A stretch of DNA of 64,000 nt from NCBI RefSeq assembly GCF_007859655.1, contig NZ_CP042304.1, positions 3,846,501-3,910,500 of the forward strand. Reading direction: 5' to 3'. Both the position numbers and the translations under genes were made by a program. Shown in pieces: positions 1 through 64,000 of this stretch. The notes beneath the pieces were generated by a model. It was not told the origin of the DNA and did no database searches. It worked only from the letters and a program-made list of their open reading frames with translations. Numbering within the stretch: the stretch's first letter is position 1; each line of letters begins with the position of its first letter. This DNA is from Devosia ginsengisoli. GTDB lineage: Bacteria; Pseudomonadota; Alphaproteobacteria; Rhizobiales; Devosiaceae.

Positions 1-2
1 GG

Positions 3-689
3 GGGATTTCGGTGATGTCGGCGCCGGGGCGCAATGCGATCGCCACAGCAGAGCACACGATAGCCCTGGCCCTGTCCGCGCTGCGGCGCATTCCCCAGAT
101 ACACAACAGCGTGGTCGCCGGGGAATGGCGCAGCGATCTCTATTCCTATTCCGAAGTCGCCTTCGAACTGCATGGCGCGCCGGTGGGCATTGTCGGCTAC
201 GGCGCGGTGGGGCGACATGTCGCCTGGATATTCAATGGTTTCGGTGCGCATGTCCGGGTGTTCGATCCCTTCGCGCCCAGTGTGGACGGCTTCGCCGAGC
301 GGGTGGAAACGCTGGATGCCTTGCTGGCTGGATCCAGGATCGTCAGCCTGCATGCACGACTGACGCCGGAAACGCGCAACATGATCGGGGCGGCCCAACT
401 GGCAGTGATTCCGGATGGCGGCATCCTGGTTAACGCCGCAAGGGGCGGGCTGGTCGACATGAATGCAGTGGCGTCCGCGCTGGTAACCGGAAAGCTGATG
501 GGGGCGGCATTCGACGTATTCGATACTGAGCCGCTGCCGCCGGAAGCGAAAATTCGCCAGGCGCCCAACGTCACGCTGTCCCCCCATCTGGCGGGGGCCA
601 CCCAGGAAACGGCGCGCCGCGCCGCCAGCATCGCGGCCGACCAGGTGAGCGCCTATCTCAAGGGCAGGACCATCGCTGCTGCAGTGTGA
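3..689 (+). CDS. D-isomer-specific 2-hydroxyacid dehydrogenase, C-terminal part (5' end outside window)
   Basis: NAD-dependent 2-hydroxyacid dehydrogenase of the phosphoglycerate-dehydrogenase type. The frame is open to the window edge, so only the nucleotide-binding domain and the closing helices are present (about 228 of the usual 310-330 residues). A GTG-ATG pair at 12-17 lies inside conserved sequence (MSAPGRNAIATAEH matches the family's PG-N-x-x-x-AEH stretch), so it is not the start. Visible are the Rossmann motif VGYGAVGRHVA, the catalytic Arg in NAARGGLVD, the Glu in FDTEPLPP and the His in LSPHLAGAT, so the catalytic trio is intact. The substrate cannot be read from this fragment. 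It probably belongs to an operon lying to the left. Confidence 0.9.
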   Translation, partial: GISVMSAPGRNAIATAEHTIALALSALRRIPQIHNSVVAGEWRSDLYSYSEVAFELHGAPVGIVGYGAVGRHVAWIFNGFGAHVRVFDPFAPSVDGFAERVETLDALLAGSRIVSLHARLTPETRNMIGAAQLAVIPDGGILVNAARGGLVDMNAVASALVTGKLMGAAFDVFDTEPLPPEAKIRQAPNVTLSPHLAGATQETARRAASIAADQVSAYLKGRTIAAAV

Positions 690-885
690 GGCGGCGGAGA
701 TGGTGTGGTTTGTTCGAGCGTTCAGGCTCATCCGGGAGGCAGGTCACTGTTGCCGATTTACTGCGGCAAAAATCTGATTAACACACTTGAGTTAAGTTAA
801 TGGGACTCGCATAGTCCTTCATGCGACTGTCGCAAATGACCGTGGAGGGTCAGGCAGCTGACGGTCTCAGGAGAGGAAAAGACCA
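690..885 (+). promoter_or_regulatory. Leader and promoter region of the exported PIG-L gene, with candidate ROK operator
   Basis: This 196-base AT-richer stretch separates the dehydrogenase from the PIG-L gene. At 785-797 it holds the imperfect palindrome ACTT-GAGTT-AAGT, and just outside lies an ATTAAC (777-782) / GTTAAT (796-801) pair. Ten bases of the first element, ACTTGAGTTA, recur in inverse orientation at 9223-9232 in front of the ROK regulator. A ribosome-binding site AGGAGAGG lies at 868-875. I did not find a convincing -35/-10 pair. Calling the repeat a ROK operator is inference from its placement. Confidence 0.45.
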
Positions 886-3390
886 ATGACTCGTTTGACT
901 CGGCGAACCTTTATCGCCTCCGTTCCGCCCTTGCTGGCGGCCACGCAGATTCCTGCCTGGGCGGCTCCGGCGGCCGACCGGGACCTGATCGCGGCCCAGA
1001 AGGGCGAGCCCGCCATCGTCAAGCTGTACCGTCAGTTGGAACGCCTGACATCGACAGTGACCCTGATGACCACGGGCGCACACCCGGACGATGAGCCCAG
1101 CGGCATGCTGGCGGCTCTGCGGCACGTCTATGGCATTCGCCCGGTTCTCTATTGCATCACCCGTGGCGAAGGCGGACAGAACGCTATCGGCCCCGAACGC
1201 GGCTCGGTTCTCGGTGTGCTGCGCACCCGCGAAATGACCGAAGCGTCGCGCGCGCTCGACGCCTCGCTGGCCTTTGGCGGCCAGGGCCACCACGACCCTG
1301 TGCATGATTTCGGCTTCTCCAAGGATCCGAACCAGACCATCGACCGCTGGGGCCGGGATCGCGTCATCGAGCGCATGACCTGGGCGTTCCGCTACTATCG
1401 TCCTGACGTGATCATGAACTGCTTCCTCGATGTGGGCGGCCAGCACGGTCATCACCGCGCCGCCAATGTCGCCACTTTCGTGACGGCCGAGATTTCCGGC
1501 AATCCCGAAGAATTTCCCAACCAGATCGCGGCGGGCCTGAAGCCCTGGAGCGTGCCCAAGATCTACCAGCCGGCATGGGGTGGCGGTGGTGGCGTCTATG
1601 ACGACGAAACCCCGCCCCCGCCGCAGACGCTGATGATCCGTGCGCCCGAGCGCGATCCGATTTCCGGCGCCACCTTCCCGCAGATGGGCGAATGGTCGCG
1701 CGTGTGCCACCAGACGCAGGGCATGGGCTCCTGGCGTCCCGATCCGCAGACCGAATGGCCGCTGAACCTGAGCTGGGCCGCCAATGGCGACGCCGGCCGG
1801 CAGGAAGAGGACATCCGCGACGGCCTGATTGCCACGGTGGGTCACATTGCCGAACTCGATGGCATGCCGGCTGCTGCCGCCGATGCCCTGCGCAATGCCC
1901 AGGGCCTGATCGACGAGGCCATTGCCGATTATGGCGATCCTGCCGTGGTCTCAGGCAAGCTGGTCGAAATCGGCAAGGCCATCGCCGAAGCTCGCGCCAG
2001 CCTGCCTGAAGAGCTGGAACTGGATGCCGGCCACCGCCTCGATCGCAAGATCAAGGAAGTGAATCTGGCGCTGGCCACGGCCGCCGGCATGCAGATCCGC
2101 GCCTTCACCGATGGTGGCGACCTGCGTCCGGGTCAGGACATCGTGGTCAAGACCGTGGTCGATGCGCCTGACGCCGTGACTGTCGACAGCGTGGCCGTGG
2201 TGTCCCGCGAGGGCATTACCAGCGAGCCGGTGGAAGACGGGGTCAAGGTCATCGTCGCCGATGATGCCGATCTCACCAACCCGCTCAACGAGCAGTTCGA
2301 TCCGCTCGGCGGCAATGGCGATGCCTTCGTGCGCCTGACGGCCGATATTTCCGGCTACAAGGCGGTGCTTGACATCGACCTTGAAGACGCGCTGCGCGTG
2401 CTACCGGACGCCTCGCTCGAACTGCAGCCCGATGCCGTGGTGTTCAACACCGAAAAGGACATCGTGCCGGTCGAGATGACTGCCGTCGTTTCGGGGGCGA
2501 CCACCGCCGACCTCGACTTCAACCTGCCCGAGGGCTGGTCGATGACGGCAAAGGGCGAGACCGGTGCCGAAGCCGGCACGTTCGAACTGGCGCCGCCCGA
2601 TGACCTCGGCACCGCCCGCATCACCATCGCGCCCAAGCTGCTCGACCAGCCGGCCTATGCCATCAATGTCTTCACCTATCCCCATATCGGCCGCTCGGTC
2701 GTGCCCACGGAAGTGGCCGTGCCGGTGCAGTCGGTCGGGGCGATCATTCCGGAAGGCAAGATCGGCTATATTGGCGGCAATAACGACAATGTCGGTGTCT
2801 GGCTGAAGCGGCTGGGCGTCGATCTCAAGGAGTTGAGCCAGTCGGATATGGAGGCCGGTGCCTATCGCGACCTCGATACGCTGGTGGTCGGCATCTATGC
2901 CTTCGGACGCCGTGCCGACCTTGTCGCGGCGCTGCCAGGCATCCATGAATGGGTGAAGAATGGCGGGCACCTGGTGACGCTCTATCACCGTCCTTCGGAT
3001 GGCTGGAACACCGACACCGTTCCGTTGGCCTATCTCAAGATCGGTTCGCCTTCGATCCGCTATCGCGTGACCGATGCGGCGGCGCCGGTAACGGTGCTGG
3101 AGCCCGATCATCCACTGTTCAACTATCCCAACGTCATCACCGAGGACGACTGGGCCAATTGGGACAAGGAACGCGGGCTCTACTTCGCGTCGGAATGGGA
3201 TGAGGTCTACAAGCCCCTGGTCGCCATGAGCGATGCGGGCGAGGAGCCGCTGACCGGTGCGCTGCTCTCGGCTGAGATCGGCGAAGGCCGTCACACCCAT
3301 ACGAGCCTCGTGCTGCACCATCAGCTCGACAAGTTGACCCCCGGTGCCTTCCGGATCATGGCCAACCTGATCCAGCCAGCGAAGCACTGA
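886..3390 (+). CDS. Tat-exported PIG-L (LmbE-like) deacetylase with C-terminal GATase-like domain
   Basis: Predicted zinc-dependent deacetylase of N-acetyl amino-sugar derivatives, 834 residues. The N-terminus carries a twin-arginine signal (TRRTFIA followed by a hydrophobic run ending AWA), so it should fold in the cytoplasm and act in the periplasm. The PIG-L domain (about residues 50-270) shows the metal and catalytic motif GAHPDDE and the second metal cluster GQHGHHRA. A middle beta-rich region follows. The C-terminal 220 residues (from about GKIGYIGG) look like a Rossmann/GATase-like module ending in a conserved HTHTSLVLHHQLD segment. A paralogue with the same layout but no signal peptide lies at 5537-7903. 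PIG-L enzymes typically act on GlcNAc-inositol, GlcNAc-malate or similar glycosides; the substrate here is unknown. Confidence 0.85.
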   Translation: MTRLTRRTFIASVPPLLAATQIPAWAAPAADRDLIAAQKGEPAIVKLYRQLERLTSTVTLMTTGAHPDDEPSGMLAALRHVYGIRPVLYCITRGEGGQNAIGPERGSVLGVLRTREMTEASRALDASLAFGGQGHHDPVHDFGFSKDPNQTIDRWGRDRVIERMTWAFRYYRPDVIMNCFLDVGGQHGHHRAANVATFVTAEISGNPEEFPNQIAAGLKPWSVPKIYQPAWGGGGGVYDDETPPPPQTLMIRAPERDPISGATFPQMGEWSRVCHQTQGMGSWRPDPQTEWPLNLSWAANGDAGRQEEDIRDGLIATVGHIAELDGMPAAAADALRNAQGLIDEAIADYGDPAVVSGKLVEIGKAIAEARASLPEELELDAGHRLDRKIKEVNLALATAAGMQIRAFTDGGDLRPGQDIVVKTVVDAPDAVTVDSVAVVSREGITSEPVEDGVKVIVADDADLTNPLNEQFDPLGGNGDAFVRLTADISGYKAVLDIDLEDALRVLPDASLELQPDAVVFNTEKDIVPVEMTAVVSGATTADLDFNLPEGWSMTAKGETGAEAGTFELAPPDDLGTARITIAPKLLDQPAYAINVFTYPHIGRSVVPTEVAVPVQSVGAIIPEGKIGYIGGNNDNVGVWLKRLGVDLKELSQSDMEAGAYRDLDTLVVGIYAFGRRADLVAALPGIHEWVKNGGHLVTLYHRPSDGWNTDTVPLAYLKIGSPSIRYRVTDAAAPVTVLEPDHPLFNYPNVITEDDWANWDKERGLYFASEWDEVYKPLVAMSDAGEEPLTGALLSAEIGEGRHTHTSLVLHHQLDKLTPGAFRIMANLIQPAKH

Positions 3391-3401
3391 TCCACCCCTC
3401 C

Positions 3402-3427
3402 GGCCCGCGATCCTCCCGTCGCGGGCC
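3402..3427 (+). terminator. Hairpin between convergent genes
   Basis: Perfect 9-bp stem, GGCCCGCGA at 3402-3410 and TCGCGGGCC at 3419-3427, with an 8-base loop. There is no T-tract, so it is more likely an accessory 3'-end hairpin than a stand-alone terminator. Confidence 0.45.
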
Positions 3428-3454
3428 GCTTGCGCCGCGCATCGACAGCGGCAG

Positions 3455-3488
3455 AGCCTCCGACCGCCCCCGGTCGGAGGCTTCTTTT
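3455..3488 (+). terminator. Rho-independent terminator after the exported PIG-L gene
   Basis: Perfect 11-bp stem, AGCCTCCGACC at 3455-3465 and GGTCGGAGGCT at 3472-3482, loop GCCCCC, followed on the plus strand by TCTTTT. This is a classic intrinsic terminator for the rightward PIG-L gene, and it abuts the end of the convergent leftward operon. Confidence 0.85.
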
Positions 3489-3491
3489 GCT

Positions 3492-4661
3492 CTAGATCAG
3501 GCGGGACAGGGCGAAGCTGCTCAGGTCGATGGCCGGGCCTCCGTCCAGCACCCATTGGGCGGCGCTTTCGCCGATGGCCGCCGAGTGCTTGAAGCCGTGG
3601 CCCGAACAGGGCGAGACGACCAGCATATTGCCGTGTGCCGGGTGGCGGTCGATGAGGAACATGCTGTCCGGCGTCGCGGTATAGATGCAGGTCGCGGTGC
3701 GGACGGGCCGGGGCGTCACATCGACCAGCCGGCCGCGCAGATGCGCGTCGAACATGCGACGGCTGTCGCTTTCGGGCACCTGGCGATCGATATGGTCGGG
3801 GTCGCTGGCGGCGCCATAGAATTCGTCGGCCGTCTTGACCGACAGTCCGTCCAGCGAGGGAAAGCCGTAGAAGAAGCCGTCTTCGCTCTCGCCGTGCGGC
3901 CACATGAAAACCGGCGAATTCTGCCAGGCGGGGGTGGCATCGGGGGCGAGGGCGAACCAGTGCATCACCTGGCGCGTGGGCCTGAGAATGCGGTCGAACG
4001 GTGCGCGGAGCAGGCCGGGCGCCCAAGGGCCGGCCGACACGATAACTTCGCCGGCGAACAGGGTCGTGCCGTCAGCGAGGTGGATGGTCACGCCCGACGG
4101 CGTTGCGTCGAAGCGGGTGACGGTCTGGCCGAGTTGCAGTGTTGCCCCCAGTTGCCCGGCGCGGGTGAGCTGGGCAGCAACGCAGTTTTCGGGGATCAGG
4201 TAACCGCCGCCCGGTTCGTAATAGCCGATCTCGTTGTCCTGAGGGGCCAGGTTGGGGAAGCGGTGGCGGATTTCGCCGGCATCGAGAATTTCATGCGGGA
4301 TGCCGTAGCGTTCGGCGGCGGCCATCGACCGGCGGATGAAGCCGGTGCGGCCGGGGCGGGCGACATTGTCGTCATGTTCGGAGATGACGATGCTGCCCAC
4401 TTCGTGGAACAGGGCCTGTCCGGTTTCCGCCTCCAACTGCCGCCAGATTTCGTGCGAGCGGCTGGCCAGGGGTACGTAGGCCTCGCCTTCGCCAATGCCG
4501 CGGCGGGTGATACGGGTTTCTCCGTGGGTGGAGCCGTGGCTATGCGGCGGATGATGGCGGTCGATACCCACCACTTTTGCGCCGCGTCGGGCCAGTTGAT
4601 AGAGCGCCGCGCTGCCCATGGCGCCGAGGCCGATGACGGCAACGTCAAATGTCTGATTCAT
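3492..4661 (-). CDS. Sarcosine oxidase / N-methyl-amino-acid oxidase-like flavoenzyme (SolA/MSOX family)
   Basis: FAD-dependent amine oxidase, 389 residues, the usual length for monomeric sarcosine oxidase or N-methyltryptophan oxidase. The dinucleotide fold VIGLGAMGSAALYQLARRG is at residues 8-26, and the family's substrate and flavin elements GSTHGETRITR and CSGHGFKHS are present. The Cys in TCIYTATPD sits where MSOX binds FAD covalently. The ATG at 4661 is chosen because it opens directly into the Rossmann motif. It overlaps the end of the EamA gene by 17 bases and is the last gene of the ROK/PIG-L/EamA operon. Oxidation of a secondary or primary amine (N-methyl or Amadori-type) is likely. 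The exact substrate is not readable. Confidence 0.8.
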   Translation of the reverse strand: MNQTFDVAVIGLGAMGSAALYQLARRGAKVVGIDRHHPPHSHGSTHGETRITRRGIGEGEAYVPLASRSHEIWRQLEAETGQALFHEVGSIVISEHDDNVARPGRTGFIRRSMAAAERYGIPHEILDAGEIRHRFPNLAPQDNEIGYYEPGGGYLIPENCVAAQLTRAGQLGATLQLGQTVTRFDATPSGVTIHLADGTTLFAGEVIVSAGPWAPGLLRAPFDRILRPTRQVMHWFALAPDATPAWQNSPVFMWPHGESEDGFFYGFPSLDGLSVKTADEFYGAASDPDHIDRQVPESDSRRMFDAHLRGRLVDVTPRPVRTATCIYTATPDSMFLIDRHPAHGNMLVVSPCSGHGFKHSAAIGESAAQWVLDGGPAIDLSSFALSRLI

Positions 4662-5535
4662 GGGCTGGTGCTTCCCTGGATGACTGCCGGCGGTCGAGGC
4701 GTGCGGTGAGGACGAGGGCGAAAAGGATGATGACGATGCCGGCCAGCGTGGTCCAGGCCGGTATTTCGCCAAAGGCGAGATAACCGGCAATGCTGGCCAG
4801 CACGATGGAGAGATAGCCCAGCGGCGCCAGCACATTGGCCGGGCTGGCTTGGTAGGCACGCAGGTAGCAATATTGGCCGATCTGGGCGAGCACTCCGATG
4901 CCGAGCAACAGCGGCCAGGCGGATGGGGCGACTGGCTGCCAGGCGATGGCGGCAGGGACGGCTGTAAAGAGCGTGAGTCCGACAGTGTAGAAGACCATGA
5001 GAATGGTGGTGTTCTCGCCCTTGAGCGCCCGCGTCTGCACCGTGGCCAGCGAGCCGAACGCGACAGCCGCCAGGGCGGCCAGGATGCCGGCATTCCAGGC
5101 GATCTCGCCCGGCGCCACCATGAGCAGCACGCCAGCGAAGCCGATACCGGCGCCGACCCAGCGCCACGGGCCGGAACGTTCGCCCAGCATGAATGTAGCC
5201 AGCGCCAGCACGACCAGCGGTCGCATGAAGCCGATGGCATTGGCGAGCGCCAGCGGCAGGGCGGTCAGGGCGGCGAAATTGGCGTTGAGCGCCGCCGTAT
5301 TGCAAAAGACGCGGAAGGCGTGGCGGCCCCAATGCTTGGTCTGGCGCAGCGCCTGCCGGTGCCGCCAGGCCAAAGGCAATACGCTGACCAGGCCCACCAG
5401 CGAGCGGATGAACACCATCTGCACGGCGGGGTAATCGGCCCCGCCGAGCTTGACCAGCACGGTCATCACCGTGACCAGCACCATGTCGCCCATGAGCCAG
5501 GCCATGCCGATGCCCGGCGCGGTGTTGTCGGGCAT
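4645..5535 (-). CDS. EamA/DMT-superfamily inner-membrane transporter
   Basis: 296-residue integral membrane protein with about ten hydrophobic helices and the internal two-fold repeat of the drug/metabolite transporter family. Each half is an EamA domain, with a conserved loop such as GERSGPWRWVGAGIGFAGV in the first. It sits in the cytoplasmic membrane and probably exports a small metabolite or by-product. The gap to the upstream PIG-L gene is one base, and its end overlaps the downstream oxidase start, so it is translated as part of that operon. The substrate cannot be inferred from sequence; amino acids or pathway intermediates are typical for the family. Confidence 0.8.
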   Translation of the reverse strand: MPDNTAPGIGMAWLMGDMVLVTVMTVLVKLGGADYPAVQMVFIRSLVGLVSVLPLAWRHRQALRQTKHWGRHAFRVFCNTAALNANFAALTALPLALANAIGFMRPLVVLALATFMLGERSGPWRWVGAGIGFAGVLLMVAPGEIAWNAGILAALAAVAFGSLATVQTRALKGENTTILMVFYTVGLTLFTAVPAAIAWQPVAPSAWPLLLGIGVLAQIGQYCYLRAYQASPANVLAPLGYLSIVLASIAGYLAFGEIPAWTTLAGIVIILFALVLTARLDRRQSSREAPAHESDI

Positions 5536-5536
5536 G

Positions 5537-7903
5537 TCAGGCCGGCTGCAGCAGATTGGCCATGAGACGGAAGGCCCCCGGCACCAGACGGTCGAGCTGG
5601 TGGTGGAGGACTAGGCTGGTATGGGTGTGGCGCCCCTTGCCGATGGGGGCCGACACGATCGAGCCGAGCAGTGGGACTTCGCCGGCATCGCTCATCGACA
5701 GGAGCGGTTCATAGGCCTTGTCCCAGTCGGAGGCGAAGTAGAGGCCGCGCTCCTTATCCCAGCCGGCAAAGTCTTCCGCCGTGATCCGGTTCGGGCCGGC
5801 GAGCAGCGGGTGGTCGGGCAGCAACATGGTGACCGGCGCTGCCGGATTGGTGACGCGCCAGCGCAGGGAGGGCGAGCCGATGATGAGATGGCGCGGCGGG
5901 GTCGCGTCGGGATCCCAGCCATCGCTGGGCCGGTGATAGAGCGTCACCAGATGCCCGCCGGCTTCGACCCAGTCGCGCAGTCGGGGATTGGCGGCGGCAA
6001 GGTCGGGCCGCGTGCCATAGGCGAAAATGCCGACCACGATCGTGTCGAGGCCGGACAGAGATCCGGCAAGCGCGTCGGCATCGAGAATGACAGGATCGGC
6101 GCCCATGCGGGCCAGCCACTGTCCCACGCGATCGCTGCCGCCGCCGACATAGCCGACGCGGGAGCTGGGCAGGGTGAGGTCGAGCGCCAGTACATCGAGC
6201 GTAAGGGGGCGCACGAAGCGGGTGCGCCCGATATGCGGGTAGGCGATGGGCGTCACGATATGGGCCGGCTGGTCATCAACGGTGACGGGCAGGCTGTGGC
6301 GGCCCGCCTGCAGTTGCGGCCCGGCGACCAGTACCAATCCAGCGCCGCTGCGCTCCAGCGTCAGGCCGGGCGGGGTGGACAGGCTAAGCCGTGCCGGGTC
6401 GAGTTCAGGCTTGAGGGCAATGCCGTGCCGGCCTTGGGCGGGCAGTGGCAGGATGAGCGCTTCGGGGGCCAGTTGCAGCGGGTGAGGCGGCGCAACCTGC
6501 AGAGGCTCTTCCGTATCAACCGCAAAGGTCAGGCGCTCGCCGGCAATTTCGGCATGGACCAGCAGCGAGAGTGCGCCATTGCCACCCAGGCTCTGCCAGT
6601 CGGGGGCGAAGGCGTTACCGGCCGGGGCATCGGTGCGGACCTGCAGCGACAGCACGGTTGTTGGCTCGGTCACGCTTTGAGCCGCCACCGGGTGGAGCAG
6701 CGGGCCGGTGATCGGCTCGATCTCTATGGCTTCGGCAAGGCCCGGCTCGATCTCGACGATGAGGTCGAGGGAAGCGCCGGGTGCAACATCGGCCGAGGAG
6801 AGGCTGGCCAGCACGTTGATATTTGCCGCCAGCGCCATTGCGGTGTCGATTTCCGCGAGCTTGCGGGCAAGACGGTGGCCGTGCAGGGCCTGAGCGGTTT
6901 CCGTCAGCCGGCCTTGCGCGGCGCGAATGGCGGCGCGGGCCGATATGAGGTGCTTCAGCACCGCGTGGCCGTTGGGGAAGGCGGCGATAGCTGCCGCCAG
7001 GGCAGCATCGGCCTGGGCGAGCTCCGCGAGATCGGCCAGGTCGGCAAGCCTTGTGGGCAGGCCAGCCGTAATATCGGCCTCGGCCGCGCCGCCGACCAGA
7101 TGCAGTGCCCAGGACTGTTCTCCGGGGTGGCGCCAATGCCCCATGTTCTGGCTGGCATGATTGGTGCGGGAGACCTCGCCCAGCCGATCATAGGCGAGAC
7201 CGGTCGCGGTGTCGGAGCCGTTGGCGAGGATACTGGTTGTGGCTGCGGGTGGCGGGACCTCGTCGTCATAATAGCCATTGCCGCCGCCCGACCAGGCCGG
7301 CAGGTAATATTTAGAGACGCGCCAGGGGAGCAGGCCCTCGGCAGCATGTTCGAGGAAAGCGGTCGGATCGGCGGCCAGAGCCAGCGCGGTCTCTGCCGCC
7401 TGGGTCATGGCGCGGTGGTGCCCGTGCTGGCCGGGGACGTCGAGGAAGGTGGGGATGACGATATCGGGCCGGAACTGCCGATAGGCGCGCACCAGCCGCT
7501 CGATGGTGCGCTCTTCGCCCCAGCGTGCCAGCGTATCAGGCCCCGATTTCGAAAAGCCGAAATCATGTACGGGATCATCAGGACCATGACCGAGCCAGGC
7601 AATGTCGGCATCGATAACCCGCGCCGCTTCCTCCATCTCGCGCGAGCGCAGCACGCCCAGTGCACCACCGCGTTCGGGGCCAAGGATGTTCTGACCACCC
7701 TCGCCACGTGTCGAGCAGGCTACGACGATGCGCATGCCATATTGGTGGCGCAGAGTGGCCAGCATGCCATTATGCTCGTCATCCGGATGCGCGCCGGTAT
7801 TCATGGCGGTCAACGGAGAGCCGAGCCGCCCCAGGGCATTGTGCAGGGCGACGAGGTGGGGAGTGGCGGCCTGGCGGCGCAGCCGTTCGCGACTGGTAAG
7901 CAT
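5537..7903 (-). CDS. Cytosolic PIG-L (LmbE-like) deacetylase, paralogue of the exported enzyme
   Basis: About 788 residues, with the same domain layout as the protein at 886-3390: an N-terminal PIG-L domain with TGAHPDDE and GQHGHHRA metal motifs, a beta-rich middle, and a C-terminal GATase-like module ending HTHTSLVLHHQLD. There is no signal peptide, so it should act in the cytoplasm. I chose ATG 7903; a TTG at 7909 is also in frame, and neither has a strong ribosome-binding site. It lies 29 bases after the ROK regulator gene and one base before the EamA gene. Inferred role: deacetylation of an imported N-acetylated amino-sugar conjugate before its breakdown by the neighbouring lyase, kinase and NagB. 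Confidence 0.82.
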   Translation of the reverse strand: MLTSRERLRRQAATPHLVALHNALGRLGSPLTAMNTGAHPDDEHNGMLATLRHQYGMRIVVACSTRGEGGQNILGPERGGALGVLRSREMEEAARVIDADIAWLGHGPDDPVHDFGFSKSGPDTLARWGEERTIERLVRAYRQFRPDIVIPTFLDVPGQHGHHRAMTQAAETALALAADPTAFLEHAAEGLLPWRVSKYYLPAWSGGGNGYYDDEVPPPAATTSILANGSDTATGLAYDRLGEVSRTNHASQNMGHWRHPGEQSWALHLVGGAAEADITAGLPTRLADLADLAELAQADAALAAAIAAFPNGHAVLKHLISARAAIRAAQGRLTETAQALHGHRLARKLAEIDTAMALAANINVLASLSSADVAPGASLDLIVEIEPGLAEAIEIEPITGPLLHPVAAQSVTEPTTVLSLQVRTDAPAGNAFAPDWQSLGGNGALSLLVHAEIAGERLTFAVDTEEPLQVAPPHPLQLAPEALILPLPAQGRHGIALKPELDPARLSLSTPPGLTLERSGAGLVLVAGPQLQAGRHSLPVTVDDQPAHIVTPIAYPHIGRTRFVRPLTLDVLALDLTLPSSRVGYVGGGSDRVGQWLARMGADPVILDADALAGSLSGLDTIVVGIFAYGTRPDLAAANPRLRDWVEAGGHLVTLYHRPSDGWDPDATPPRHLIIGSPSLRWRVTNPAAPVTMLLPDHPLLAGPNRITAEDFAGWDKERGLYFASDWDKAYEPLLSMSDAGEVPLLGSIVSAPIGKGRHTHTSLVLHHQLDRLVPGAFRLMANLLQPA

Positions 7904-7932
7904 CGGCAAAATTTCCGAATCGAATTGAAAGA

Positions 7933-9156
7933 TCAGCTAGCCGGATCGGCTACGCTGAGATGGGGCGATACCGTATCGAGCAGGGGCAGGGCGGCCGCAC
8001 CCAATGCGGCGGTCAATTGTCCGGTCTGTCCGCGCAGCACCCTCGGCAGCGAGCGCTGCAGACGGGTGGCGACGGAGACCGGCAGGGGATCCAGCGCGGC
8101 AATGACGGCGTCGAGCACCGAGTCAGGCAGGCCGCCACCGAAAATCACCGTTTCCGGATCGAAGATATTTTCCAGCATGGCCACGGTGGGCGCCAGATAA
8201 TCGGCCGCCATGGCGATCCAGTCCCTGAGGGTTTGGTCGTTCTCGTCATGCAACCGCTGGATGTCCTCGACGGTCGCGACATAGATGCCGGCCATGGCCA
8301 GCCGTTCGCGCAGGGCGAAGACGGAAACGAAGCGTTCGAGTGCCCCGGCCGGACCATAGACGCCCTTGCCCTTGCGGGGCGTCAGGCCGACATGGCCGAT
8401 TTCGCCGGCATTGCCGAAAGCGCCGCGCATCGGCCGCCCATCCTGGATGACGCCCAGGCCCAGGCCGACGCCGAAATAGAGGTAGCAGAAACTGCCCAAT
8501 TGCCGGCCCGCCCCATAGAGGCGTTCGCCGACGACGGCAGCCGTGGCGTCGTTTTCCACCACGACATGCTGGCCGGTCGCCGTGGCAAAGAGCGGGGCGG
8601 GGTCCACCCCGGTCCAGCCGGGCAGGGTGGCCGGGCCGACCGAGCTCATGCCCTCGATCTCGAAGGGGCCGGGCATGACGACGCCGAGGCCGAGCAACTT
8701 GCTGCTGTCGGCGCCCAGCGCATCCTGCAATTTACGCACTTCGCTGGCCGCCAGGTCCGGCACCACGTCCGGTCCGGGTCCAGCGAGGGACACGATCGAC
8801 TGGCCCCTGATGCCGCCGGACAGGTCGAGCAGCACGGTCACCATGTGATCCGCCGCCACTTCGATGCCCGCGGTCAGCGGGCCATTGGGGTTGACGGCAA
8901 ACTGGATGGGCGGCTGGCCGCGGCCGGAACGCAGCCGGCCCAGTTCGATGAGCAGGCCCTCTTCGAGCAGTTCCTCAACGATATTGGCGACGGCCTGCGG
9001 CGTCAGATGGGCGCGGCGGGCAATTTCGGTGCGGCCCAGATGCTCGTGCATGCGGATGACTTCCAGCACGACGCGGCGATTGTGCGCCCGGTTGCGCTCA
9101 GGATTGGAGCCGATGGCAACGCGCTGGCGCAGAATTCGCTTGCTGCGGCTGTTCAC
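7933..9156 (-). CDS. ROK-family transcriptional regulator (NagC/XylR-like)
   Basis: 407 residues. An N-terminal winged helix-turn-helix (around residues 40-65, GRTEIARRAHLTPQAVANIV) precedes a ROK sugar-kinase-like fold with ENDATAA and an ATP-site-like YFGVGLGLGVI. The family's zinc motif CxCGxxGCxE is not conserved: after the histidine in EIGHVGL the cysteines are missing. The start is GTG at 9156 with GGAGGG about 9 bases upstream. It heads the operon with PIG-L, EamA and the SolA-like oxidase and is divergent from the sugar ABC operon. It is therefore the likely repressor of both, sensing an amino-sugar or its phosphate. Ligand and operator are inferred. Confidence 0.88.
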   Translation of the reverse strand: MNSRSKRILRQRVAIGSNPERNRAHNRRVVLEVIRMHEHLGRTEIARRAHLTPQAVANIVEELLEEGLLIELGRLRSGRGQPPIQFAVNPNGPLTAGIEVAADHMVTVLLDLSGGIRGQSIVSLAGPGPDVVPDLAASEVRKLQDALGADSSKLLGLGVVMPGPFEIEGMSSVGPATLPGWTGVDPAPLFATATGQHVVVENDATAAVVGERLYGAGRQLGSFCYLYFGVGLGLGVIQDGRPMRGAFGNAGEIGHVGLTPRKGKGVYGPAGALERFVSVFALRERLAMAGIYVATVEDIQRLHDENDQTLRDWIAMAADYLAPTVAMLENIFDPETVIFGGGLPDSVLDAVIAALDPLPVSVATRLQRSLPRVLRGQTGQLTAALGAAALPLLDTVSPHLSVADPAS

Positions 9157-9352
9157 GATCGGCGGCCCTCCAATCCATTTGCTTACACGACATGGACAAC
9201 TCAGACTAGCGAGCGAACAGAATAACTCAAGTAGATTATTTTATTGACAAGCCAGCGTCACATATCCGACGCTAAGCGTGGATTGGCGGTCGTGCGCCCG
9301 TCTCGCACCAGATATGGCCGTCGGACAGCCGATGGCTCAACGGAGGATATTG
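9157..9352. promoter_or_regulatory. Divergent promoter region between ROK regulator and sugar ABC operon
   Basis: AT-rich 196-base spacer. TAACTCAAGT at 9223-9232 is the reverse complement of the ACTTGAGTTA found upstream of the exported PIG-L gene. TTGACA at 9244-9249 could serve as a rightward -35, but I see no good -10 at 16-18 bases. GGAGG at 9342-9346 is the ribosome-binding site that fixes the start of the solute-binding protein at 9353. Confidence 0.5.
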
Positions 9353-10591
9353 ATGTTCACCAAGGCAAAGTTGGCCGGGCTCGCTGCCGGCATTAGCTTT
9401 CTGGCGCTGGGCTCCGCCCAGGCCGTAGAAATCGAGTACTGGCAGTATGTGTTCGACAGCCGCGTCCAGGCCATGGACAAGCTGATCGAGAATTTCGAAG
9501 CCGCAAATCCTGACATTACCGTCAAGCAGACCACGTTCCCCTATGCGGACTACCAGACCCGCGTCGTCGCGGCCAAGGTCGCCGGCCAGGGCCCCGATGT
9601 GGTTCAGCTGTTCTATGGCTGGCTCGACCAGTTCGTGGCCGGTGGCCTCATCCAGCCGCTCGATCCCGCCGTGTTCCCGCATGACGCGATCGAATCGGAC
9701 TTCTTCCCCATCGTTTCGGCGATGAAGCGCGGCGACGACTATTACGGCCTGCCCACCGCCGTGCGCTCGCTGGCCCTGTTCTACAACAAGGCCATCTTCG
9801 CCGAAGCCGGCATCGAGCCGCCGACCACTCTGGACGAGCTGCTCGCCGCGGCCGAAGCCACCACCAAGCGCGATGGCGCCGGCAACATCACCTCGGCCGG
9901 TATCACCATGGACATGGCTGGCCAGGACCACCACTGGTGGCGTGAGAACCTCGTGCGCCAGTTCGGCGGCGAGCCCTACGACGCCGAAGGCAATGTGGCC
10001 TACGATTCCGAGGCGGGCGCTGCCGGCCTCAAGTTCTATACCGACCTCCAGACCGAACATAATGTCGGCCTGCTGGGCTTCATGGACGAAGGTCAGGCGG
10101 CATTCCGCGCCGGTCTGGCAGCGATGACCATCGACGGCACGTTCCGTCTGGGCGCCTTTGCCTCGAACCCGTTCGAATGGGGCGTGGTCGAGCTTCCGGC
10201 CAATGCCGAAGGCGTCAAGTCGAACTATTCGAGCTATTTCGCCAACGCCATCGGCGCCACTGCCGAAGGCGAAGAGCTGGAAGCCGCCCAGAAGTTCCTG
10301 GCCTACATCTCCTCGCCCGAAGCGATGGAAATCTGGCTTGAAACCGTCGGTGAACTCCCGGCTCGCCGCGATGTGGCCCTGACGGAGGCGAACCTCGCCG
10401 ACCCGATCCTTGCGCCGTTCCTCAGCGGTCTCGAATATGCGCATACCACGCAGTTCTATGACGAAGCCGGCCAGCGCCAGGTTGCCATCGACATGGTCAA
10501 CCGCGTGCTGCTCGAAGGCCAGGCCATCGAGGATTCGGTGAAGCAGGCTGCTGAAGCCGAGCAGGCCATCATCGACGCTGCGCGTCAGTAA
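9353..10591 (+). CDS. Sugar ABC transporter, extracellular solute-binding protein (family 1)
   Basis: Periplasmic binding protein of a carbohydrate ABC importer, 412 residues. Residues 1-24 form a signal peptide ending GSAQA. The mature part begins VEIEYWQYVFDSR and has the MalE/UgpB-type motifs VQLFYGWLDQF and ALFYNKAIFAEAGI. The start is ATG 9353, preceded by CGGAGG; an in-frame extension to 9278 lacks a signal-peptide-like start. It is the first gene of a seven-gene rightward operon with two permeases, a lyase, an ATPase, a PfkB kinase and NagB. That context suggests an amino-sugar or its conjugate as ligand. Confidence 0.9.
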   Translation: MFTKAKLAGLAAGISFLALGSAQAVEIEYWQYVFDSRVQAMDKLIENFEAANPDITVKQTTFPYADYQTRVVAAKVAGQGPDVVQLFYGWLDQFVAGGLIQPLDPAVFPHDAIESDFFPIVSAMKRGDDYYGLPTAVRSLALFYNKAIFAEAGIEPPTTLDELLAAAEATTKRDGAGNITSAGITMDMAGQDHHWWRENLVRQFGGEPYDAEGNVAYDSEAGAAGLKFYTDLQTEHNVGLLGFMDEGQAAFRAGLAAMTIDGTFRLGAFASNPFEWGVVELPANAEGVKSNYSSYFANAIGATAEGEELEAAQKFLAYISSPEAMEIWLETVGELPARRDVALTEANLADPILAPFLSGLEYAHTTQFYDEAGQRQVAIDMVNRVLLEGQAIEDSVKQAAEAEQAIIDAARQ

Positions 10592-10611
10592 TCGAAAGCC
10601 TTCCCTCGACG

Positions 10612-10642
10612 CGGCCGGTGGCGGATATTCTGCCACCGGCCG
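10612..10642 (+). promoter_or_regulatory. Stable intercistronic hairpin after the solute-binding-protein gene
   Basis: Perfect 11-bp stem, CGGCCGGTGGC at 10612-10622 and GCCACCGGCCG at 10632-10642, with a 9-base loop and no strong T-tract. Such hairpins commonly protect the abundant binding-protein mRNA or attenuate transcription into the permease genes. Equivalent elements follow the binding-protein genes of two other importers here (35120-35148 and 55447-55470). Confidence 0.65.
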
Positions 10643-10663
10643 ATTGAAATCGCAGGAGCGAAA

Positions 10664-11596
10664 ATGGCGTCAGTGCACGCATATCAGCAAACGGGACGGG
10701 TTCGCTTCTGGGACCGCCTGAACATCAGCACCAAGCGCGTCATCTGGGCCTGGACCTTCCTGGCCCTGCCCATCCTGTTTTATACGGGCATCCGCTTCTA
10801 CCCGACATTTCAGGCCTTCTGGCTGTCGCTGACCAACTGGGACCTGCTGCGTCCGGCCCAGTTCATCGGCCTGGCGAACTACCAGAAGATGTTTGCCGAT
10901 CCGATCTTCTGGAAAGTGTTCCAGAACACCTTCCTCTATTTGCTCGTCGGCACGCCGCTCAGCCTGATCATCTCCTTCGTGATCGCCTATTATCTCGATC
11001 GCGTCCGCTTCATGCACGGCTTTATCCGGGCGCTCTATTTCCTGCCTTTCCTGACCACGGCCGCAGCCATGGGCTGGGTCTGGCGCTGGTTCTACCAGCC
11101 CGTGCCGATCGGCGTGATCAATAGCATGCTGAGCACCATAGGCATCGAGCAGCAGCCCTTCCTGCGCTCGACGACACAGGCTCTGCCAGCCGTCCTCGTG
11201 CCGGCCATCTGGGCCGGGCTCGGTTTCCAGATCATCATTTTCATGGCCGGCCTGCGCGCCATTCCCGGCACCTTCTACGAGGCCGCCCGCATCGATGGGC
11301 TGGGCGACTGGGCCATCCTGCGCAAGATCACCATTCCGCTCCTCAAGCCCACCACCGTCTTCCTGGTCGTGTTCTCGTCCATCGGCTTCCTGCGCATTTT
11401 CGACCAGGTCTACAACATGACCACCAATGATCCCGGCGGGCCGCTCAATGCGACCAAGCCGCTGGTGCTCATGATCTACCAGACGGCCTTTTCGTCCTAC
11501 CAGATGGGCTATGCCGCTGCGCAGACCGTGGTGCTCTTCACCATCCTGCTCATCGTGTCCCTGCTCCAGCTCTATGTGCTGAGGGAAAAGAAATGA
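10664..11596 (+). CDS. Sugar ABC transporter permease (MalF/UgpA type)
   Basis: 310-residue inner-membrane permease with about six transmembrane helices. It carries the EAA loop EAARIDGLGDWAILRKITIPLLKP, which contacts the ATPase. It pairs with the permease encoded immediately downstream, whose ATG overlaps its stop codon by four bases (ATGA). It lacks the long periplasmic loop of true MalF and resembles the CUT1 subfamily importing di- and oligosaccharides or glycosides. Confidence 0.92.
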   Translation: MASVHAYQQTGRVRFWDRLNISTKRVIWAWTFLALPILFYTGIRFYPTFQAFWLSLTNWDLLRPAQFIGLANYQKMFADPIFWKVFQNTFLYLLVGTPLSLIISFVIAYYLDRVRFMHGFIRALYFLPFLTTAAAMGWVWRWFYQPVPIGVINSMLSTIGIEQQPFLRSTTQALPAVLVPAIWAGLGFQIIIFMAGLRAIPGTFYEAARIDGLGDWAILRKITIPLLKPTTVFLVVFSSIGFLRIFDQVYNMTTNDPGGPLNATKPLVLMIYQTAFSSYQMGYAAAQTVVLFTILLIVSLLQLYVLREKK

Positions 11597-12453
11597 CCGC
11601 CACCACTGCCCCGACATCAGAGCTGGCGGCCAATCGCCGCGACATCCGCCCTGGCCGCATCATCACCTGGACCCTGCTGTTGATCGGCGGGCTGATCATG
11701 GTGACGCCACTGCTGTTCATGTTCTCGACTTCGCTCAAGACGGCCGGGCAGGTCTATGACCTCAAGCTCATCCCGTCGGCGCCGACGCTGGACAATTACA
11801 TCAAGGTGCTGGGTGACGGCCGCTTCATGCAGTGGTTCCTCAACTCGACCTTCATCGCCATCACGGTGACCGCGTCCAACGTGTTCTTCGATAGCCTCGT
11901 GGGCTATACGCTGGCCAAGTTCGAATTCCGCGGGCGCTACTTCATCTTCCTGGCGATCCTGTCCACGCTGATGATCCCCACCGAAATGCTTGTGATCCCG
12001 TGGTACCTGATGTCCAGCCAGCTCGGTTGGCTCAATTCCTACTGGGGCATCATGTTCCCCGGCATGATGACGGCCTTCGGCACCTTCCTGATGAAGCAGT
12101 TCTTTGAGGGCGTACCCAACGACTTCCTGGAAGCCGCGCGCGTCGATGGGCTCAACGAGTTCACCATCTGGTGGAAGATCGCCATGCCCATGGTGGTGCC
12201 CGCCATCTCGGCCCTGGCCATCTTCACCTTCCTGGGGAACTGGACCGCCTTCTTCTGGCCGCTGATCGTCACCACCTCCAAGGAGCTCTATACGCTGCCC
12301 GTAGGCATTTCGAGCTTCTCGGCCGAGGCTTCCATTCAATGGGAGCTGATCATGACCGGCGCCGCCATCGGCACCATCCCCACGCTTCTCGTCTTCCTGG
12401 CCCTGCAGCGCTTCATCGTGCGCGGTGTCATGCTGGCCGGCCTGAAGGGCTAA
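11593..12453 (+). CDS. Sugar ABC transporter permease (MalG/UgpE type)
   Basis: 286-residue second permease of the CUT1 importer, about six transmembrane helices. The EAA loop EAARVDGLNEFTIWWKIAMP is followed by the usual MVVPAISALAIFTF helix. It is translationally coupled to the upstream permease and ends three bases before the lyase gene. Together with the binding protein at 9353 and the ATPase at 13965 it makes a complete transporter. Confidence 0.92.
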   Translation: MTATTAPTSELAANRRDIRPGRIITWTLLLIGGLIMVTPLLFMFSTSLKTAGQVYDLKLIPSAPTLDNYIKVLGDGRFMQWFLNSTFIAITVTASNVFFDSLVGYTLAKFEFRGRYFIFLAILSTLMIPTEMLVIPWYLMSSQLGWLNSYWGIMFPGMMTAFGTFLMKQFFEGVPNDFLEAARVDGLNEFTIWWKIAMPMVVPAISALAIFTFLGNWTAFFWPLIVTTSKELYTLPVGISSFSAEASIQWELIMTGAAIGTIPTLLVFLALQRFIVRGVMLAGLKG

Positions 12454-12456
12454 GAA

Positions 12457-13964
12457 ATGACCGATCCACGACTATCCGACAGCTCGGTCTTTCCCGACCC
12501 CGTCTATAAGGAAACGGTGCTTGCGCCCCTGTTCGACGGGGCCAAGGACCACCATGTCGATGGCTTCCGCGCCATCGACCGCGCCCATCTGGTCATGCTG
12601 GCCGAAACCGGCATTCTCGATGCCGCCCAGGCGGGTGACATTGCCCGGGCGCTCGACAGCATCGACGCCGAAATCGACCCGTCCAGGCTCGTCTATACCG
12701 GCGAGGTGGAGGACTTCTTCTTCCTTATCGAGAAGGAGCTGAAGCAGCGCGTGGGTCCCGATCTCGGCGGACGGCTGCACACCGCCCGTTCGCGCAACGA
12801 TATCGACCATACCCTGTTCAAGCTGGGCCTGCGCAGCCGTCTCAACGTGCTGATCGGCAAGGCGCTGGCTTTGCACAAGGCGCTCATTGCCGCCGCCGAG
12901 CGCGAGAAATCCACCCTGATCGTGGCCTATACCCATGGCCAGCCGGCGCAACCGACCACGTTCGGCCACTACCTCTCGGCTATGGTCGAGTTTGTGGGCC
13001 GCGATATCGGGCGCCTGTTCGAGGCCTACGCAATCGTCGATCTCTCGCCCATGGGGGCCGCTGCCATCACCACGTCAGGCTTCCCCACCGACCGGGCGCG
13101 GGTGGCCGAGCTGCTGGGCTTTGCTGCGCCTTTGCAGAATTCCTATTCCTGCATTGCCGGCATCGACTATATCACCGCCACCTACAGCGCCATCGAGCTG
13201 ATGTTCCTCCATCTCGGTCGTCCCATCCAGGATTTCCAGGTCTGGACCAGCTTCGAGGTCGGGCAGATCTACGTGCCCAATTCGCTGGTGCAGATCTCCT
13301 CGATCATGCCGCAGAAGCGCAATCCGGTGCCTATCGAGCATCTGCGCCATCTGGCGAGCCAGACCTATGGCCGGGCGCAGGCCATGTTGACGGTGATGCA
13401 CAATACGCCCTTCACCGACATGAATGACAGCGAGGGCGAAACCCAGGCCATGGGCTATCAGGCCTTCGACAGCGCCTATCGCGTGCTCGACCTGCTGGCG
13501 GCGCTGGTGGCGCAAATCCGCATCGATCCGGCCCGGGTAGCGCAGAATATTCGCCGCTCCTGCATCACCATTACCGAACTGGCCGATAGCCTGGTGCGCC
13601 GCGAAGGCCTGTCCTTCCGCGAGGGCCATGAAATAGCCGCTGCCGTCGCCAAGGCGGTGGTGGCCATGGGTGGCGACCTGGTCAGCGATGGCTATACGCC
13701 CTTTACCCAGGCTTTCGAAAAGGCCACCGGCCACGCTTCGGCACTGGACCAGGCGACCTTCGCCGAACTGGTTTCGCCCGAATATTTCGTGGCCGTGCGC
13801 ACCCGCTATGGCGGCCCCGCGCCCGAGCCACTCAACGCCGCCATCGACGGCTACAAACACCAGGCAGCCGAACTTGCTGCTCGCCATGACAATTTGCTGG
13901 AGCGCCAGGCCAAGGCCGCGCGCCTGCTCCAGGAGCGCTTCGACGCATTGAAGGGAAAAGCCTG

Positions 13965-13965
<1 letters not shown>
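12457..13965 (+). CDS. Argininosuccinate lyase-like enzyme of the fumarase/aspartase superfamily
   Basis: 502 residues, somewhat longer than typical ArgH (about 460). It has the superfamily signature SSIMPQKRNP (residues about 283-292, catalytic Ser loop), TARSRND in place of the ArgH TGRSRND, and YTHGQPAQPTTFGH with the acid/base His region. It should catalyse a beta-elimination releasing fumarate from a C- or N- or O-substituted succinyl compound. It is embedded in a sugar ABC operon between the permease and ATPase genes, with no argG nearby. Arginine synthesis is therefore unlikely; cleavage of an imported N-succinyl- or O-malyl-sugar-type compound fits better. That is inference. A start at 12457 leaves a three-base gap to the permease. 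Confidence 0.78.
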
Positions 13966-15028
<1,063 letters not shown>

Positions 15029-15032
<4 letters not shown>

Positions 15033-15925
15033 CGTCTTCAACGAAAGCCGGGGCTGTGCTCAGCCTCGGCCGCATCTACTGCGATATGGTGTTTCGTGGC
15101 CTTAGCGGCATGCCGCAACTGGGGCGCGAGCTGTTTGCCAGTGATTTCACCATGACCCCCGGCGGCGGCGCGCTGATCACGGCGGCGCATCTGGCGGCAA
15201 GCGGGCGGCCATCGGCCCTGCTGGCGCGCTTTGGCACCGATGCCCTGTCCGTGGCTTTGGCCGGGCAGATCGAAGCCCTGGGGCTCGACCTGCAGTTTCT
15301 CGACCGACAGGACAGCGCTGGCCCGCAACTGACCGTGGTCATGGTCAACGACAATGACCGCGCCTTCCTGTCGCTGCGGGCAGGCCATGCCCGTCCGTCG
15401 AGCTTCGAGCGCGCTTTGGCCTGGCCGGAAGCGGCGCATCTGCATATCGCCGAATATGCCACCCTGCATGAAATGCGGGATGCCATTTCGGCCGCCAAGG
15501 CCAATGGCCTCACCGTGTCGCTCGATCCCAGCTGGGACGATGACCTTATCCGCGACCCGCTGTTTTTCGAGCGCAGCGCCGGCGTCGACGTCTTCCTGCC
15601 CAATCAGGAAGAGGCCTATGCTCTGACCGGCACTGACGATCCGCGCGCTGCGCTGGCCGTCCTCACGCGTCATTTCCCCGTCGTGGCACTGAAATGCGGT
15701 GGCGACGGTGCCCTGTTGGCTATGAACGATACCGTCATCGCGCTGCCCAGCCCGCAGGTCGAGGTTATCGACACGACCGGCGCCGGCGATGCCTTCAATG
15801 CCGGCTTCCTCAATGTCTGGCTCGAGGGCGCAAGCCCGGCCGAATGCCTGTCTGCCGCCATCACCGCCGGATCACGTTCCGTGCAGGCCTCGGGCGGCAC
15901 GGGCAGCCTCGCCGCCACGGCATAA
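15029..15925 (+). CDS. PfkB-family carbohydrate kinase
   Basis: 298-residue ribokinase/PfkB-fold sugar kinase. The second PfkB signature DTTGAGDAFNAGF with the catalytic Asp is near the C-terminus, and an N-terminal GGGALITAAHLAASG segment corresponds to the family's sugar-site Gly pair. It should phosphorylate the sugar moiety released from the imported substrate. With NagB directly downstream, glucosamine or a related 2-amino sugar is an attractive substrate, but ribokinase-family sequence alone does not prove it. Translationally coupled to the ATPase gene through ATGA. Confidence 0.82.
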
Positions 15926-15975
15926 TTCCAGTTTGAAAGGGGCGAGGGCCTGGCCTTCGCCCGAAGATCGCTTCC

Positions 15976-16716
15976 ATGACCAATCCAGATTTCCGTATCT
16001 TCCCATCCGCCGCGGCGACGGCCGATGCCGTGGCCGCCTATCTGGCTGAGCGGCTAGCCGCGCAGCCGGACATCCGGCTTGGCCTCGCCACAGGCAATAC
16101 ATTCGTCCCCGTCTATGCGGCGCTGGTCGAGCGGTACCGGGCCGGTGGTCTGTCTTTTGCCGGGGCGGCCAGCTTCAACCTCGACGAATATGTGGGCCTG
16201 CCGTCCGGCCACGTCGCTTCGTTCCGCGCCTATATGCAAAGCCACCTGTTCGATCATGTCGACCTCCCGGAGGGGAAGGGGCTCCTGCCGGCGGTCGATG
16301 GCGATATCGAAGCGGGCTGCCGGAACTATGAAGCGGCCATAGCGGCGGCGGGTGGCATCGACCTGCAATTGCTCGGTATCGGCCGGAATGGCCATATCGG
16401 CTTCAATGAGCCGGGATCGGCCTTTGACAGCCGCACACGTCAGGTCGAGTTGACGCCATCGACGCAGCAAGCCAACAAGGCCGACTTCCCTGCGAGCGAG
16501 GCGGTGCCTCCCACTGCCGTGACCATGGGTATCGGTACCATCCTGGAAACCCGAGAAATCGTGCTGGTCGCGGTCGGCGCCACCAAGGCCGAGGCGCTGC
16601 AAATGGCGTTCCGGGCCGGTCAGACGCCCGCTTGCCCGGCCTCGGCACTGCAAAGCCATACCAGGGTTCTGGTATTCTGCGACGAGGCCGCCGCGAGCCT
16701 GGTGCGGACCGACTGA
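15976..16716 (+). CDS. nagB: Glucosamine-6-phosphate deaminase
   Basis: 246 residues, close to the usual 240-266. It converts glucosamine-6-phosphate to fructose-6-phosphate and ammonia in the cytoplasm. Conserved segments are FNLDEYVGLP (catalytic Asp and substrate-contact Glu region) and GIGRNGHIGFNEPGSAF (family GxGxDGHIAFNEP, here with Asn for the first Asp). It is the last gene of the sugar operon and converges on the AraC-type regulator two bases downstream. A weak hairpin (15940-15962) lies between it and the kinase gene. 6-Phosphogluconolactonase is related but lacks these motifs. Confidence 0.85.
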   Translation: MTNPDFRIFPSAAATADAVAAYLAERLAAQPDIRLGLATGNTFVPVYAALVERYRAGGLSFAGAASFNLDEYVGLPSGHVASFRAYMQSHLFDHVDLPEGKGLLPAVDGDIEAGCRNYEAAIAAAGGIDLQLLGIGRNGHIGFNEPGSAFDSRTRQVELTPSTQQANKADFPASEAVPPTAVTMGIGTILETREIVLVAVGATKAEALQMAFRAGQTPACPASALQSHTRVLVFCDEAAASLVRTD

Positions 16717-16718
16717 AA

Positions 16719-17660
16719 TTACTGTGTCGCGCGAAGGGAGCGCCGCAGCAATTGCGGTGGCTGGCCTAGGACGCGCAGGAAGGCGCGGCGCATCCGGCCG
16801 GCATCCTTGAAGCCGACGCGGCGGGCGATCTCGTCGAAAGACCCCAGCCCCGCTTCGACGGCATCGCGCGCCGCGATGAGCCGAAGCTGCTCTACCGCCT
16901 TGGCCGGTGTCGTTCCCATTTCCCGAAGAAAGGCGCGCGCGAAATTGCGCGGGCTCATGGCGGCCTGTTCCGCCAGTTGCTCGATGGTCAGCGGCTCGGC
17001 CAGGCTGGCCTTGACCCATGCCACCAGGGCTTCGAAGCGCCCTGACTGGCCACCGAGCTCAAGCAGGCCGGAAAACTGCGACTGCCCGCCGGGCCGACGG
17101 CTATGCACCACAAGCTGCTGGGCGACCAGCCGGGCGATTGCCGGCCCGTGATCGTCCTCGATCAGGGCGAGGGAAAGGTCTATGCCGGCCGAAATCCCTG
17201 CCGATGTCCACATGTCGCCATCCCGCGTGAAAATGCGGTCGGGCTCGAGGCGGACACGCGGATAGCTGCGCCGAAACCGCTCGGTGCTCTCCCAATGCGT
17301 CGTGGCCGAACGGCCATCAAGCCGGCCGGCCTCGGCGAGCAGGAATGCTCCTGAGCATACGCTTGCCAGCCGGCGCGGGCGCACACACTTCAACCAGGCG
17401 ACGATGGTGTGGAAAGCCGCCATGTCCCAGACCAACTGGCCGCCGGAAACCACGATCGTGTCGAGCCCGTCGGCATCCAATGTCGTCGCCGCCAGCTCGA
17501 GGCCGGAGGAACTGGCGATCATTCCGGCCGTTGGAGCCAGGATTTCGAGAGCGTAGCCGTCGGGCACGTAGCGGGAGGCAATCTCGAATGCGGCCGTGGG
17601 GCCGACGACGTCGAGGAACTGGAAGCCGGGATGAATGACGAAACCGATCCGTCGTGTCAT
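16719..17660 (-). CDS. GlxA-family transcriptional regulator (DJ-1/PfpI domain plus AraC-type HTH)
   Basis: About 313 residues from the ATG at 17660; an in-frame extension to 17702 adds 14 residues of unconvincing sequence. The N-terminal DJ-1/PfpI (GATase1-like) domain begins RIGFVIHPGFQFLDVVGP and holds the nucleophile-elbow Cys in ASVCSGAFLLA. The C-terminal AraC domain has two helix-turn-helix units, including EQAAMSPRNFARAF and DEIARRVGFKDAGRMRRAF. It is a cytoplasmic DNA-binding regulator, divergent from a second DJ-1-fold protein (17750-18901), which it may control. The ligand is unknown. Confidence 0.85.
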   Translation of the reverse strand: MTRRIGFVIHPGFQFLDVVGPTAAFEIASRYVPDGYALEILAPTAGMIASSSGLELAATTLDADGLDTIVVSGGQLVWDMAAFHTIVAWLKCVRPRRLASVCSGAFLLAEAGRLDGRSATTHWESTERFRRSYPRVRLEPDRIFTRDGDMWTSAGISAGIDLSLALIEDDHGPAIARLVAQQLVVHSRRPGGQSQFSGLLELGGQSGRFEALVAWVKASLAEPLTIEQLAEQAAMSPRNFARAFLREMGTTPAKAVEQLRLIAARDAVEAGLGSFDEIARRVGFKDAGRMRRAFLRVLGQPPQLLRRSLRATQ

Positions 17661-17749
17661 GGCAGTTTTCGCCCGATTTATGTCATTTCGGACAGCTTCC
17701 ATCTTGCGCTAGGGTCCTGTCAACATCTGCTGCGATACGGGAGCGAAAA

Positions 17750-18901
17750 GTGAGGAAGCGTGTAGTTGCCGCATGGGGCGTCGTCGGGGTCGTCATTCTT
17801 GCCGCGGGTGGCCTCGGCATCTGGCTTGCCATGCTTCCGCCCGGCACGGCGGCATCTGCGCCGCCAGTGCCCGCATCCGAGACGGCAGCAATGCTGGAGG
17901 CGCTCCAGCCCCCCGCCGGCCAGCGGCCGGTCGTGGCCGTTATCGGCCTCAATGATGCGACCGAGACCACCGATTACCTCATGCCGACAGGGATATTGCG
18001 GCGCGCGGACATTGCCGATGTGATCATGCTGGCGACCGAGCCCGGCCCGGTTCAGCTCTATCCTGCACTCAAGGTCGAGCCCGATGCCACCATTGCGGAA
18101 TTCGATGCCAGCCATCCCCAGGGCGCCGACTACGTCATCGTGCCGGCGATGAGCCGGGATGACGATCCCACGGTGTTGGCCTGGCTCCAGCAGCAGGCGG
18201 ACAAGGGCGCCATCGTCGTCGGCGTCTGTGCCGGCGCCAAGGTCGTCGGCGCGGCAGGCCTGCTCGACGGCAAGCGCGCGACGACGCACTGGTTCTATCT
18301 GCGTGACCTGCTGCGACGCAGCCCGACCATAGATTATGTCCCCGACCGGCGCATGGTGATGGACGGGAACGTCGTGACGACGACCGGCATCACCGCATCC
18401 ATGCCCATGATGCTGACACTGGTCGAGGCCATTGGCGGCCGGGAGCGGGCAGAGGCAGTGGCGCGCGATCTCGGCGTGGACTATTGGGGCGCGCAGCATG
18501 CGAGCGGCGCATTCACGTTCACCCGCCCATTCGCCACCACGGTTCTCGCCAATACGATGGCGTTCTGGAACCGTGACGAGTTCGGCATTTCCCTCAAGCC
18601 CGATATGGACGAGGTGTCACTGGCCCTTGTGGCCGATGCCTGGTCGCGGACCTATCGCTCCAGGAGCGTCAGCTTCGCCGCTTCGGACGCTGCCGTCGTG
18701 ACGAAAAATGGCCTCCGCATCCTCCCCGACCGGATCATGCAGGACTGGCCGAAGGCCAATAGCGTCGCCGATTTTTCCGAGCAGCACCCCGTGACCGCGC
18801 TGGACCAGACGCTCCAGGCAATCAATGCGCGCTATGGCGAAAGCACCACCAATGTCGTGGCGATGCAGCTCGAATATCCCAGATCGAACCTCGCGCAGTG
18901 A
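17750..18901 (+). CDS. Membrane-anchored DJ-1/PfpI-family protein
   Basis: About 383 residues from the GTG at 17750, which has GGGAG six to seven bases upstream; longer upstream frames lack support. A single N-terminal hydrophobic helix (VVGVVILAAGGLGIWLAML) suggests a membrane anchor or uncleaved signal. The following DJ-1/PfpI domain contains GVCAGAKVVGAAGLLDGKRATTHW, with Cys at the nucleophile elbow. It matches the ligand-binding half of GlxA/FtrA regulators but has no HTH. The roughly 170-residue C-terminal part is not recognised. The start is 89 bases from that of the divergent GlxA-type regulator, suggesting a sensor/regulator pair. The enzymatic role is unknown. Confidence 0.7.
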   Translation: MRKRVVAAWGVVGVVILAAGGLGIWLAMLPPGTAASAPPVPASETAAMLEALQPPAGQRPVVAVIGLNDATETTDYLMPTGILRRADIADVIMLATEPGPVQLYPALKVEPDATIAEFDASHPQGADYVIVPAMSRDDDPTVLAWLQQQADKGAIVVGVCAGAKVVGAAGLLDGKRATTHWFYLRDLLRRSPTIDYVPDRRMVMDGNVVTTTGITASMPMMLTLVEAIGGRERAEAVARDLGVDYWGAQHASGAFTFTRPFATTVLANTMAFWNRDEFGISLKPDMDEVSLALVADAWSRTYRSRSVSFAASDAAVVTKNGLRILPDRIMQDWPKANSVADFSEQHPVTALDQTLQAINARYGESTTNVVAMQLEYPRSNLAQ

Positions 18902-18911
18902 TAGCAGCGCT

Positions 18912-19562
18912 CTAGGAAGTCAGCCGGCCGCTGCTCTCGTAGCGTATGGTCGGCTCCCGCACGGTGCAGAGTGTTCCGCAAATATGCGGTGGCAGGACAA
19001 GGGACGTCAGTTCGACGTCGCGGGATACGATTTCCCCGATCATGCGGGAAGCCAGCGCCTTTTCGTCGAGCAGCCGGGGCATGGCGAGCCCGTGGTATTT
19101 CACCCAGGCCTCCAGCACGGTCCATGCCCGAAGCTGGGTATCTGTTTCGGCAGGCCAGCCGATGCGTGGCAGGATCGCACTGACTTCGGCAATCAGCAGG
19201 TCCGTTAGCGCGACCGGTCGGCGGCGTTCGATATCGACGCCCACTTCGGCGTTGGAAACGGCGATGATGACGGCCTCGTCCGTGCGGGAAAGGTTGAAGC
19301 CAAGCGCGCCGCCAAGGGCGGGCTTGCCAAGAGGGCCGACAGCGAACTGCTGGTGGCCGTCACCATATTCCGCAAGAACCAGCCGCAGGGCCGCGCGGGA
19401 CGCCAGGAATCGTTCCGCCTGAGCGGTTGAAGCAAATCTGGAGGACCGTTCGATGACGCCGGGCTCCAGAAGGTGCCTGGCCCGCCCGATTTCCAGCAGT
19501 CGAGGGCCCTGCGCAGCCAGGTCGAAAAACCACACGGCAACCCAGGGCTGTCCTGCTGTCAT
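18912..19562 (-). CDS. 4'-phosphopantetheinyl transferase (Sfp type)
   Basis: 216 residues. It transfers phosphopantetheine from CoA to the serine of carrier proteins. The Mg-binding motif VGVDIERR and the helix W-T-V-LEAWVKYHG (family W-x-x-KEAxxK, here Leu for the first Lys but with Glu and Lys kept) are present, plus the N-terminal SRAALRLVLAEYG segment typical of Sfp/Gsp enzymes. Its ATG overlaps the stop of the polyketide synthase gene by four bases (ATGA), so the two are translationally coupled and this enzyme very likely activates that synthase's ACP. It converges on the DJ-1 gene ten bases away. Confidence 0.88.
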   Translation of the reverse strand: MTAGQPWVAVWFFDLAAQGPRLLEIGRARHLLEPGVIERSSRFASTAQAERFLASRAALRLVLAEYGDGHQQFAVGPLGKPALGGALGFNLSRTDEAVIIAVSNAEVGVDIERRRPVALTDLLIAEVSAILPRIGWPAETDTQLRAWTVLEAWVKYHGLAMPRLLDEKALASRMIGEIVSRDVELTSLVLPPHICGTLCTVREPTIRYESSGRLTS

Positions 19563-22500
19563 GTGGTTTCCAGGCTATGCTTGGGCGCCTCGATATCTTC
19601 GGAGGCGGCAAGAGGGGCACTCAAATTCTCGCCCTCGACTATCGATGGCGGTAGCCCCGCGAGGGCAATCAGGGTGCGGCCCAGTGCCGATATATCCGCG
19701 TCGGCGAAGCTCTCGATATCGTAGTAGAAATTGAGCTCCAGCCCGCCATGGGTCGAGAGCGGGCGCAACTGGAGGCGCCCTTCCTGCAGCCCGAATGGCG
19801 CGATGTCGATGGCTTCGATTTCCATCGACATGACGGATACGCGGCCATCTGAAAGCTGGCGCATGGCAGGCCCGAACAGGGAGCGATCGAGCATTTGCCG
19901 GGGTAGCAGCGGCGCGTAGATGAATGCCGGTACGGCGCCCAGAATGCCGGGTTTCGCCGCGAGGTCGAGGAACTGCGCATCTAGCTGCCGCGCAACCTGG
20001 GCGACGTTGCCATCCATGGGCATATCGAGCTGGACCATGCGGCTCAGGAAGGCTACGGCGCGGCGAAGCCGAGGGTCGCCGCGCGCCGGATCATAGGTTC
20101 CGAGTTCCGGCAGGGTACCGTGCCCTGTAGCGACCAGCGCCTGGGCGAACGAAGCGGCGAGCAGGCCATTTTCGGTCGTGCCCAACGTGGCGGCCTGCTG
20201 CCGAAGGGCTTCCGCGCCGCCAAGCCCGAGGCGCAGGGTTCGAACCCGGCTTGGCCCCAGCTGCAGGCGATCTATCCTGACCCCCGCGCGGTGGACCTGG
20301 CTCGAGACGGGGTGGGACGCCAGGCTCAAAATCTGCGACATGCCCGGTGGACGCCGCCCGAGGTCGAGCCCGATATATGCTCTGATCAGATCGTCAAGAA
20401 CGACGCCAAGCGACCAGCCATCGGCCACCCCTTCGAACAGCCTGATCAACACCACGTCGCCGCCTGCGCCCAGCCGCAGAAGATGAACCTCGATCAATGG
20501 TGGCCGGCTCACGTCATACGGGCGCTCGGCAATGCTGCGCATGGCTTGCGCAAGTTCGACGTCACCGGCTGCGTCCAGGTCGCGAACTGTCAATGGCGCG
20601 ACCCTGTCGAGCACCAGAGCCCGCCATTGCCCGTCATGGCGGGCGAACCGGGCGCGCAGAAACTCGTGGCGATCGACAACCTTGCTGACGGCCCGCTGCA
20701 GCCGTTGAACATCGACGCCGGGACGGACGCGGATTGCCTGGCACAGCATGGAGGCGCGTCGCAGTGTTTCGGTCGCTGCGGGGTCCGACACTTCGTCGAG
20801 CAGGTTCGTGAGGGCGGCGCTAACCGGGTATCCCGGGAGCGGCTGGGTAGCCGGCAAATCGCGCGCGGTTTTCTGGTCGATCGAACCATTGGGGAGGGCG
20901 GCAATTGCGGGCGACGGTGTGACCGGGTTTGCGGTCTGACCGGGGGCGTTGGCGAGCGCTGTCACGAGCCTTTGCAGATTTGCCTCATCGATTGCCTGTT
21001 CGTCATAGGCAAGCGTTACCCGCGTGCCGCCTTCGAAGGTCACAATGTGGGCTGCCAGCGCGTTCCACGCCGGAATAGCTGGGTCGTGCTCGTCCCGGAA
21101 CGAGAAGCCGAGCTGACGTGCCTGGACATTGGCCAGGTCCAGTTCTTCGGCCAGCAAGAGCTCCATCGAGCATGTCTCCAGAACGGGCTCGCTGAGAGAC
21201 AGCTGATGGTTGACTATCGCCAGGGCGAGCGACCTGTCCGGCGCAAGGGCCACGCGGACAGGAAAGCTGCTAGGCTCAGCGTCGACAAAACGTTCGATCA
21301 TGAGATCGCGGCGCCCGGTGACTGTCTCGACAGCCTGCGCGAAGGCGAGCAGCCAGTCGGCTTCAGACAGCCTGGCGGATGTTTGCAGCACGTCGCGATG
21401 AACTATCCGCCCGATGTTCAGGCCGGCGGTTGAGGCCAGCACCGGCCTGGTGCCGCCCGGCAGCTTGACGGCGGAGGCCCAGGGCTCCAGCAGTGCACGC
21501 GTACGGGCTTCTGCCGCGATCCTGTCGATGTCGGGTGGTTCGTGGCGGATGATCAGGCCGGGGTCGTCGCTCACCAGTGCGTTGAGCACACTGTCGGCCT
21601 CGATGTCGATGGCCAGGTGCAGGCGCAGGCCGAGTTCGACGACCACGTCATTCTCCTCGGACGCGGCGATGCGAAGCAGTTCACCGCTCGTAATATCGAG
21701 TGGGCGCGCCAGGGCATCCGCGACGGATTGCGTCACGACAATATCAGGTGGCGTCCCCCGCATAAGGAGGGTGCGGCTCGCGGGGTCACAGTGCAGCGCA
21801 AGATGTGGCGCAATGCTGCAGAGGCGGGAGAGCGCTTCCTCGATATCGGCGAGGGCGCGCGGGCTGTCGGGGCGGCGCCGAGCCACCTGTTCGAGGGCCG
21901 CCCGGCCGGCGTCTGAGGTCATCGGCGCCAGGGCGCGCTGGATGGCCCAGCGCTGGCGGTCCGAAAACACCGCCTGCTGCTCGGCTGCGGGCAGAGCTCC
22001 CGGCCCGCCCGGCATTTCACGCTCGGATCGGGCCTGCTCTTCGAGGGCGCTGGCGATGACGGATGACAGCTTTTCCAGCGTCGGCGCCTGCAGGAAAGCC
22101 CCGACTGTCATGGTCAGGCCCAGCCTGGTCTCGATCCTGTTCTTGAGCTCGATCGAGGAGAGTGAATCCAGCCCCAGTTCGGCCAGTGGCCGATTGACCG
22201 GAACCAGTTTAGGTTCGACGTCGAGGACGCAGCTGACTTCTTCGACGAGGAACTCTTGGAGGAGGGCCGGCCACGCCGCAGAAGGGGATGCCGCGAGCAT
22301 CTGGCGCAGTTTATGGTCGCCTTTGCGCGTGCCCGGCATCAGTCCGGCAAGGCGTGGGGTTACCCCCTGGCTGCCGAATGCACCGCGGACCCGACTCCAG
22401 TCGACGGCAGCGATGCTGCGCGAGGTCGCGCTGCTGACGGCAAGCCCTTCCAGCAAATCAAGGGTGTCGGCACTCGCCATCGGCAATATGCCCAGGCTTT

Positions 22501-24976
22501 CGAGATAACTGCTCATTGCCGCATTGTCGGCCACGAAACCGGCCTCTCCCAGGGCGCCAAGGCTGACGGTCTGGGCCGGCATGCCGTGTCCCGCGCGGTA
22601 GCTTGCGAAGCCATCAAGGAAGCTGTTGGCGGCAACATAATTGGCTTGCCCCAGCGAGCCGAGCAACTGGGCCACCGATGACAGGGACAGGAAGAAATCC
22701 AGCGCGGCCCCGGACTTTGCCAGGGCCCGGTGCAGCGCCCAGGCGCCGGCGACCTTGGGCTGCAGCACCGCGCGAATGGATGCCGCGTCGAGCTGGCCCA
22801 GCAGGCCATCCTTGAACACGGCGGCGCCATGTACGATGCCGGCTAGTGGCTGGTCGGAATGGGTGCGATCCGCAATGAATGCGTCAACCGCCGCCTCGTC
22901 GGTCAGATCGAGCGCTACGGCTTCGACCGTTGAACCCGACGCGTGCAGTTCTTCGGCGAGCCCCTCGTGCCGGGCAGGCAGCGTACCGGAACGCGAAGCG
23001 AGGATGAGGTGGCCTGCGCCGTGCCGGCTCAGCCAGCGGGCAATTTCCACGCCGAAGCCGCCCGTGCCGCCGGTTATCAGATAGCTGCGGTTCTGGCGGG
23101 CCACCAGTGCACGGTTGGATGATGCGCGTACCGTACGGGCGCCGGATTCAAGGCCGATCACCACCTTGCCGATATGCCTGCCCCTGGCCATCAGATCGAA
23201 AGCATCGGCAGCGCGATCGACGGGAAAATAGGTGATTGGCGTCGGGATATAGACCTTGTCCGCAAAGCGCTGGAGCACTTCGGCCAGAATGCTCGCCAGC
23301 AAGTCGGGACGGTCCGTGCCCATTGCCGCCAGATCGATGACGTGGACCGAAATATTGCGGCGCAGTCCGTGCAGGCCCAGGGGCGTATCTGCGTAGACGT
23401 CGCGCTTGCCGATCTCCAGAAACCGTCCGAACGGCGCCAGGACGTCCAGCCCCTTGGCGATGAAATGCGCTGGCAGGGCGTTCAGGATGACATCGACGCC
23501 CTTGCCGCCGGTCGCGGTCAGGATGTCGTCGGCAAAGCCGAGCGAGCGGGAATTGAAGACATGGGCAAGGCCCAGGCTTCGGAGATAGCTGCGTTTCTCC
23601 TCGGACCCGGCAGTGGCGAAAACCTCGGCGCCAAGGGACTTGGCCACCTGAATAGCGGCAAGGCCAACGCCGCCGCTGCCCAGATGGATGAGAACGCGTT
23701 CGCCCTTCTGTACCCGGCCGGCATGTGCCAGCGCATAGTGGGCCGTTGCGAAGGCCGAGGGGATGGACGCCGCCTCTTCGAGGGACAGGGCCGATGGAAT
23801 GGGCACGAGCGTCCGAGCGGGAACCGCGACGAGGCCCCGAAGACAGGCCCGCGCCATGCCCATGACCCGGGCGCCGACAGCCAGTTCCGGCACATTGCTG
23901 CCGAGCGCCCGAACGGTGCCGGAGAATTCAAGGCCGAGATTGAGCCAGGCCGGGTCGGGTTCCGCGCCGGCCGGCAACAGCCCGGTCACCGCCATGACAT
24001 CCCGGAAATTGAGGCCCACCGCGGCCGTCTCGACCAGTACGTCGTCTGGCGCCAGGCTTGGTCTCGGGCAGGCCTCGAGGAAAAGACTGGCGGTCGATCC
24101 CGGGGCTTTCATCGTCAGCTGGAAATTGTCCGTTGCCGATGTCAGGTCGATATCGACGAGGCCGCCGGGAAGGTCCGAGCGACTATCGGCGACGAGGCGC
24201 GGGACATAGCTGGCGCCGCCCCGTAACACGAACTCGGACTCTTCGCTGTCGGCTGCCGCCAATATTCGAACCACATCTTCGATCTCGTCGCGTGGACTAT
24301 CGATCTGGCGGATGCGTATATCCGGATTTTCGGAGGCGATGGTTCGGGCCAGGCCGACCACTGCGGAGGCCGCCAGGCCGGCCAGCGACATTGGCTTGTC
24401 CTGCGGTAGCAGGCGGGCCCCATGGGTCACGATGATGACGTCGCGCACGCGCCGTGGAGTGTCGAGCGCCTGAAGGGCTTGCGCTACCGCGATCAGGTGC
24501 AGGACATGTTGCTCGCTGCGGGAGACCAGATCGTCCTCTCCGATACCATCGCCCGAGACATGGAAAATCACGGAATCGACCTGCGCCGCTGCGTCAGCCG
24601 TCAGGGTGCGCGTTCGCGACAGCAGGTCTTCGTCCGCCGCCGCGGTCGGCAGGTCCAATGCGATGACGGAAGCGCCAGCCTGTTCCAGCCCCGCGGTCAG
24701 GCTTTCGGTGGCACTGCTATCGCTGGTCAGGATGAGCCAGTTCCCGCTTAACCCTGCCTGCTCCCCGGGTTGGAAAGGGATGAAGGTTTCGGCGTAATAG
24801 GCGGGTTTTCCAGCTTCGGCATCGGTCTTCGTGGCCTGTTGCCCCACTTGTCGCATTTCCAGCCCGTCGATGGAGAGGAGGCAGCGGCCATCCGCATCGG
24901 CAAGGCTGTAATCGGCGGTGACCGCTTTTGCCTCCGAGCTTTCCAGCCTCATCTGGACAGAGATGTGCCGGGTCAG
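19559..24976 (-). CDS. Type I polyketide synthase, C-terminal part: DH end, ER, KR, ACP and two condensation-like domains (downstream of a frameshift)
   Basis: Continuation of the synthase that starts at 28377. Numbered on the repaired protein (about 2,939 residues), this part has: the end of the dehydratase; a structural region (about 1,180-1,420); ER about 1,430-1,745 with HLGSGGVGLAAIQVAK; KR from about 1,764 with ITGGTGGFG, the catalytic Ser in SLSSVAQ, Tyr in GQANYVAAN and a B-type-like Asp in VFKDG; and ACP with Ser2072 in LGLDSLSS. Two condensation-like domains follow (about 2,125-2,520 and 2,540-2,920) with altered motifs LHLAIDI and FEGVADG in place of HHxxxDG. There is no thioesterase or adenylation domain. 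The frame stays open upstream to 25366 but is out of register there, so no real start exists; ATGs a few codons after 24976 lie inside the DH. Confidence 0.85.
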   Translation of the reverse strand: MTRHISVQMRLESSEAKAVTADYSLADADGRCLLSIDGLEMRQVGQQATKTDAEAGKPAYYAETFIPFQPGEQAGLSGNWLILTSDSSATESLTAGLEQAGASVIALDLPTAAADEDLLSRTRTLTADAAAQVDSVIFHVSGDGIGEDDLVSRSEQHVLHLIAVAQALQALDTPRRVRDVIIVTHGARLLPQDKPMSLAGLAASAVVGLARTIASENPDIRIRQIDSPRDEIEDVVRILAAADSEESEFVLRGGASYVPRLVADSRSDLPGGLVDIDLTSATDNFQLTMKAPGSTASLFLEACPRPSLAPDDVLVETAAVGLNFRDVMAVTGLLPAGAEPDPAWLNLGLEFSGTVRALGSNVPELAVGARVMGMARACLRGLVAVPARTLVPIPSALSLEEAASIPSAFATAHYALAHAGRVQKGERVLIHLGSGGVGLAAIQVAKSLGAEVFATAGSEEKRSYLRSLGLAHVFNSRSLGFADDILTATGGKGVDVILNALPAHFIAKGLDVLAPFGRFLEIGKRDVYADTPLGLHGLRRNISVHVIDLAAMGTDRPDLLASILAEVLQRFADKVYIPTPITYFPVDRAADAFDLMARGRHIGKVVIGLESGARTVRASSNRALVARQNRSYLITGGTGGFGVEIARWLSRHGAGHLILASRSGTLPARHEGLAEELHASGSTVEAVALDLTDEAAVDAFIADRTHSDQPLAGIVHGAAVFKDGLLGQLDAASIRAVLQPKVAGAWALHRALAKSGAALDFFLSLSSVAQLLGSLGQANYVAANSFLDGFASYRAGHGMPAQTVSLGALGEAGFVADNAAMSSYLESLGILPMASADTLDLLEGLAVSSATSRSIAAVDWSRVRGAFGSQGVTPRLAGLMPGTRKGDHKLRQMLAASPSAAWPALLQEFLVEEVSCVLDVEPKLVPVNRPLAELGLDSLSSIELKNRIETRLGLTMTVGAFLQAPTLEKLSSVIASALEEQARSEREMPGGPGALPAAEQQAVFSDRQRWAIQRALAPMTSDAGRAALEQVARRRPDSPRALADIEEALSRLCSIAPHLALHCDPASRTLLMRGTPPDIVVTQSVADALARPLDITSGELLRIAASEENDVVVELGLRLHLAIDIEADSVLNALVSDDPGLIIRHEPPDIDRIAAEARTRALLEPWASAVKLPGGTRPVLASTAGLNIGRIVHRDVLQTSARLSEADWLLAFAQAVETVTGRRDLMIERFVDAEPSSFPVRVALAPDRSLALAIVNHQLSLSEPVLETCSMELLLAEELDLANVQARQLGFSFRDEHDPAIPAWNALAAHIVTFEGGTRVTLAYDEQAIDEANLQRLVTALANAPGQTANPVTPSPAIAALPNGSIDQKTARDLPATQPLPGYPVSAALTNLLDEVSDPAATETLRRASMLCQAIRVRPGVDVQRLQRAVSKVVDRHEFLRARFARHDGQWRALVLDRVAPLTVRDLDAAGDVELAQAMRSIAERPYDVSRPPLIEVHLLRLGAGGDVVLIRLFEGVADGWSLGVVLDDLIRAYIGLDLGRRPPGMSQILSLASHPVSSQVHRAGVRIDRLQLGPSRVRTLRLGLGGAEALRQQAATLGTTENGLLAASFAQALVATGHGTLPELGTYDPARGDPRLRRAVAFLSRMVQLDMPMDGNVAQVARQLDAQFLDLAAKPGILGAVPAFIYAPLLPRQMLDRSLFGPAMRQLSDGRVSVMSMEIEAIDIAPFGLQEGRLQLRPLSTHGGLELNFYYDIESFADADISALGRTLIALAGLPPSIVEGENLSAPLAASEDIEAPKHSLETT

Positions 24977-27900
24977 GGGGCGGCAAAGCGCAGCCGGCGC
25001 AGCGCCGTCGGCAGGTACAGTGTCTGGGCCGCAGCGCTCGGATTTTCTGGCTCGCCGGGTGCGGTCCGGCTGGCAGCAAGCATCGCTATGGTGAGCTGCA
25101 GGGCACCATCGAGCAGGCATGGGTGGGCCAGGCTGCCCTCGAGCGAGACCTGGTCGGGTGCCACGATCGCGCCGCTTGCCGTCTCTGCCGTCACACTGGC
25201 ACTCGCCACCGTCCTGAAAGCGGGGCCATATCCAAAGCCGGCCGATGCGGTTTGAGCATAGAAGTCGTCGGCGCTCAGCGGCGAACCCGCTTGTGCATCG
25301 AGCGGGAACGGAAGGCCGGGCATCACATCGGTCGGGCGGAGCCGCGCGCTGGCCCGCAATATCCATTCTGGCGCGCCATCGCGGGTGCGGGTTCTGACGT
25401 CGATGAGATGGCGGGCAGCGTCGAACCGCGTGGAGAACAGCACCCGCTCATCGGCGCCGATGAAGAGGGCGGCCGAAATCTCGAAATTCTCGATCTCGAT
25501 CGGCACGTCGCCGAAGATGTTGCGTCCGGCGCAGAGCATGATCTCGATGAAGCCGGCTGCCGGGAACACCACGTCGCCGCCAACCGCATGATCCCGGAGA
25601 AACGGGAAGGCGCCCAGGCTGACCTCATTGCTCCAGACCGGATCAGGCCCCGGGGAGCGTTTGCCGAGCAGTGGAAATTCGGCGCTGTCGTGCAGAAGAT
25701 CGCGCGCTTCTTCGGAGTGCCGCCAATAGGGCGATAGCTGCCAGGGATAGGTCGGAAGCCCTTTCGCCTGCGCGTTGCCGCCCGTTGCCGCCTGCCAGTC
25801 GATCGTCCGGCCGCTGCAATGGAGCTGCGCAGTAGCGACCGCCACGGCGCGGAAGTCATCTTCGTTTCGCACCAGTGAGTTGACGACCGACACGGGAACG
25901 GCGCGCTCGGCGGCATTGGTCGCGTTAAGGCCGCTCAGCACCCGGTGCGGCGACAGTTCAAGGAAGGCATTGGCGCCGAGATCAAGCGCCATCAGCACGG
26001 CATCCCGGTAGCGGACCGGCTGACGCAGGTTTTGCCACCAGTAATCGGCATCGAGCCGGCTTTCAGGCTGCCCGGTGACGGTGGAGATAAAACCCACCTG
26101 CGGCGCCTGCCACTCAATGTCGCCGATTTCGCCCCGGAACCAGTCTTCCAGCGGCGCCAATTGGCGGGAGTGCCAAGCGGTATCGCTCTGTACCGGCCGA
26201 ACCTGTGCCGATGGATGCGCCTCGGCCAGCTGCGCGGACAATTGCGCCATTTCGGCGGGCGGCCCCGCCAGGGTAACCATGGAGGCGGCATTAAGGGCGG
26301 CGATGTCTATCTGGCTGTCGGGTCCGAGCAGAGCCTGGACTTCCGCCGGGGCCAGGCCGACCGCCAGCATGGCGCCGTCGGTTCCCAGCTTCTCGCGGAT
26401 CTGGCAGCGCACATGGATCATGCGCGTCGCGGTCTCGAGACTGATTGCTCCGGCAAGATAGGCCGCCGCCAGTTCTCCAAAGCTGTGCCCCAGGACGAAG
26501 TCGGGCCGCACATCACAGGATTGCCAGAGCGCGCCGAGCCCGATCTGAACGCCGAAAATCGCCGGCATCGCATAGCGGGACTGATCGAGGCGATACTGCG
26601 CCTCGTCGCGCAGCAGTTCAGCGTGGACAGACCAGCCGGACAACGCCTCGAAACCCTGGTCGAATTCCATGAAGGCGCGAGAGAAAGTCGGGTCTTCGAG
26701 CAGCAGTCGCCGCCCCATGCCCCACCATTGCCCGCCCTGACCAGCGAAAGTAAATGCCAGCCTGCTGCGCGGCGGCGGTGAACCGGACACGATTGCCGGC
26801 AGCGCGCCGCGGACGGGTGGCGGCACGTCCCGCTCGGCCATCTCGGACAGGCTGTTTGCCAGTTCCTGCCTAGAGGCGGCAATAACGGCAGCCCGATGCG
26901 GCAGGCCTTCGCGCATGGTCCCGAGTGAGGCGGCAATGTCCGCCAGGCTGCGCTCCGATAGCCTGCCCTCGACAACTTCCGCGTGCAGGCGGCCGGCCAC
27001 CTGGCGCAAGGCTTCTGCGCTGGCGGCCGATAGCGGCACGGCGACAGTTTTTTCGATCGGCTGCGGGCTTTCGGAAGCCGGGCGTACCGAATTAGCGCTT
27101 TGCAGCAGCACGCCGGCGTTGGTCCCGCCGAAGCCAAAGGAATTGACCGCTATGAAGACCGGCGAACCACTATTGCTTCCCAGCGCTGCCGGCGCTTGCG
27201 GCACCGCCATGTTATGCGCCTCGAACGCAATGGCCGGATTGGGCTCCTCGGAATTGATGCTGGCCGGCACAAGACGATTTTCGAGAACAAGGACGGCCTT
27301 GATCAGGCTGGCAATGCCGGCGGCGGATTCCAGGTGTCCGATATTGGGCTTGACCGAACCAAACAGCAGCGGCGCCTGTCGGCCCGCGCCGCCGAAGACA
27401 TGCCCAATGGCTGCGGCTTCGATGGGATCGCCAATCGGGGTTCCGGTGCCGTGCGCTTCGACATAATCCACGTCATGGGGGGCGATATCCGCAGTATTGC
27501 AGAGCGCGGCCATCATGGCCTGCTGGGCATGCAGGTCGGGCGCGGTCAGCGTCGGTGTGCGGCCGTCCTGGTTGACGGCGGTGGCGCGTATCAGCGCCCG
27601 CGTCCGTCGTCCCTGCGCCAGGGCGTCGGTCTCGCGCATCAGCACTATCGCGCCGATGCCTTCGCCACGGACATAGCCATTGGCCCGGCGATCGAAGGCG
27701 GACAGCGTCCCCGTGGGCGAAAGCATACCGGCCTTTGAAAACGCGACGAAGGTTGCGGGGTCGATCAACAGGTTGACGCCCGCGACGATGGCGATGTCGA
27801 TCCGGCCGCTGTTCAAGGCCGTGACGGCCTGGTCGAGGGCGACCAGCGAGGAGGAGCATGCCGTGTCGATCGACAGGCTGGGGCCGCTGAGATTGAAGCG

Positions 27901-28377
27901 GTGCGAAACCCTGTTGGCCACGATCGACAGGGCGGAGCCGGTTCCGGCATAGATATCGCTATGGGTGCGCTGCAGGCGCTGCAGGGATGCATAGTCGGAA
28001 GAGGAGGCGCCCACGTAAACGCCGGTGCGGACCGTGCCGAGAAGGTTCCGCGTCAGGCCCGCATCCTCCATCGCCTCATAGGCGACCATCAGCAGCAGGC
28101 GCTGCTGCGGATCCATGGCCTGGGCCTCGCGCGGAGAAATCTCGAACATTGCAGGGTCAAAGCCGGCGACGTCATCGATGAAGCCGCCCCAGCGCGTATA
28201 GCTCTTGCCGGGTGCTTCGGTATTGGCATCGACATGGGCCGCGATCGAGAAGCGATCCGCCGGGATTTCGCCGATAGCGCTCCGCCCGTCGAGCAACTGG
28301 CGCCAGAAACTGTCCGGTGTGTTGGCGCCGTCCGGAAATCGGCAGGCCATGCCCATCAGGGCTATGGACGTCCCCAT
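24973..28377 (-). CDS. Type I polyketide synthase, N-terminal part: KS, AT, DH (ends at a frameshift)
   Basis: 1,134 residues from ATG 28377, which opens MGTSIALMGMACRFPDG and has GAGGGGAAGGA just upstream. KS (1 to about 430): Cys174 in DTACSSS, His in EAHGTGT and in NIGHLES, all intact. AT (about 540-830): GQGGQWWGMG, Ser632 in GHSFGE, and TAWHS at the position of the HAFH/YASH specificity motif, closer to malonyl-type. DH (from about 905): His930 in LRDHAVGGDVVFP and Asp1090 in HPCLLDGALQ. The frame ends at TGA 24973-24975 in the middle of the DH; the conserved continuation resumes at once in the other frame (24976 leftward). One extra C in the C5 run (24976-24980, plus-strand G5) would join both parts. 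Confidence 0.88.
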   Translation of the reverse strand: MGTSIALMGMACRFPDGANTPDSFWRQLLDGRSAIGEIPADRFSIAAHVDANTEAPGKSYTRWGGFIDDVAGFDPAMFEISPREAQAMDPQQRLLLMVAYEAMEDAGLTRNLLGTVRTGVYVGASSSDYASLQRLQRTHSDIYAGTGSALSIVANRVSHRFNLSGPSLSIDTACSSSLVALDQAVTALNSGRIDIAIVAGVNLLIDPATFVAFSKAGMLSPTGTLSAFDRRANGYVRGEGIGAIVLMRETDALAQGRRTRALIRATAVNQDGRTPTLTAPDLHAQQAMMAALCNTADIAPHDVDYVEAHGTGTPIGDPIEAAAIGHVFGGAGRQAPLLFGSVKPNIGHLESAAGIASLIKAVLVLENRLVPASINSEEPNPAIAFEAHNMAVPQAPAALGSNSGSPVFIAVNSFGFGGTNAGVLLQSANSVRPASESPQPIEKTVAVPLSAASAEALRQVAGRLHAEVVEGRLSERSLADIAASLGTMREGLPHRAAVIAASRQELANSLSEMAERDVPPPVRGALPAIVSGSPPPRSRLAFTFAGQGGQWWGMGRRLLLEDPTFSRAFMEFDQGFEALSGWSVHAELLRDEAQYRLDQSRYAMPAIFGVQIGLGALWQSCDVRPDFVLGHSFGELAAAYLAGAISLETATRMIHVRCQIREKLGTDGAMLAVGLAPAEVQALLGPDSQIDIAALNAASMVTLAGPPAEMAQLSAQLAEAHPSAQVRPVQSDTAWHSRQLAPLEDWFRGEIGDIEWQAPQVGFISTVTGQPESRLDADYWWQNLRQPVRYRDAVLMALDLGANAFLELSPHRVLSGLNATNAAERAVPVSVVNSLVRNEDDFRAVAVATAQLHCSGRTIDWQAATGGNAQAKGLPTYPWQLSPYWRHSEEARDLLHDSAEFPLLGKRSPGPDPVWSNEVSLGAFPFLRDHAVGGDVVFPAAGFIEIMLCAGRNIFGDVPIEIENFEISAALFIGADERVLFSTRFDAARHLIDVRTRTRDGAPEWILRASARLRPTDVMPGLPFPLDAQAGSPLSADDFYAQTASAGFGYGPAFRTVASASVTAETASGAIVAPDQVSLEGSLAHPCLLDGALQLTIAMLAASRTAPGEPENPSAAAQTLYLPTALRRLRFAAP

Positions 28378-28647
28378 GGATTCCTTCCCCTCACGGGCGG
28401 GGTCGAAGCTCAACTCTGGCACTCCATGCGGGCACTCTGGGGGCCGTGGGCAATTCAGGCGAAACGATGACCATATCCCGGCCGAACATTGGTGACTTTT
28501 GGGCAACAGTCCGCGTCGCCTGTTTTCTAAAGCGCTCGCGACGCGGTTACAACGGCCCGTTGACATCTTGTCAGCAATCGCAAAGCAGCACTAGTTTGCC
28601 CGGGTGAAGGGGCCGAGGACAACGTCCTCAACCTGCTGGAGGGCGAT
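28378..28647. promoter_or_regulatory. Divergent intergenic region between the PKS and the outer-membrane barrel gene
   Basis: 270 bases without a gene. A perfect inverted repeat TGACA-TCT-TGTCA lies at 28561-28573. Its first half is part of TTGACA (28560-28565), which could be a rightward -35; no good -10 is evident. GGAGGG at 28638-28643 is the ribosome-binding site of the barrel gene. I see no small ORF with credible features. Confidence 0.4.
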
Positions 28648-29382
28648 GTGAATAAAAACTTTGTTGCAGCGGTAGGCGTATTGTCGGTTTTGGCGTGCGG
28701 CGCCGCGTCGGCACAGGACGCTGTGCCGTCCGGGTCCGTCGTCTACGACGCGGCCGCATTCGACGCGCTGCCGTGGTATGTTTCGGGCAAGGTCGGCATC
28801 GCGCTGCCGGGCACCATCGACACGACCTCGGTCACCGGTTTTGGTGTCGGCCCATCGGGTAAATCGAGCTTCGATGCCGGCTTTGCCGGGGCCGTTGCGG
28901 TCGGCAAGCATATTAGCCCCCAGGTGCGGGCCGAGCTGGAACTGGGCATCGCGATCAATGCCGGTCGCTCTTTCGAAGGTACCTATCCCTGGGGAGCCCC
29001 CTCGAGCGGCTCTCTCGATGGCAATGTAACGACCACCACCGCTATGGCGCTGGGCTATTACGATTTCACGCAATTCGGCAACTTCGTTCCATACCTTTCG
29101 GCAGGTCTGGGTGCCGCTCATGTCAGTTCCAACCTGACCTATACCGACACCGTGGGCTTTTCGAGCGGTACCATTACCGGCAGCAGCATGGTGCCGGCAG
29201 CGCGCATCGGCGCTGGTTTCCAGTACAAGATCGCCGATTCGATGGATCTGACTGTCGACTACACGGCGCTTTTCGGCGGCCAGGCCGCATTCACCCACAA
29301 TGATGCCTTCGGTGGCTCTACCACCGTCAACTCCAGCGTTATGGCCCATGCACTGGCCGTGGGCGTAAAGGGCAGCTTCTAG
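28648..29382 (+). CDS. Outer-membrane beta-barrel protein (Omp25/OmpW-like)
   Basis: 244 residues, GTG start at 28648 supported by GGAGGG four bases upstream. A Sec signal peptide (first 22 residues, ending ASA before QDA) is followed by alternating hydrophobic/polar strands, for example PYLSAGLGAAHVSS and ARIGAGFQYKIADSMDLTVDYTA broken by glycine-rich turns. The chain ends in aromatic Phe after VGVKGSF, the outer-membrane assembly signal. The size fits an eight-stranded barrel. Its function is unknown. Its divergent position beside the polyketide synthase makes a role in export or surface display of the product possible but unproven. Confidence 0.8.
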   Translation: MNKNFVAAVGVLSVLACGAASAQDAVPSGSVVYDAAAFDALPWYVSGKVGIALPGTIDTTSVTGFGVGPSGKSSFDAGFAGAVAVGKHISPQVRAELELGIAINAGRSFEGTYPWGAPSSGSLDGNVTTTTAMALGYYDFTQFGNFVPYLSAGLGAAHVSSNLTYTDTVGFSSGTITGSSMVPAARIGAGFQYKIADSMDLTVDYTALFGGQAAFTHNDAFGGSTTVNSSVMAHALAVGVKGSF

Positions 29383-29390
29383 GAACTGAA

Positions 29391-29427
29391 GACGCAGGGA
29401 ATCCCGATATTGTCGGGTTCCCGCGTC
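29391..29427 (+). terminator. Hairpin terminator candidate after the barrel gene
   Basis: A long stem starts GACGC at 29391 and closes GCGTC at 29423-29427. Internal pairs are GGGAA/TTCCC and CCCGA/TCGGG, interrupted by two single-base bulges. There is no clear T-tract, so this may be Rho-assisted. Confidence 0.6.
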
Positions 29428-29476
29428 TCAGTTCGCGTCCGGCCTGGCTTCAACCCTGGAACCTGCAGCGGCTGAT

Positions 29477-30607
29477 ATGCAGGTAACGGTTCACGATACG
29501 ATCGACGACATCGGGGCCGTAGAATGGGACCGGGTATTCGGCCCGGAACGGCTGTTCCAGAGCCATGCCTGGCTGCGCTCGTCGGAAGGTGGCGCCCTCG
29601 GCGATTGCACGCCGAAATATATTGTCATCCGCGACGATGCGGCGGACATTGTCGTGGCAGTTGCCGCCTATATCATCCCCACATCGCTGGTCATGTTTTC
29701 GGCAGGTCCCATCAAGTGGGTGGCCGAACGCATCCAGCGGCTGGTCCCCTGGTTCCTGCGGCCGCGCATTCTCGAATGCGGCAGTCCACTTGGTCCGGGC
29801 AATGGCATTGGTATTCGGCCGGGTGCCGCGATTGCGGCGCTGGCGCCTGTCATCTGCGAGGCGCTGGAACGCCTGGCAGCCAGCGAACGCGTGCATCTCA
29901 TCGTGCTGCGTGACTTTCTCGAGCCGGAGCTTGAGGCGAGCGCCGCGTTCGAACTGGCGGGCTATGCCAGGGGAGAAAGCCTCCCCACTATGTCACTCGA
30001 TATCAAATGGGCGTCCTATGCCGACTATCTAGCGTCAATGACGAGCCGGCATCGCCAGAAGGTGCGGCGCGGACTGGCCTTGGCCGAAAAATCGGGGCTG
30101 CATGCACGCTGGACTGGCCGTATCGGCGACCGGGGCGAGCGATTGGCGCGGCAACGCGAGAATGTCCGTCAATTCGCCACCGAATATAGCCGCGAACAAT
30201 TGGCGCCCAGCTTCTTTGCCCAACTCGACCATGCGTTGGGTCAGCGGGTGCGTGTGCTCGACGTGCTGAAGGGCGAGACCAGTGTGGGGCATGCGCTGGT
30301 GGTCGATGACGGCAGCATCCTGCGCTGGCTATCCTTTGGCCGCGAGACGGGCGGTGTCCGGGACGGCGCCTATTTTCTTGTGCTCGCCAGCATTGTCGAA
30401 TTGGCGATCAGTGAAGGCAAATCCGTGCTCGACATGGGAATGACGACGCACGGCCCCAAGACCGACTTCGGCGCGATAATGCATCTGCAATGGATGCTGC
30501 TGCGGTTCCGCGGCCCGCTCGGCAAGTTGTTGCCGCTGGCCCTGAACTACCTGAACCCGGCACGGGGGACGGCCACGCGCCACGCGTTCAGGGATGACGG
30601 GCCGTGA
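29477..30607 (+). CDS. FemAB/BioF2-like GNAT-fold acyltransferase
   Basis: 376 residues, cytoplasmic, no signal peptide. The layout is that of FemAB-type proteins (two GNAT-like halves): the first half includes ECGSPLGPGNG, the second the recognisable LASMTSRHRQKVRRGLALAEK and a C-terminal DMGMTTHGPKTDFGAIM. Such enzymes transfer aminoacyl or acyl groups to an amine, for example in peptidoglycan bridges, exopolysaccharide decoration or lipo-amino-acid synthesis. Proximity to the polyketide synthase/PPTase pair suggests it might conjugate an acyl chain to an amino compound, which is inference. The 3' end overlaps the convergent GNAT gene by 20 bases. Confidence 0.6.
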   Translation: MQVTVHDTIDDIGAVEWDRVFGPERLFQSHAWLRSSEGGALGDCTPKYIVIRDDAADIVVAVAAYIIPTSLVMFSAGPIKWVAERIQRLVPWFLRPRILECGSPLGPGNGIGIRPGAAIAALAPVICEALERLAASERVHLIVLRDFLEPELEASAAFELAGYARGESLPTMSLDIKWASYADYLASMTSRHRQKVRRGLALAEKSGLHARWTGRIGDRGERLARQRENVRQFATEYSREQLAPSFFAQLDHALGQRVRVLDVLKGETSVGHALVVDDGSILRWLSFGRETGGVRDGAYFLVLASIVELAISEGKSVLDMGMTTHGPKTDFGAIMHLQWMLLRFRGPLGKLLPLALNYLNPARGTATRHAFRDDGP

Positions 30608-31229
30608 TGGCGTGCTGGTGCGCGGGCCGGGTCATGGCGACAATCACTGTGTCGGGCGGTAGCGTGAATTCGCCAACGGCCGCAAAGCCGAAACGTTCAT
30701 AAAGCCTGGCGCTGGAAGGGCCCGATGCCTCGAGGTGAACAATTCCCCCCGCTTGGTCGATCATGTCGAGGCGGTCTCTAAGCAGCGCAGTGGCGATACC
30801 CTGTCCGCGTGCACTGGCATCCGTCGCTAGGCGCACCAGATGCCAATGCGGTCGAGCGGGCTGGAAGCGCTTGAAGTCGGAACGGTAGGTGAGCCAGTTG
30901 AGCAGGCCCCGCAAGCCAACCGCCGCCAGCATGGCAGGCCCATATCGCACGGTTTGCAACAGCATCCCTCGGGCGCTCGGCGCTTCCCACACGGCAGCTC
31001 CCACGGCTTGGCCGTCGGTGTCTCGGTAGAGATCGATCACCCCACCCGTGTCCAGGGTCAGGCAAGCCTCGGCTTGGAGATATGAGCGCAGCCGCTTCTG
31101 CCGCTCTTGGCCATCCACGAAGGCCCGCAGCTCGGGATCATCATCGAAAGCCCGCGCCAGCAAACCGGCGATTTCCGGAATATCTGCCGTGGAGGCAGGG
31201 CCCGTACCTCCAGCCATAAATCCCGCCAT
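30588..31229 (-). CDS. GNAT-family N-acetyltransferase
   Basis: About 213 residues from ATG 31229; ATG 31217 is equally possible, and longer upstream frames look non-coding. GNAT motif A is clear: VRLATDASARGQGIATALL with the acetyl-CoA pyrophosphate loop R-G-Q-G-I-A. It is followed by HLEASGPSSARLYERFGFAAVGEF, the usual motif B ending in a GF turn. Acceptor unknown; small-molecule amines or toxins are typical. Its gene converges on the FemAB-like gene with a 20-base overlap. Confidence 0.75.
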   Translation of the reverse strand: MAGFMAGGTGPASTADIPEIAGLLARAFDDDPELRAFVDGQERQKRLRSYLQAEACLTLDTGGVIDLYRDTDGQAVGAAVWEAPSARGMLLQTVRYGPAMLAAVGLRGLLNWLTYRSDFKRFQPARPHWHLVRLATDASARGQGIATALLRDRLDMIDQAGGIVHLEASGPSSARLYERFGFAAVGEFTLPPDTVIVAMTRPAHQHAITARHP

Positions 31230-31357
31230 TCCCGGACTGCCCTCGCCAGCGTCAAATGAACTGGATGGCCTGAAGAAATCAAGCGAACAAACGACTCCTT
31301 CCAGGCTCCGGTGCTGGCGTCGAGATCGCGTGAAGGTACAATTCGCCGTAGTGGCGG

Positions 31358-32141
31358 CTAGCGGTTCTGTGGTCCGCAGAGCATGACGTGTATGCCGCTT
31401 TGGGTCAGGCTTTCCTTGTTCTCCTGATCCAGCGGCAGCAGGTCGGTGGCTAAACAGGTGAATTTTGAGAATGGCGCCACGCGCACCGCGGCCGTTCCCA
31501 GCCATTTGCTGGCATCCGCCACCAGGTATCGATTGCGCGAATTAAGCAGGATCGCATTGGTGATCTGGGCTTCTTCATAGCTGAAATCGAGTACGCCGCT
31601 CGTCGGATGCAGTCCGCCGGCACCGACCACGGCATGGGTGGCATGGAACTTCTCGAAATAGCCGATCGTGTCGGAGCCCACGAGGTCGCGGTCATTCGTC
31701 CGCCAGACGCCGCCGGTAAGGTGGAGTTCGATGCCCTCGACATCGCCAAGGATCAGGGCAACCTCGACATTATTGGTGACCACGGTGAGCCCCGCATGCC
31801 CGCGGAGCGCCTCGGCGACGAAACGCACCGTCGTCCCTATCCCCATGAACACCGTCGAACCATTGGGAATGTCCCGCGCGACATGGGCGCCGATGAGGCG
31901 TTTGGCGCGGCTGTGCAGGCTCGCCCGGGCGTTGATCGGCGTGTTCTGCGCCATGACCGGCAGGTCGACGCCGCCATGCAGCCGCCGTGCCAGGCCCAAG
32001 GCACAGAGTGCGTTGATATCCCGGCGGATGCTCTGCGGGGTCAGGCCGTAATCCTGCGCCAGCAGGTCGATCTGCTGCGCGCCGCGCGCCGATGCGCGCG
32101 AGGATGTCGTTCTGCCGATCGGAAAGCCGAGGATCGCTCAT
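31358..32141 (-). pseudogene. DeoR-family transcriptional regulator (GlpR-like), broken by one frameshift
   Basis: Starting at ATG 32141 the sequence reads MSDPRLSDRQNDILARIGA. Around 32084 the conserved protein shifts frame and continues GAQQIDLLAQDYGLTPQSIRRDI, the DeoR winged helix-turn-helix, then ALGLARRLHGGV and the full effector domain (VFMGIGTTVRFVAEAL, VVTNNVEVALIL, VVGAGGLHPTSGVLDF). Removing one base, or adding two, in the GC-alternating stretch near 32084 restores a normal protein of about 260 residues. The gene follows ugpBAEC on the same strand, so it likely senses a glycerol- or sugar-phosphate and controls that importer. Either a sequencing indel or a true loss of the regulator. 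Confidence 0.8.
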
Positions 32142-32151
32142 GTCATTGAAG

Positions 32152-32178
32152 GAACATCTGTGAATTGTTGGAGAACAT
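32152..32178. promoter_or_regulatory. Two direct GAACATC repeats upstream of the DeoR gene
   Basis: GAACATC at 32152-32158 and 32173-32179 are spaced exactly 21 bases, two helical turns, within the 147-base gap between ugpC and the DeoR gene. GAACAT resembles a GlpR-type operator half-site, suggesting autoregulation. Inference only. Confidence 0.35.
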
Positions 32179-32288
32179 CACCGGGCGCGCATCGGCCGGT
32201 TGCGAAGGACGATCCTCTGCGCGTGAATTTCCCGGTGATCCGAGGGCCGGCTGTCTGTCATCTGCTCGTCCCCTGGTGACGCTCTGCC

Positions 32289-33329
32289 TCAGTCCGTCCG
32301 CTGTCCTGTTTCCTTGTTGAATGGATGGAGGTCCGTCATGCTCACATAGAGCGTTGCCCGGCTTCCCTCGGTGACCGCGGTGCGTGCCGGTACGGCCGCC
32401 ACGATCAATTGGCCGCTGCCATCCAGCCGCATATGCAGGTGGCTCTCACCGCCGATCGGTTCGTAGAGCTCGACGGTGGCTTCGAGCACCAGATGCTGCC
32501 CTTCAGGGGGCGACAACTGGATGGTATCGGGCCGGATGCCGACGAGATCGGAGCCGTCAGGAAGCGCAAGCGCGCCTTTGTCACGCAGATCATCGATATC
32601 GATCAGGTTCATCGGCGGCGAACCGATGAAGCCGGCGACGAACAGCGTCTCGGGGCGTTCATAGAGAGCCAGCGGTGCGCCCACCTGCTCGATGCGGCCG
32701 CCATTCATCACCACCAGTCGGTCGGCCAGGGTCATGGCTTCGAGCTGGTCGTGGGTCACATAGACGCTTGTCGTGGCCAGGTTGCGCTGCAGGCGCTTGA
32801 TTTCTATACGCATCTGCCCGCGCAGCTTGGCATCGAGATTGGAGAGGGGTTCATCGAACAGGAAGGCCTTGGGCTGGCGCACGATAGCGCGGCCCATGGC
32901 AACGCGCTGGCGCTGCCCGCCCGAAAGCTGGCGCGGACGGCGATCGAGGAAGGGCTCGATCTCCAGAATGCGAGCGGCCTCGGTGACCCGTCGGTCGATC
33001 TCGTCGCGCGGCGTGCCACGATTCTTAAGGCCGTATTCGAGGTTTCCGCGCACTGTCATATGCGGATAGAGCGCGTAGTTCTGGAACACCATGGCGATGT
33101 CGCGCTCGGCCGGTTCCTTGGTGTTGACCACGGTGCCGTCGATGGAAATCGTGCCTTCGGTGATCGCTTCGAGGCCGGCAATCATGCGCAGCAGGGTGGA
33201 CTTGCCACAGCCCGAGGGTCCCACCAGCACGACCAGTTCGCCATCGGGAATGGCCAGGTCCAGGCTGTGGATGGCGGTGACGGCGCCGCCATAGACTTTC
33301 TTGACGCCCGATATGTCGATACTTGCCAT
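32289..33329 (-). CDS. ugpC: sn-Glycerol-3-phosphate ABC transporter ATP-binding protein
   Basis: 346-residue CUT1 ATPase. It shows Walker [11 protein letters not shown]-loop QNYALYPHM, signature LSGGQRQRV, Walker [14 protein letters not shown]-loop [11 protein letters not shown] and a C-terminal OB-fold regulatory domain. It is the last of four genes in the order ugpB-ugpA-ugpE-ugpC on the minus strand, four bases after ugpE. UgpC and MalK-type ATPases are hard to tell apart by sequence; the assignment rests on operon order and subunit lengths. Confidence 0.85.
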
Positions 33330-33333
33330 TTTC

Positions 33334-34182
33334 TCACTTCTCGGTTTCGACCAGGCCTTTAACGAACAGGCGCTGCATTAATATGACGACGAGGACGGGG
33401 GGCAGCATGGCCAGGATCACGGCGGCCATGACGAAGTTCCATTGCGGCTCGGAATCGGCGGTGGCCGCCAGCCGCTTGATGCCCATGACGACGGTGTAGT
33501 AGCGGCTGTCGGTGGTCACCAGCAGGGGCCACAGATACTGCACCCAGCCATAGATGAAGAGGATGACGAAGAGCGCCGCGATATTGGTGCGGCTGAGCGG
33601 CAGCAGGATATCGCGGAAGAACTTCATCGGCCCCGCACCATCGACGCGCGCGGCTTCCATCAATTCGTCCGGCACGGTGAGGAAGAACTGGCGGAACAGG
33701 AAAGTGGCCGTAGCCGAGGCGATCAGGGGAATGATCAGGCCCGGATAGGAATTGAGCATGCCGAGATCCGCCACCACCTTGAAGGTGGGGATGATGCGCA
33801 CTTCGACTGGCAGCATCAGCGTGATGAAGATGATCCAGAAGGCCAGCAGCCGGAACGGGAACTTGAAGAACACGATGGCATAGGCGCTGAGGATCGAGAT
33901 GGCGATCTTGCCCACGGCGATGGAAATGGCCATCACCAGCGAATTCAGCAGCATGATGGAGAGCGGTGGCGCCCCGGCGGTCGAAATGCCCTCGTTGAGC
34001 ATGAAGCTGTAGTTTTCGACCAGATGCGGACCGGGCAGCAGGGGCACCAGCCCCCGCATGAAGTCGCCGCTGCCATGGGTGGAGGCGACGAAGGCCAGAT
34101 AGACCGGAAACACCACGATGACGACGCCGATGATCAGCACCAGATGGGTCAGGAAGGCCAGGAAAGGTCTGTTTTCAATCAT
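33334..34182 (-). CDS. ugpE: sn-Glycerol-3-phosphate ABC transporter permease
   Basis: 282 residues, matching E. coli UgpE (281). Six predicted transmembrane helices, first [21 protein letters not shown], and the EAA loop [22 protein letters not shown]. The periplasmic opening segment ([25 protein letters not shown]) contains the LPG-type motif seen in UgpE proteins. It lies 12 bases after ugpA and 4 before ugpC. Confidence 0.87.
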
Positions 34183-34194
34183 CTCGCCGCACCC

Positions 34195-35079
34195 CTAATA
34201 CTGCACACGCCGCTCGACATAGCGGAACTGGATGGCGGTAAGCGCGATGACGATGATCATCAGCACTACGGACTGGGCGGAGGATGAGCCGATATTCAGC
34301 CCGATGAAGCCGTCGGTATAAACCTTGTAGACCAGGATATTGGTCGCCTGTGCCGGACCACCCTGGGTGGTGGCGTCGATGAGCCCGAACGTGTCGAACA
34401 TGGCGTAGTTCATGTTGACGATTAGCAGGAAGAACGTGGTTGGCGACAGCAGCGGGAAAACGATGGTCCAGAAACGCTTGAAGGGTCCGGCGCCATCAAT
34501 GGCGGCGGCCTCGATCAGCGATTGCGGCACCGATTGTAGCCCTGCCACGAAGAACAAGAAATTATACGAAATCTGCTTCCAGCTGGCGGCGATGATGACC
34601 AGGATCATGGCATCGGTGCCATCGATCCGGTGGTTCCAGTCGATGCCTGCCGCGCGCAGCAGATAAGGGGCGATGCCGATCGTGGGGTTGAACATGAACC
34701 ACCACAATATGCCCACGACGACTGGCGCCACGGCATAGGGCCAGACCAGCAGGGTCGTGTAGAGCCTGTTAGTGCGCAGCACGCGGTTCACTGCAACCGC
34801 CAGGATCAGCGCCAGCGACATCGACAGCACGGTCACGCTGAAGGCAAAGACCGCGGTCTTGCTCAGCGAGCCGACATAATTCGGGTCGATGAACAGCCGG
34901 CGATAATTCTCGAACCACACGAAGGTGGTGCGGAAACCGAACGGGTCTTCCCGCTCGAAGGAGGACTTGAGTGCCTGCAAGGCAGGCCAGATGAAGAAGA
35001 TCAGGGTAACGGCAAGCTGCGGGACGAGCAGCATGTAGGGAAGAATCTTGTTGGGAAAGATGGTTCGTTTGGCCTGCAT
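34195..35079 (-). CDS. ugpA: sn-Glycerol-3-phosphate ABC transporter permease
   Basis: 294 residues, as in E. coli UgpA (295), starting at ATG 35079 ([15 protein letters not shown]) with GAGG six bases upstream; a longer in-frame start at 35127 would add an Arg-rich stretch not seen in the family. Six transmembrane helices, the UgpA-typical [20 protein letters not shown] loop, and EAA motif [21 protein letters not shown] strong hairpin (35120-35148) separates it from ugpB, probably setting unequal expression. Confidence 0.88.
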
Positions 35080-35119
35080 GCTCCGCCTCGTTCTGGGTCG
35101 CGCTAGACGGCGACTATGG

Positions 35120-35148
35120 CGCTCCACCCTCGCCAGGAGGGTGGAGCG
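35120..35148 (-). promoter_or_regulatory. Intercistronic hairpin between ugpB and ugpA
   Basis: Perfect 12-bp stem (CGCTCCACCCTC at 35120-35131, GAGGGTGGAGCG at 35137-35148) with a five-base loop and no T-tract. Likely an mRNA-stabilising or partial-termination element favouring the binding protein over the permeases. Confidence 0.7.
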
Positions 35149-35166
35149 GGCTTCGGGGTCGGAGGC

Positions 35167-36495
35167 CTACTGGTTGGCGGCTTCGAAGTCGCGCAGGATC
35201 TGGTTGCCGCGTTCGACGGCGGCATCGAGCGCTTCCTGGGCGGTCTTGGTGCCGGCCAGCATGGCTTCGAACTCTTCATCCACCACAGTCCGGGCCTGGG
35301 TCAGGTTGCCGAAGCGAACGCCCTTGGAATTGGCCGTTGGCGTGCCGCGGGTGATCTGCTTGATGGCAATGTCCGAACCGGGATTGTCGGCGTAGTAGTT
35401 CTGTTCCTGGCCCAGCTCATAGGCGGCATTGGTGATCGGCAGATAGCCGGTGAACTGATGCCAGGACGCCTGCACTTCAGGCTGGCTGAGATAGGTGAAG
35501 AACTGGGCCACGCCCTTGTAGACTTCCGGGTCCTTGCCATTGAGCGCCCACAGCGTGGCGCCGCCGATGATCGAATTCTTCGGATCGGTGGTCACGTCGT
35601 CATAATAGGGCAGGGGTGCGAAGCCGACCTCGAACTCCTTGGAGTTGTTGATCACGCCGGCACGCGAGGCCGAGGAGTTCATGTAGATGGCGCATTCCTG
35701 CGCGTAGAACTTGGGCGGAGCGTCGCCACCGCCCACCGGGCCGCCATATTCGAACAGGCCTTCGTCAGCCCACTTCTTGAGGTTGTCCCAATGCTTGACC
35801 TGCACGGGGCCGTTGAAGGTGAATTCGGTGCCGAGGCCCCCGAAGCCATTCTCCAGCGTGCCATAGGGCTGATCGTGGATGGCGGAGAGATTTTCGGTCT
35901 GCACCCAGGTGATCCAGCCGCTGGTGAAGCCGCAGGGGGCCGCACCCGATTCCATGATCTGGCGGCTCATGGCTTCGAGCTCAGCCCAGGTCTTGGGCGG
36001 CGTTTCGCGGTCCAGGCCGGCTTTCTCGAACACGTCCTTGTTGTAATACATGATGGGCGTGGAGGAATTGAACGGCATCGACAGGATGTTGCCGTCGGTA
36101 TCGGAATAGTAGCCGACCACCGGGGCGAGGAAGCCTGACGGATCCCACGGTTCGCCATTGTCCTCCATGAGCTGGTAGACCGGATAGACGGCGCCCTTGG
36201 CGGCCATCATCGTGCCGGTGCCCACTTCGAAGACCTGCACGATGGCGGGCTGCTCATTGGCGCGGAAGGCGGCGATGGCGGCGGTCAGGGTCTCGGGATA
36301 GGTACCCTTGTAGCTCGGAACGATCTTGAACTCCGACTGGCTCTCGTTAAAGCCATTGGCGATTTCCTCGAGCTTCTTGCCCAGTTCGGCATCCATGGCA
36401 TGCCACCAGGCAATTTCGGTCTGGGCAGCAACATTGGGCGCATGGGCCAGTGCGGCGATCACACCTGTCGACAACAGGAGCGCAAGCTTCTTCAT
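35167..36495 (-). CDS. ugpB: sn-Glycerol-3-phosphate ABC transporter periplasmic binding protein
   Basis: 442 residues, close to E. coli UgpB (438). The start is ATG 36495 with a signal peptide (MKKLALLLSTGVIAALAHAP, cleaved near VAAQ). UgpB hallmarks are WWHAMDAELGKKLEEIANGFN, YKGTYPETLTAAIAAFRA, VYQLMEDNGEPW and MPFNSSTPIMYYNKD. It captures glycerol-3-phosphate or glycerophosphodiesters in the periplasm and is first gene of the ugpBAEC operon. The 227-base upstream region contains the palindrome TGTTCA-AG-TGAACA, a candidate operator. Confidence 0.9.
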   Translation of the reverse strand: MKKLALLLSTGVIAALAHAPNVAAQTEIAWWHAMDAELGKKLEEIANGFNESQSEFKIVPSYKGTYPETLTAAIAAFRANEQPAIVQVFEVGTGTMMAAKGAVYPVYQLMEDNGEPWDPSGFLAPVVGYYSDTDGNILSMPFNSSTPIMYYNKDVFEKAGLDRETPPKTWAELEAMSRQIMESGAAPCGFTSGWITWVQTENLSAIHDQPYGTLENGFGGLGTEFTFNGPVQVKHWDNLKKWADEGLFEYGGPVGGGDAPPKFYAQECAIYMNSSASRAGVINNSKEFEVGFAPLPYYDDVTTDPKNSIIGGATLWALNGKDPEVYKGVAQFFTYLSQPEVQASWHQFTGYLPITNAAYELGQEQNYYADNPGSDIAIKQITRGTPTANSKGVRFGNLTQARTVVDEEFEAMLAGTKTAQEALDAAVERGNQILRDFEAANQ

Positions 36496-36585
36496 TGGAT
36501 GGTTCCTCCGATGTTTTTTAAGCAGAGGATCTCCGTCCTCGCATCGCCGAGTCGTAGCAATGCAATTTTCATTTGGCAAAGGATA

Positions 36586-36599
36586 TGTTCAAGTGAACA
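36586..36599 (-). promoter_or_regulatory. Candidate GlpR-like operator upstream of ugpB
   Basis: Perfect inverted repeat TGTTCA-AG-TGAACA, extended to TATGTTCA on the left. It resembles the published E. coli GlpR half-site ATGTTCG / CGAACAT. It lies about 90 bases upstream of the ugpB start, and a DeoR-family (GlpR-like) gene ends the operon. Binding is inferred. Confidence 0.5.
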
Positions 36600-36653
36600 C
36601 GGGGCGCGGCGATAAACGGCCCGGAAGTCCTTCATGATGCTCATGTGAACGTC

Positions 36654-36676
36654 GGCGAGCCATAGGGAGGCTCACC
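36654..36676 (-). terminator. Hairpin downstream of the carboxylesterase gene
   Basis: An 8-bp stem, GGCGAGCC at 36654-36661 and GGCTCACC at 36669-36676 (one G-U pair in the leftward transcript), loop of seven bases, about 50 bases beyond the esterase stop. There is no T-tract; possible 3' end of the AtuA/Dpp operon. Confidence 0.4.
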
Positions 36677-36722
36677 CTTACCGCCTGGTCAATTCAGCAG
36701 TTGCCCGACCTTGGATTGCAGC

Positions 36723-38144
36723 TCATTTGAATGTCTGGATGCCATCTGCCAGCGCCCATGTCGGCTCGCCTGTGCGGGCGAAGGCATAGAGCGCCGTGCT
36801 CATTTCGGCGGCCAGGGCGTCGGCCCGGTTGTCGCCGGCGGTGAGGGGGATGCGGTCGGGCGATACATTGCCGAAGACGAAGGGTTCGTCCGAGCCGTGT
36901 GCCGCCCCGAGCCGGCCGCCTTCGAAGGGCGGAACCCAGGCAAATTCATAGGTATAGGCGCGGCCGCCAGCCGTATTCTGCGCCGATGCGGTGGCGAGGG
37001 CAGGGTCGCGATAGATGGCGCGCGACAGGAAGATTTCCTCGTATTCGGTCCAGCTGCGGCCGGGCAATTCGGCCTCGAGCCGCGCCAGTTCACCGGCCGG
37101 GTCTTCGGGGCGGAAGCGCGCAATCGAGGCCAGCAGGGTAGCGCGGTCGGCAACTTCGGGCATGATGCCGAAGGCATACCACATGCGCGCCTCGTCGCGG
37201 GCCCAGCCCAGGACGAGCTCGTGATCCCTGAACCGGCCGCTGGCGAGGTTTTCGAGCGGGTGGCGCATCAGGCTGGTGCCATCCAGCACGATGCCCAATG
37301 TCCTGCCACCCGGCGCATTGCGCTCGCCCAGATGCGTCGCCAGCACTGTCTCCTGAATGGCCAGGATCGTTTCGACCGGCAGCGCGGCAAGGCCCGCGGT
37401 GTCACCCGGTGCAATGCCGGCTTTGTCCAGAAACGTGGCGGTTATGGCGGTCGCCGTATCGGGCATGACGATCCGACTGGCCGGTCCGCTCATCAGCCAG
37501 GCGCGGCGGTAGAGGTCTGCCACGCCCTCCATGCCGAAGAGGGCAGCGATGGTGAACGACCCTGACGACATGCCGATCAGGGTGACATTATCAGGATCGC
37601 CACCGAAGGCCGCGATATTGTCCCGCACCCATTCCAGCGCGGCAACGAAATCGAGCATGCCGCGATTGGCCGCGGCGTAATCGTCGCCCATGGCGGGGCC
37701 GAGATGCAGGAACCCTAGCGCGCCGGTGCGCATATTGGGCCGAACCAGGACCACGTCGCCGCGCGCGGCAAAGCCGGCATCGTCATGATAGCCGCCCTGC
37801 GCCGCGCCGCCCTGGAAGCCGCCGCCAAAGGCATGGACGATGACCGGCCTTTTCGCGCCATCGGCAGCAGGGGTGTAGACATTGAGATTGAGGCAATCCT
37901 CGCCGGTCTGGAAGCCGGCGCCGCGCGGCATCCATGCTGGCGCCCGGCGCTGCATCTGGGGCGCCGCATTGCCAAAGGTCGTGGCATCGACCAGACCGGA
38001 ATTCTCGTGCCGTACCGGTGGCCGGAAGCGCAACGGGCCAATCGGCGCCTCGGCATAGCGAATGCCGCGGAAGCTCTGACCTTCGCCGGTAACAATGCCG
38101 CGATAGATCGCTTGGCGACTGGTGACGTCGATCGTGTCGGTCAT
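36723..38144 (-). CDS. Type B carboxylesterase / para-nitrobenzyl esterase-like hydrolase
   Basis: 473 residues from ATG 38144 (MTDTIDVTSRQAIYRGIV), which overlaps the upstream ATPase stop by four bases. Alpha/beta-hydrolase of the COesterase family: FRGIRYAEAPIGPLRFRPP, EDCLNLNVYTPA, oxyanion-hole segment HAFGGGFQGG (family HGGGF, here AFGGGF), and nucleophile elbow GMSSGS, where the family usually has GESAGS. The C-terminal AHGSDEPFVFGN supplies the catalytic His region. No signal peptide, so cytoplasmic. As last gene of an importer operon it probably hydrolyses an ester bond in the imported compound. Confidence 0.83.
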   Translation of the reverse strand: MTDTIDVTSRQAIYRGIVTGEGQSFRGIRYAEAPIGPLRFRPPVRHENSGLVDATTFGNAAPQMQRRAPAWMPRGAGFQTGEDCLNLNVYTPAADGAKRPVIVHAFGGGFQGGAAQGGYHDDAGFAARGDVVLVRPNMRTGALGFLHLGPAMGDDYAAANRGMLDFVAALEWVRDNIAAFGGDPDNVTLIGMSSGSFTIAALFGMEGVADLYRRAWLMSGPASRIVMPDTATAITATFLDKAGIAPGDTAGLAALPVETILAIQETVLATHLGERNAPGGRTLGIVLDGTSLMRHPLENLASGRFRDHELVLGWARDEARMWYAFGIMPEVADRATLLASIARFRPEDPAGELARLEAELPGRSWTEYEEIFLSRAIYRDPALATASAQNTAGGRAYTYEFAWVPPFEGGRLGAAHGSDEPFVFGNVSPDRIPLTAGDNRADALAAEMSTALYAFARTGEPTWALADGIQTFK

Positions 38145-39086
38145 GCAGCCATTGCCTTGTCGAGCAGGTGGCATGCCGCTTTCTGGCCGCCACCCAGATC
38201 GTGCATGGCCGGCTTTTCCGCGGTGCAGCGCGCAAAAGCATGCGGGCAGCGCGTGCGGAAGGCACAGCCGCTTGGCACGGCATGCGCACTGGGGATTTCG
38301 CCTGCCAGCCGGGCCCGCTTGTCCTGCCCCTTGCCGGGCGCCGAAGCCAACAGGGCCTGGGTATAGGGGTGTTGCGGCGCCCCATAGATGGCATTGCGCG
38401 GCCCCTGCTCGACGATCTCGCCGAGATACATCACGCCGATCTCGTCGCACATGAACTGCACCACGCGCAGGTCGTGCGAGATGAACAGCATGGTCGTGCC
38501 GTGCCGGTCCTGCAGGTCCCGCATCAGGTTGAGCACCTGCGCCTGTACCGACACATCGAGTGCGCTGACCGGCTCGTCGGCGACGATGAGGTCCGGATTG
38601 GTGGCGAGGGCGCGGGCAATGGCGATACGCTGGCGCTGGCCACCGGAAAATTCATGCGGATAGCGATCGAGCGCGGCAACGGGCAATCCGACCTCGCCCA
38701 GCAGCCGTTCGGCGGTCCGCAACTGTTCGCCGGTCGTGCCCAGGCCATGCACCAGTTGTGGCTCGACCAGCGTATCGCGCACGCTCATGCGTGGATTGAG
38801 CGAACCGAACGGGTCCTGGAAGATCATCTGCATATGGCGGCGCTCGCGCCTGCAGCTCGCCCGACGAAAGCCGGGCGAGATCGCGTTCGCGGAAGGTGAT
38901 GGAGCCGCTGGTGGGGTCGACCAGCCGCAGCACCAGCCGCGCCGTGGTGGATTTGCCGCTGCCCGATTCCCCGACAAGGCCGAAGGTCTTGCCGCGTGGA
39001 ATAGTGAAGCTGACATCGCGGACGGCCTGCACGGCCCGGAAACTCTTGGAGAGGCCCGCGACGGCGAGCATGGGCGCTTCGGTCAT
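38141..39086 (-). pseudogene. Oligopeptide/dipeptide ABC transporter ATPase (DppF/OppF type), broken by one frameshift
   Basis: From ATG 39086: [19 protein letters not shown], Walker [18 protein letters not shown]. Near 38850, just after [10 protein letters not shown], the conserved protein changes frame and continues [18 protein letters not shown], signature FSGGQRQRIAIARAL, Walker B LIVADEPVSALDVSVQAQ, and the Cys-rich Opp C-terminus CAFRTRCPHAFARC. Removing one base (or adding two) in the GC-rich stretch 38845-38855 gives a normal protein of about 314 residues. It partners the DppD-type ATPase at 39083-40099 (ATGA overlap). If the break is real the importer would lack one of its two ATPases. 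Confidence 0.85.
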
Positions 39087-40099
39087 GACGATCTCTCCAG
39101 CGGATGCCAGCAGCGGATAGTTGTCGCGTCGTGCTGTTCGAGCGCGGGCCGCGTCTGGCAGGCCTCGGTGGCACGCAGGCAGCGTGGCGCGAAACGGCAG
39201 CCTTCCGGCCAGGCGCCGACCGGCGGTACCGTGCCCAGGATCGGGGTCAGCCTGGTGCGGTTGTCGTCATGCGCTGGCACGGCGTCGATAAGGCCGCGCG
39301 CATAGGGATGGGCGGGGTGCTGCACCACATCGGCGCTCATGCCACGCTCGACGACGTCGCCGGCATACATCACCACCGCCTTGTCGCAGAACTCGCCGAC
39401 CACTTCGAGATCGTGGGTGATGAAAAGCATGGCCAGGTTGAGTTCGCGGCGCATGTCGTCGAGCAGGTCGAGCACCTGCGCCTGGATGGTGACGTCGAGT
39501 GCTGTGGTCGGTTCGTCCGCAATGATGAGCGAAGGCCCGCAGGAAATCGCCAGCGCAATCATGACGCGCTGGCGCATGCCGCCGGACAGTTCATGCACAT
39601 AGCCGCGCAGGATATCGCGCGCCCGCGGGATACCGACGCGATCAAGCAGCTCGGCAGCTCGATTGGTGGCGGCCTGCTGGCTGAGCCCAAGATTGTGCTT
39701 GAGCGTATCGGTCATCTGCCGCCCGATGGTCAGGGTCGGGTGCAGGGCCGTCATCGGTTCCTGAAAGATGAAGCCCATATGTCGGCCGCACAGCTTGCGA
39801 CGATCCTGCGGGGACAGGCCGGAAATGGGCTGGCCGTTGAGGGTTATATCGCCCGTGATCACGGCATTATCCGGCGCCAGTCCCATGACGGCCAGGGCCG
39901 TGATGGATTTGCCGCAGCCCGATTCACCCACCAGCGCCACAGCTTCGCCCTGACGGATGGAAAAGGAAACGTCGGTGATGATGGGCAGCAGACGGTCGGC
40001 ATTGCGAAACGCCAGACTAAGCCCTTCGACTTCGAGCACGGTGGGCCGTGCCGGTGCCGCTGTCGGAATGGGTGCCGCCATGGCCGGAGACAGGGTCAT
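39083..40099 (-). CDS. Oligopeptide/dipeptide ABC transporter ATPase (DppD/OppD type)
   Basis: 338 residues. Walker [19 protein letters not shown]-loop [16 protein letters not shown], signature [15 protein letters not shown], Walker [19 protein letters not shown], and the oligo_HPY C-terminus ([16 protein letters not shown]) that is diagnostic of Opp/Dpp ATPases. It overlaps both the upstream permease gene and the downstream partner ATPase by four bases. Energises uptake by the importer encoded at 40096-43522. Confidence 0.92.
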
Positions 40100-41040
40100 T
40101 GGTAGCGTATCCTTGGATCAACGAGGGCGTAGATGACGTCGATGAGCAGGTTGAGAAAGGCCAGCACCAGCGCGATGGTCAGCACGCCGCCTTCCACCAG
40201 CGGATAGTCGCGCCGGCCCACGGCCTCGACCAGCAGCCGGCCCAGCCCCGGCAGGGCGAAGATCAGTTCGATGGCAACGGCGCCGCCCAGCATGTAGCCG
40301 GCGGACAGCCCCACCACGGTCACGACAGGCATGGCGGCAGTGCGCATGGCATAGCGGCCGATGACGGTGCTTTCGGGCAGGCCCTGGGCGCGGGCCGTGG
40401 TGATATAGGGCTCATTGAGCACATCGAGCATGGACGACCGCATCATTCGGGTCATCAGCGCCGACTGGCGGACTCCCAGTGCCAGCGCCGGCAGAAAGAT
40501 GGTGGCGCCGAAGGCAATCATGCCGGCGGAAGGCGGATTGTAGCCGGCCACTGGAAACCAGCGCAGCGTGACCGAGAAAACGAAGATGAGCAGCAGCGCA
40601 AACCAGAATTCGGGGAGAGAAATGCCCAATACGGCCGTCGCGACCACGCCGCGATCGATGGGCTTGTTGCGGTTCATGGCCGAGATCAGGCCCATGGTGA
40701 CGCCGATGATGACGGCCAGGGTGAGCGCCACAATGGTCAGGAGGATCGTCACCCCGGCATAGCGCGGAATGATCTGCATCACCGGCTCGCGGAAGAACAG
40801 CGAGTCACCCAGATTGAGCGTCACGATATTCTTGAGCCAGAGCAGGAACTGCACGAAGAAAGGCTGGTCCAGCCCCATCTGCGCCCGCAGGGCGGCGATC
40901 TGCTCGGGCGTGGCCTGGTCGCCCAGCATCATGCCAGCCGGATCACCCGGCGACAGCCGTAGCAGCAGGAACACCAGGATCAGTGGCACGAAGATGGTGG
41001 GCAGGATCAGCAGGAACCTCTTGCCGAGATAGCGCAGCAT
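40096..41040 (-). CDS. Oligopeptide/dipeptide-type ABC transporter permease (DppB type)
   Basis: 314 residues with six predicted transmembrane helices. N-terminal MLRYLGKRFLLILPTIFVP and RLSPGDPAGMMLGDQAT are typical DppB openings, as are LGLDQPFFVQFLLWLKN-type segments. The BPD_transp_1 core carries YITTARAQGLPESTVIGRYAMR and ends [14 protein letters not shown]. It starts one base after the DppC-type gene and overlaps the ATPase gene by four bases. Confidence 0.92.
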   Translation of the reverse strand: MLRYLGKRFLLILPTIFVPLILVFLLLRLSPGDPAGMMLGDQATPEQIAALRAQMGLDQPFFVQFLLWLKNIVTLNLGDSLFFREPVMQIIPRYAGVTILLTIVALTLAVIIGVTMGLISAMNRNKPIDRGVVATAVLGISLPEFWFALLLIFVFSVTLRWFPVAGYNPPSAGMIAFGATIFLPALALGVRQSALMTRMMRSSMLDVLNEPYITTARAQGLPESTVIGRYAMRTAAMPVVTVVGLSAGYMLGGAVAIELIFALPGLGRLLVEAVGRRDYPLVEGGVLTIALVLAFLNLLIDVIYALVDPRIRYQ

Positions 41041-41041
41041 G

Positions 41042-41947
41042 TCAGCGCCTCCTTGCCAGGCGCGGATCGAGAATATCGCGCAGGGAATCGCCCAACAGGT
41101 TGAGCGCCAGAATGGTGAGCATCAGTGCCAGACCGGGAAACAGCACGATCCATGGTGCCTGGGTGATGTAATTGCGCGCTTCGGTCAGCGCATTGCCCCA
41201 GCTCAGCTCCTTGGGGCCGATGCCCACGCCGATGAAGCTGAGACCCGCTTCGCCGAGTACGGCAGCGGAGAAGACGAACGATGCCTGCACCAGAATGGGG
41301 GAGCTGACCGCCGGCAGGATATAGCGGGTGAACAGGCGCAGTGTCGGCACGCCGACGGCGCGGGCGGCCTCGATCATCTGCAATTCGCGCACCACCAGCA
41401 CCTGGCCGCGCACGATGCGCAGCGACGGCGCGATCAGCACGATGGACAGCGAGGTGATGACGGTCTGCATGCTCGGCCCCAGAATGGCGGCGGCGGCCGT
41501 TGCCAGTACGATGCCGGGAAAAGCCATCAGCCCGTCAACCAGCCGCATCAGCACCACATCGACCTGCCGGTAGAAGCCGGAAATCGCTCCCAGCACCACG
41601 GCGATGCTCATCGAGATGGCAGTAACGATCAGCCCGACGGCCAGCGAAGTGCGGCCGCCATGCAGCACCATCTTGAACATGTCCCGACCCAGATTGTCGG
41701 TGCCGAAGAAATATTCGGCGCCGGGCCCGATGAACCGATCGGCCGGGCTGACCTTCATCGGGTTTCCCGGCGCCAACCATGGCGCCAGGATTGCACTGAG
41801 CGACAGCAGCACCAGCACGGCGATGGAAAACATCGCCGTGGGGTTGCCGAGCAGACGCTGCCACAGGGTCGGGTTGGTGGTGATGAAGGTTGCCGCTTCA
41901 TCACCACCAGGCAGGCGCTCGGGAGCTGCGGCCTGAACCACGGTCAT
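41042..41947 (-). CDS. Oligopeptide/dipeptide-type ABC transporter permease (DppC type)
   Basis: 301 residues. OppC-type N-terminal segment with AILAPWLAPGNP, then FGTDNLGRDMFKMVLHGGRTSL, which is nearly diagnostic for DppC/OppC, and the EAA loop EAARAVGVPTLRLFTRYILP. The C-terminus LNLLGDSLRDILDPRL is typical. Gene order here is binding protein, DppC, DppB, DppD, DppF, so the two permeases are swapped relative to E. coli dppABCDF. Confidence 0.92.
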   Translation of the reverse strand: MTVVQAAAPERLPGGDEAATFITTNPTLWQRLLGNPTAMFSIAVLVLLSLSAILAPWLAPGNPMKVSPADRFIGPGAEYFFGTDNLGRDMFKMVLHGGRTSLAVGLIVTAISMSIAVVLGAISGFYRQVDVVLMRLVDGLMAFPGIVLATAAAAILGPSMQTVITSLSIVLIAPSLRIVRGQVLVVRELQMIEAARAVGVPTLRLFTRYILPAVSSPILVQASFVFSAAVLGEAGLSFIGVGIGPKELSWGNALTEARNYITQAPWIVLFPGLALMLTILALNLLGDSLRDILDPRLARRR

Positions 41948-41950
41948 GGG

Positions 41951-43522
41951 TCAGCTCGCCGGAGGCGGGGCGACATTGTAATAGTCGCCGGCGCGCGACG
42001 GGATGCGGGCCGGATTTCCCACACCCTTGCGGATGCCATACATGTTTGCCTCGGTGCCGAACTTGATGAACGGGAACTGGTCGTAAGCCAAAGCATGGAT
42101 CTTCTCGAAGATCGCCTTGCGTTCATCGGGGTCGATGGTGGTGGCGATCTGCTGCATCAGTTCGACCTTTTCCGGGTCTTCCCAGAAGCCGGGATAGCTG
42201 GAATTGAGATAGGCGATCGAGGTCGGGTCGACATAGGTCGGCAGGAAGCTCGAAAACGCATCCATCGCCGTGGCGTCGGCGCGGGCCTGGATATAGTTGG
42301 CCATCGGCGATTCCACGATTTCGACATTGATCCCATATTCCTCGAGCATCTGCGAGGCGGTGATCGCGGTCAGGAAATGCTTCTGGTACTGCTCGGATGC
42401 GACCAGCCAGCGAATGGGCTCGCCCTTGTAGTTCGAGGCCGCCAGATATTCCTTGACCTTGTCCGGGTTAGGCGTGCCGAAGCCATCAGGGACGCCTGCC
42501 GTGGTGTACCAGAATGAGTTCGGATCGGGGATCCAGCTCGGATCGAGCGTGTAGAATTCCGGATTGCCCACCGAAGCGAGCATGATCGGCTCCATCTCCA
42601 GCGCGTAATACATGGCCCGGCGCAGATTGACGTCGGCGGCCACGCCTTCCTTGGTGTTGAACACCACGGTCAGCGACTGGTTGTTGGGCACCACAACCGC
42701 TTCGGTATTGGGGTCGTTCTGAAGCGCATCGTAGAAGTCGCTGGGCAACTCGCCGGCAATGTCGATCTCGCCTGTGATCAGCGAGTCGCGGCGCACCGAG
42801 GCCTCGGGCATCAGGCGGAACACGATTTGGTCGGCATAGGCATGCTTCATGCCCGACGCGCTGGAGCTCGGCTCGCTGCGCGACGCATAGTCGTCCCAGC
42901 GGGTCATGGTGACGCCCTGGTCGGGCTGGTATTCGGTCAGCGTATAGGGTCCGGTGCAGTCGAGGCCGCGGGTCGCCTCGGTGGGCGATGCGCCTTCGAG
43001 CGAAGCCGTCGACATGATCACGGCCTGCGAGCCCGCCAGCAGGCCCGGAATGATCGGGGAGGGAGCGGGGAGATCGAACAAGACGGTCTTGTCGTCAGGC
43101 GCCGTGATAGCCGACACCGCGCCCTTGAAGGCCGCGCCGATGCCGGCCGATTCACGGAAGCGCTCCAGTGAGGCCACCACGTCGGCCGAGGTCAGCGCGG
43201 CACCGGAATGGAACTTGAGCCCGTCGCGCAGGGTGACGGTCAGCGTCTTGCCATCTTCACCATAGGCAAAGCTGTCGGCCAGCATCGGTTGCGGCGTCCA
43301 GCTTTCATCCAGTGCGAATAGGCCTTCACAGACCACGCCTGCCGTGGCCCAGTTGACGCCGAAAGTGGTCACGACCGGATCGGGCGAGGGCGCCATCTGC
43401 GAAATGGCGACGCGCAGGGTTCCACCTTGTGGAAAATCCTGGGCCAGTACCGGCTGAGCCGCCATGACGGCGAGCGACGCTCCGGCCAATAAGGTCCGTC
43501 GCATCAGTGTATCGAGTTTCAT
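41951..43522 (-). CDS. Peptide/opine/nickel-type ABC transporter substrate-binding protein (family 5)
   Basis: 523 residues, ATG 43522 with GGGAGGAACAA just upstream. The signal peptide (MKLDTLMRRTLLAGASLAVM, cleavage near VLAQ) has an Arg pair but not a strict Tat motif. SBP_bac_5 features: CEGLFALDESWTPQPMLADS, LRDGLKFHSGAALTSADVVAS, VFNTKEGVAADVNLRRAMYY. It delivers the ligand to the DppBC permeases. It lies 20 bases after the small AtuA-like gene, so the ligand is probably the substrate of the AtuA pair or the esterase. Family 5 proteins bind peptides but also opines, glycosides and other compounds. Confidence 0.9.
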   Translation of the reverse strand: MKLDTLMRRTLLAGASLAVMAAQPVLAQDFPQGGTLRVAISQMAPSPDPVVTTFGVNWATAGVVCEGLFALDESWTPQPMLADSFAYGEDGKTLTVTLRDGLKFHSGAALTSADVVASLERFRESAGIGAAFKGAVSAITAPDDKTVLFDLPAPSPIIPGLLAGSQAVIMSTASLEGASPTEATRGLDCTGPYTLTEYQPDQGVTMTRWDDYASRSEPSSSASGMKHAYADQIVFRLMPEASVRRDSLITGEIDIAGELPSDFYDALQNDPNTEAVVVPNNQSLTVVFNTKEGVAADVNLRRAMYYALEMEPIMLASVGNPEFYTLDPSWIPDPNSFWYTTAGVPDGFGTPNPDKVKEYLAASNYKGEPIRWLVASEQYQKHFLTAITASQMLEEYGINVEIVESPMANYIQARADATAMDAFSSFLPTYVDPTSIAYLNSSYPGFWEDPEKVELMQQIATTIDPDERKAIFEKIHALAYDQFPFIKFGTEANMYGIRKGVGNPARIPSRAGDYYNVAPPPAS

Positions 43523-43542
43523 TTGTTCCTCCCTTGTTGCCC

Positions 43543-43917
43543 TTAACGGGCGGTTTGCAGCACCGGTTCGGCTTCATGGCCATCACCGGGTTCAACGGGC
43601 ACCCGGACGTCCATTCCGAGTACGAGATAGCTCAGGCACTTGCCGTGGGTATCCAGCGCCAGGCTCGAATTGACGCCGCCTTCCAGCGCGTCATCGATGA
43701 CGAAATTGAGCGCGCCCAGCCGCGGCAGTTCATACCGTGTCACCCTTGTGGCGCCGCGATGGGCAAAGAGCGCTGCGACGCGGGCTTCGGTCACCTCGGC
43801 CAGCAGCACGGGCCAGTGTTCCGGTCGGTAGGCGATGATGTTCACGTTCAACCGATTGCCCTTGTCGCCGGATCGGCCATGAGCAATGTCATGCAGCTTG
43901 ACGGTGCGGGCGTTCAT
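43543..43917 (-). CDS. Small AtuA-associated protein (AtuA-like ferredoxin-fold domain)
   Basis: 124 residues from ATG 43917, which overlaps the AtuA stop (ATGA). The sequence VKLHDIAHGRSGDKGNRLNVNIIAYRPEHWP is characteristic of the C-terminal domain found fused to or encoded next to AtuA (DUF1446) proteins, including the conserved ARSGDKG-like turn and NFVIDDALEGG. It almost certainly forms a complex with the 454-residue protein upstream. The biochemical role of this pair is not established. Confidence 0.8.
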   Translation of the reverse strand: MNARTVKLHDIAHGRSGDKGNRLNVNIIAYRPEHWPVLLAEVTEARVAALFAHRGATRVTRYELPRLGALNFVIDDALEGGVNSSLALDTHGKCLSYLVLGMDVRVPVEPGDGHEAEPVLQTAR

Positions 43918-45278
43918 TCCGGCTCTCCGGCAAAATGGAACCGCGCCGCGACCACATCGCGCGCCACCAGATGCGACAGGGTGCGGACACGCGGGCGAAC
44001 GCTCTGGCGCACCCCGCCGCCGCCGGCCGGACCGCAGCAATAGAGGGCGTTGACCTCCTGGACGGCGCTATTGACGTCGGCCTGGGACGCCGAGCCGAAG
44101 GCAAAGCGCACGCGATAGTCGCCTGCCAGAGGTGGCTCGGACTCGGCCAGCAGGTCCCCCGCATCGGAATCGAACGCGCTGACCGTGCCGACGATGTCGG
44201 CGCGATGCGCCAGGTTGAGGCCCCGTCGCTCGAGACGGGCCTTGATGGTGGTCACGGCGAGCCGGGCCCGCGCCAGCGCATTGGGACCGGCATAGGAGAT
44301 TTCGGCTTCGCCGAGCCAGTCGCCGTAATAGCTGACCGTGGCCTTGAGCTTGTCCGGTGCCGGATGGCCCCGTGCTCCGCTGACCCGCACCCGGTCCCTG
44401 CCAAGCTCTTCCAGTTCGACCTCCGTCAGGTCCAACGTCACGTCCGGCGTCAGATAGGCGGCGGGGTCGTGAATTTCGTAGAGCAATTGTTCCTTGACCG
44501 TCCGCAGATCGACCAGCCCGCCGGTCCCCGCCGCCTTGGTCAGCACGAAGCTGCCATCGGCCTCGACCTCGGCAATGGGGAAGCCGATATTGGCGGTGTC
44601 GGGCACGTCCTTGACGCCGGGATCGGCGAAAAAGCCCCCTGACACCTGCGCGCCGCATTCGAGCAGATGACCCACCAGCGTGCCGGCGGCCATGCGATCG
44701 AGATCGTCCCAGGCCCAGCCGAAATGGGCCACCAGCGGGCCCAGCGCGAGAGCCGGATCGGCCACGCGGCCGGTAACCACGATCTGCGCGCCGGCAGCGA
44801 TTGCTTCGGCAATGGCGGAGGCGCCCATATAGACATTGATGGCGATCACATCGCCCTGCAGGCCCGGCAGCCGCCCATCGCCATCCCAGCGTTCGGTGCG
44901 GGTGAGATCGATCTTGCCGACCAGATCGTCACCACCGACCACTGCGATCCGCAACGTGCCAAGCCCGAGCCGATCGGCCAGCGCCTGGATGGCCCGTGCA
45001 GCGGCCGGTGGATTGGCTGCGCCGAAATTGCCGACGATGACAATCCCGGCGGCCACAGCCTGAGAAAGAATAGGCGCCAGGATATCTTCGAGCAGTGGTT
45101 CGTAGCCGCGCGACGCATCGAGCCTCTTGGCGATCTGGCCGAGAGCCAGGGTCCGCTCACCCAGCGTCTCGAAAATCACCGCTCCGCCCTGACCGGCTGC
45201 GGCAATTGCTGCCACCACCGACTGGGCTGCGTCGATCCTGTCGCCGGAAAAGCCGGCGCCACTGCCTATGCGATACAC
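43914..45278 (-). CDS. AtuA-family (DUF1446) acyclic terpene utilisation-like protein
   Basis: 454 residues. It shows family motifs RIGSGAGFSGDRIDAA at the N-terminus, YEPLLEDILAPIL, VGNFGAANPPAAA, VYMGASAIAEAIAAGAQIVVTGRVADPALALGPL and GHLLECGAQVSGGFFADPG. In Pseudomonas, atuA is required for citronellol/geraniol breakdown, but homologues are widespread and the reaction is unknown. First gene of an eight-gene leftward operon with the small partner, an Opp/Dpp importer and an esterase; divergent from a GntR regulator. No geranyl-CoA carboxylase genes are in the window, so terpene use is not supported here. Confidence 0.82.
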   Translation of the reverse strand: MYRIGSGAGFSGDRIDAAQSVVAAIAAAGQGGAVIFETLGERTLALGQIAKRLDASRGYEPLLEDILAPILSQAVAAGIVIVGNFGAANPPAAARAIQALADRLGLGTLRIAVVGGDDLVGKIDLTRTERWDGDGRLPGLQGDVIAINVYMGASAIAEAIAAGAQIVVTGRVADPALALGPLVAHFGWAWDDLDRMAAGTLVGHLLECGAQVSGGFFADPGVKDVPDTANIGFPIAEVEADGSFVLTKAAGTGGLVDLRTVKEQLLYEIHDPAAYLTPDVTLDLTEVELEELGRDRVRVSGARGHPAPDKLKATVSYYGDWLGEAEISYAGPNALARARLAVTTIKARLERRGLNLAHRADIVGTVSAFDSDAGDLLAESEPPLAGDYRVRFAFGSASQADVNSAVQEVNALYCCGPAGGGGVRQSVRPRVRTLSHLVARDVVAARFHFAGEPE

Positions 45279-45303
45279 GGGTGATCCTCCTGATCGACAT
45301 ATC

Positions 45304-45335
45304 CATCGTTATTATTATCGATAATGTCAACGATG
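45304..45335. promoter_or_regulatory. Nested palindromic operator candidate between AtuA operon and GntR gene
   Basis: Outer arms CATCGTT (45304-45310) and AACGATG (45329-45335) and the inner 12-base palindrome ATTATCGATAAT (45314-45325) share exactly the same centre. The element sits in the 101-base gap between the divergent AtuA and GntR genes, in strongly AT-rich sequence. This is the expected place for a GntR-family operator controlling both directions. Confidence 0.7.
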
Positions 45336-45379
45336 ATTGTGCGACCCGTGCCTTTCCGCTAGTCTCGCCTGTGCAAACA

Positions 45380-46072
45380 ATGAGGATTCTGTACAGGATG
45401 CGATCTGCCAAGCCGCTGACAGAACAGGGAAAATCCTGGGATACGGTCTATCGCGACCTTCAACGTGGCATCATCTCGGGGCAGTATCGCCCGCGCGAGC
45501 GGCTGGTCGAAGACGAGATCATTGCCCGCACGGGGGCGACTCGGCACGCCGTTCGGCGAGCCTTTGACGAGCTCGAACGCCTTGGCCTCGCCATCCGCCA
45601 GCCCAACAAGGGCGTGCAGGTGCGCGACTATTCGATCGCCGAGATCGAGGAACTCTACGACATCCGCGAATGCCTGGAGATGCGGGCGGCGTCCCGCTTC
45701 AGTCGGCCGGCCAGCGAGGAACTGGTGGCCCGGCTGACCGACATCGCCACGCGCCACCGCGAAGCGTCTCGCACCCAGCATTTCGCCGATGTGTTCTCAC
45801 TCAACAACGCATTTCACGAGACGCTCTATCGTGCGGCTGGCAACCAGCAGCTGGCTGATGCCATCATCCACTATACCTTCGCCACACACCCGATCCGCAC
45901 GCGTGCTTTCCCCAATGAGGAACTGCGCGAAATCGCCATTACCGAGCATTTCGCCATGATCGAAGCCATCGCCCGCGGCGAGGGGGTCGCGCTGGGCGAG
46001 ATCATCCGCACCCACATTCAGCGGCCCAAGGAATTCTACCTCAAGGCCACCTATATCCAGAGCGCACTCTAG
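45380..46072 (+). CDS. GntR-family transcriptional regulator (FadR/FCD subfamily)
   Basis: 230 residues from ATG 45380; ATG 45398 (MRSAKPLTEQ) is an alternative, and neither has a strong Shine-Dalgarno, so a leaderless or near-leaderless message is possible. N-terminal winged helix: GQYRPRERLVEDEIIARTGATRHAVRRAFDELERLGL in segments, followed by the C-terminal all-helical FCD ligand domain (YDIRECLEMRAASRF, NNAFHETLYRAAGN, EHFAMIEAI). Probably represses the divergent AtuA/importer/esterase operon through the palindrome at 45304-45335 until an acid-type ligand binds. Confidence 0.88.
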   Translation: MRILYRMRSAKPLTEQGKSWDTVYRDLQRGIISGQYRPRERLVEDEIIARTGATRHAVRRAFDELERLGLAIRQPNKGVQVRDYSIAEIEELYDIRECLEMRAASRFSRPASEELVARLTDIATRHREASRTQHFADVFSLNNAFHETLYRAAGNQQLADAIIHYTFATHPIRTRAFPNEELREIAITEHFAMIEAIARGEGVALGEIIRTHIQRPKEFYLKATYIQSAL

Positions 46073-46081
46073 CTGGACGCC

Positions 46082-47256
46082 CTATGGGCGCTCGACGCAG
46101 AGCGCCACACCCATGCCGCCGCCGATGCAGAGCGTGGCCAGGCCCCGCCGCCCGTCACTACGCGTCAGTTCATGCAGCAGCGTCACCAGAATTCTTGCGC
46201 CAGACGCACCGATCGGGTGGCCGATGGCGATGGCGCCACCATTGACGTTGACCTTGTCCGGATCCCAGCCCATGGCCTGGTTCACCGCGCAGGCCTGTGC
46301 AGCAAAAGCCTCATTGGCTTCGATCAGGTCGAGATCGGCCACGCTCCAGCCCGCCTTAGCCAATGCCTTTGTCGATGCCGGGATCGGCCCGGTTCCCATG
46401 ACCGCCGGATCGACCCCAGCAGTGGCCCAGCCGGCAATGCGCGCCAGCGGCGTCAGGCCTCGTCGCGCCGCCTCGTCCGCCGCCATCAGCACCAGCGCCG
46501 CCGCCCCGTCATTGATGCCCGAGGCATTGCCGGCCGTGACGGTGCCGTCCTTGTCGAAGGCGGGCCGCAATTTGCCCAAGGCTTCAGCACTGGCATCGTC
46601 GCGGATATATTCATCGGCATCCACCACTACATCGCCCTTGCGGGTTTTGACCGTCACCGGCACGATTTCCGCCTTGAACCGCCCCGCCTGTTGGGCCGCC
46701 GCGGCTTTCTGCTGCGAAGCCAGCGCAAAGCCGTCCTGCGTCGCCCGGTCGATGCCGAATTGGCGGGCCACATTCTCGGCAGTGATACCCATATGGTAGC
46801 CGCCAAAGGCGTCGATCAGGCCATCGACCATCATCGTATCTACCAGGGTGATCGGCCCCATTTTCGCGGGCGCGCGCAGCGCTGGCAATGCGGCGCCAGC
46901 GACATGGATTCCTGCCCACCTGCCACGACGATCCTGGCATCGCCCGTGGCGATCTGCTGCATGCCGAGCGCCACGGCGCGCAGGCCGGAGCCGCAGACCT
47001 GGTTGAGGCTCCAGGCTGTCGCGCCTTGCGAAATGCCCGCGCGCATGGCGGCCTGCCGCGCGGGGTTCTGTCCGGCGCCTGCCGTCAGCACCTGCCCGAG
47101 AATGACTTCGTCGACCTCTTCGGACGGAACACCGGCGCGGTCGAGTGCAGCCCTTATGGCGGTGGCACCGAGTTCATGCGCCGGCACTGTTGCCAGCCCA
47201 CCCATGAAGCTGCCGACCGGCGTGCGGGCCGCTCCGACGATGACGATATCGCTCAT
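46082..47256 (-). pseudogene. Acetyl-CoA acetyltransferase (thiolase), broken by one frameshift
   Basis: Degradative/biosynthetic thiolase. N-terminal frame from ATG 47256: VIVGAARTPVGSFMGGL, catalytic Cys in [21 protein letters not shown]. Near 46886 the frame changes and continues [32 protein letters not shown], His in [15 protein letters not shown] and the second Cys in [11 protein letters not shown]. One base appears to be missing; repair gives 391 residues, exactly the family norm. It is last in the CoA-transferase operon (ATG overlaps the subunit B stop), fitting conversion of acetoacetyl-CoA (or 3-oxoadipyl-CoA) to acetyl-CoA. Confidence 0.87.
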
Positions 47257-47913
47257 GCCTTTTCTCCGGCCGATAGCCCAACGGTGAAGGTCGCTTCTGT
47301 CTTGGCGGTGATCTCCTCGACGCTGACATCCTCGGCCAGCTCGATCAGGACCATGCGGGGCTCGCCGCGCCGCTCCAGCGTAAAGACGCCCAGATCGGTA
47401 ATCACCAGGTCGGCGACGCGCTGGCCGGTCAGCGGCAGCGTGCAGGCCTTGAGCAGCTTGGGCTCGCCCTTGGCCTCATGCTCCATCACGACCACGACGC
47501 GCTTGACGCCGGCGACGAGATCCATGGCGCCGCCCATGCCCTTGACCATCTTGCCGGGGATCATCCAGTTGGCGAGATCGCCATTCTCGGCAACCTGCAT
47601 TGCCCCCAGGATCGACAGGTCGATATGGCCGCCCCGGATCATGCCGAAGCTGTCGGCGCTGGAAAAGAAGCTGGTCTGCGGTAGTTCGGTGATGGTCTGC
47701 TTGCCGGCATTGATCAGGTCGGCATCCTCCTCCCCCTTCAAAGGGAAACGGACCCATGCCCAGCATGCCATTTTCGCTTTGCAGCCGCACATCGATGCCA
47801 TCGGGAATATAGTTGGCCACCAGCGTCGGAATGCCGATGCCGAGATTGACGTAGAAACCGTCCTGCAATTCGCGGGCGGCGCGGGCCGCCATCTGTTCGC
47901 GTGTCCAGCCCAT
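47253..47913 (-). pseudogene. 3-oxoacid CoA-transferase subunit B, broken by one frameshift
   Basis: From ATG 47913: [54 protein letters not shown] with the catalytic Glu in SENG. In the five-base run at 47732-47736 (plus-strand C5) one base is surplus; with four bases the protein continues [33 protein letters not shown] and [19 protein letters not shown]. Repaired length is 219 residues, normal for subunit B of succinyl-CoA:3-ketoacid transferase. Start overlaps the subunit A stop by one base (TGATG). Confidence 0.88.
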
Positions 47914-48629
47914 CAGACTGCCTCCACCAGTGTGCGCGGGCGCACGGTGCGCTGCTCGATATGCTTGGTCGAATTGGGCACATGCACCAGGCGCGACACG
48001 AAGATGCCGGGCGTGTGAATCTGGTCCGGCTCGATCTCGCCGGCCTCGACCAGATGCTCCACCTCGGCCACCGTCACCTTGCCGGCCGTGGCCATCATCG
48101 GATTGAAGTTTCGCGCAGTCTTGCGGTAGACGAGATTGCCTTCGGTATCGCCCTTCCAGGCATGGACGATGGCCACGTCGGCGACAATGCCGCGCTCCAT
48201 GACATAGTGCTCGCCGTCGAATTCGCGGACTTCCTTGCCGTCGGCAATGATGGTGCCCACGCCCGTCTTGGTGAAGAAGGCGGGGATGCCGGCGCCGCCG
48301 GCGCGGATGCGTTCGGCCAGGGTGCCCTGCGGGGTGAATTCCAGCTCCAGGTCACCCGCCAGGAATTGCTGGGCGAACAGCTTGTTCTCCCCGACATAGG
48401 ACGAGACCATTTTGCGGATTTGCCGGGTTTCCAGCAGGATTCCGAGGCCGATGCCATCGACGCCGGCATTGTTGGAAACCACTGTCAAATCCCGCACGCC
48501 GGACAGCTTGATCGCGGCGATGAGTGTTTCGGGAATGCCGCATAGTCCGAAGCCGCCCGACATGATCGTCATCCCGTCGGCCAGCAAGCCAGCCATGGCC
48601 GTTGTCGCGTCTGCATGGACCTTTTGCAA
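47913..48629 (-). CDS. 3-oxoacid CoA-transferase subunit A
   Basis: 238 residues, intact. Subunit A motifs: [16 protein letters not shown] (glycine-rich CoA loop), [17 protein letters not shown], and [23 protein letters not shown] segments with [16 protein letters not shown]. With subunit B it moves CoA from succinyl-CoA (or another donor) to a 3-oxoacid such as acetoacetate or 3-oxoadipate. First gene of the leftward transferase/thiolase operon, divergent from a PAS-LuxR regulator gene 114 bases away. No other beta-ketoadipate genes are seen, so acetoacetate is the simpler guess. Confidence 0.92.
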
Positions 48630-48743
48630 AGCTCGTCCTCCCTGCGCTTTCGCTGATATTGGCCCGTCCTGCTTGTCGCAGTGGCGCCGTTGGAGAGAGG
48701 TTAGGTCTTGCCCGCGCGGCTCGGTTAGTCGTATTTATACCCT

Positions 48744-49337
48744 ATGGATGCAGCTCTCCCCGCAGGCCCGGATCGCCCGTCCCGGCGCTACACATTGGGA
48801 GAAATTCCGGTGCCCATGGTGTTTGCGACCCATCGCATCATCCGCGATTGCAATGCCGAATTCGCTGCGCTGTTCGGCTTCCTGCGCCAGGATCTGATCG
48901 ATCAGAGCTTTTCTCGGCTCTACCCCGAACTGGCCGATTTCGTCCGCACCGGCCAGATGTGGCGCAGCAACCTGCCGGGCGGGCAGGTCTATTACGATGA
49001 GCGGATCATGGTGGGGGCGGGTGGCCAGCGGTTCTGGTGCCGGGTAAATGGCCGCTCCCGCAACGATGTCGATCCCTTTGCCGAGGCGCTTTACTGTTTC
49101 GAGCCGATGAGCCGGTCCGTCATTGACGCCACCATGACCGGCCGCCAGCGACAAATCCTGGCCCTGGTGGCGCAGGGCAAGACCAATGCTGCCATTGCCA
49201 TTGAAATCGGTCTCAGCAAGCGAACCGTCGAGGCGCACCGACTGCGGATGATGCGGTCCCTCGGTGTTCGCAACGCTGCCGAACTGGCAGCATGGTTTTC
49301 GGCATCGCATGACACCGGACCAGGCCAGCCGGGATGA
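48744..49337 (+). CDS. PAS-domain LuxR-type transcriptional regulator
   Basis: 197 residues. An N-terminal PAS-like domain (about 20-120; VPMVFATHRIIRDCNAEFAALFGF) is followed by a C-terminal LuxR/FixJ helix-turn-helix, TGRQRQILALVAQGKTNAAIAIEIGLSKRTVEAHR in two segments, with the typical dimerisation Val/Leu positions. There is no receiver domain or autoinducer-binding domain. Divergent from the CoA-transferase operon, which it probably activates in response to a small ligand; similar PAS-LuxR genes often neighbour 3-oxoacid CoA-transferase genes in alphaproteobacteria (my recollection, not tested here). Confidence 0.8.
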   Translation: MDAALPAGPDRPSRRYTLGEIPVPMVFATHRIIRDCNAEFAALFGFLRQDLIDQSFSRLYPELADFVRTGQMWRSNLPGGQVYYDERIMVGAGGQRFWCRVNGRSRNDVDPFAEALYCFEPMSRSVIDATMTGRQRQILALVAQGKTNAAIAIEIGLSKRTVEAHRLRMMRSLGVRNAAELAAWFSASHDTGPGQPG

Positions 49338-49350
49338 GTTGCGGCAGGCT

Positions 49351-50433
49351 TTATTTCAGTTCGACCACGCGCCCTTCGTTGATCGATTGTTCCGCGGCCA
49401 GAACGATTTCGAGGCTGTTGACGGCCGCGTCCATGGCGTCATCAAGGTCGATATCCTCGCGGATGGCGCGCAGGAACAGCGCCTGCTCGCGGTCGCATAA
49501 TTCCTGATGCGTCGGCTCGTCCTCGGTCGAGATGAAGTCGTCCGGCTTGACGAAATTCTTGTCCGGCCCGACCTCGGCATGATGGTAGCGCAGCATGTCG
49601 GTCTTGGTGTGCCGGTCGATATCGGCCGAGTCCGTCACCTCGGTGAGCTTGTCCTTGCCTTCCGACGATGCGGGCACCATCGACACCGCGCCATTGGGGC
49701 CGATCACGTCTTTGACGAAATAGGCCGTCTCGCTCATCATCGGTCCCCAGCCGGCCTCGTACCAGCCCACCGAACCATCGTCGAAGGTGACATGCAGGTG
49801 CCCGTAATTGGGCTTGTCGGCTGCCTCCCAGAGCTTGGCGCCGATGCCGTGGACGCGGGCCGGCCTCGCCCCGGTCATCTGGCACATGACGTCGACATAG
49901 TGGACGCCACAATCGACGATCGGGATCAGCGAATCCATCAGGTTCTTGTGGCCGGTCCAGGCCGGGCCGTTGCTCTGCTGGTTGAGGTTCATTCGCATGA
50001 CCAGTGGTTTGCCCAGTGTCTTGCTCAGTTCGATGAACTTGATCCAGCTCGGGTGGACCCGCAGGATATACCCCAGCACCAGCTTACGATTGGTTCGACG
50101 CGCCGTCGCCACGACTTTCCGCGCATCCGCAATCGTAGTGGCAATCGGCTTTTCCATGAACACATGCGCCCCCGCCTCCATCGCCCTGATGGCATAGTCG
50201 GCATGGGTGTCGGGCCAGGAATTGATGGAGACGGCGTCCGGCTTCGTGGCGGCCATGGCGCCGTCAAAATCCTCGAACAGGGGATAGCCCTGCAACTCGT
50301 CCGGGATGGTGGCGGATTGGATCGACCGGCTCATCAACCCGACGATTTCGAAGCCCGGATTGCGGTGATAGGAAATGGCATGCGAGCGCCCCATATTCCC
50401 CAGGCCAACGACAAGAATTCTCACGGGGTTCAT
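49351..50433 (-). CDS. Gfo/Idh/MocA-family NAD(P)-dependent dehydrogenase
   Basis: 360 residues from ATG 50433 with AGGAG eight bases upstream; a longer in-frame extension is non-coding. N-terminal Rossmann fold VGLGNMGRSHAISYHRN, the family EKP motif in VFMEKPIATT, and the C-terminal substrate domain with DSLIPIVDCGVHYVDVMCQM (the His acts in catalysis in relatives). Likely oxidises or reduces a sugar, inositol or sugar acid. Divergent from the RpiR gene, so probably co-regulated with the rightward operon. Confidence 0.87.
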   Translation of the reverse strand: MNPVRILVVGLGNMGRSHAISYHRNPGFEIVGLMSRSIQSATIPDELQGYPLFEDFDGAMAATKPDAVSINSWPDTHADYAIRAMEAGAHVFMEKPIATTIADARKVVATARRTNRKLVLGYILRVHPSWIKFIELSKTLGKPLVMRMNLNQQSNGPAWTGHKNLMDSLIPIVDCGVHYVDVMCQMTGARPARVHGIGAKLWEAADKPNYGHLHVTFDDGSVGWYEAGWGPMMSETAYFVKDVIGPNGAVSMVPASSEGKDKLTEVTDSADIDRHTKTDMLRYHHAEVGPDKNFVKPDDFISTEDEPTHQELCDREQALFLRAIREDIDLDDAMDAAVNSLEIVLAAEQSINEGRVVELK

Positions 50434-50571
50434 GTCGATTTCTCCTATTTTGCACGCTACGAGACCATGCAGGACGGGTGAGGGCAAGTCATGTTGCTCG
50501 GCTTGCCGACCCGGCAGCGGACATGCAAGCATCGGCTCCCGCCGACCAGGCCAGGGGAGCAGAGCCGAACC

Positions 50572-51474
50572 ATGAGCGCCAGCGCGCCGCGCCCGCCGAT
50601 CAGGGACTATGAGAGCCTGTGTGCCGTGCTCGCCGAGCGGCAGGATTCGCTCAGCCGGCGGCTCGGACAGGTCGCGCGGTTCTTCCTCAACCATCCTGAA
50701 GAGGTGGCGATCAGTACGCTGGTGACCCTGGCCGACCACGCCCAGGTGCCGCCGGCGACCATTACGCGCTTTGCCAAGGAGCTCGGCTTTGTCGGCTTTG
50801 CCGACCTGCAGGCCGTGTTTCGCGAACGGCTGGTCGGGCCGCGGCTGCCCTATGCCGACCGCGTCACCAAGCTGCGCACCGGCGAGATCGGTGATGCCGA
50901 TCTCAACGATTCCGATCGGGTGTTCGAAGGCTTCGTGCAGGCGGCCGTCAATTCGCTGGTCCGCATCGAGGAGAGCCTCGATCGCGACGAACTGGCGGCT
51001 TTTGTCGATGCCCTGGCCGCCTGCGACGTGGTGCATGTGGCGGCAGCGCGCGGCGCCTTCAGCATAGGGGCGTATTCCGTCTACGGCCTCGCCAATATCG
51101 GCAAGCGCGCCCATCTGGTGGACAATCTCGGCGCCATGCGGCGCGAACAGATCGGCGCGATGGGCCAGAACGACGTGCTACTGGTCGTCACCTTTGATGA
51201 CTATACGCCCGAAACCGTCGAGGCGGCGCGCCTGGCTGCCGAGCACGGGCACACCGTGCTGGCGATTACGGACAATGAGCTCAGCCCGGTCGTCGGCCCG
51301 GCCAGCCATGTCCTCTATGTCACCGAGGCCAGGCTGGGGCATTTCCGCTCGCAAGTGCCGGCTCTGGTCGTGTGCCAGGCCATCATTGTCAGCCTCGGGC
51401 GGCGGTTGCGCGCGAAACAATCGGCATCCACCAAAATGAAATCAAAAAACCAAAAATCGAAAAACGAAAAATAG
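50572..51474 (+). CDS. RpiR-family transcriptional regulator (HTH plus SIS domain)
   Basis: 300 residues from ATG 50572. N-terminal RpiR helix-turn-helix (LGQVARFFLNHPEEVAIS, TLADHAQVPPATITRFAKEL) and C-terminal SIS sugar-phosphate-binding domain (AACDVVHVAAARGAFSIGA, LLVVTFDDYTPETVEAA). The usual GxG/S-S loop of SIS domains is modified. Oddly the last 13 residues are Lys/Asn/Ser-rich (TKMKSKNQKSKNEK) and are encoded by an A-rich stretch (51431-51473) unlike the rest of the window. Probably controls the downstream SDR/Gfo/isomerase/ABC operon. Confidence 0.88.
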   Translation: MSASAPRPPIRDYESLCAVLAERQDSLSRRLGQVARFFLNHPEEVAISTLVTLADHAQVPPATITRFAKELGFVGFADLQAVFRERLVGPRLPYADRVTKLRTGEIGDADLNDSDRVFEGFVQAAVNSLVRIEESLDRDELAAFVDALAACDVVHVAAARGAFSIGAYSVYGLANIGKRAHLVDNLGAMRREQIGAMGQNDVLLVVTFDDYTPETVEAARLAAEHGHTVLAITDNELSPVVGPASHVLYVTEARLGHFRSQVPALVVCQAIIVSLGRRLRAKQSASTKMKSKNQKSKNEK

Positions 51475-51526
51475 ATTGCAAGAGCCTCGGTCCTCGGCGA
51501 TGGTGGGGCTCGGGGGGGATATCGGC

Positions 51527-52249
51527 ATGCAGGCCAGGTTCGATTTTTCCGGAGCATCCGTGCTGGTTATCGGCGCCAGCCGGGCCGGCATCGGCGCTGC
51601 CATCGCCCGCTCATTCCAGGCGGCCGGCGCCGATGTGACGATTACCGGCGTCGAGGACCAGCCGGCCGAGGAGGATCGCGCGCGCTTCCGTTATGCGCGG
51701 CTCGACGTCACCGATAGCGAAGCCGTTCGCGCCCTGGGCCAGTCGATCGACCGGCTTGACGTGCTCGTCAACTGCGCCGCCATCACCGCCCGCGGCGAGG
51801 AGATGGAGCCGAGCTTTTTCGAGAAGGTTGTCAACGTCAACCTGCACGGCACCTTCCGCACCGCCGAGACCTTTCATCCGCATCTGAAGGCGCGGGGCGG
51901 CAATATCGTCAATATCGCCTCGATGTATGCCCGCTTCGGCAGCCCGCGAAATCCGGCCTATGGCGCCAGCAAGGCGGCGGTCGAGCAGTTGACCAAGTCG
52001 CTCGCCATTGCCTGGGCGCCCGATGGCATCAGGGTCAACGCGGTGGCGCCCGGCTTCATCGTCACCGAGCAGTCCGCTCGCAGTCGCACCGACCCGGTCC
52101 ATGTGGCCAATGTCAATGCACGCACCCCGCTAGGCCGCTGGGGGCAGCCGGACGATATTGCCGGCGTGGTGCTGTTTCTGGCGTCGCAGGCTTCGGCCTT
52201 TATCACTGGCGCCTGCATGCCGGTGGATGGGGGATATTCGGTCGTTTAA
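51527..52249 (+). CDS. Short-chain dehydrogenase/reductase
   Basis: About 240 residues from ATG 51527; GGGGGGG lies 8 bases upstream, and an earlier ATG at 51500 is possible. Cofactor motif VIGASRAGIGAAIA (family TGxxxGxG), NCAA, catalytic Ser in NIASMYARFG and the YGASK Tyr/Lys pair; C-terminal ITGACMPVDGGYSV is the standard SDR ending. Probably oxidises a polyol, sugar or sugar acid. It follows the RpiR gene by about 50 bases. Confidence 0.88.
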   Translation: MQARFDFSGASVLVIGASRAGIGAAIARSFQAAGADVTITGVEDQPAEEDRARFRYARLDVTDSEAVRALGQSIDRLDVLVNCAAITARGEEMEPSFFEKVVNVNLHGTFRTAETFHPHLKARGGNIVNIASMYARFGSPRNPAYGASKAAVEQLTKSLAIAWAPDGIRVNAVAPGFIVTEQSARSRTDPVHVANVNARTPLGRWGQPDDIAGVVLFLASQASAFITGACMPVDGGYSVV

Positions 52250-52293
52250 CTTATCCTGGGCGGAAGAGGAGCCGCCCGGTCTTGGGAGGGAGC

Positions 52294-53454
52294 ATGAACG
52301 GGTTCAGCGATCTGGGCGTTGCCGTCATTGGAACGGGCTTCATCGGCACGGTCCATATCGGTGCATTGCGCCGCCTTGGCATGCATATTACCGGCGTGCT
52401 GGGGTCGAATGCGGCCCGTGGCGCCGAACGTGCCGCCGCTCTGGGCGTGCCACGCGCTTACGACTCGCTGGACCAGTTGTTGGTCGACCCGGCGGTCGAT
52501 GCGGTGCATGTCACCTCGCCCAACCATGCACACTACGCCCAGGTCAAGGCGATCCTGGCGGCGGGCAAGCATGTGATCTGCGAAAAGCCGCTGGCCATGA
52601 CGTCAGCTGAATCGGCGGAAATGGTCGAACTGGCACGCGCCAGCGGCCGCGTCGCTGCCGTTTGCTACAACACCCGCTTCTACCCGCTCAATCAGCAGGC
52701 GCGCGGCATGGTCGCTGCGGGCGATCTGGGCGATATCCGCCTCGTCACCGGGCATTATCACCAGGACTGGCTGGCCCGGGCGAGTGACTGGAACTGGCGG
52801 CTGGAAACCGATGAAGGCGGCACCTTGCGCTCCGTTGCCGATATCGGCACGCACTGGATCGACCTTGTCAGTTTCATCGCCGGAGCGCGACCGACGGCGA
52901 TCCTGGCCGAGCTCGCCACCTTCATTCCCGAACGCCAGCGTCCGCTCGGACCGGTCGAGACCTTTGCCAAGGCCGGTGGCCAGGCCAGCGAGGCCCGCCA
53001 TATCGAAACCGACGACGCCGCGCTGATCCTTCTGCGTTTCGCCAATGGCGCGCGCGGTTCGATCACCACCAGCCAGGTCAGCCATGGCCGCAAGAATGCA
53101 ATGAATTGGGAAATCTCCGGCGCCGACGGTTCCGCTGCGTGGGATTCCGAGCATCCCGATCACCTATGGCTCGGCCATCGCGAGGTGCCCAATCAGGTCC
53201 TGCAACGCGATCCGGGCCTGATGAACGCCCTGGGCAGCGCTGCAGCCAGCCTGCCCGGCGGTCATGTCGAAGGCTTTGCCGATACGTTCTTTTCCCTGTT
53301 CCGCGCCGTCTACACCGACATACTGGCCGGCCGGCGCTCCGAACAGGCAAATTACGCCAGCTTCGAAGATGGCCACTATGAGATGCTGTTCTGCGATGCT
53401 GTAATCAGGAGCGCCAGGGAAGGCGGCTGGGTCGATGTGGGAGGACAAGGATGA
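52294..53454 (+). CDS. Gfo/Idh/MocA-family oxidoreductase
   Basis: 386 residues, ATG 52294 with GGGAGGG just upstream. Rossmann motif VIGTGFIGTVHIGAL, EKP motif in VICEKPLAMT, and the catalytic-domain segment GTLRSVADIGTHWIDLVSF carrying the conserved Asp/His pair. Second dehydrogenase of this type in the locus (the other is at 49351-50433); the two probably act on successive or alternative substrates. Its stop overlaps the isomerase start by four bases. Confidence 0.9.
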   Translation: MNGFSDLGVAVIGTGFIGTVHIGALRRLGMHITGVLGSNAARGAERAAALGVPRAYDSLDQLLVDPAVDAVHVTSPNHAHYAQVKAILAAGKHVICEKPLAMTSAESAEMVELARASGRVAAVCYNTRFYPLNQQARGMVAAGDLGDIRLVTGHYHQDWLARASDWNWRLETDEGGTLRSVADIGTHWIDLVSFIAGARPTAILAELATFIPERQRPLGPVETFAKAGGQASEARHIETDDAALILLRFANGARGSITTSQVSHGRKNAMNWEISGADGSAAWDSEHPDHLWLGHREVPNQVLQRDPGLMNALGSAAASLPGGHVEGFADTFFSLFRAVYTDILAGRRSEQANYASFEDGHYEMLFCDAVIRSAREGGWVDVGGQG

Positions 53455-54365
53455 AGCTGGGATTTCTGACGGCTCCGTTTGCCGATACCGATCTGATGAC
53501 GGTGGCCGGTTGGGCCGCGGCCAACGGCTTTTCGGCGCTGGAAATCGCCTGCTGGCCCCGCTCGGGCGGTGAAACGCGGCGCTATGCCGGCACGTCGCAT
53601 ATCGATGTCGACGGCCTTTCCGCCGGCCAGGCCGCCGAGATCGTCGCGGCACTGACGGCCAGGGGCATAACCATTTCCGGCCTGGGCTATTATCCCAATC
53701 CCCTGCATGAAGATGCAGCCCACCGGGACGCGGTAATCGGCCACCTCAGGAAGGTCATCACCGCCGCCGGCCTGTTGGGCGTGCCTGTGGTCAATACCTT
53801 CATGGGCGGGGACCGTCGGCTCAATGTCGAGGAAAACTGGGTACGCGCCAAGGACATCTTCACGCGGGTCGTGGCCCATGCCCGCGATGCCGGTGTGACG
53901 TTGGCCTTCGAGAATTGTCCGATGATCTTCAGCCATGACGAATGGCCCGGCGGGCACAATATCGCTTATTCGCCCAAAATCTGGCGGCGCATTTTCGACA
54001 CCTGGGGCGAGGGGGTCGGCATGAATTACGACCCGTCTCACCTGGTCTGGCAGATGATCGACCAGCCACGCTTCATCCGCGAATTCGGCCCGAAAATGGT
54101 CCATGTCCATGCCAAGGATGTGATGATCGACCATGACGGGCTCTACGAAAACGGTATCATGTCGGTCGGTATCGGCTGGCAGGTGCCGCGCATGCCGGGC
54201 CTCGGCGATATCGACTGGGCCCGGTTCTTCTCCGGCCTCTACCATGCGGGCTACGATGGACCTGTCATCATCGAGCACGAGGACCGCAATTTCGAGGGAA
54301 GTGACGACAAGCTCAAGCGAGGCTTTCTGCTGGCTCGCGACGTGCTCAATCCATACGTGAAGTAA
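53451..54365 (+). CDS. Sugar phosphate isomerase/epimerase (xylose-isomerase-like TIM barrel)
   Basis: 304 residues. AP_endonuc_2/IolE-type TIM barrel with metal-binding residues visible in TLAFENCPMIFSH (Glu), NYDPSHLVWQ (Asp/His), MVHVHAKDV (His) and VIIEHEDRNFEGSD (Glu/His). Such proteins isomerise, epimerise or dehydrate sugars, keto-sugars and inosose derivatives. Translationally coupled to the upstream Gfo/Idh enzyme, a common pairing in inositol-like and rare-sugar pathways. Confidence 0.88.
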   Translation: MKLGFLTAPFADTDLMTVAGWAAANGFSALEIACWPRSGGETRRYAGTSHIDVDGLSAGQAAEIVAALTARGITISGLGYYPNPLHEDAAHRDAVIGHLRKVITAAGLLGVPVVNTFMGGDRRLNVEENWVRAKDIFTRVVAHARDAGVTLAFENCPMIFSHDEWPGGHNIAYSPKIWRRIFDTWGEGVGMNYDPSHLVWQMIDQPRFIREFGPKMVHVHAKDVMIDHDGLYENGIMSVGIGWQVPRMPGLGDIDWARFFSGLYHAGYDGPVIIEHEDRNFEGSDDKLKRGFLLARDVLNPYVK

Positions 54366-54411
54366 CCAAAAGAATATGCAAGGATAACCACAGTCTCAAG
54401 GGAGGACTAAT

Positions 54412-55437
54412 ATGAACAAGCTGCTCGTGACCGCCAGCGCGGTCTCCATTTTTGTCGGGCTCGGCGGCATTGCCGCGGCGCAGGAATATACGATCGGTGT
54501 CTCCAATACCGTGCAGGGCAATGGCTGGCGCGAGGAAATGATCTGCGCGATCAAGGCGCAGGCTCTCGATTCCGGCCTGGTGTCGTCGCTCAATATCGCC
54601 CACCGCAATACTGACGCTGCCGGCCAGCTCGAAGACATCCGCAACCTGATCCAGGCCGGCGTCGACGCCATCGTCGTCAACCCGGCCAATCCCGAAGGCA
54701 TCAATGCGGCCGTCAAGGAAGCGACCGATGCCGGCATCATTGTCGTTGCGGTCGATCAGGCCGTCACCGAGCCGTCCGCCTATGTCCTGTCGAACAATCA
54801 GGAAGAATACGGCTATCTCGGCGCCAAGTGGCTGTTCGAGCAGATCGGCGGCGAGGGCAGCGTGGTTTACATGCGCGGCGCCGCCGGCGCTTCTGCCGAT
54901 GACGATCGCGACAAAGGCTTCAAGCGCGCTTTGGCCGAATTCCCGGGCGTGAAAGTGGCCCAGGAAGTGTTCACCGGCTGGCAGCAGGACCAGGGCAAGC
55001 AGCAGATACTGGATTATCTGGCGACCGGCATTCCGTTTGACGGCGTGTGGACCTCGGGTATCGACAACGTCATCGTCGACGCCTTCGTCGAATCCGATGC
55101 ACCGCTGGTACCGATCGTCGGTGCCGACAATGCCGGCTTCGTCGGTCAGCTTGCCAGCGTCGACGGTCTCGTCGGCGCCGCGGTGACCAATCCGGGCTCG
55201 ATCGGTGGTGCCGGCGTGACGCTGGCCCTGCAGATTCTCGAAGGCAACGCGCCGGCTGACAAGACCGTGCTGGTGGCGCCCGAGCTCTGGGACAACGTTT
55301 CGGATGAAGGCAAGGCCAAGATCGCCGAGGCGCAGAATCCGAACCTCGATCCTGAATGGCCGGTGAGCGTTTCGATCCCGGACTTCACCACCTACACGAC
55401 CGAAGAAATCATCGCCTGCAAGGGTCCCGGCGAGTGA
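54412..55437 (+). CDS. Ribose-type sugar ABC transporter substrate-binding protein (family 2)
   Basis: 341 residues, strong GGGAGG ahead of ATG 54412. Signal peptide MNKLLVTASAVSIFVGLGG cleaved near AAAQ. Peripla_BP_4 features: YTIGVSNTVQGNGWREEM, QAGVDAIVVNPANPEGIN, VSNN-like YVLSNNQEEYGYLGAKWLFEQ, WTSGIDN. It binds a monosaccharide or polyol for the RbsA/RbsC-type components encoded downstream. A strong hairpin (55447-55470) follows. Confidence 0.9.
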   Translation: MNKLLVTASAVSIFVGLGGIAAAQEYTIGVSNTVQGNGWREEMICAIKAQALDSGLVSSLNIAHRNTDAAGQLEDIRNLIQAGVDAIVVNPANPEGINAAVKEATDAGIIVVAVDQAVTEPSAYVLSNNQEEYGYLGAKWLFEQIGGEGSVVYMRGAAGASADDDRDKGFKRALAEFPGVKVAQEVFTGWQQDQGKQQILDYLATGIPFDGVWTSGIDNVIVDAFVESDAPLVPIVGADNAGFVGQLASVDGLVGAAVTNPGSIGGAGVTLALQILEGNAPADKTVLVAPELWDNVSDEGKAKIAEAQNPNLDPEWPVSVSIPDFTTYTTEEIIACKGPGE

Positions 55438-55446
55438 TTTGAACCT

Positions 55447-55470
55447 GTCCCCGGCCGCAGGGCCGGGGAC
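55447..55470 (+). promoter_or_regulatory. Intercistronic hairpin after the ribose-type binding-protein gene
   Basis: Perfect 10-bp stem GTCCCCGGCC (55447-55456) / GGCCGGGGAC (55461-55470) with a GCAG tetraloop and no T-tract. Likely mRNA 3'-protection or partial termination. Confidence 0.7.
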
Positions 55471-55505
55471 GTCTCCCGATCAGGCAAGGGCAAGGTGTCG
55501 TCGGC

Positions 55506-57029
55506 ATGACGGAAGCAGCTTCTGGGCGTCCGCTATTGGACGCAAGCGGCGTGGCCAAGCGGTTCGGCGCCGTCGTGGCGCTCAAGGATGCGTCGCTCAC
55601 GGTAGCTGCCGGTGAAATTGTCGCCCTGATGGGGGCGAACGGGGCCGGCAAATCGACCTTCGTCAAAATTCTCACCGGTGCGCTGCGGCCCGATGCCGGC
55701 CATATCCATCTCGACGGGCAGGATCGCCGCTTCGCCTCCCCCGCGCAGGCGCGACGTTCGGGCATCATGCCCGTCTATCAGGAACCCTCGCTCATTCCCG
55801 ATCTCGACGTGGCCGACAATCTGCGGCTCGTCGATGTGCCTGTAGAACCGTTCCGGCACTGGATCAATGAACTCGGCATTGCCGATCTGCGGCTCGATGA
55901 CCCCATTGCACACCTGCCATTGGCCACCCTGCGCATTCTCGATCTCGCCTTGACGCTCGCCAAGGAGCCCAAGGTGCTGATGCTCGATGAAATGACCGCC
56001 GCCCTGCCCACCGATCTGGTCGAGCGCGTGCTCACCGTCATCCGCGCCCAGGCCGATGCCGGGCGCTCTGTGATCTATATTTCACACCGCTTTGCCGAGA
56101 TTGCCCGTGTCTGCGATCGGGCCTCGGTGCTGCGCGACGGGGTTACCGTGGGCGATTTCACCATCGAGCCCGGTATCGAGGAAAAGATCGTCGAGCTGAT
56201 GCTGGGCGGCGTTCCCACCCGCATCGAAGCGAGTGGCACACGCGCCCGCGACAGCGCGGCCGCCGCTGCAACGCCGCGCCTGCAGGTGCGCGGCATCGGC
56301 GCCGGCTCGAAGCTCGCCGATGTATCATTCGACCTTCACAAGGGCGAAGTGCTTGGCGTCGTGGCGCTGGAAGGGCAAGGGCAGGACGAACTGTTCGACG
56401 TGCTTGCCGGCTTCCGCCGGGCGCGTTCCGGCACCATCGAGGTCGATGGCAAGCCTGCCAGTTTCGGCCACCCGGCCGACGCCATTGCCCGCGGCCTGAC
56501 ACTGGTGCCTGGCGACCGCAAGGATGCCCTGTTGATGCTGCGCTCGGTGCGCGAGAATATCGCTTTGCCGCAATTGGCTCATCCCTCGAAGTGGGGCGCC
56601 ATCCCGATGCGCCGGGAAGCAGCGCGCGTCGCTGATGCAGTCGAGCGGCTGCAGATCGACATGCGGGCCCAGGCCGAGGTCCGGCGCCTTTCGGGCGGTA
56701 ACCAGCAGAAGGTCACCATCGGCCGCTGGGTGGCTGCCGGGGTCGAAACCCTGCTGTTGTTCGATCCCACCCGCGGCATCGACGTGCGCACCAAGCATCA
56801 GATCTATCCGCTGCTGCGCGAACTGGCGGGGCAGGGTGCATCCATCCTGTTCTACACGTCCGAGCTCGACGAGGTCGCACTGGCCTGCGACCGCGCCATC
56901 GTCATCTTCGGCGGCCGGGTGGTGGATGTCATCGAGGCCAGTCAGGCCAGCGAACAGAACCTGATGCGGGCCGCCTATGGCTTGACCGAAGTCGAACGCC
57001 AACCGTCCGCGACGGAGGCGCAGCCATGA
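55506..57029 (+). CDS. Ribose-type sugar ABC transporter ATP-binding protein (RbsA/MglA-like, two NBDs)
   Basis: 507 residues with two fused nucleotide-binding domains. NBD1: Walker A GANGAGKSTFVKIL and Walker B-like VLMLDEMTAAL (Met where Pro is usual), with a poorly conserved signature (HLPLATLRI). NBD2: degenerate Walker A region LEGQGQDELFDVLAG as is normal for the family, canonical signature LSGGNQQKV, but Walker B reads LLLFDPTRGID in place of LDEPTRG. Overlaps the first permease gene by four bases. Powers import by the two permeases downstream. Confidence 0.9.
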   Translation: MTEAASGRPLLDASGVAKRFGAVVALKDASLTVAAGEIVALMGANGAGKSTFVKILTGALRPDAGHIHLDGQDRRFASPAQARRSGIMPVYQEPSLIPDLDVADNLRLVDVPVEPFRHWINELGIADLRLDDPIAHLPLATLRILDLALTLAKEPKVLMLDEMTAALPTDLVERVLTVIRAQADAGRSVIYISHRFAEIARVCDRASVLRDGVTVGDFTIEPGIEEKIVELMLGGVPTRIEASGTRARDSAAAAATPRLQVRGIGAGSKLADVSFDLHKGEVLGVVALEGQGQDELFDVLAGFRRARSGTIEVDGKPASFGHPADAIARGLTLVPGDRKDALLMLRSVRENIALPQLAHPSKWGAIPMRREAARVADAVERLQIDMRAQAEVRRLSGGNQQKVTIGRWVAAGVETLLLFDPTRGIDVRTKHQIYPLLRELAGQGASILFYTSELDEVALACDRAIVIFGGRVVDVIEASQASEQNLMRAAYGLTEVERQPSATEAQP

Positions 57030-57997
57030 CGCGCTTCCTCACCCGCCACAGCTGGTCGCTCGGGCTGTTCGCCATCCTAGTTATCCTGCTCGTCGCCACC
57101 CGCATCATTCAGCCTAATTTCGGCGCCTCCGGCCTCGATTCACTGGCGCGCGCGGCGCTGCCTTTTGCGTTTGCCACGATTGGCATGGGTATCGTGGTCA
57201 TCGCCGGCGGCATCGATCTGTCCGTGGCCTCCATCATGGCCGTCGCGGGGGTCATCGCGGCCTTGCTCATGCAGCAGATGGGCGATGCCAGCGCCGGACT
57301 GGTCGTGCTCATTGTCCTGCTTGCCGGCGTGACGATGGGCGCTATCAACGGCCTGCTCATCGTGCTGACGCGGGTGCCCGATATCGTCGTCACCCTTGCC
57401 ATGTTGTTCGTGTGGGAAGGGGTGGCGCTGCTGATCCTCAATGCGCCGGGCGGCACGGCGGCGCCCTGGCTACGCGCGCTGGTCGTGGGCGGGGTGACCA
57501 TCCCCGGCCTGCCGCCGGAGCTGACGGCATGGTTGCCCCGGGCTTTCGTCGTGCTGGTGGCGTTCACGCTGATCATCTGGCTGCCGTTGCGCCGTTCCAA
57601 GCTGGGCCTGTCCATCTATGCCATCGGCAGCGACCAGAATGCGGCCTTCCGCTCCGGCGTGCCGATCGGACTGACCCGCGTGGCGGCCTACGCCTTTGCC
57701 GGCCTGTTCGCGGCGCTGGGTGGCCTGTCGATCACCCTCAGCACCGGCATCGGCGAGCCGATAGCCGGGCCCTATCTACTGGCCAGCGTCGCCGCCGTCG
57801 TGCTCGGCGGCATATCGCTGACCGGCGGCCGCGGCGGCCTGCTCGGCCCGATCATCGCCGTGTTCATCCTGCGCACGCTGCGACTCGATCTGACCCTGCT
57901 GTCGGTCGATCCCAACGTAACCACCATTATCGAGGGCATCATCATGGTGGCCGTAGTGATGATTGGCGGCCTGCTGGCCATGAGAGGACCGCGCTGA
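57026..57997 (+). CDS. Ribose-type sugar ABC transporter permease 1 (RbsC-like)
   Basis: 323 residues, eight to ten hydrophobic helices of the BPD_transp_2 family. The signature GGIDLSVASIMAVAGVIAALL lies in the first third, GQRVPDIVVTLAML-like TRVPDIVVTLAML in the middle, and SVAAVVLGGISLTGGRG near the C-terminus. It shares its final base with the ATG of the second permease (TGATG). Confidence 0.92.
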   Translation: MTRFLTRHSWSLGLFAILVILLVATRIIQPNFGASGLDSLARAALPFAFATIGMGIVVIAGGIDLSVASIMAVAGVIAALLMQQMGDASAGLVVLIVLLAGVTMGAINGLLIVLTRVPDIVVTLAMLFVWEGVALLILNAPGGTAAPWLRALVVGGVTIPGLPPELTAWLPRAFVVLVAFTLIIWLPLRRSKLGLSIYAIGSDQNAAFRSGVPIGLTRVAAYAFAGLFAALGGLSITLSTGIGEPIAGPYLLASVAAVVLGGISLTGGRGGLLGPIIAVFILRTLRLDLTLLSVDPNVTTIIEGIIMVAVVMIGGLLAMRGPR

Positions 57998-58974
57998 TGG
58001 CAACGCCCGTCGAGACGATTTCACCGCTGCAGTATGTCACCCGGATCATCCGCGAGAACCCGGTCATCCCGTTGATCCTTTTGCTCTGTGCCTTGGTAGC
58101 CCTGCTGGAAGGTCTGCAACCCGGCATTTTCAATGAGCGCTGGGTGGGCAACACCATCCGCTTCGCCATTCCTCTCGCCATGCTGGCCGCCTGCCAGACC
58201 CTCACCATGCTCACTGGCGGCATCGACCTTTCGGCTGGCGTCGTGGCCACGGTCAGCGCCTTCGTCGTCGCTACGCTGACGCCGCTGGTCGGCGGCCCGG
58301 CTGCCATCGTACTGGCGCTGGTTCCAGCCGTGCTGATGGGACTGGTCAATGGTTTTGGCGTCGGCATCTGCCGCGTCCATCCGCTCATCATGACGCTGGG
58401 CACCGGACTGATCGGCACGGGATGCCTGCAGGTCTATCAGCGCTACGTCATCAATACCGGCTCGGAAATCCCCGGCTTTTTCGAGTTCCTGGGTACCGGC
58501 CGCACCTTCGGCATGCCCAATGCGCTCTATCTGTTCGTACCCTTCGCTATCCTCATCCTCTGGGGCCTGCGGCGCACCGGCTTTGGCCGCCTGCTCTATG
58601 CTCTCGGGGCCAACGAGAATGCTACGCGCCTCTCCGGCGTGCGCTCCTGGCAGGTGCTGATGGCGCTCTATACGCTGGTCGGGCTTATCGCCGGCATTAC
58701 CGGCCTGCTCTATGTCGGCATCATCCGCGCGCCGTCGCTGTCGCTGGCCAATTCGCTGATGTTGCCATCGGTCGCCGCCGCGGTGATCGGCGGTACCTCG
58801 ATCTTCGGCGGGCGCGGCAGCTATTCGGGCACCATTGTCGGGGCGCTGATCCTCACCGTGCTCGGCACCCTGCTGACGCTGCTGCAGATCCCCGAAGGCG
58901 CCCGGCGCCTGCTGTTCGGCGCGATCATTCTGGCCGTCACCGCCGTCTATGTGCGGATCACCGACCAAAGCTGA
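57997..58974 (+). CDS. Ribose-type sugar ABC transporter permease 2 (RbsC-like)
   Basis: 325 residues, ATG 57997 overlapping the previous stop by one base. Same family as permease 1: TMLTGGIDLSAGVVATVSAF, RVHPLIMTLGTGLIG, and SVAAAVIGGTSIFGGRGSY. Two different permeases suggest a heterodimeric channel, unlike E. coli RbsC, which is a homodimer. Ends 14 bases before the SDR gene. Confidence 0.92.
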   Translation: MATPVETISPLQYVTRIIRENPVIPLILLLCALVALLEGLQPGIFNERWVGNTIRFAIPLAMLAACQTLTMLTGGIDLSAGVVATVSAFVVATLTPLVGGPAAIVLALVPAVLMGLVNGFGVGICRVHPLIMTLGTGLIGTGCLQVYQRYVINTGSEIPGFFEFLGTGRTFGMPNALYLFVPFAILILWGLRRTGFGRLLYALGANENATRLSGVRSWQVLMALYTLVGLIAGITGLLYVGIIRAPSLSLANSLMLPSVAAAVIGGTSIFGGRGSYSGTIVGALILTVLGTLLTLLQIPEGARRLLFGAIILAVTAVYVRITDQS

Positions 58975-58988
58975 GCCTGGAGACGTCC

Positions 58989-59768
58989 ATGACCGCGCCT
59001 TTTGGACAGAGCCTGCTGGGCAAGGCCGTGCTGATCACCGGTGGCTTTCAGGGCGTCGGCCTCGAAATCGCGCGCCATGCCCAGGCCAACGGAGCCAGCC
59101 GTATCGTGCTGGCCGGACGCGATGCCGGCAAGGGCGAGCGGGCGCTGGCAGAAATTCCCGGTGCCGAGCTGGTCTTCGGTGAGCTGGGTGATCCCGAAAC
59201 CCCGGCCCGCCTGATGGAACAGGCGCTGGCCAATGGCCCGCTCGACGGGCTGGTCAATGCCGCGGGCCTGACCGACCGCGCCACCTTCCTCGATGGCACG
59301 GCCGCCATCTGGGACAAGCTCTTTGCCGTCAATGCCCGAGCCCCCTTCCTGCTGATGTCGGCGATGATTGCGCATCTGCGGGAGCGCAAGGCACCCGGCT
59401 CCATCGTCAATATCCAGTCGATGAATGCCCATTGCGGCACGCCGGAACTGGCAATTTATTCGGCCAGCAAAGGCGCGCTCGCCACGCTGACGCGCAACGC
59501 GGCCAATGCCCATATCGCCGATCGCATCCGGGTCAATGGCATCAATATGGGCTGGGCCGCCACTGACGGCGAGCGGGACATGCAGGCAAGGATTTTGGGC
59601 AAGGGCGAGGATTGGGCGCAGCAGGTCGCAGATCAGTTGCCGCTGGGCCGCCTGCTGGAAGCGAACGAGGTCGCCCGGCTGACGGTCTATCTGCTCTCTG
59701 ACCTGTCGGGCCTGCAGACGGGCACTTCGATCGATCTCGAACAATGGGTCGTCGGCGCGCCGCGCTGA
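58989..59768 (+). CDS. Short-chain dehydrogenase/reductase
   Basis: 259 residues from ATG 58989 with GGAG six bases upstream. Cofactor motif LITGGFQGVGLEIA, NAAG, catalytic Ser in NIQSMNAHCGTPELAIYSASK with the Tyr/Lys pair, and a C-terminal TGTSIDLEQW ending. Last gene of the RpiR-associated operon; probably oxidises the imported sugar or polyol. Confidence 0.88.
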   Translation: MTAPFGQSLLGKAVLITGGFQGVGLEIARHAQANGASRIVLAGRDAGKGERALAEIPGAELVFGELGDPETPARLMEQALANGPLDGLVNAAGLTDRATFLDGTAAIWDKLFAVNARAPFLLMSAMIAHLRERKAPGSIVNIQSMNAHCGTPELAIYSASKGALATLTRNAANAHIADRIRVNGINMGWAATDGERDMQARILGKGEDWAQQVADQLPLGRLLEANEVARLTVYLLSDLSGLQTGTSIDLEQWVVGAPR

Positions 59769-59775
59769 ACGAAAA

Positions 59776-59802
59776 CGGGCGGCGACAAAGTGCCACCGCC
59801 CG
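59776..59802 (-). terminator. Intrinsic terminator of the leftward SBP operon (shared convergent region)
   Basis: Stem CGGGCGG (59776-59782) / CCGCCCG (59796-59802) with a 13-base loop. Read leftward, it is followed by TTTTC, giving a terminator for the binding-protein gene ending at 59827. Read rightward there is no T-tract. Confidence 0.6.
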
Positions 59803-59826
59803 CATCGGTCCTGTCAGAGTGGCCTG

Positions 59827-61107
59827 TTACCAGGCGTCGCCCTTGAGGTCGGAAAGGTCTGCCTCGAGCAGTTCCAGATTTTCCGCAGCCGAGCCATTGC
59901 CGGCCAGCGTGTTGTGAACCGCGCTCCAGAACAGCGAGGAAACCTCGTTATAGTCGGTCTTGGTCGGGGCCGACGGCCGCGGCACAGCATTGAGCAATAC
60001 GTCTTTCCACGCCGGCACGATCGGCTGGGCCGCCGCCACTTCGGCATCGTCATAAAGTGCCGGGCGCGTCGGCATTTCCGTCAGCTCGATCGCCCGCTCC
60101 TTCTGAACCTCGTAGGAAGTCAGATAGAGCGCCAGCTCGATGGCGGCATCCGGGTTCTTCGAATATTTGGAAACGGCATAGTTCCAGCCGCCAAGCGTCG
60201 CCGCCGAACGGGCATCGGGACCTTCGCCCGATGGTAGCGGCGCCACATCGAACAGGCCCTTGATCGGGCTGTCGCCGCTATTTCCGAGCGCATAGGCATA
60301 TTCCCAATTGCGGTGAAACACCGAATTGCCGAGTTGCCACACGCCGCGGCTTTCCTCTTCCATATAGGCGAGGCTGCCTTCCGGCGAGATGGTGCCGATC
60401 CAGCTAGCGGCCAGGTCGATGGCGGCGACGGCGTTGTTGTTGTTGATCGAGATAGTGCCATCGGGCTCCACGATCTGCCCACCACCATAGGATTTCACCC
60501 ATTCCAGCGCATCGCAGGTGAGGCCTTCATAGGCATTGCCCTGGAACACGAAGCCCCACATATCGGCATTGCCGGCAGCGCGCTCGCCATCCATGATTTC
60601 CTGCGCCGTCGCGGTCATTTCGGCCCAGGTGGTCGGAACCGACTTGCCGTACTTTTCCAGCAGATCCTTGCGGTAGTAAAGCGCCGGTGCGCCGGTATAG
60701 GACGGCAGGGCAACCAGCTTGCCATCTACGGTCTGCGACTCGATGATCGAGGGGAAGAAGTCGTCCACCACATCCTTTGCCGCCTCGGTGAGGTCGAGGA
60801 ACTGGTCGGCAAGCTGGGGCGCCCAGATTACGTCCGTGGTGTAGAGGTCGATATCGGTATTGCCGGCGGCGAGCCACAGGCGGTACTGCCCGAACTGGTC
60901 GGTGGTCGAGGATGGCATCGGCACGATGGTCACCGTATGGCCGGTATCTGCCTCGAAGCGGTCAAGCTGGGTGCGCAGGAATTCGACGCTCCGCCCCGTG
61001 CTGCCCGACACCACCGAAAGCTCGGCGGCATAAGCCATGGCCGGCATGGCAATGCCGGCGAGCAGTGCGATCCCCCATGCCATCGTCATTTTTGAGAATT
61101 TGAACAC
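59827..61107 (-). CDS. Sugar ABC transporter extracellular solute-binding protein (ThuE/MalE-like), no permeases in window
   Basis: 426 residues with a signal peptide (hydrophobic ALLAGIAMPAMAYA, cleaved before ELSVVSG). SBP_bac_1 features: TGRSVEFLRTQLDRFEADTG, LYTTDVIWAPQLADQFLDL, PALYYRKDLLEKYGKSVP, FQGNAYEGLTCDALEW, RNWEYAYALGN. It resembles trehalose/maltose-type binding proteins. It is the last gene of a leftward operon and is followed by a terminator, so its permeases must be encoded elsewhere or further right. Confidence 0.87.
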   Translation of the reverse strand: MFKFSKMTMAWGIALLAGIAMPAMAYAAELSVVSGSTGRSVEFLRTQLDRFEADTGHTVTIVPMPSSTTDQFGQYRLWLAAGNTDIDLYTTDVIWAPQLADQFLDLTEAAKDVVDDFFPSIIESQTVDGKLVALPSYTGAPALYYRKDLLEKYGKSVPTTWAEMTATAQEIMDGERAAGNADMWGFVFQGNAYEGLTCDALEWVKSYGGGQIVEPDGTISINNNNAVAAIDLAASWIGTISPEGSLAYMEEESRGVWQLGNSVFHRNWEYAYALGNSGDSPIKGLFDVAPLPSGEGPDARSAATLGGWNYAVSKYSKNPDAAIELALYLTSYEVQKERAIELTEMPTRPALYDDAEVAAAQPIVPAWKDVLLNAVPRPSAPTKTDYNEVSSLFWSAVHNTLAGNGSAAENLELLEADLSDLKGDAW

Positions 61108-61134
61108 GATGTCCTCCCTGGACTGTTGTTGTAA

Positions 61135-62058
61135 TCAGGTCGCCACCGGATCAAAGGCCAGGAACCGCCGGGGATTGCCGACGGCCAGCATCTCGATATC
61201 GGTGGATGACAGGCCGGCGCTCTGCAGCGCCGGCAGAATGGTGCTGGGGATGTGGGCAAAGCCCGGCCCGCCGCCATGCGCCTGGTGATAGGACCGGCGC
61301 GCCATGTCGCCGCTGAGCATGATCTGGTGGCCATGGCCATCCGCCACCAATGCGACGACGAGGGCAATGCGGTCGGCGTCGGCGAGATATTTGGCCTTGG
61401 CGAACTGGTCGAAGCCAAGGAAGGCTCCGGTCGCCGCGACTTCGCGCAGATAGCCAAGATCGGGTTTGAGATCGAGATGGCCCAGCAGGATGCGATCGGC
61501 CGGCACGCCATGGTCGCCCAGCAATTGCACCTGGCCGATGGCCCAACTGCCCTTTTCGGTATGCGTGCTGATAGGCGCATTGGTGGCCCGGTGGGCCACG
61601 GCAGCGGCTTCGAAGACACGGCGCTCGTGCGGCCCCGGACCATCCAGGCTCGATGATGCCTTGATGAGCCCGGCTTTGGCCGTTGAGCCGGCAATGCCGT
61701 GCTGGACCTCGTCGATCATCCAGGCGGCAATGGCCTCCGTGGTCAGGGTGGAGCTGATCCGGTCGGCAAACTTGCCCTTGTTATAGCCGGTCGCGGCGAT
61801 GAGATGCACGCCGCTGGCCGCCGAAATGCGCGTCATGACTGCGGCATCCCGGCCATAGTCGATCGTGGTCATTTCGATGACGGATCGTCCGCCCGCCGTG
61901 GCAAACAGTTCCAGCTCGCGCTGCGCCAATGCTTCGTCATCGAGCCGCAGGTCGGGGTCGATTACGTCGGACGGGGGCACGGCGTAGATATGCTCATGCC
62001 CCAGGGTCAGGCCCAGATCAGCCGGGTCGATATCGCCGAGAACCGTGCGGACGATCAC
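61135..62058 (-). CDS. Phosphotriesterase-family metal-dependent hydrolase / lactonase
   Basis: 307 residues from GTG 62058, chosen because it overlaps the FAD-enzyme stop by four bases (GTGA) and opens VIVRTVLGDIDPADLGLTLGHEHI. Binuclear-metal residues are all visible: HEH in LGHEHIYA, the bridging Lys in LIKASS, His in STHTEKGSW, His in LGHLDLKPD and Asp in LSGDMARR. Relatives hydrolyse sugar lactones, N-acyl-homoserine lactones or phosphotriesters. Next to dehydrogenases, a sugar-lactone substrate is the likeliest. Confidence 0.88.
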   Translation of the reverse strand: MIVRTVLGDIDPADLGLTLGHEHIYAVPPSDVIDPDLRLDDEALAQRELELFATAGGRSVIEMTTIDYGRDAAVMTRISAASGVHLIAATGYNKGKFADRISSTLTTEAIAAWMIDEVQHGIAGSTAKAGLIKASSSLDGPGPHERRVFEAAAVAHRATNAPISTHTEKGSWAIGQVQLLGDHGVPADRILLGHLDLKPDLGYLREVAATGAFLGFDQFAKAKYLADADRIALVVALVADGHGHQIMLSGDMARRSYHQAHGGGPGFAHIPSTILPALQSAGLSSTDIEMLAVGNPRRFLAFDPVAT

Positions 62059-63350
62059 AGCACGGCTCCCATATCGGCAAGCCGTTCGCGGATCAGCGTG
62101 GCGGGCAAGGTGCGCGGCGCTACACCCATGCTGGTGGAGAGTGCAGCCGCGACACCGGCCGCCTGGCCCATGGCCAGGCACTGGCCGATCGAGCGCACGC
62201 TGGCATGGGCATCATGCGATGCGCTGAGGCAACGGCCGGCAACCAGCATTCCGTCGACATCCTGCGGCAACAGGCACCGATAGGGGATGCCATAGGTGCC
62301 GCTATCGGGCACATATTCCCAGCGGGTATTGCCGCCGGCATGATGCTCCTCGATCGGCGCGCCGCATTGCGCGATGGCGTCGTCGAACTGGCGGGCCGCC
62401 AGCACGTCTTCGCGGGTCAGCCAGTATTCACCCTTGATGCGGCGGGTCTCGCGGACGCCGATCTGGATGGCCAAGCCTCCCAGCACCGACTTTTCATAGC
62501 CCGGCACGTTATCGACGAGGAAGCGCGCATATTCGAGCGCCTGCAGCCGGCCCTCCCTTTCGGCGGCGGAGAGCTGTTGCACATCGGTGCCGTCAACGCC
62601 GCCAACGCGGGTCATATTGGTCACCATCACGCCGTCATGCGGGGTGATGTGGGCGCTGCCTTCCTTGCGCGGCAGATTGTAGCTGTCGCTCTTGGCCGCC
62701 ATCAGGTCCCACATGGCCTGCTTGGGAAAGGCCTTGGCGGCCGCCATGTCGACATTGATCATCTTGAACGTGGTGGTCAGCGACTGGGCGATGCCCAGGG
62801 CTCCAGAGTCCTCGAATGGCGCACCGGCGCGGGCGGCCACGGTAGCGTCGCCCGACGCATCGATGATGGTCGTGGCCATAATCGCCTGCGGCCCCTTGGG
62901 CGTGCCGACAAGGACGCCCTTGAGCTGTGATCCGTCGCGCAGCAGGTCAATGAAGTAGCTGTGGAACAGCACCTTGACGCCCGCATCATGCGCCAGCTTG
63001 TCCCACACCACCTTGAGCACTTCGGGGTCATAGGTGAGCCCGGCGCCGGCGCCATAGGTATTGGGCCGCTTGATGAGCACATTGTGCGCCGAAAGTCCGG
63101 CAATCACATCGTCAGGAATGCCGCCGACGACCTTTTTCTCGGTCTGGCCCGGCGTATAGAAGCCATAGAAGGTATCGAGCACCATGACGCCGGTGCCGCC
63201 GAGGAAGCCGTAGCGCTCGACGAGAACGACACTGGCGCCCTGGCGCGCTGCGGCAATGGCAGCGGCCGAGCCGGCGCTGCCACCGCCAATCACCAGCACG
63301 TCGCATTGTGCGAGTACTGGCAGGTCGGTTTTGTAGTTCAAGCTGGTCAT
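62055..63350 (-). CDS. FAD-dependent oxidoreductase (FAD_oxidored family)
   Basis: 431 residues from ATG 63350, overlapping the SDR stop by four bases; GGGGAG lies seven bases upstream. Flavin motif VLVIGGGSAGSAAAIAAARQG, then VVLVERYGFLGGTGVMVLDT, IDASGDATVAARAGAPFE, and ETRRIKGEYWLTREDV, all typical of the FAD-dependent oxidoreductases found in carbohydrate-use loci. The C-terminal SVRSIGQCLAMGQAAGVAAAL closes the FAD fold. Cytoplasmic. Probably oxidises a sugar-derived intermediate; the substrate is unknown. Confidence 0.87.
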   Translation of the reverse strand: MTSLNYKTDLPVLAQCDVLVIGGGSAGSAAAIAAARQGASVVLVERYGFLGGTGVMVLDTFYGFYTPGQTEKKVVGGIPDDVIAGLSAHNVLIKRPNTYGAGAGLTYDPEVLKVVWDKLAHDAGVKVLFHSYFIDLLRDGSQLKGVLVGTPKGPQAIMATTIIDASGDATVAARAGAPFEDSGALGIAQSLTTTFKMINVDMAAAKAFPKQAMWDLMAAKSDSYNLPRKEGSAHITPHDGVMVTNMTRVGGVDGTDVQQLSAAEREGRLQALEYARFLVDNVPGYEKSVLGGLAIQIGVRETRRIKGEYWLTREDVLAARQFDDAIAQCGAPIEEHHAGGNTRWEYVPDSGTYGIPYRCLLPQDVDGMLVAGRCLSASHDAHASVRSIGQCLAMGQAAGVAAALSTSMGVAPRTLPATLIRERLADMGAVL

Positions 63351-64000
63351 CCTGCGACTCCCCACCCCCCGGCAACCTCGAGCACGGTCCCGGTTACAAA
63401 TCTGGATTGATCGAGCGCCAGAAAGCCGATGGCATCGGCCACGTCTTCGGCAGAGCCGAAGGTGCCGGTCAGTGGCTGGCGATGCTTGATATAGGCCTTG
63501 GTCGGCTCGTCGCCCTGAGCCCGCAGGCTCATCGGCGTTTCAATGAGGCCGGGCGCCACGGCATTCACCCTGATGCCGTGATCGGCATAATAGGCGGCCA
63601 TGGTCCGGGTCAGCGCGATGATGGCGCCCTTGGATGCCGCATAGGCATGGGTGGCGAAGAGCTTGGCCGGGGCATAGCCCAGCACCGAAGCGGTATTGAC
63701 GATGCTGCCATGGCCCGCCGCCATCATCGGCTCCAGCGCGGCGCGGCACATGCGGAAGGTCGTGGTGAGATTGGTATCCATCACCGTGTCCCAGCCTTCG
63801 TCGGTGCAGCTATGCACCGGGCCGTCGCCGAAGCGCCTACCGCTGATGCCGACGACATTGACCAGCACGTCGATGCGGCCGAAGCGGGCCAGCACCTGCG
63901 CTACGGCATCGGCTGCCGCATCGGGTTCGGTCAGGTCATGCTGGATAGCCAGCAGGTCCGGAATGGTTTCGCCCAGCGCGGCGAGATTATCGGGCGCACG
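63347..64000 (-). CDS. Short-chain dehydrogenase/reductase (5' end outside window)
   Basis: The frame is open to the right edge, so the N-terminal cofactor motif is missing; about 217 residues are seen. Visible are RFGRIDVLVNVVG (NNAG-type strand), DTNLTTTFRM, catalytic Ser in TASVLGYAP, YAASK Tyr/Lys, and FVTGTVLEVAGGWG at the C-terminus. First visible gene of the leftward SDR/FAD/PTE/SBP operon, coupled to the FAD enzyme by an ATGA overlap. Confidence 0.88.
   Translation of the reverse strand, partial: RAPDNLAALGETIPDLLAIQHDLTEPDAAADAVAQVLARFGRIDVLVNVVGISGRRFGDGPVHSCTDEGWDTVMDTNLTTTFRMCRAALEPMMAAGHGSIVNTASVLGYAPAKLFATHAYAASKGAIIALTRTMAAYYADHGIRVNAVAPGLIETPMSLRAQGDEPTKAYIKHRQPLTGTFGSAEDVADAIGFLALDQSRFVTGTVLEVAGGWGVAG

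Follow-up and report, generated by a model that had tools for sequence, protein, structure and literature searches.

The window analysed here, a 64,000-nucleotide stretch of the Devosia ginsengisoli genome, carries a reducing type I PKS that ends, behind its ACP, in two condensation-like units, named C1 and C2. The question raised by this locus is how such an enzyme would unload its chain, and which of the two units would do so. A sequence-only reading had proposed that C1 may catalyse chain transfer and that C2 may merely bind or gate. Comparison of the relatives reverses these roles. Our preferred reading, held with not quite even confidence, is that unloading is still performed by C2, as a condensation variant with Glu in place of His, and that C1 is a scaffold.

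Organization of the PKS gene and its frame break

The gene lies on the minus strand, where two long open frames were identified: 24973..28566, with the KS, the AT and the N-terminal part of the DH, and 19559..25366, with the C-terminal part of the DH, the structural region, ER, KR, ACP and the tail. The plus strand is interrupted by many stops across these coordinates. The sequence-only reading had placed one single-protein open frame at 19559..28377 without giving the strand. This span is 8819 nt long, which is no multiple of three, and two frames had been joined unnoticed. The features of the gene are as follows.

24973..28377, minus strand: first PKS frame (KS, AT, N-terminal DH part), from the probable start ATG; frame open to 28566
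27250..28368, minus strand: KS domain (DTACSS, EAHGTGT, NIGHL; Pfam PF00109/PF02801 and motif patterns)
25810..26754, minus strand: AT domain (GHSFG; TAWHS in the specificity region; Pfam PF00698 and motif patterns)
24830..25674, minus strand: DH domain, split by the frame change (Pfam PF21089/PF14765 in both frames)
24976..24980, minus strand: C5 run at the frame break, with a stop codon immediately behind it (24973-24975)
19559..24976, minus strand: second PKS frame; within the open frame 19559..25366, the coding sequence begins at about residue 131
23156..24115, minus strand: ER domain (Pfam ADH_N/ADH_zinc_N; NCBIfam match)
22550..23086, minus strand: KR domain (Pfam PF08659 and motif pattern)
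22022..22258, minus strand: ACP (LGLDSL; Pfam PF00550 and motif pattern)
20924..21991, minus strand: C1, degenerate condensation-like unit (LHLAIDI motif position at 21602-21622)
19646..20866, minus strand: C2, Glu-type condensation domain (FEGVADGWS at 20411-20437; Glu1645 at 20432-20434)

The proposed order KS-AT-DH-structural-ER-KR-ACP-C-C is borne out, as is the lack of a thioesterase, for which Pfam gave no match. The reducing set of KS, AT, DH, ER, KR and ACP forms one chain in intact relatives, such as the 2950-aa PKS of genome G237, and is spread over two frames in the window. Active-site patterns of KS, AT, DH, KR and ACP are present. The ER pattern matched in no protein examined (window PKS and relatives), and the ER call in the window rests on Pfam and on a GSGGVG loop recognised by eye. 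In the motif-pattern check of the relatives, the first DH pattern was not found in G024 and G005, nor the second in G040, G127, G085, L019, L020, L025 and G060. Because of these missing patterns, members of the family may vary in how far they reduce the chain, and full reduction may not apply to all of them. The presence of a single module suggests iterative use. In NCBIfam, the second frame matched best to Pks2, of the mycobacterial Pks2/Mas-type synthases. Its 484 bits are far under the curated cut-off (2400 bits); this value refers to a whole protein, and the window frames were scanned separately.

The two frames align with residues 1-1141 and 1144-2950 of the G237 PKS (77% and 68% identity), so the window PKS loses little besides its frame. 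The C5 run is absent in G237, G024 and G005 and the frame is open there, which makes a programmed frameshift unlikely. A pseudogene in the window strain would account for the two frames and for the stop within the DH. However, the break is the only one in ~8.8 kb and falls at a run that those three relatives lack. Moreover, comparison with G237 gave a dN of 0.135 and a dS of 1.28 before the break (dN/dS ~0.11), and 0.160 and 1.25 after it (dN/dS ~0.13), values which, being pairwise, are blind to a very recent loss of function. The Glu motif of C2 described below is common to intact relatives and is thus no decay in the window strain. Elsewhere in the assembly, outside the window, a gene for an FtsX-type permease (L129:492-3009) is also split over two frames, at a C7 run, and its long homologues are open in G477, G005, G237 and G024. 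This second case makes a homopolymer error likely in the PKS as well. A pseudogene is therefore regarded as rather unlikely. The frame break is probably such an error in the assembly, and otherwise it would be a recent mutation.

Two terminal units of different conservation

The tail was modelled with moderate confidence (pLDDT 69.3, pTM 0.48). A resemblance to NRPS condensation domains was seen in both units and is very clear in C2. The chloramphenicol-acetyltransferase-like fold expected for the C-terminal 800 residues was accordingly recovered, as a clear condensation fold in C2 and a probable one in C1. The expected match to the condensation family was obtained in Pfam for C2, and C1 gave no PF00668 stretch. 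WS/DGAT and Pap families were not among the Pfam matches at E 0.001, an absence that does not exclude them. Among the structural matches of the tail are E domains, Cy domains and the dehydrating domain of AmbE. The tail recurs in intact relatives and is therefore not a product of chance. The strings LHLAIDI and FEGVADG, as first read, begin at residues 1249 and 1644 of the second frame, the earlier numbers being higher by 1004.

For the comparison of tails, a larger alignment of 30 rows was used, from which G060 and L021, lacking an aligned C2, were excluded. The remaining rows fall into a Glu clade of 18 (window, G237, G024, G005, G477, P0004-P0006, P0127-P0131 and P0247-P0251) and a sister group of ten (G601, G040, G127, G085, L019, L020, L025, L027, L034 and L044). 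The Glu clade holds 17 distinct C2 sequences, P0127 and G477 being identical in C2, and G237/P0004 and G024/P0247 are near-copies. The PKS at locus L018 of Devosia subaequoris equals that of G005, a genome of the window's genus, in length and in C2 motif. A smaller alignment comprised 15 tails, leaving out P0004 as a near-copy of G237, as well as G060, L021, L023 and L039. L023 was used in trees only, and the L039 tail stands outside the alignments; locus L039 (3767-14665) holds a 3633-residue PKS frame with about 1500 residues beyond the ACP.

C1 lacks the HHxxxDG motif. Its LHLAIDI, which is not conserved in the tail alignment, can be aligned with the motif in two ways that differ by a shift of one residue, and P0005 has Gln and Ala opposite the window His and Asp in both. 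No conserved motif was found at this position in the Glu clade, and in eight sequences (P0006, G024, G005, P0247-P0251), whose tails are shorter by more than 100 residues, the motif-bearing half is missing altogether. Catalysis by C1 is thus unlikely, and an active transferase at this place is rejected on conservation; from its sequence, C1 looks like a scaffold. Divergence from G237 is also larger in C1 (dN 0.369, dS 1.34) than in C2 (dN 0.224, dS 1.28). In the sister group, the C1 motif position reads HR in 7/10, QR in 2/10 and HF in 1/10. The HR and QR forms recall the X domain of glycopeptide NRPSs, a condensation fold that is a recruitment platform and not a catalyst, according to PMC11546977. 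A difference is that the scanned neighbours of the PKS gave no P450 match.

C2 also fails HHxxxDG: FEGVADG keeps the DG, and both His are lost. The position of the second His is Glu in 17/17 distinct C2 sequences of the Glu clade and the D, G, W and S of the motif are invariant, whereas the first-His position drifts (F in 11, C in 4, T and L in one each). This is observed at a median pairwise identity of 33%, with 29 of 395 ungapped columns invariant. All ten sister-group C2 units carry HHxxxD followed by G. In the C2 tree, the Glu clade forms one side of a branch (98/94); L023 and G601 are two long branches, one of them with odd composition. In the tree of KS, AT and the N-terminal DH part, the six Glu-clade members with an available KS region form one clade (100/100). 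Relatives with one unit differ: that of G060 is itself degenerate (HASASDE), and L023 has one canonical C domain (AHHAVLDGWS).

Among 648 distinct condensation hits, HH occurs in 605 and Glu at the second place in 18, of which 15 belong to the Glu clade (14 of 662 hits had been dropped for motif gaps). The other three, out of 633, are P0047, P0075 and L054. This is no general frequency, as the hits come from tail-similar sequences and both groups went into the model. In P0047 (AEPFLDGWS, near residue 2581) and P0075 (SEPFLDGWS, near residue 1824), both NRPSs, the Glu-type domain is flanked by a PCP and an A domain, a position at which a working condensation domain would be expected. We tentatively propose, with somewhat less confidence than in a simple even choice, that Glu instead of His at the second HHxxxDG position is the catalytic residue of a condensation subfamily. 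This subfamily would have a single origin, in the terminal domains of reducing PKSs of Alphaproteobacteria, and the Glu would recur in a few NRPSs; acyl transfer in the superfamily would then be possible without a His. According to PMC11546977, condensation activity is not invariably lost when the second His is mutated, an HQxxxDM domain is functional, and the role of this His is still debated. The partly active mutants and the working HQxxxDM domain make a Glu-type C2 plausible, although unproven.

Gene neighbourhood and distribution of the family

The genes surrounding the PKS are listed below.

18912..19562, minus strand: phosphopantetheinyl transferase (PPTase), overlapping the PKS stop; matches below curated cut-offs
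28648..29382, plus strand: outer-membrane beta-barrel protein, divergent to the PKS and co-occurring with it in the genus
29477..30607, plus strand: FemAB-like protein, 76% identical in G237, where it also lies beside the PKS
30588..31505, minus strand: GNAT acetyltransferase-like protein, adjoining the FemAB-like gene in G237 too

A PPTase or PPTase-like match adjoins the PKS in the window, G237, G024, G005, L020, G477 and G601. The barrel gene exceeds 200 bits in exactly 3/37 genus genomes, which are those with the PKS tail (G000, the own genome, G005 and G024), and no match was found in the other 34. It also lies beside the PKS in G237 and is absent at the G477 and G601 loci. The gene neighbourhood hints at an exported or envelope lipid. 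An ORF at 28591-29349 (minus strand), considered as an operon partner, was rejected, having no Pfam match and its place being occupied by the plus-strand barrel gene. Of the loci compared, only the window and G237 share the FemAB-like and GNAT genes in the PKS cluster. On the other side, beside the PPTase, a divergent gene pair occupies 16719-18901, encoding a DJ-1/PfpI protein and an AraC-type regulator that contains a DJ-1/PfpI domain.

Besides ABC importers, no exporter was found among the scanned neighbour genes of the window PKS. In 7/10 sister loci (L016, L019, L025, L027, L044, L110, L111), the PKS is followed by genes for a membrane-fusion protein and a MacB/DevC-like permease, as if its product were exported. 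These exporter-flanked, HH-type relatives belong to Xanthobacter and other Rhizobiales. Locus L034 stops 80 bases past the PKS, L020 carries a different FtsX/MacB permease, and L128 (G601) gave no membrane-fusion or permease hit. The G477 PKS likewise has FtsX permeases in its vicinity, as has the single-C PKS of G060 on its upstream side; the closest homologue of the G477 permease in G000 lies elsewhere in the genome and is itself broken. Near the Glu-type PKS of G477, a sulfotransferase-family gene (L127:4902-6077) possibly encodes a tailoring enzyme. The closest match of the window PPTase is HetI, of the cyanobacterial heterocyst glycolipid system, and the membrane-fusion proteins of the sister loci, together with the permeases, which have a weak DevC match, recall DevBCA. 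All these matches are far under curated cut-offs, however, and the window PKS differs from that system in the lack of an exporter around it.

The family of PKSs ending in ACP-C1-C2 is rare, scattered and alphaproteobacterial. The tail was matched at 1e-40 in 5/136 family genomes and in 2/385 class genomes (own included), and at 1e-20 in 10/397 order genomes, which include single-C or partial cases (G060, G070, G229, G388). PKS frames were inspected in 18/80 loci, and the protein searches covered the best 120 of 301 and the best 120 of 271, those scored being the candidates that shared most words. Neither this PKS family nor a Glu-type condensation motif was found described in the literature searched.

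Proposed unloading of the chain

In the reading that we prefer, the neighbouring PPTase would activate the ACP, on which the probably iterative PKS would build a saturated acyl chain. The unloading end would be formed by ACP-C1-C2. Within it, C1 would be a dead condensation fold, retained as a spacer or docking platform. In C2, the catalytic second His would have been exchanged for Glu, probably once; this Glu, held in the same loop with the DGWS kept, would assume a base or positioning role, and C2 would transfer the ACP-bound chain to a small, soluble amine or alcohol. The product might be an envelope or exported lipid.

It is also conceivable, although rather doubtful, that C2 of the Glu clade is as dead as C1 and serves only to hold or position the acyl-ACP, as an X domain does for a P450, with release occurring in trans or by hydrolysis. 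Both His are indeed gone, and X domains, as described in PMC11546977, illustrate that condensation folds can serve recruitment. Release in trans might in the window clade involve the FemAB-like or GNAT neighbour: both genes are common to the window and G237 clusters, and strong FemAB-like matches are otherwise absent in 61 genomes, the remainder reaching at most 28.6 bits. A dead site is not expected, however, to keep its Glu in every sequence while the position of the first His drifts. Likewise, the FemAB-like gene found no match at the G024, G005, G477 and G601 loci, which weakens it as the general release enzyme of the clade. Quite improbably, the Glu could let C2 catalyse a reaction other than transfer on the ACP-bound chain, such as an elimination, isomerisation, cyclisation or epimerisation. 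The superfamily has epimerising, cyclising and dehydrating members, and the tail matches E, Cy and AmbE domains, but a fully reduced chain would offer little to such chemistry and the sequence bears no specific sign of it.

Unloading by a terminal condensation domain has parallels. The fungal highly reducing PKSs LovB and MokA likewise end in ACP-condensation; the window PKS differs in its two tail units, confirming the earlier contrast with one C domain in the LovB type, and in the exchange of the second His for Glu. The single terminal C after the ACP is represented in bacteria by L023. LovB has a methyltransferase between DH and ER, where Pfam gave no such match in the window PKS. The enacyloxin system is modular and its condensation domain is not known to be part of a reducing PKS with a tandem tail. 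This domain (6cgo), which releases a polyketide, matched the window tail with a Foldseek E of 3.4e-18.

The PKS family would thus represent a bacterial counterpart of the fungal synthases ending in ACP-C, with an apparently dead C unit between the carrier and the terminal domain. A clade that swapped the second His for Glu and kept it strictly, beside a sister group of the same architecture that has the His, provides a ready-made test of the role of this residue.
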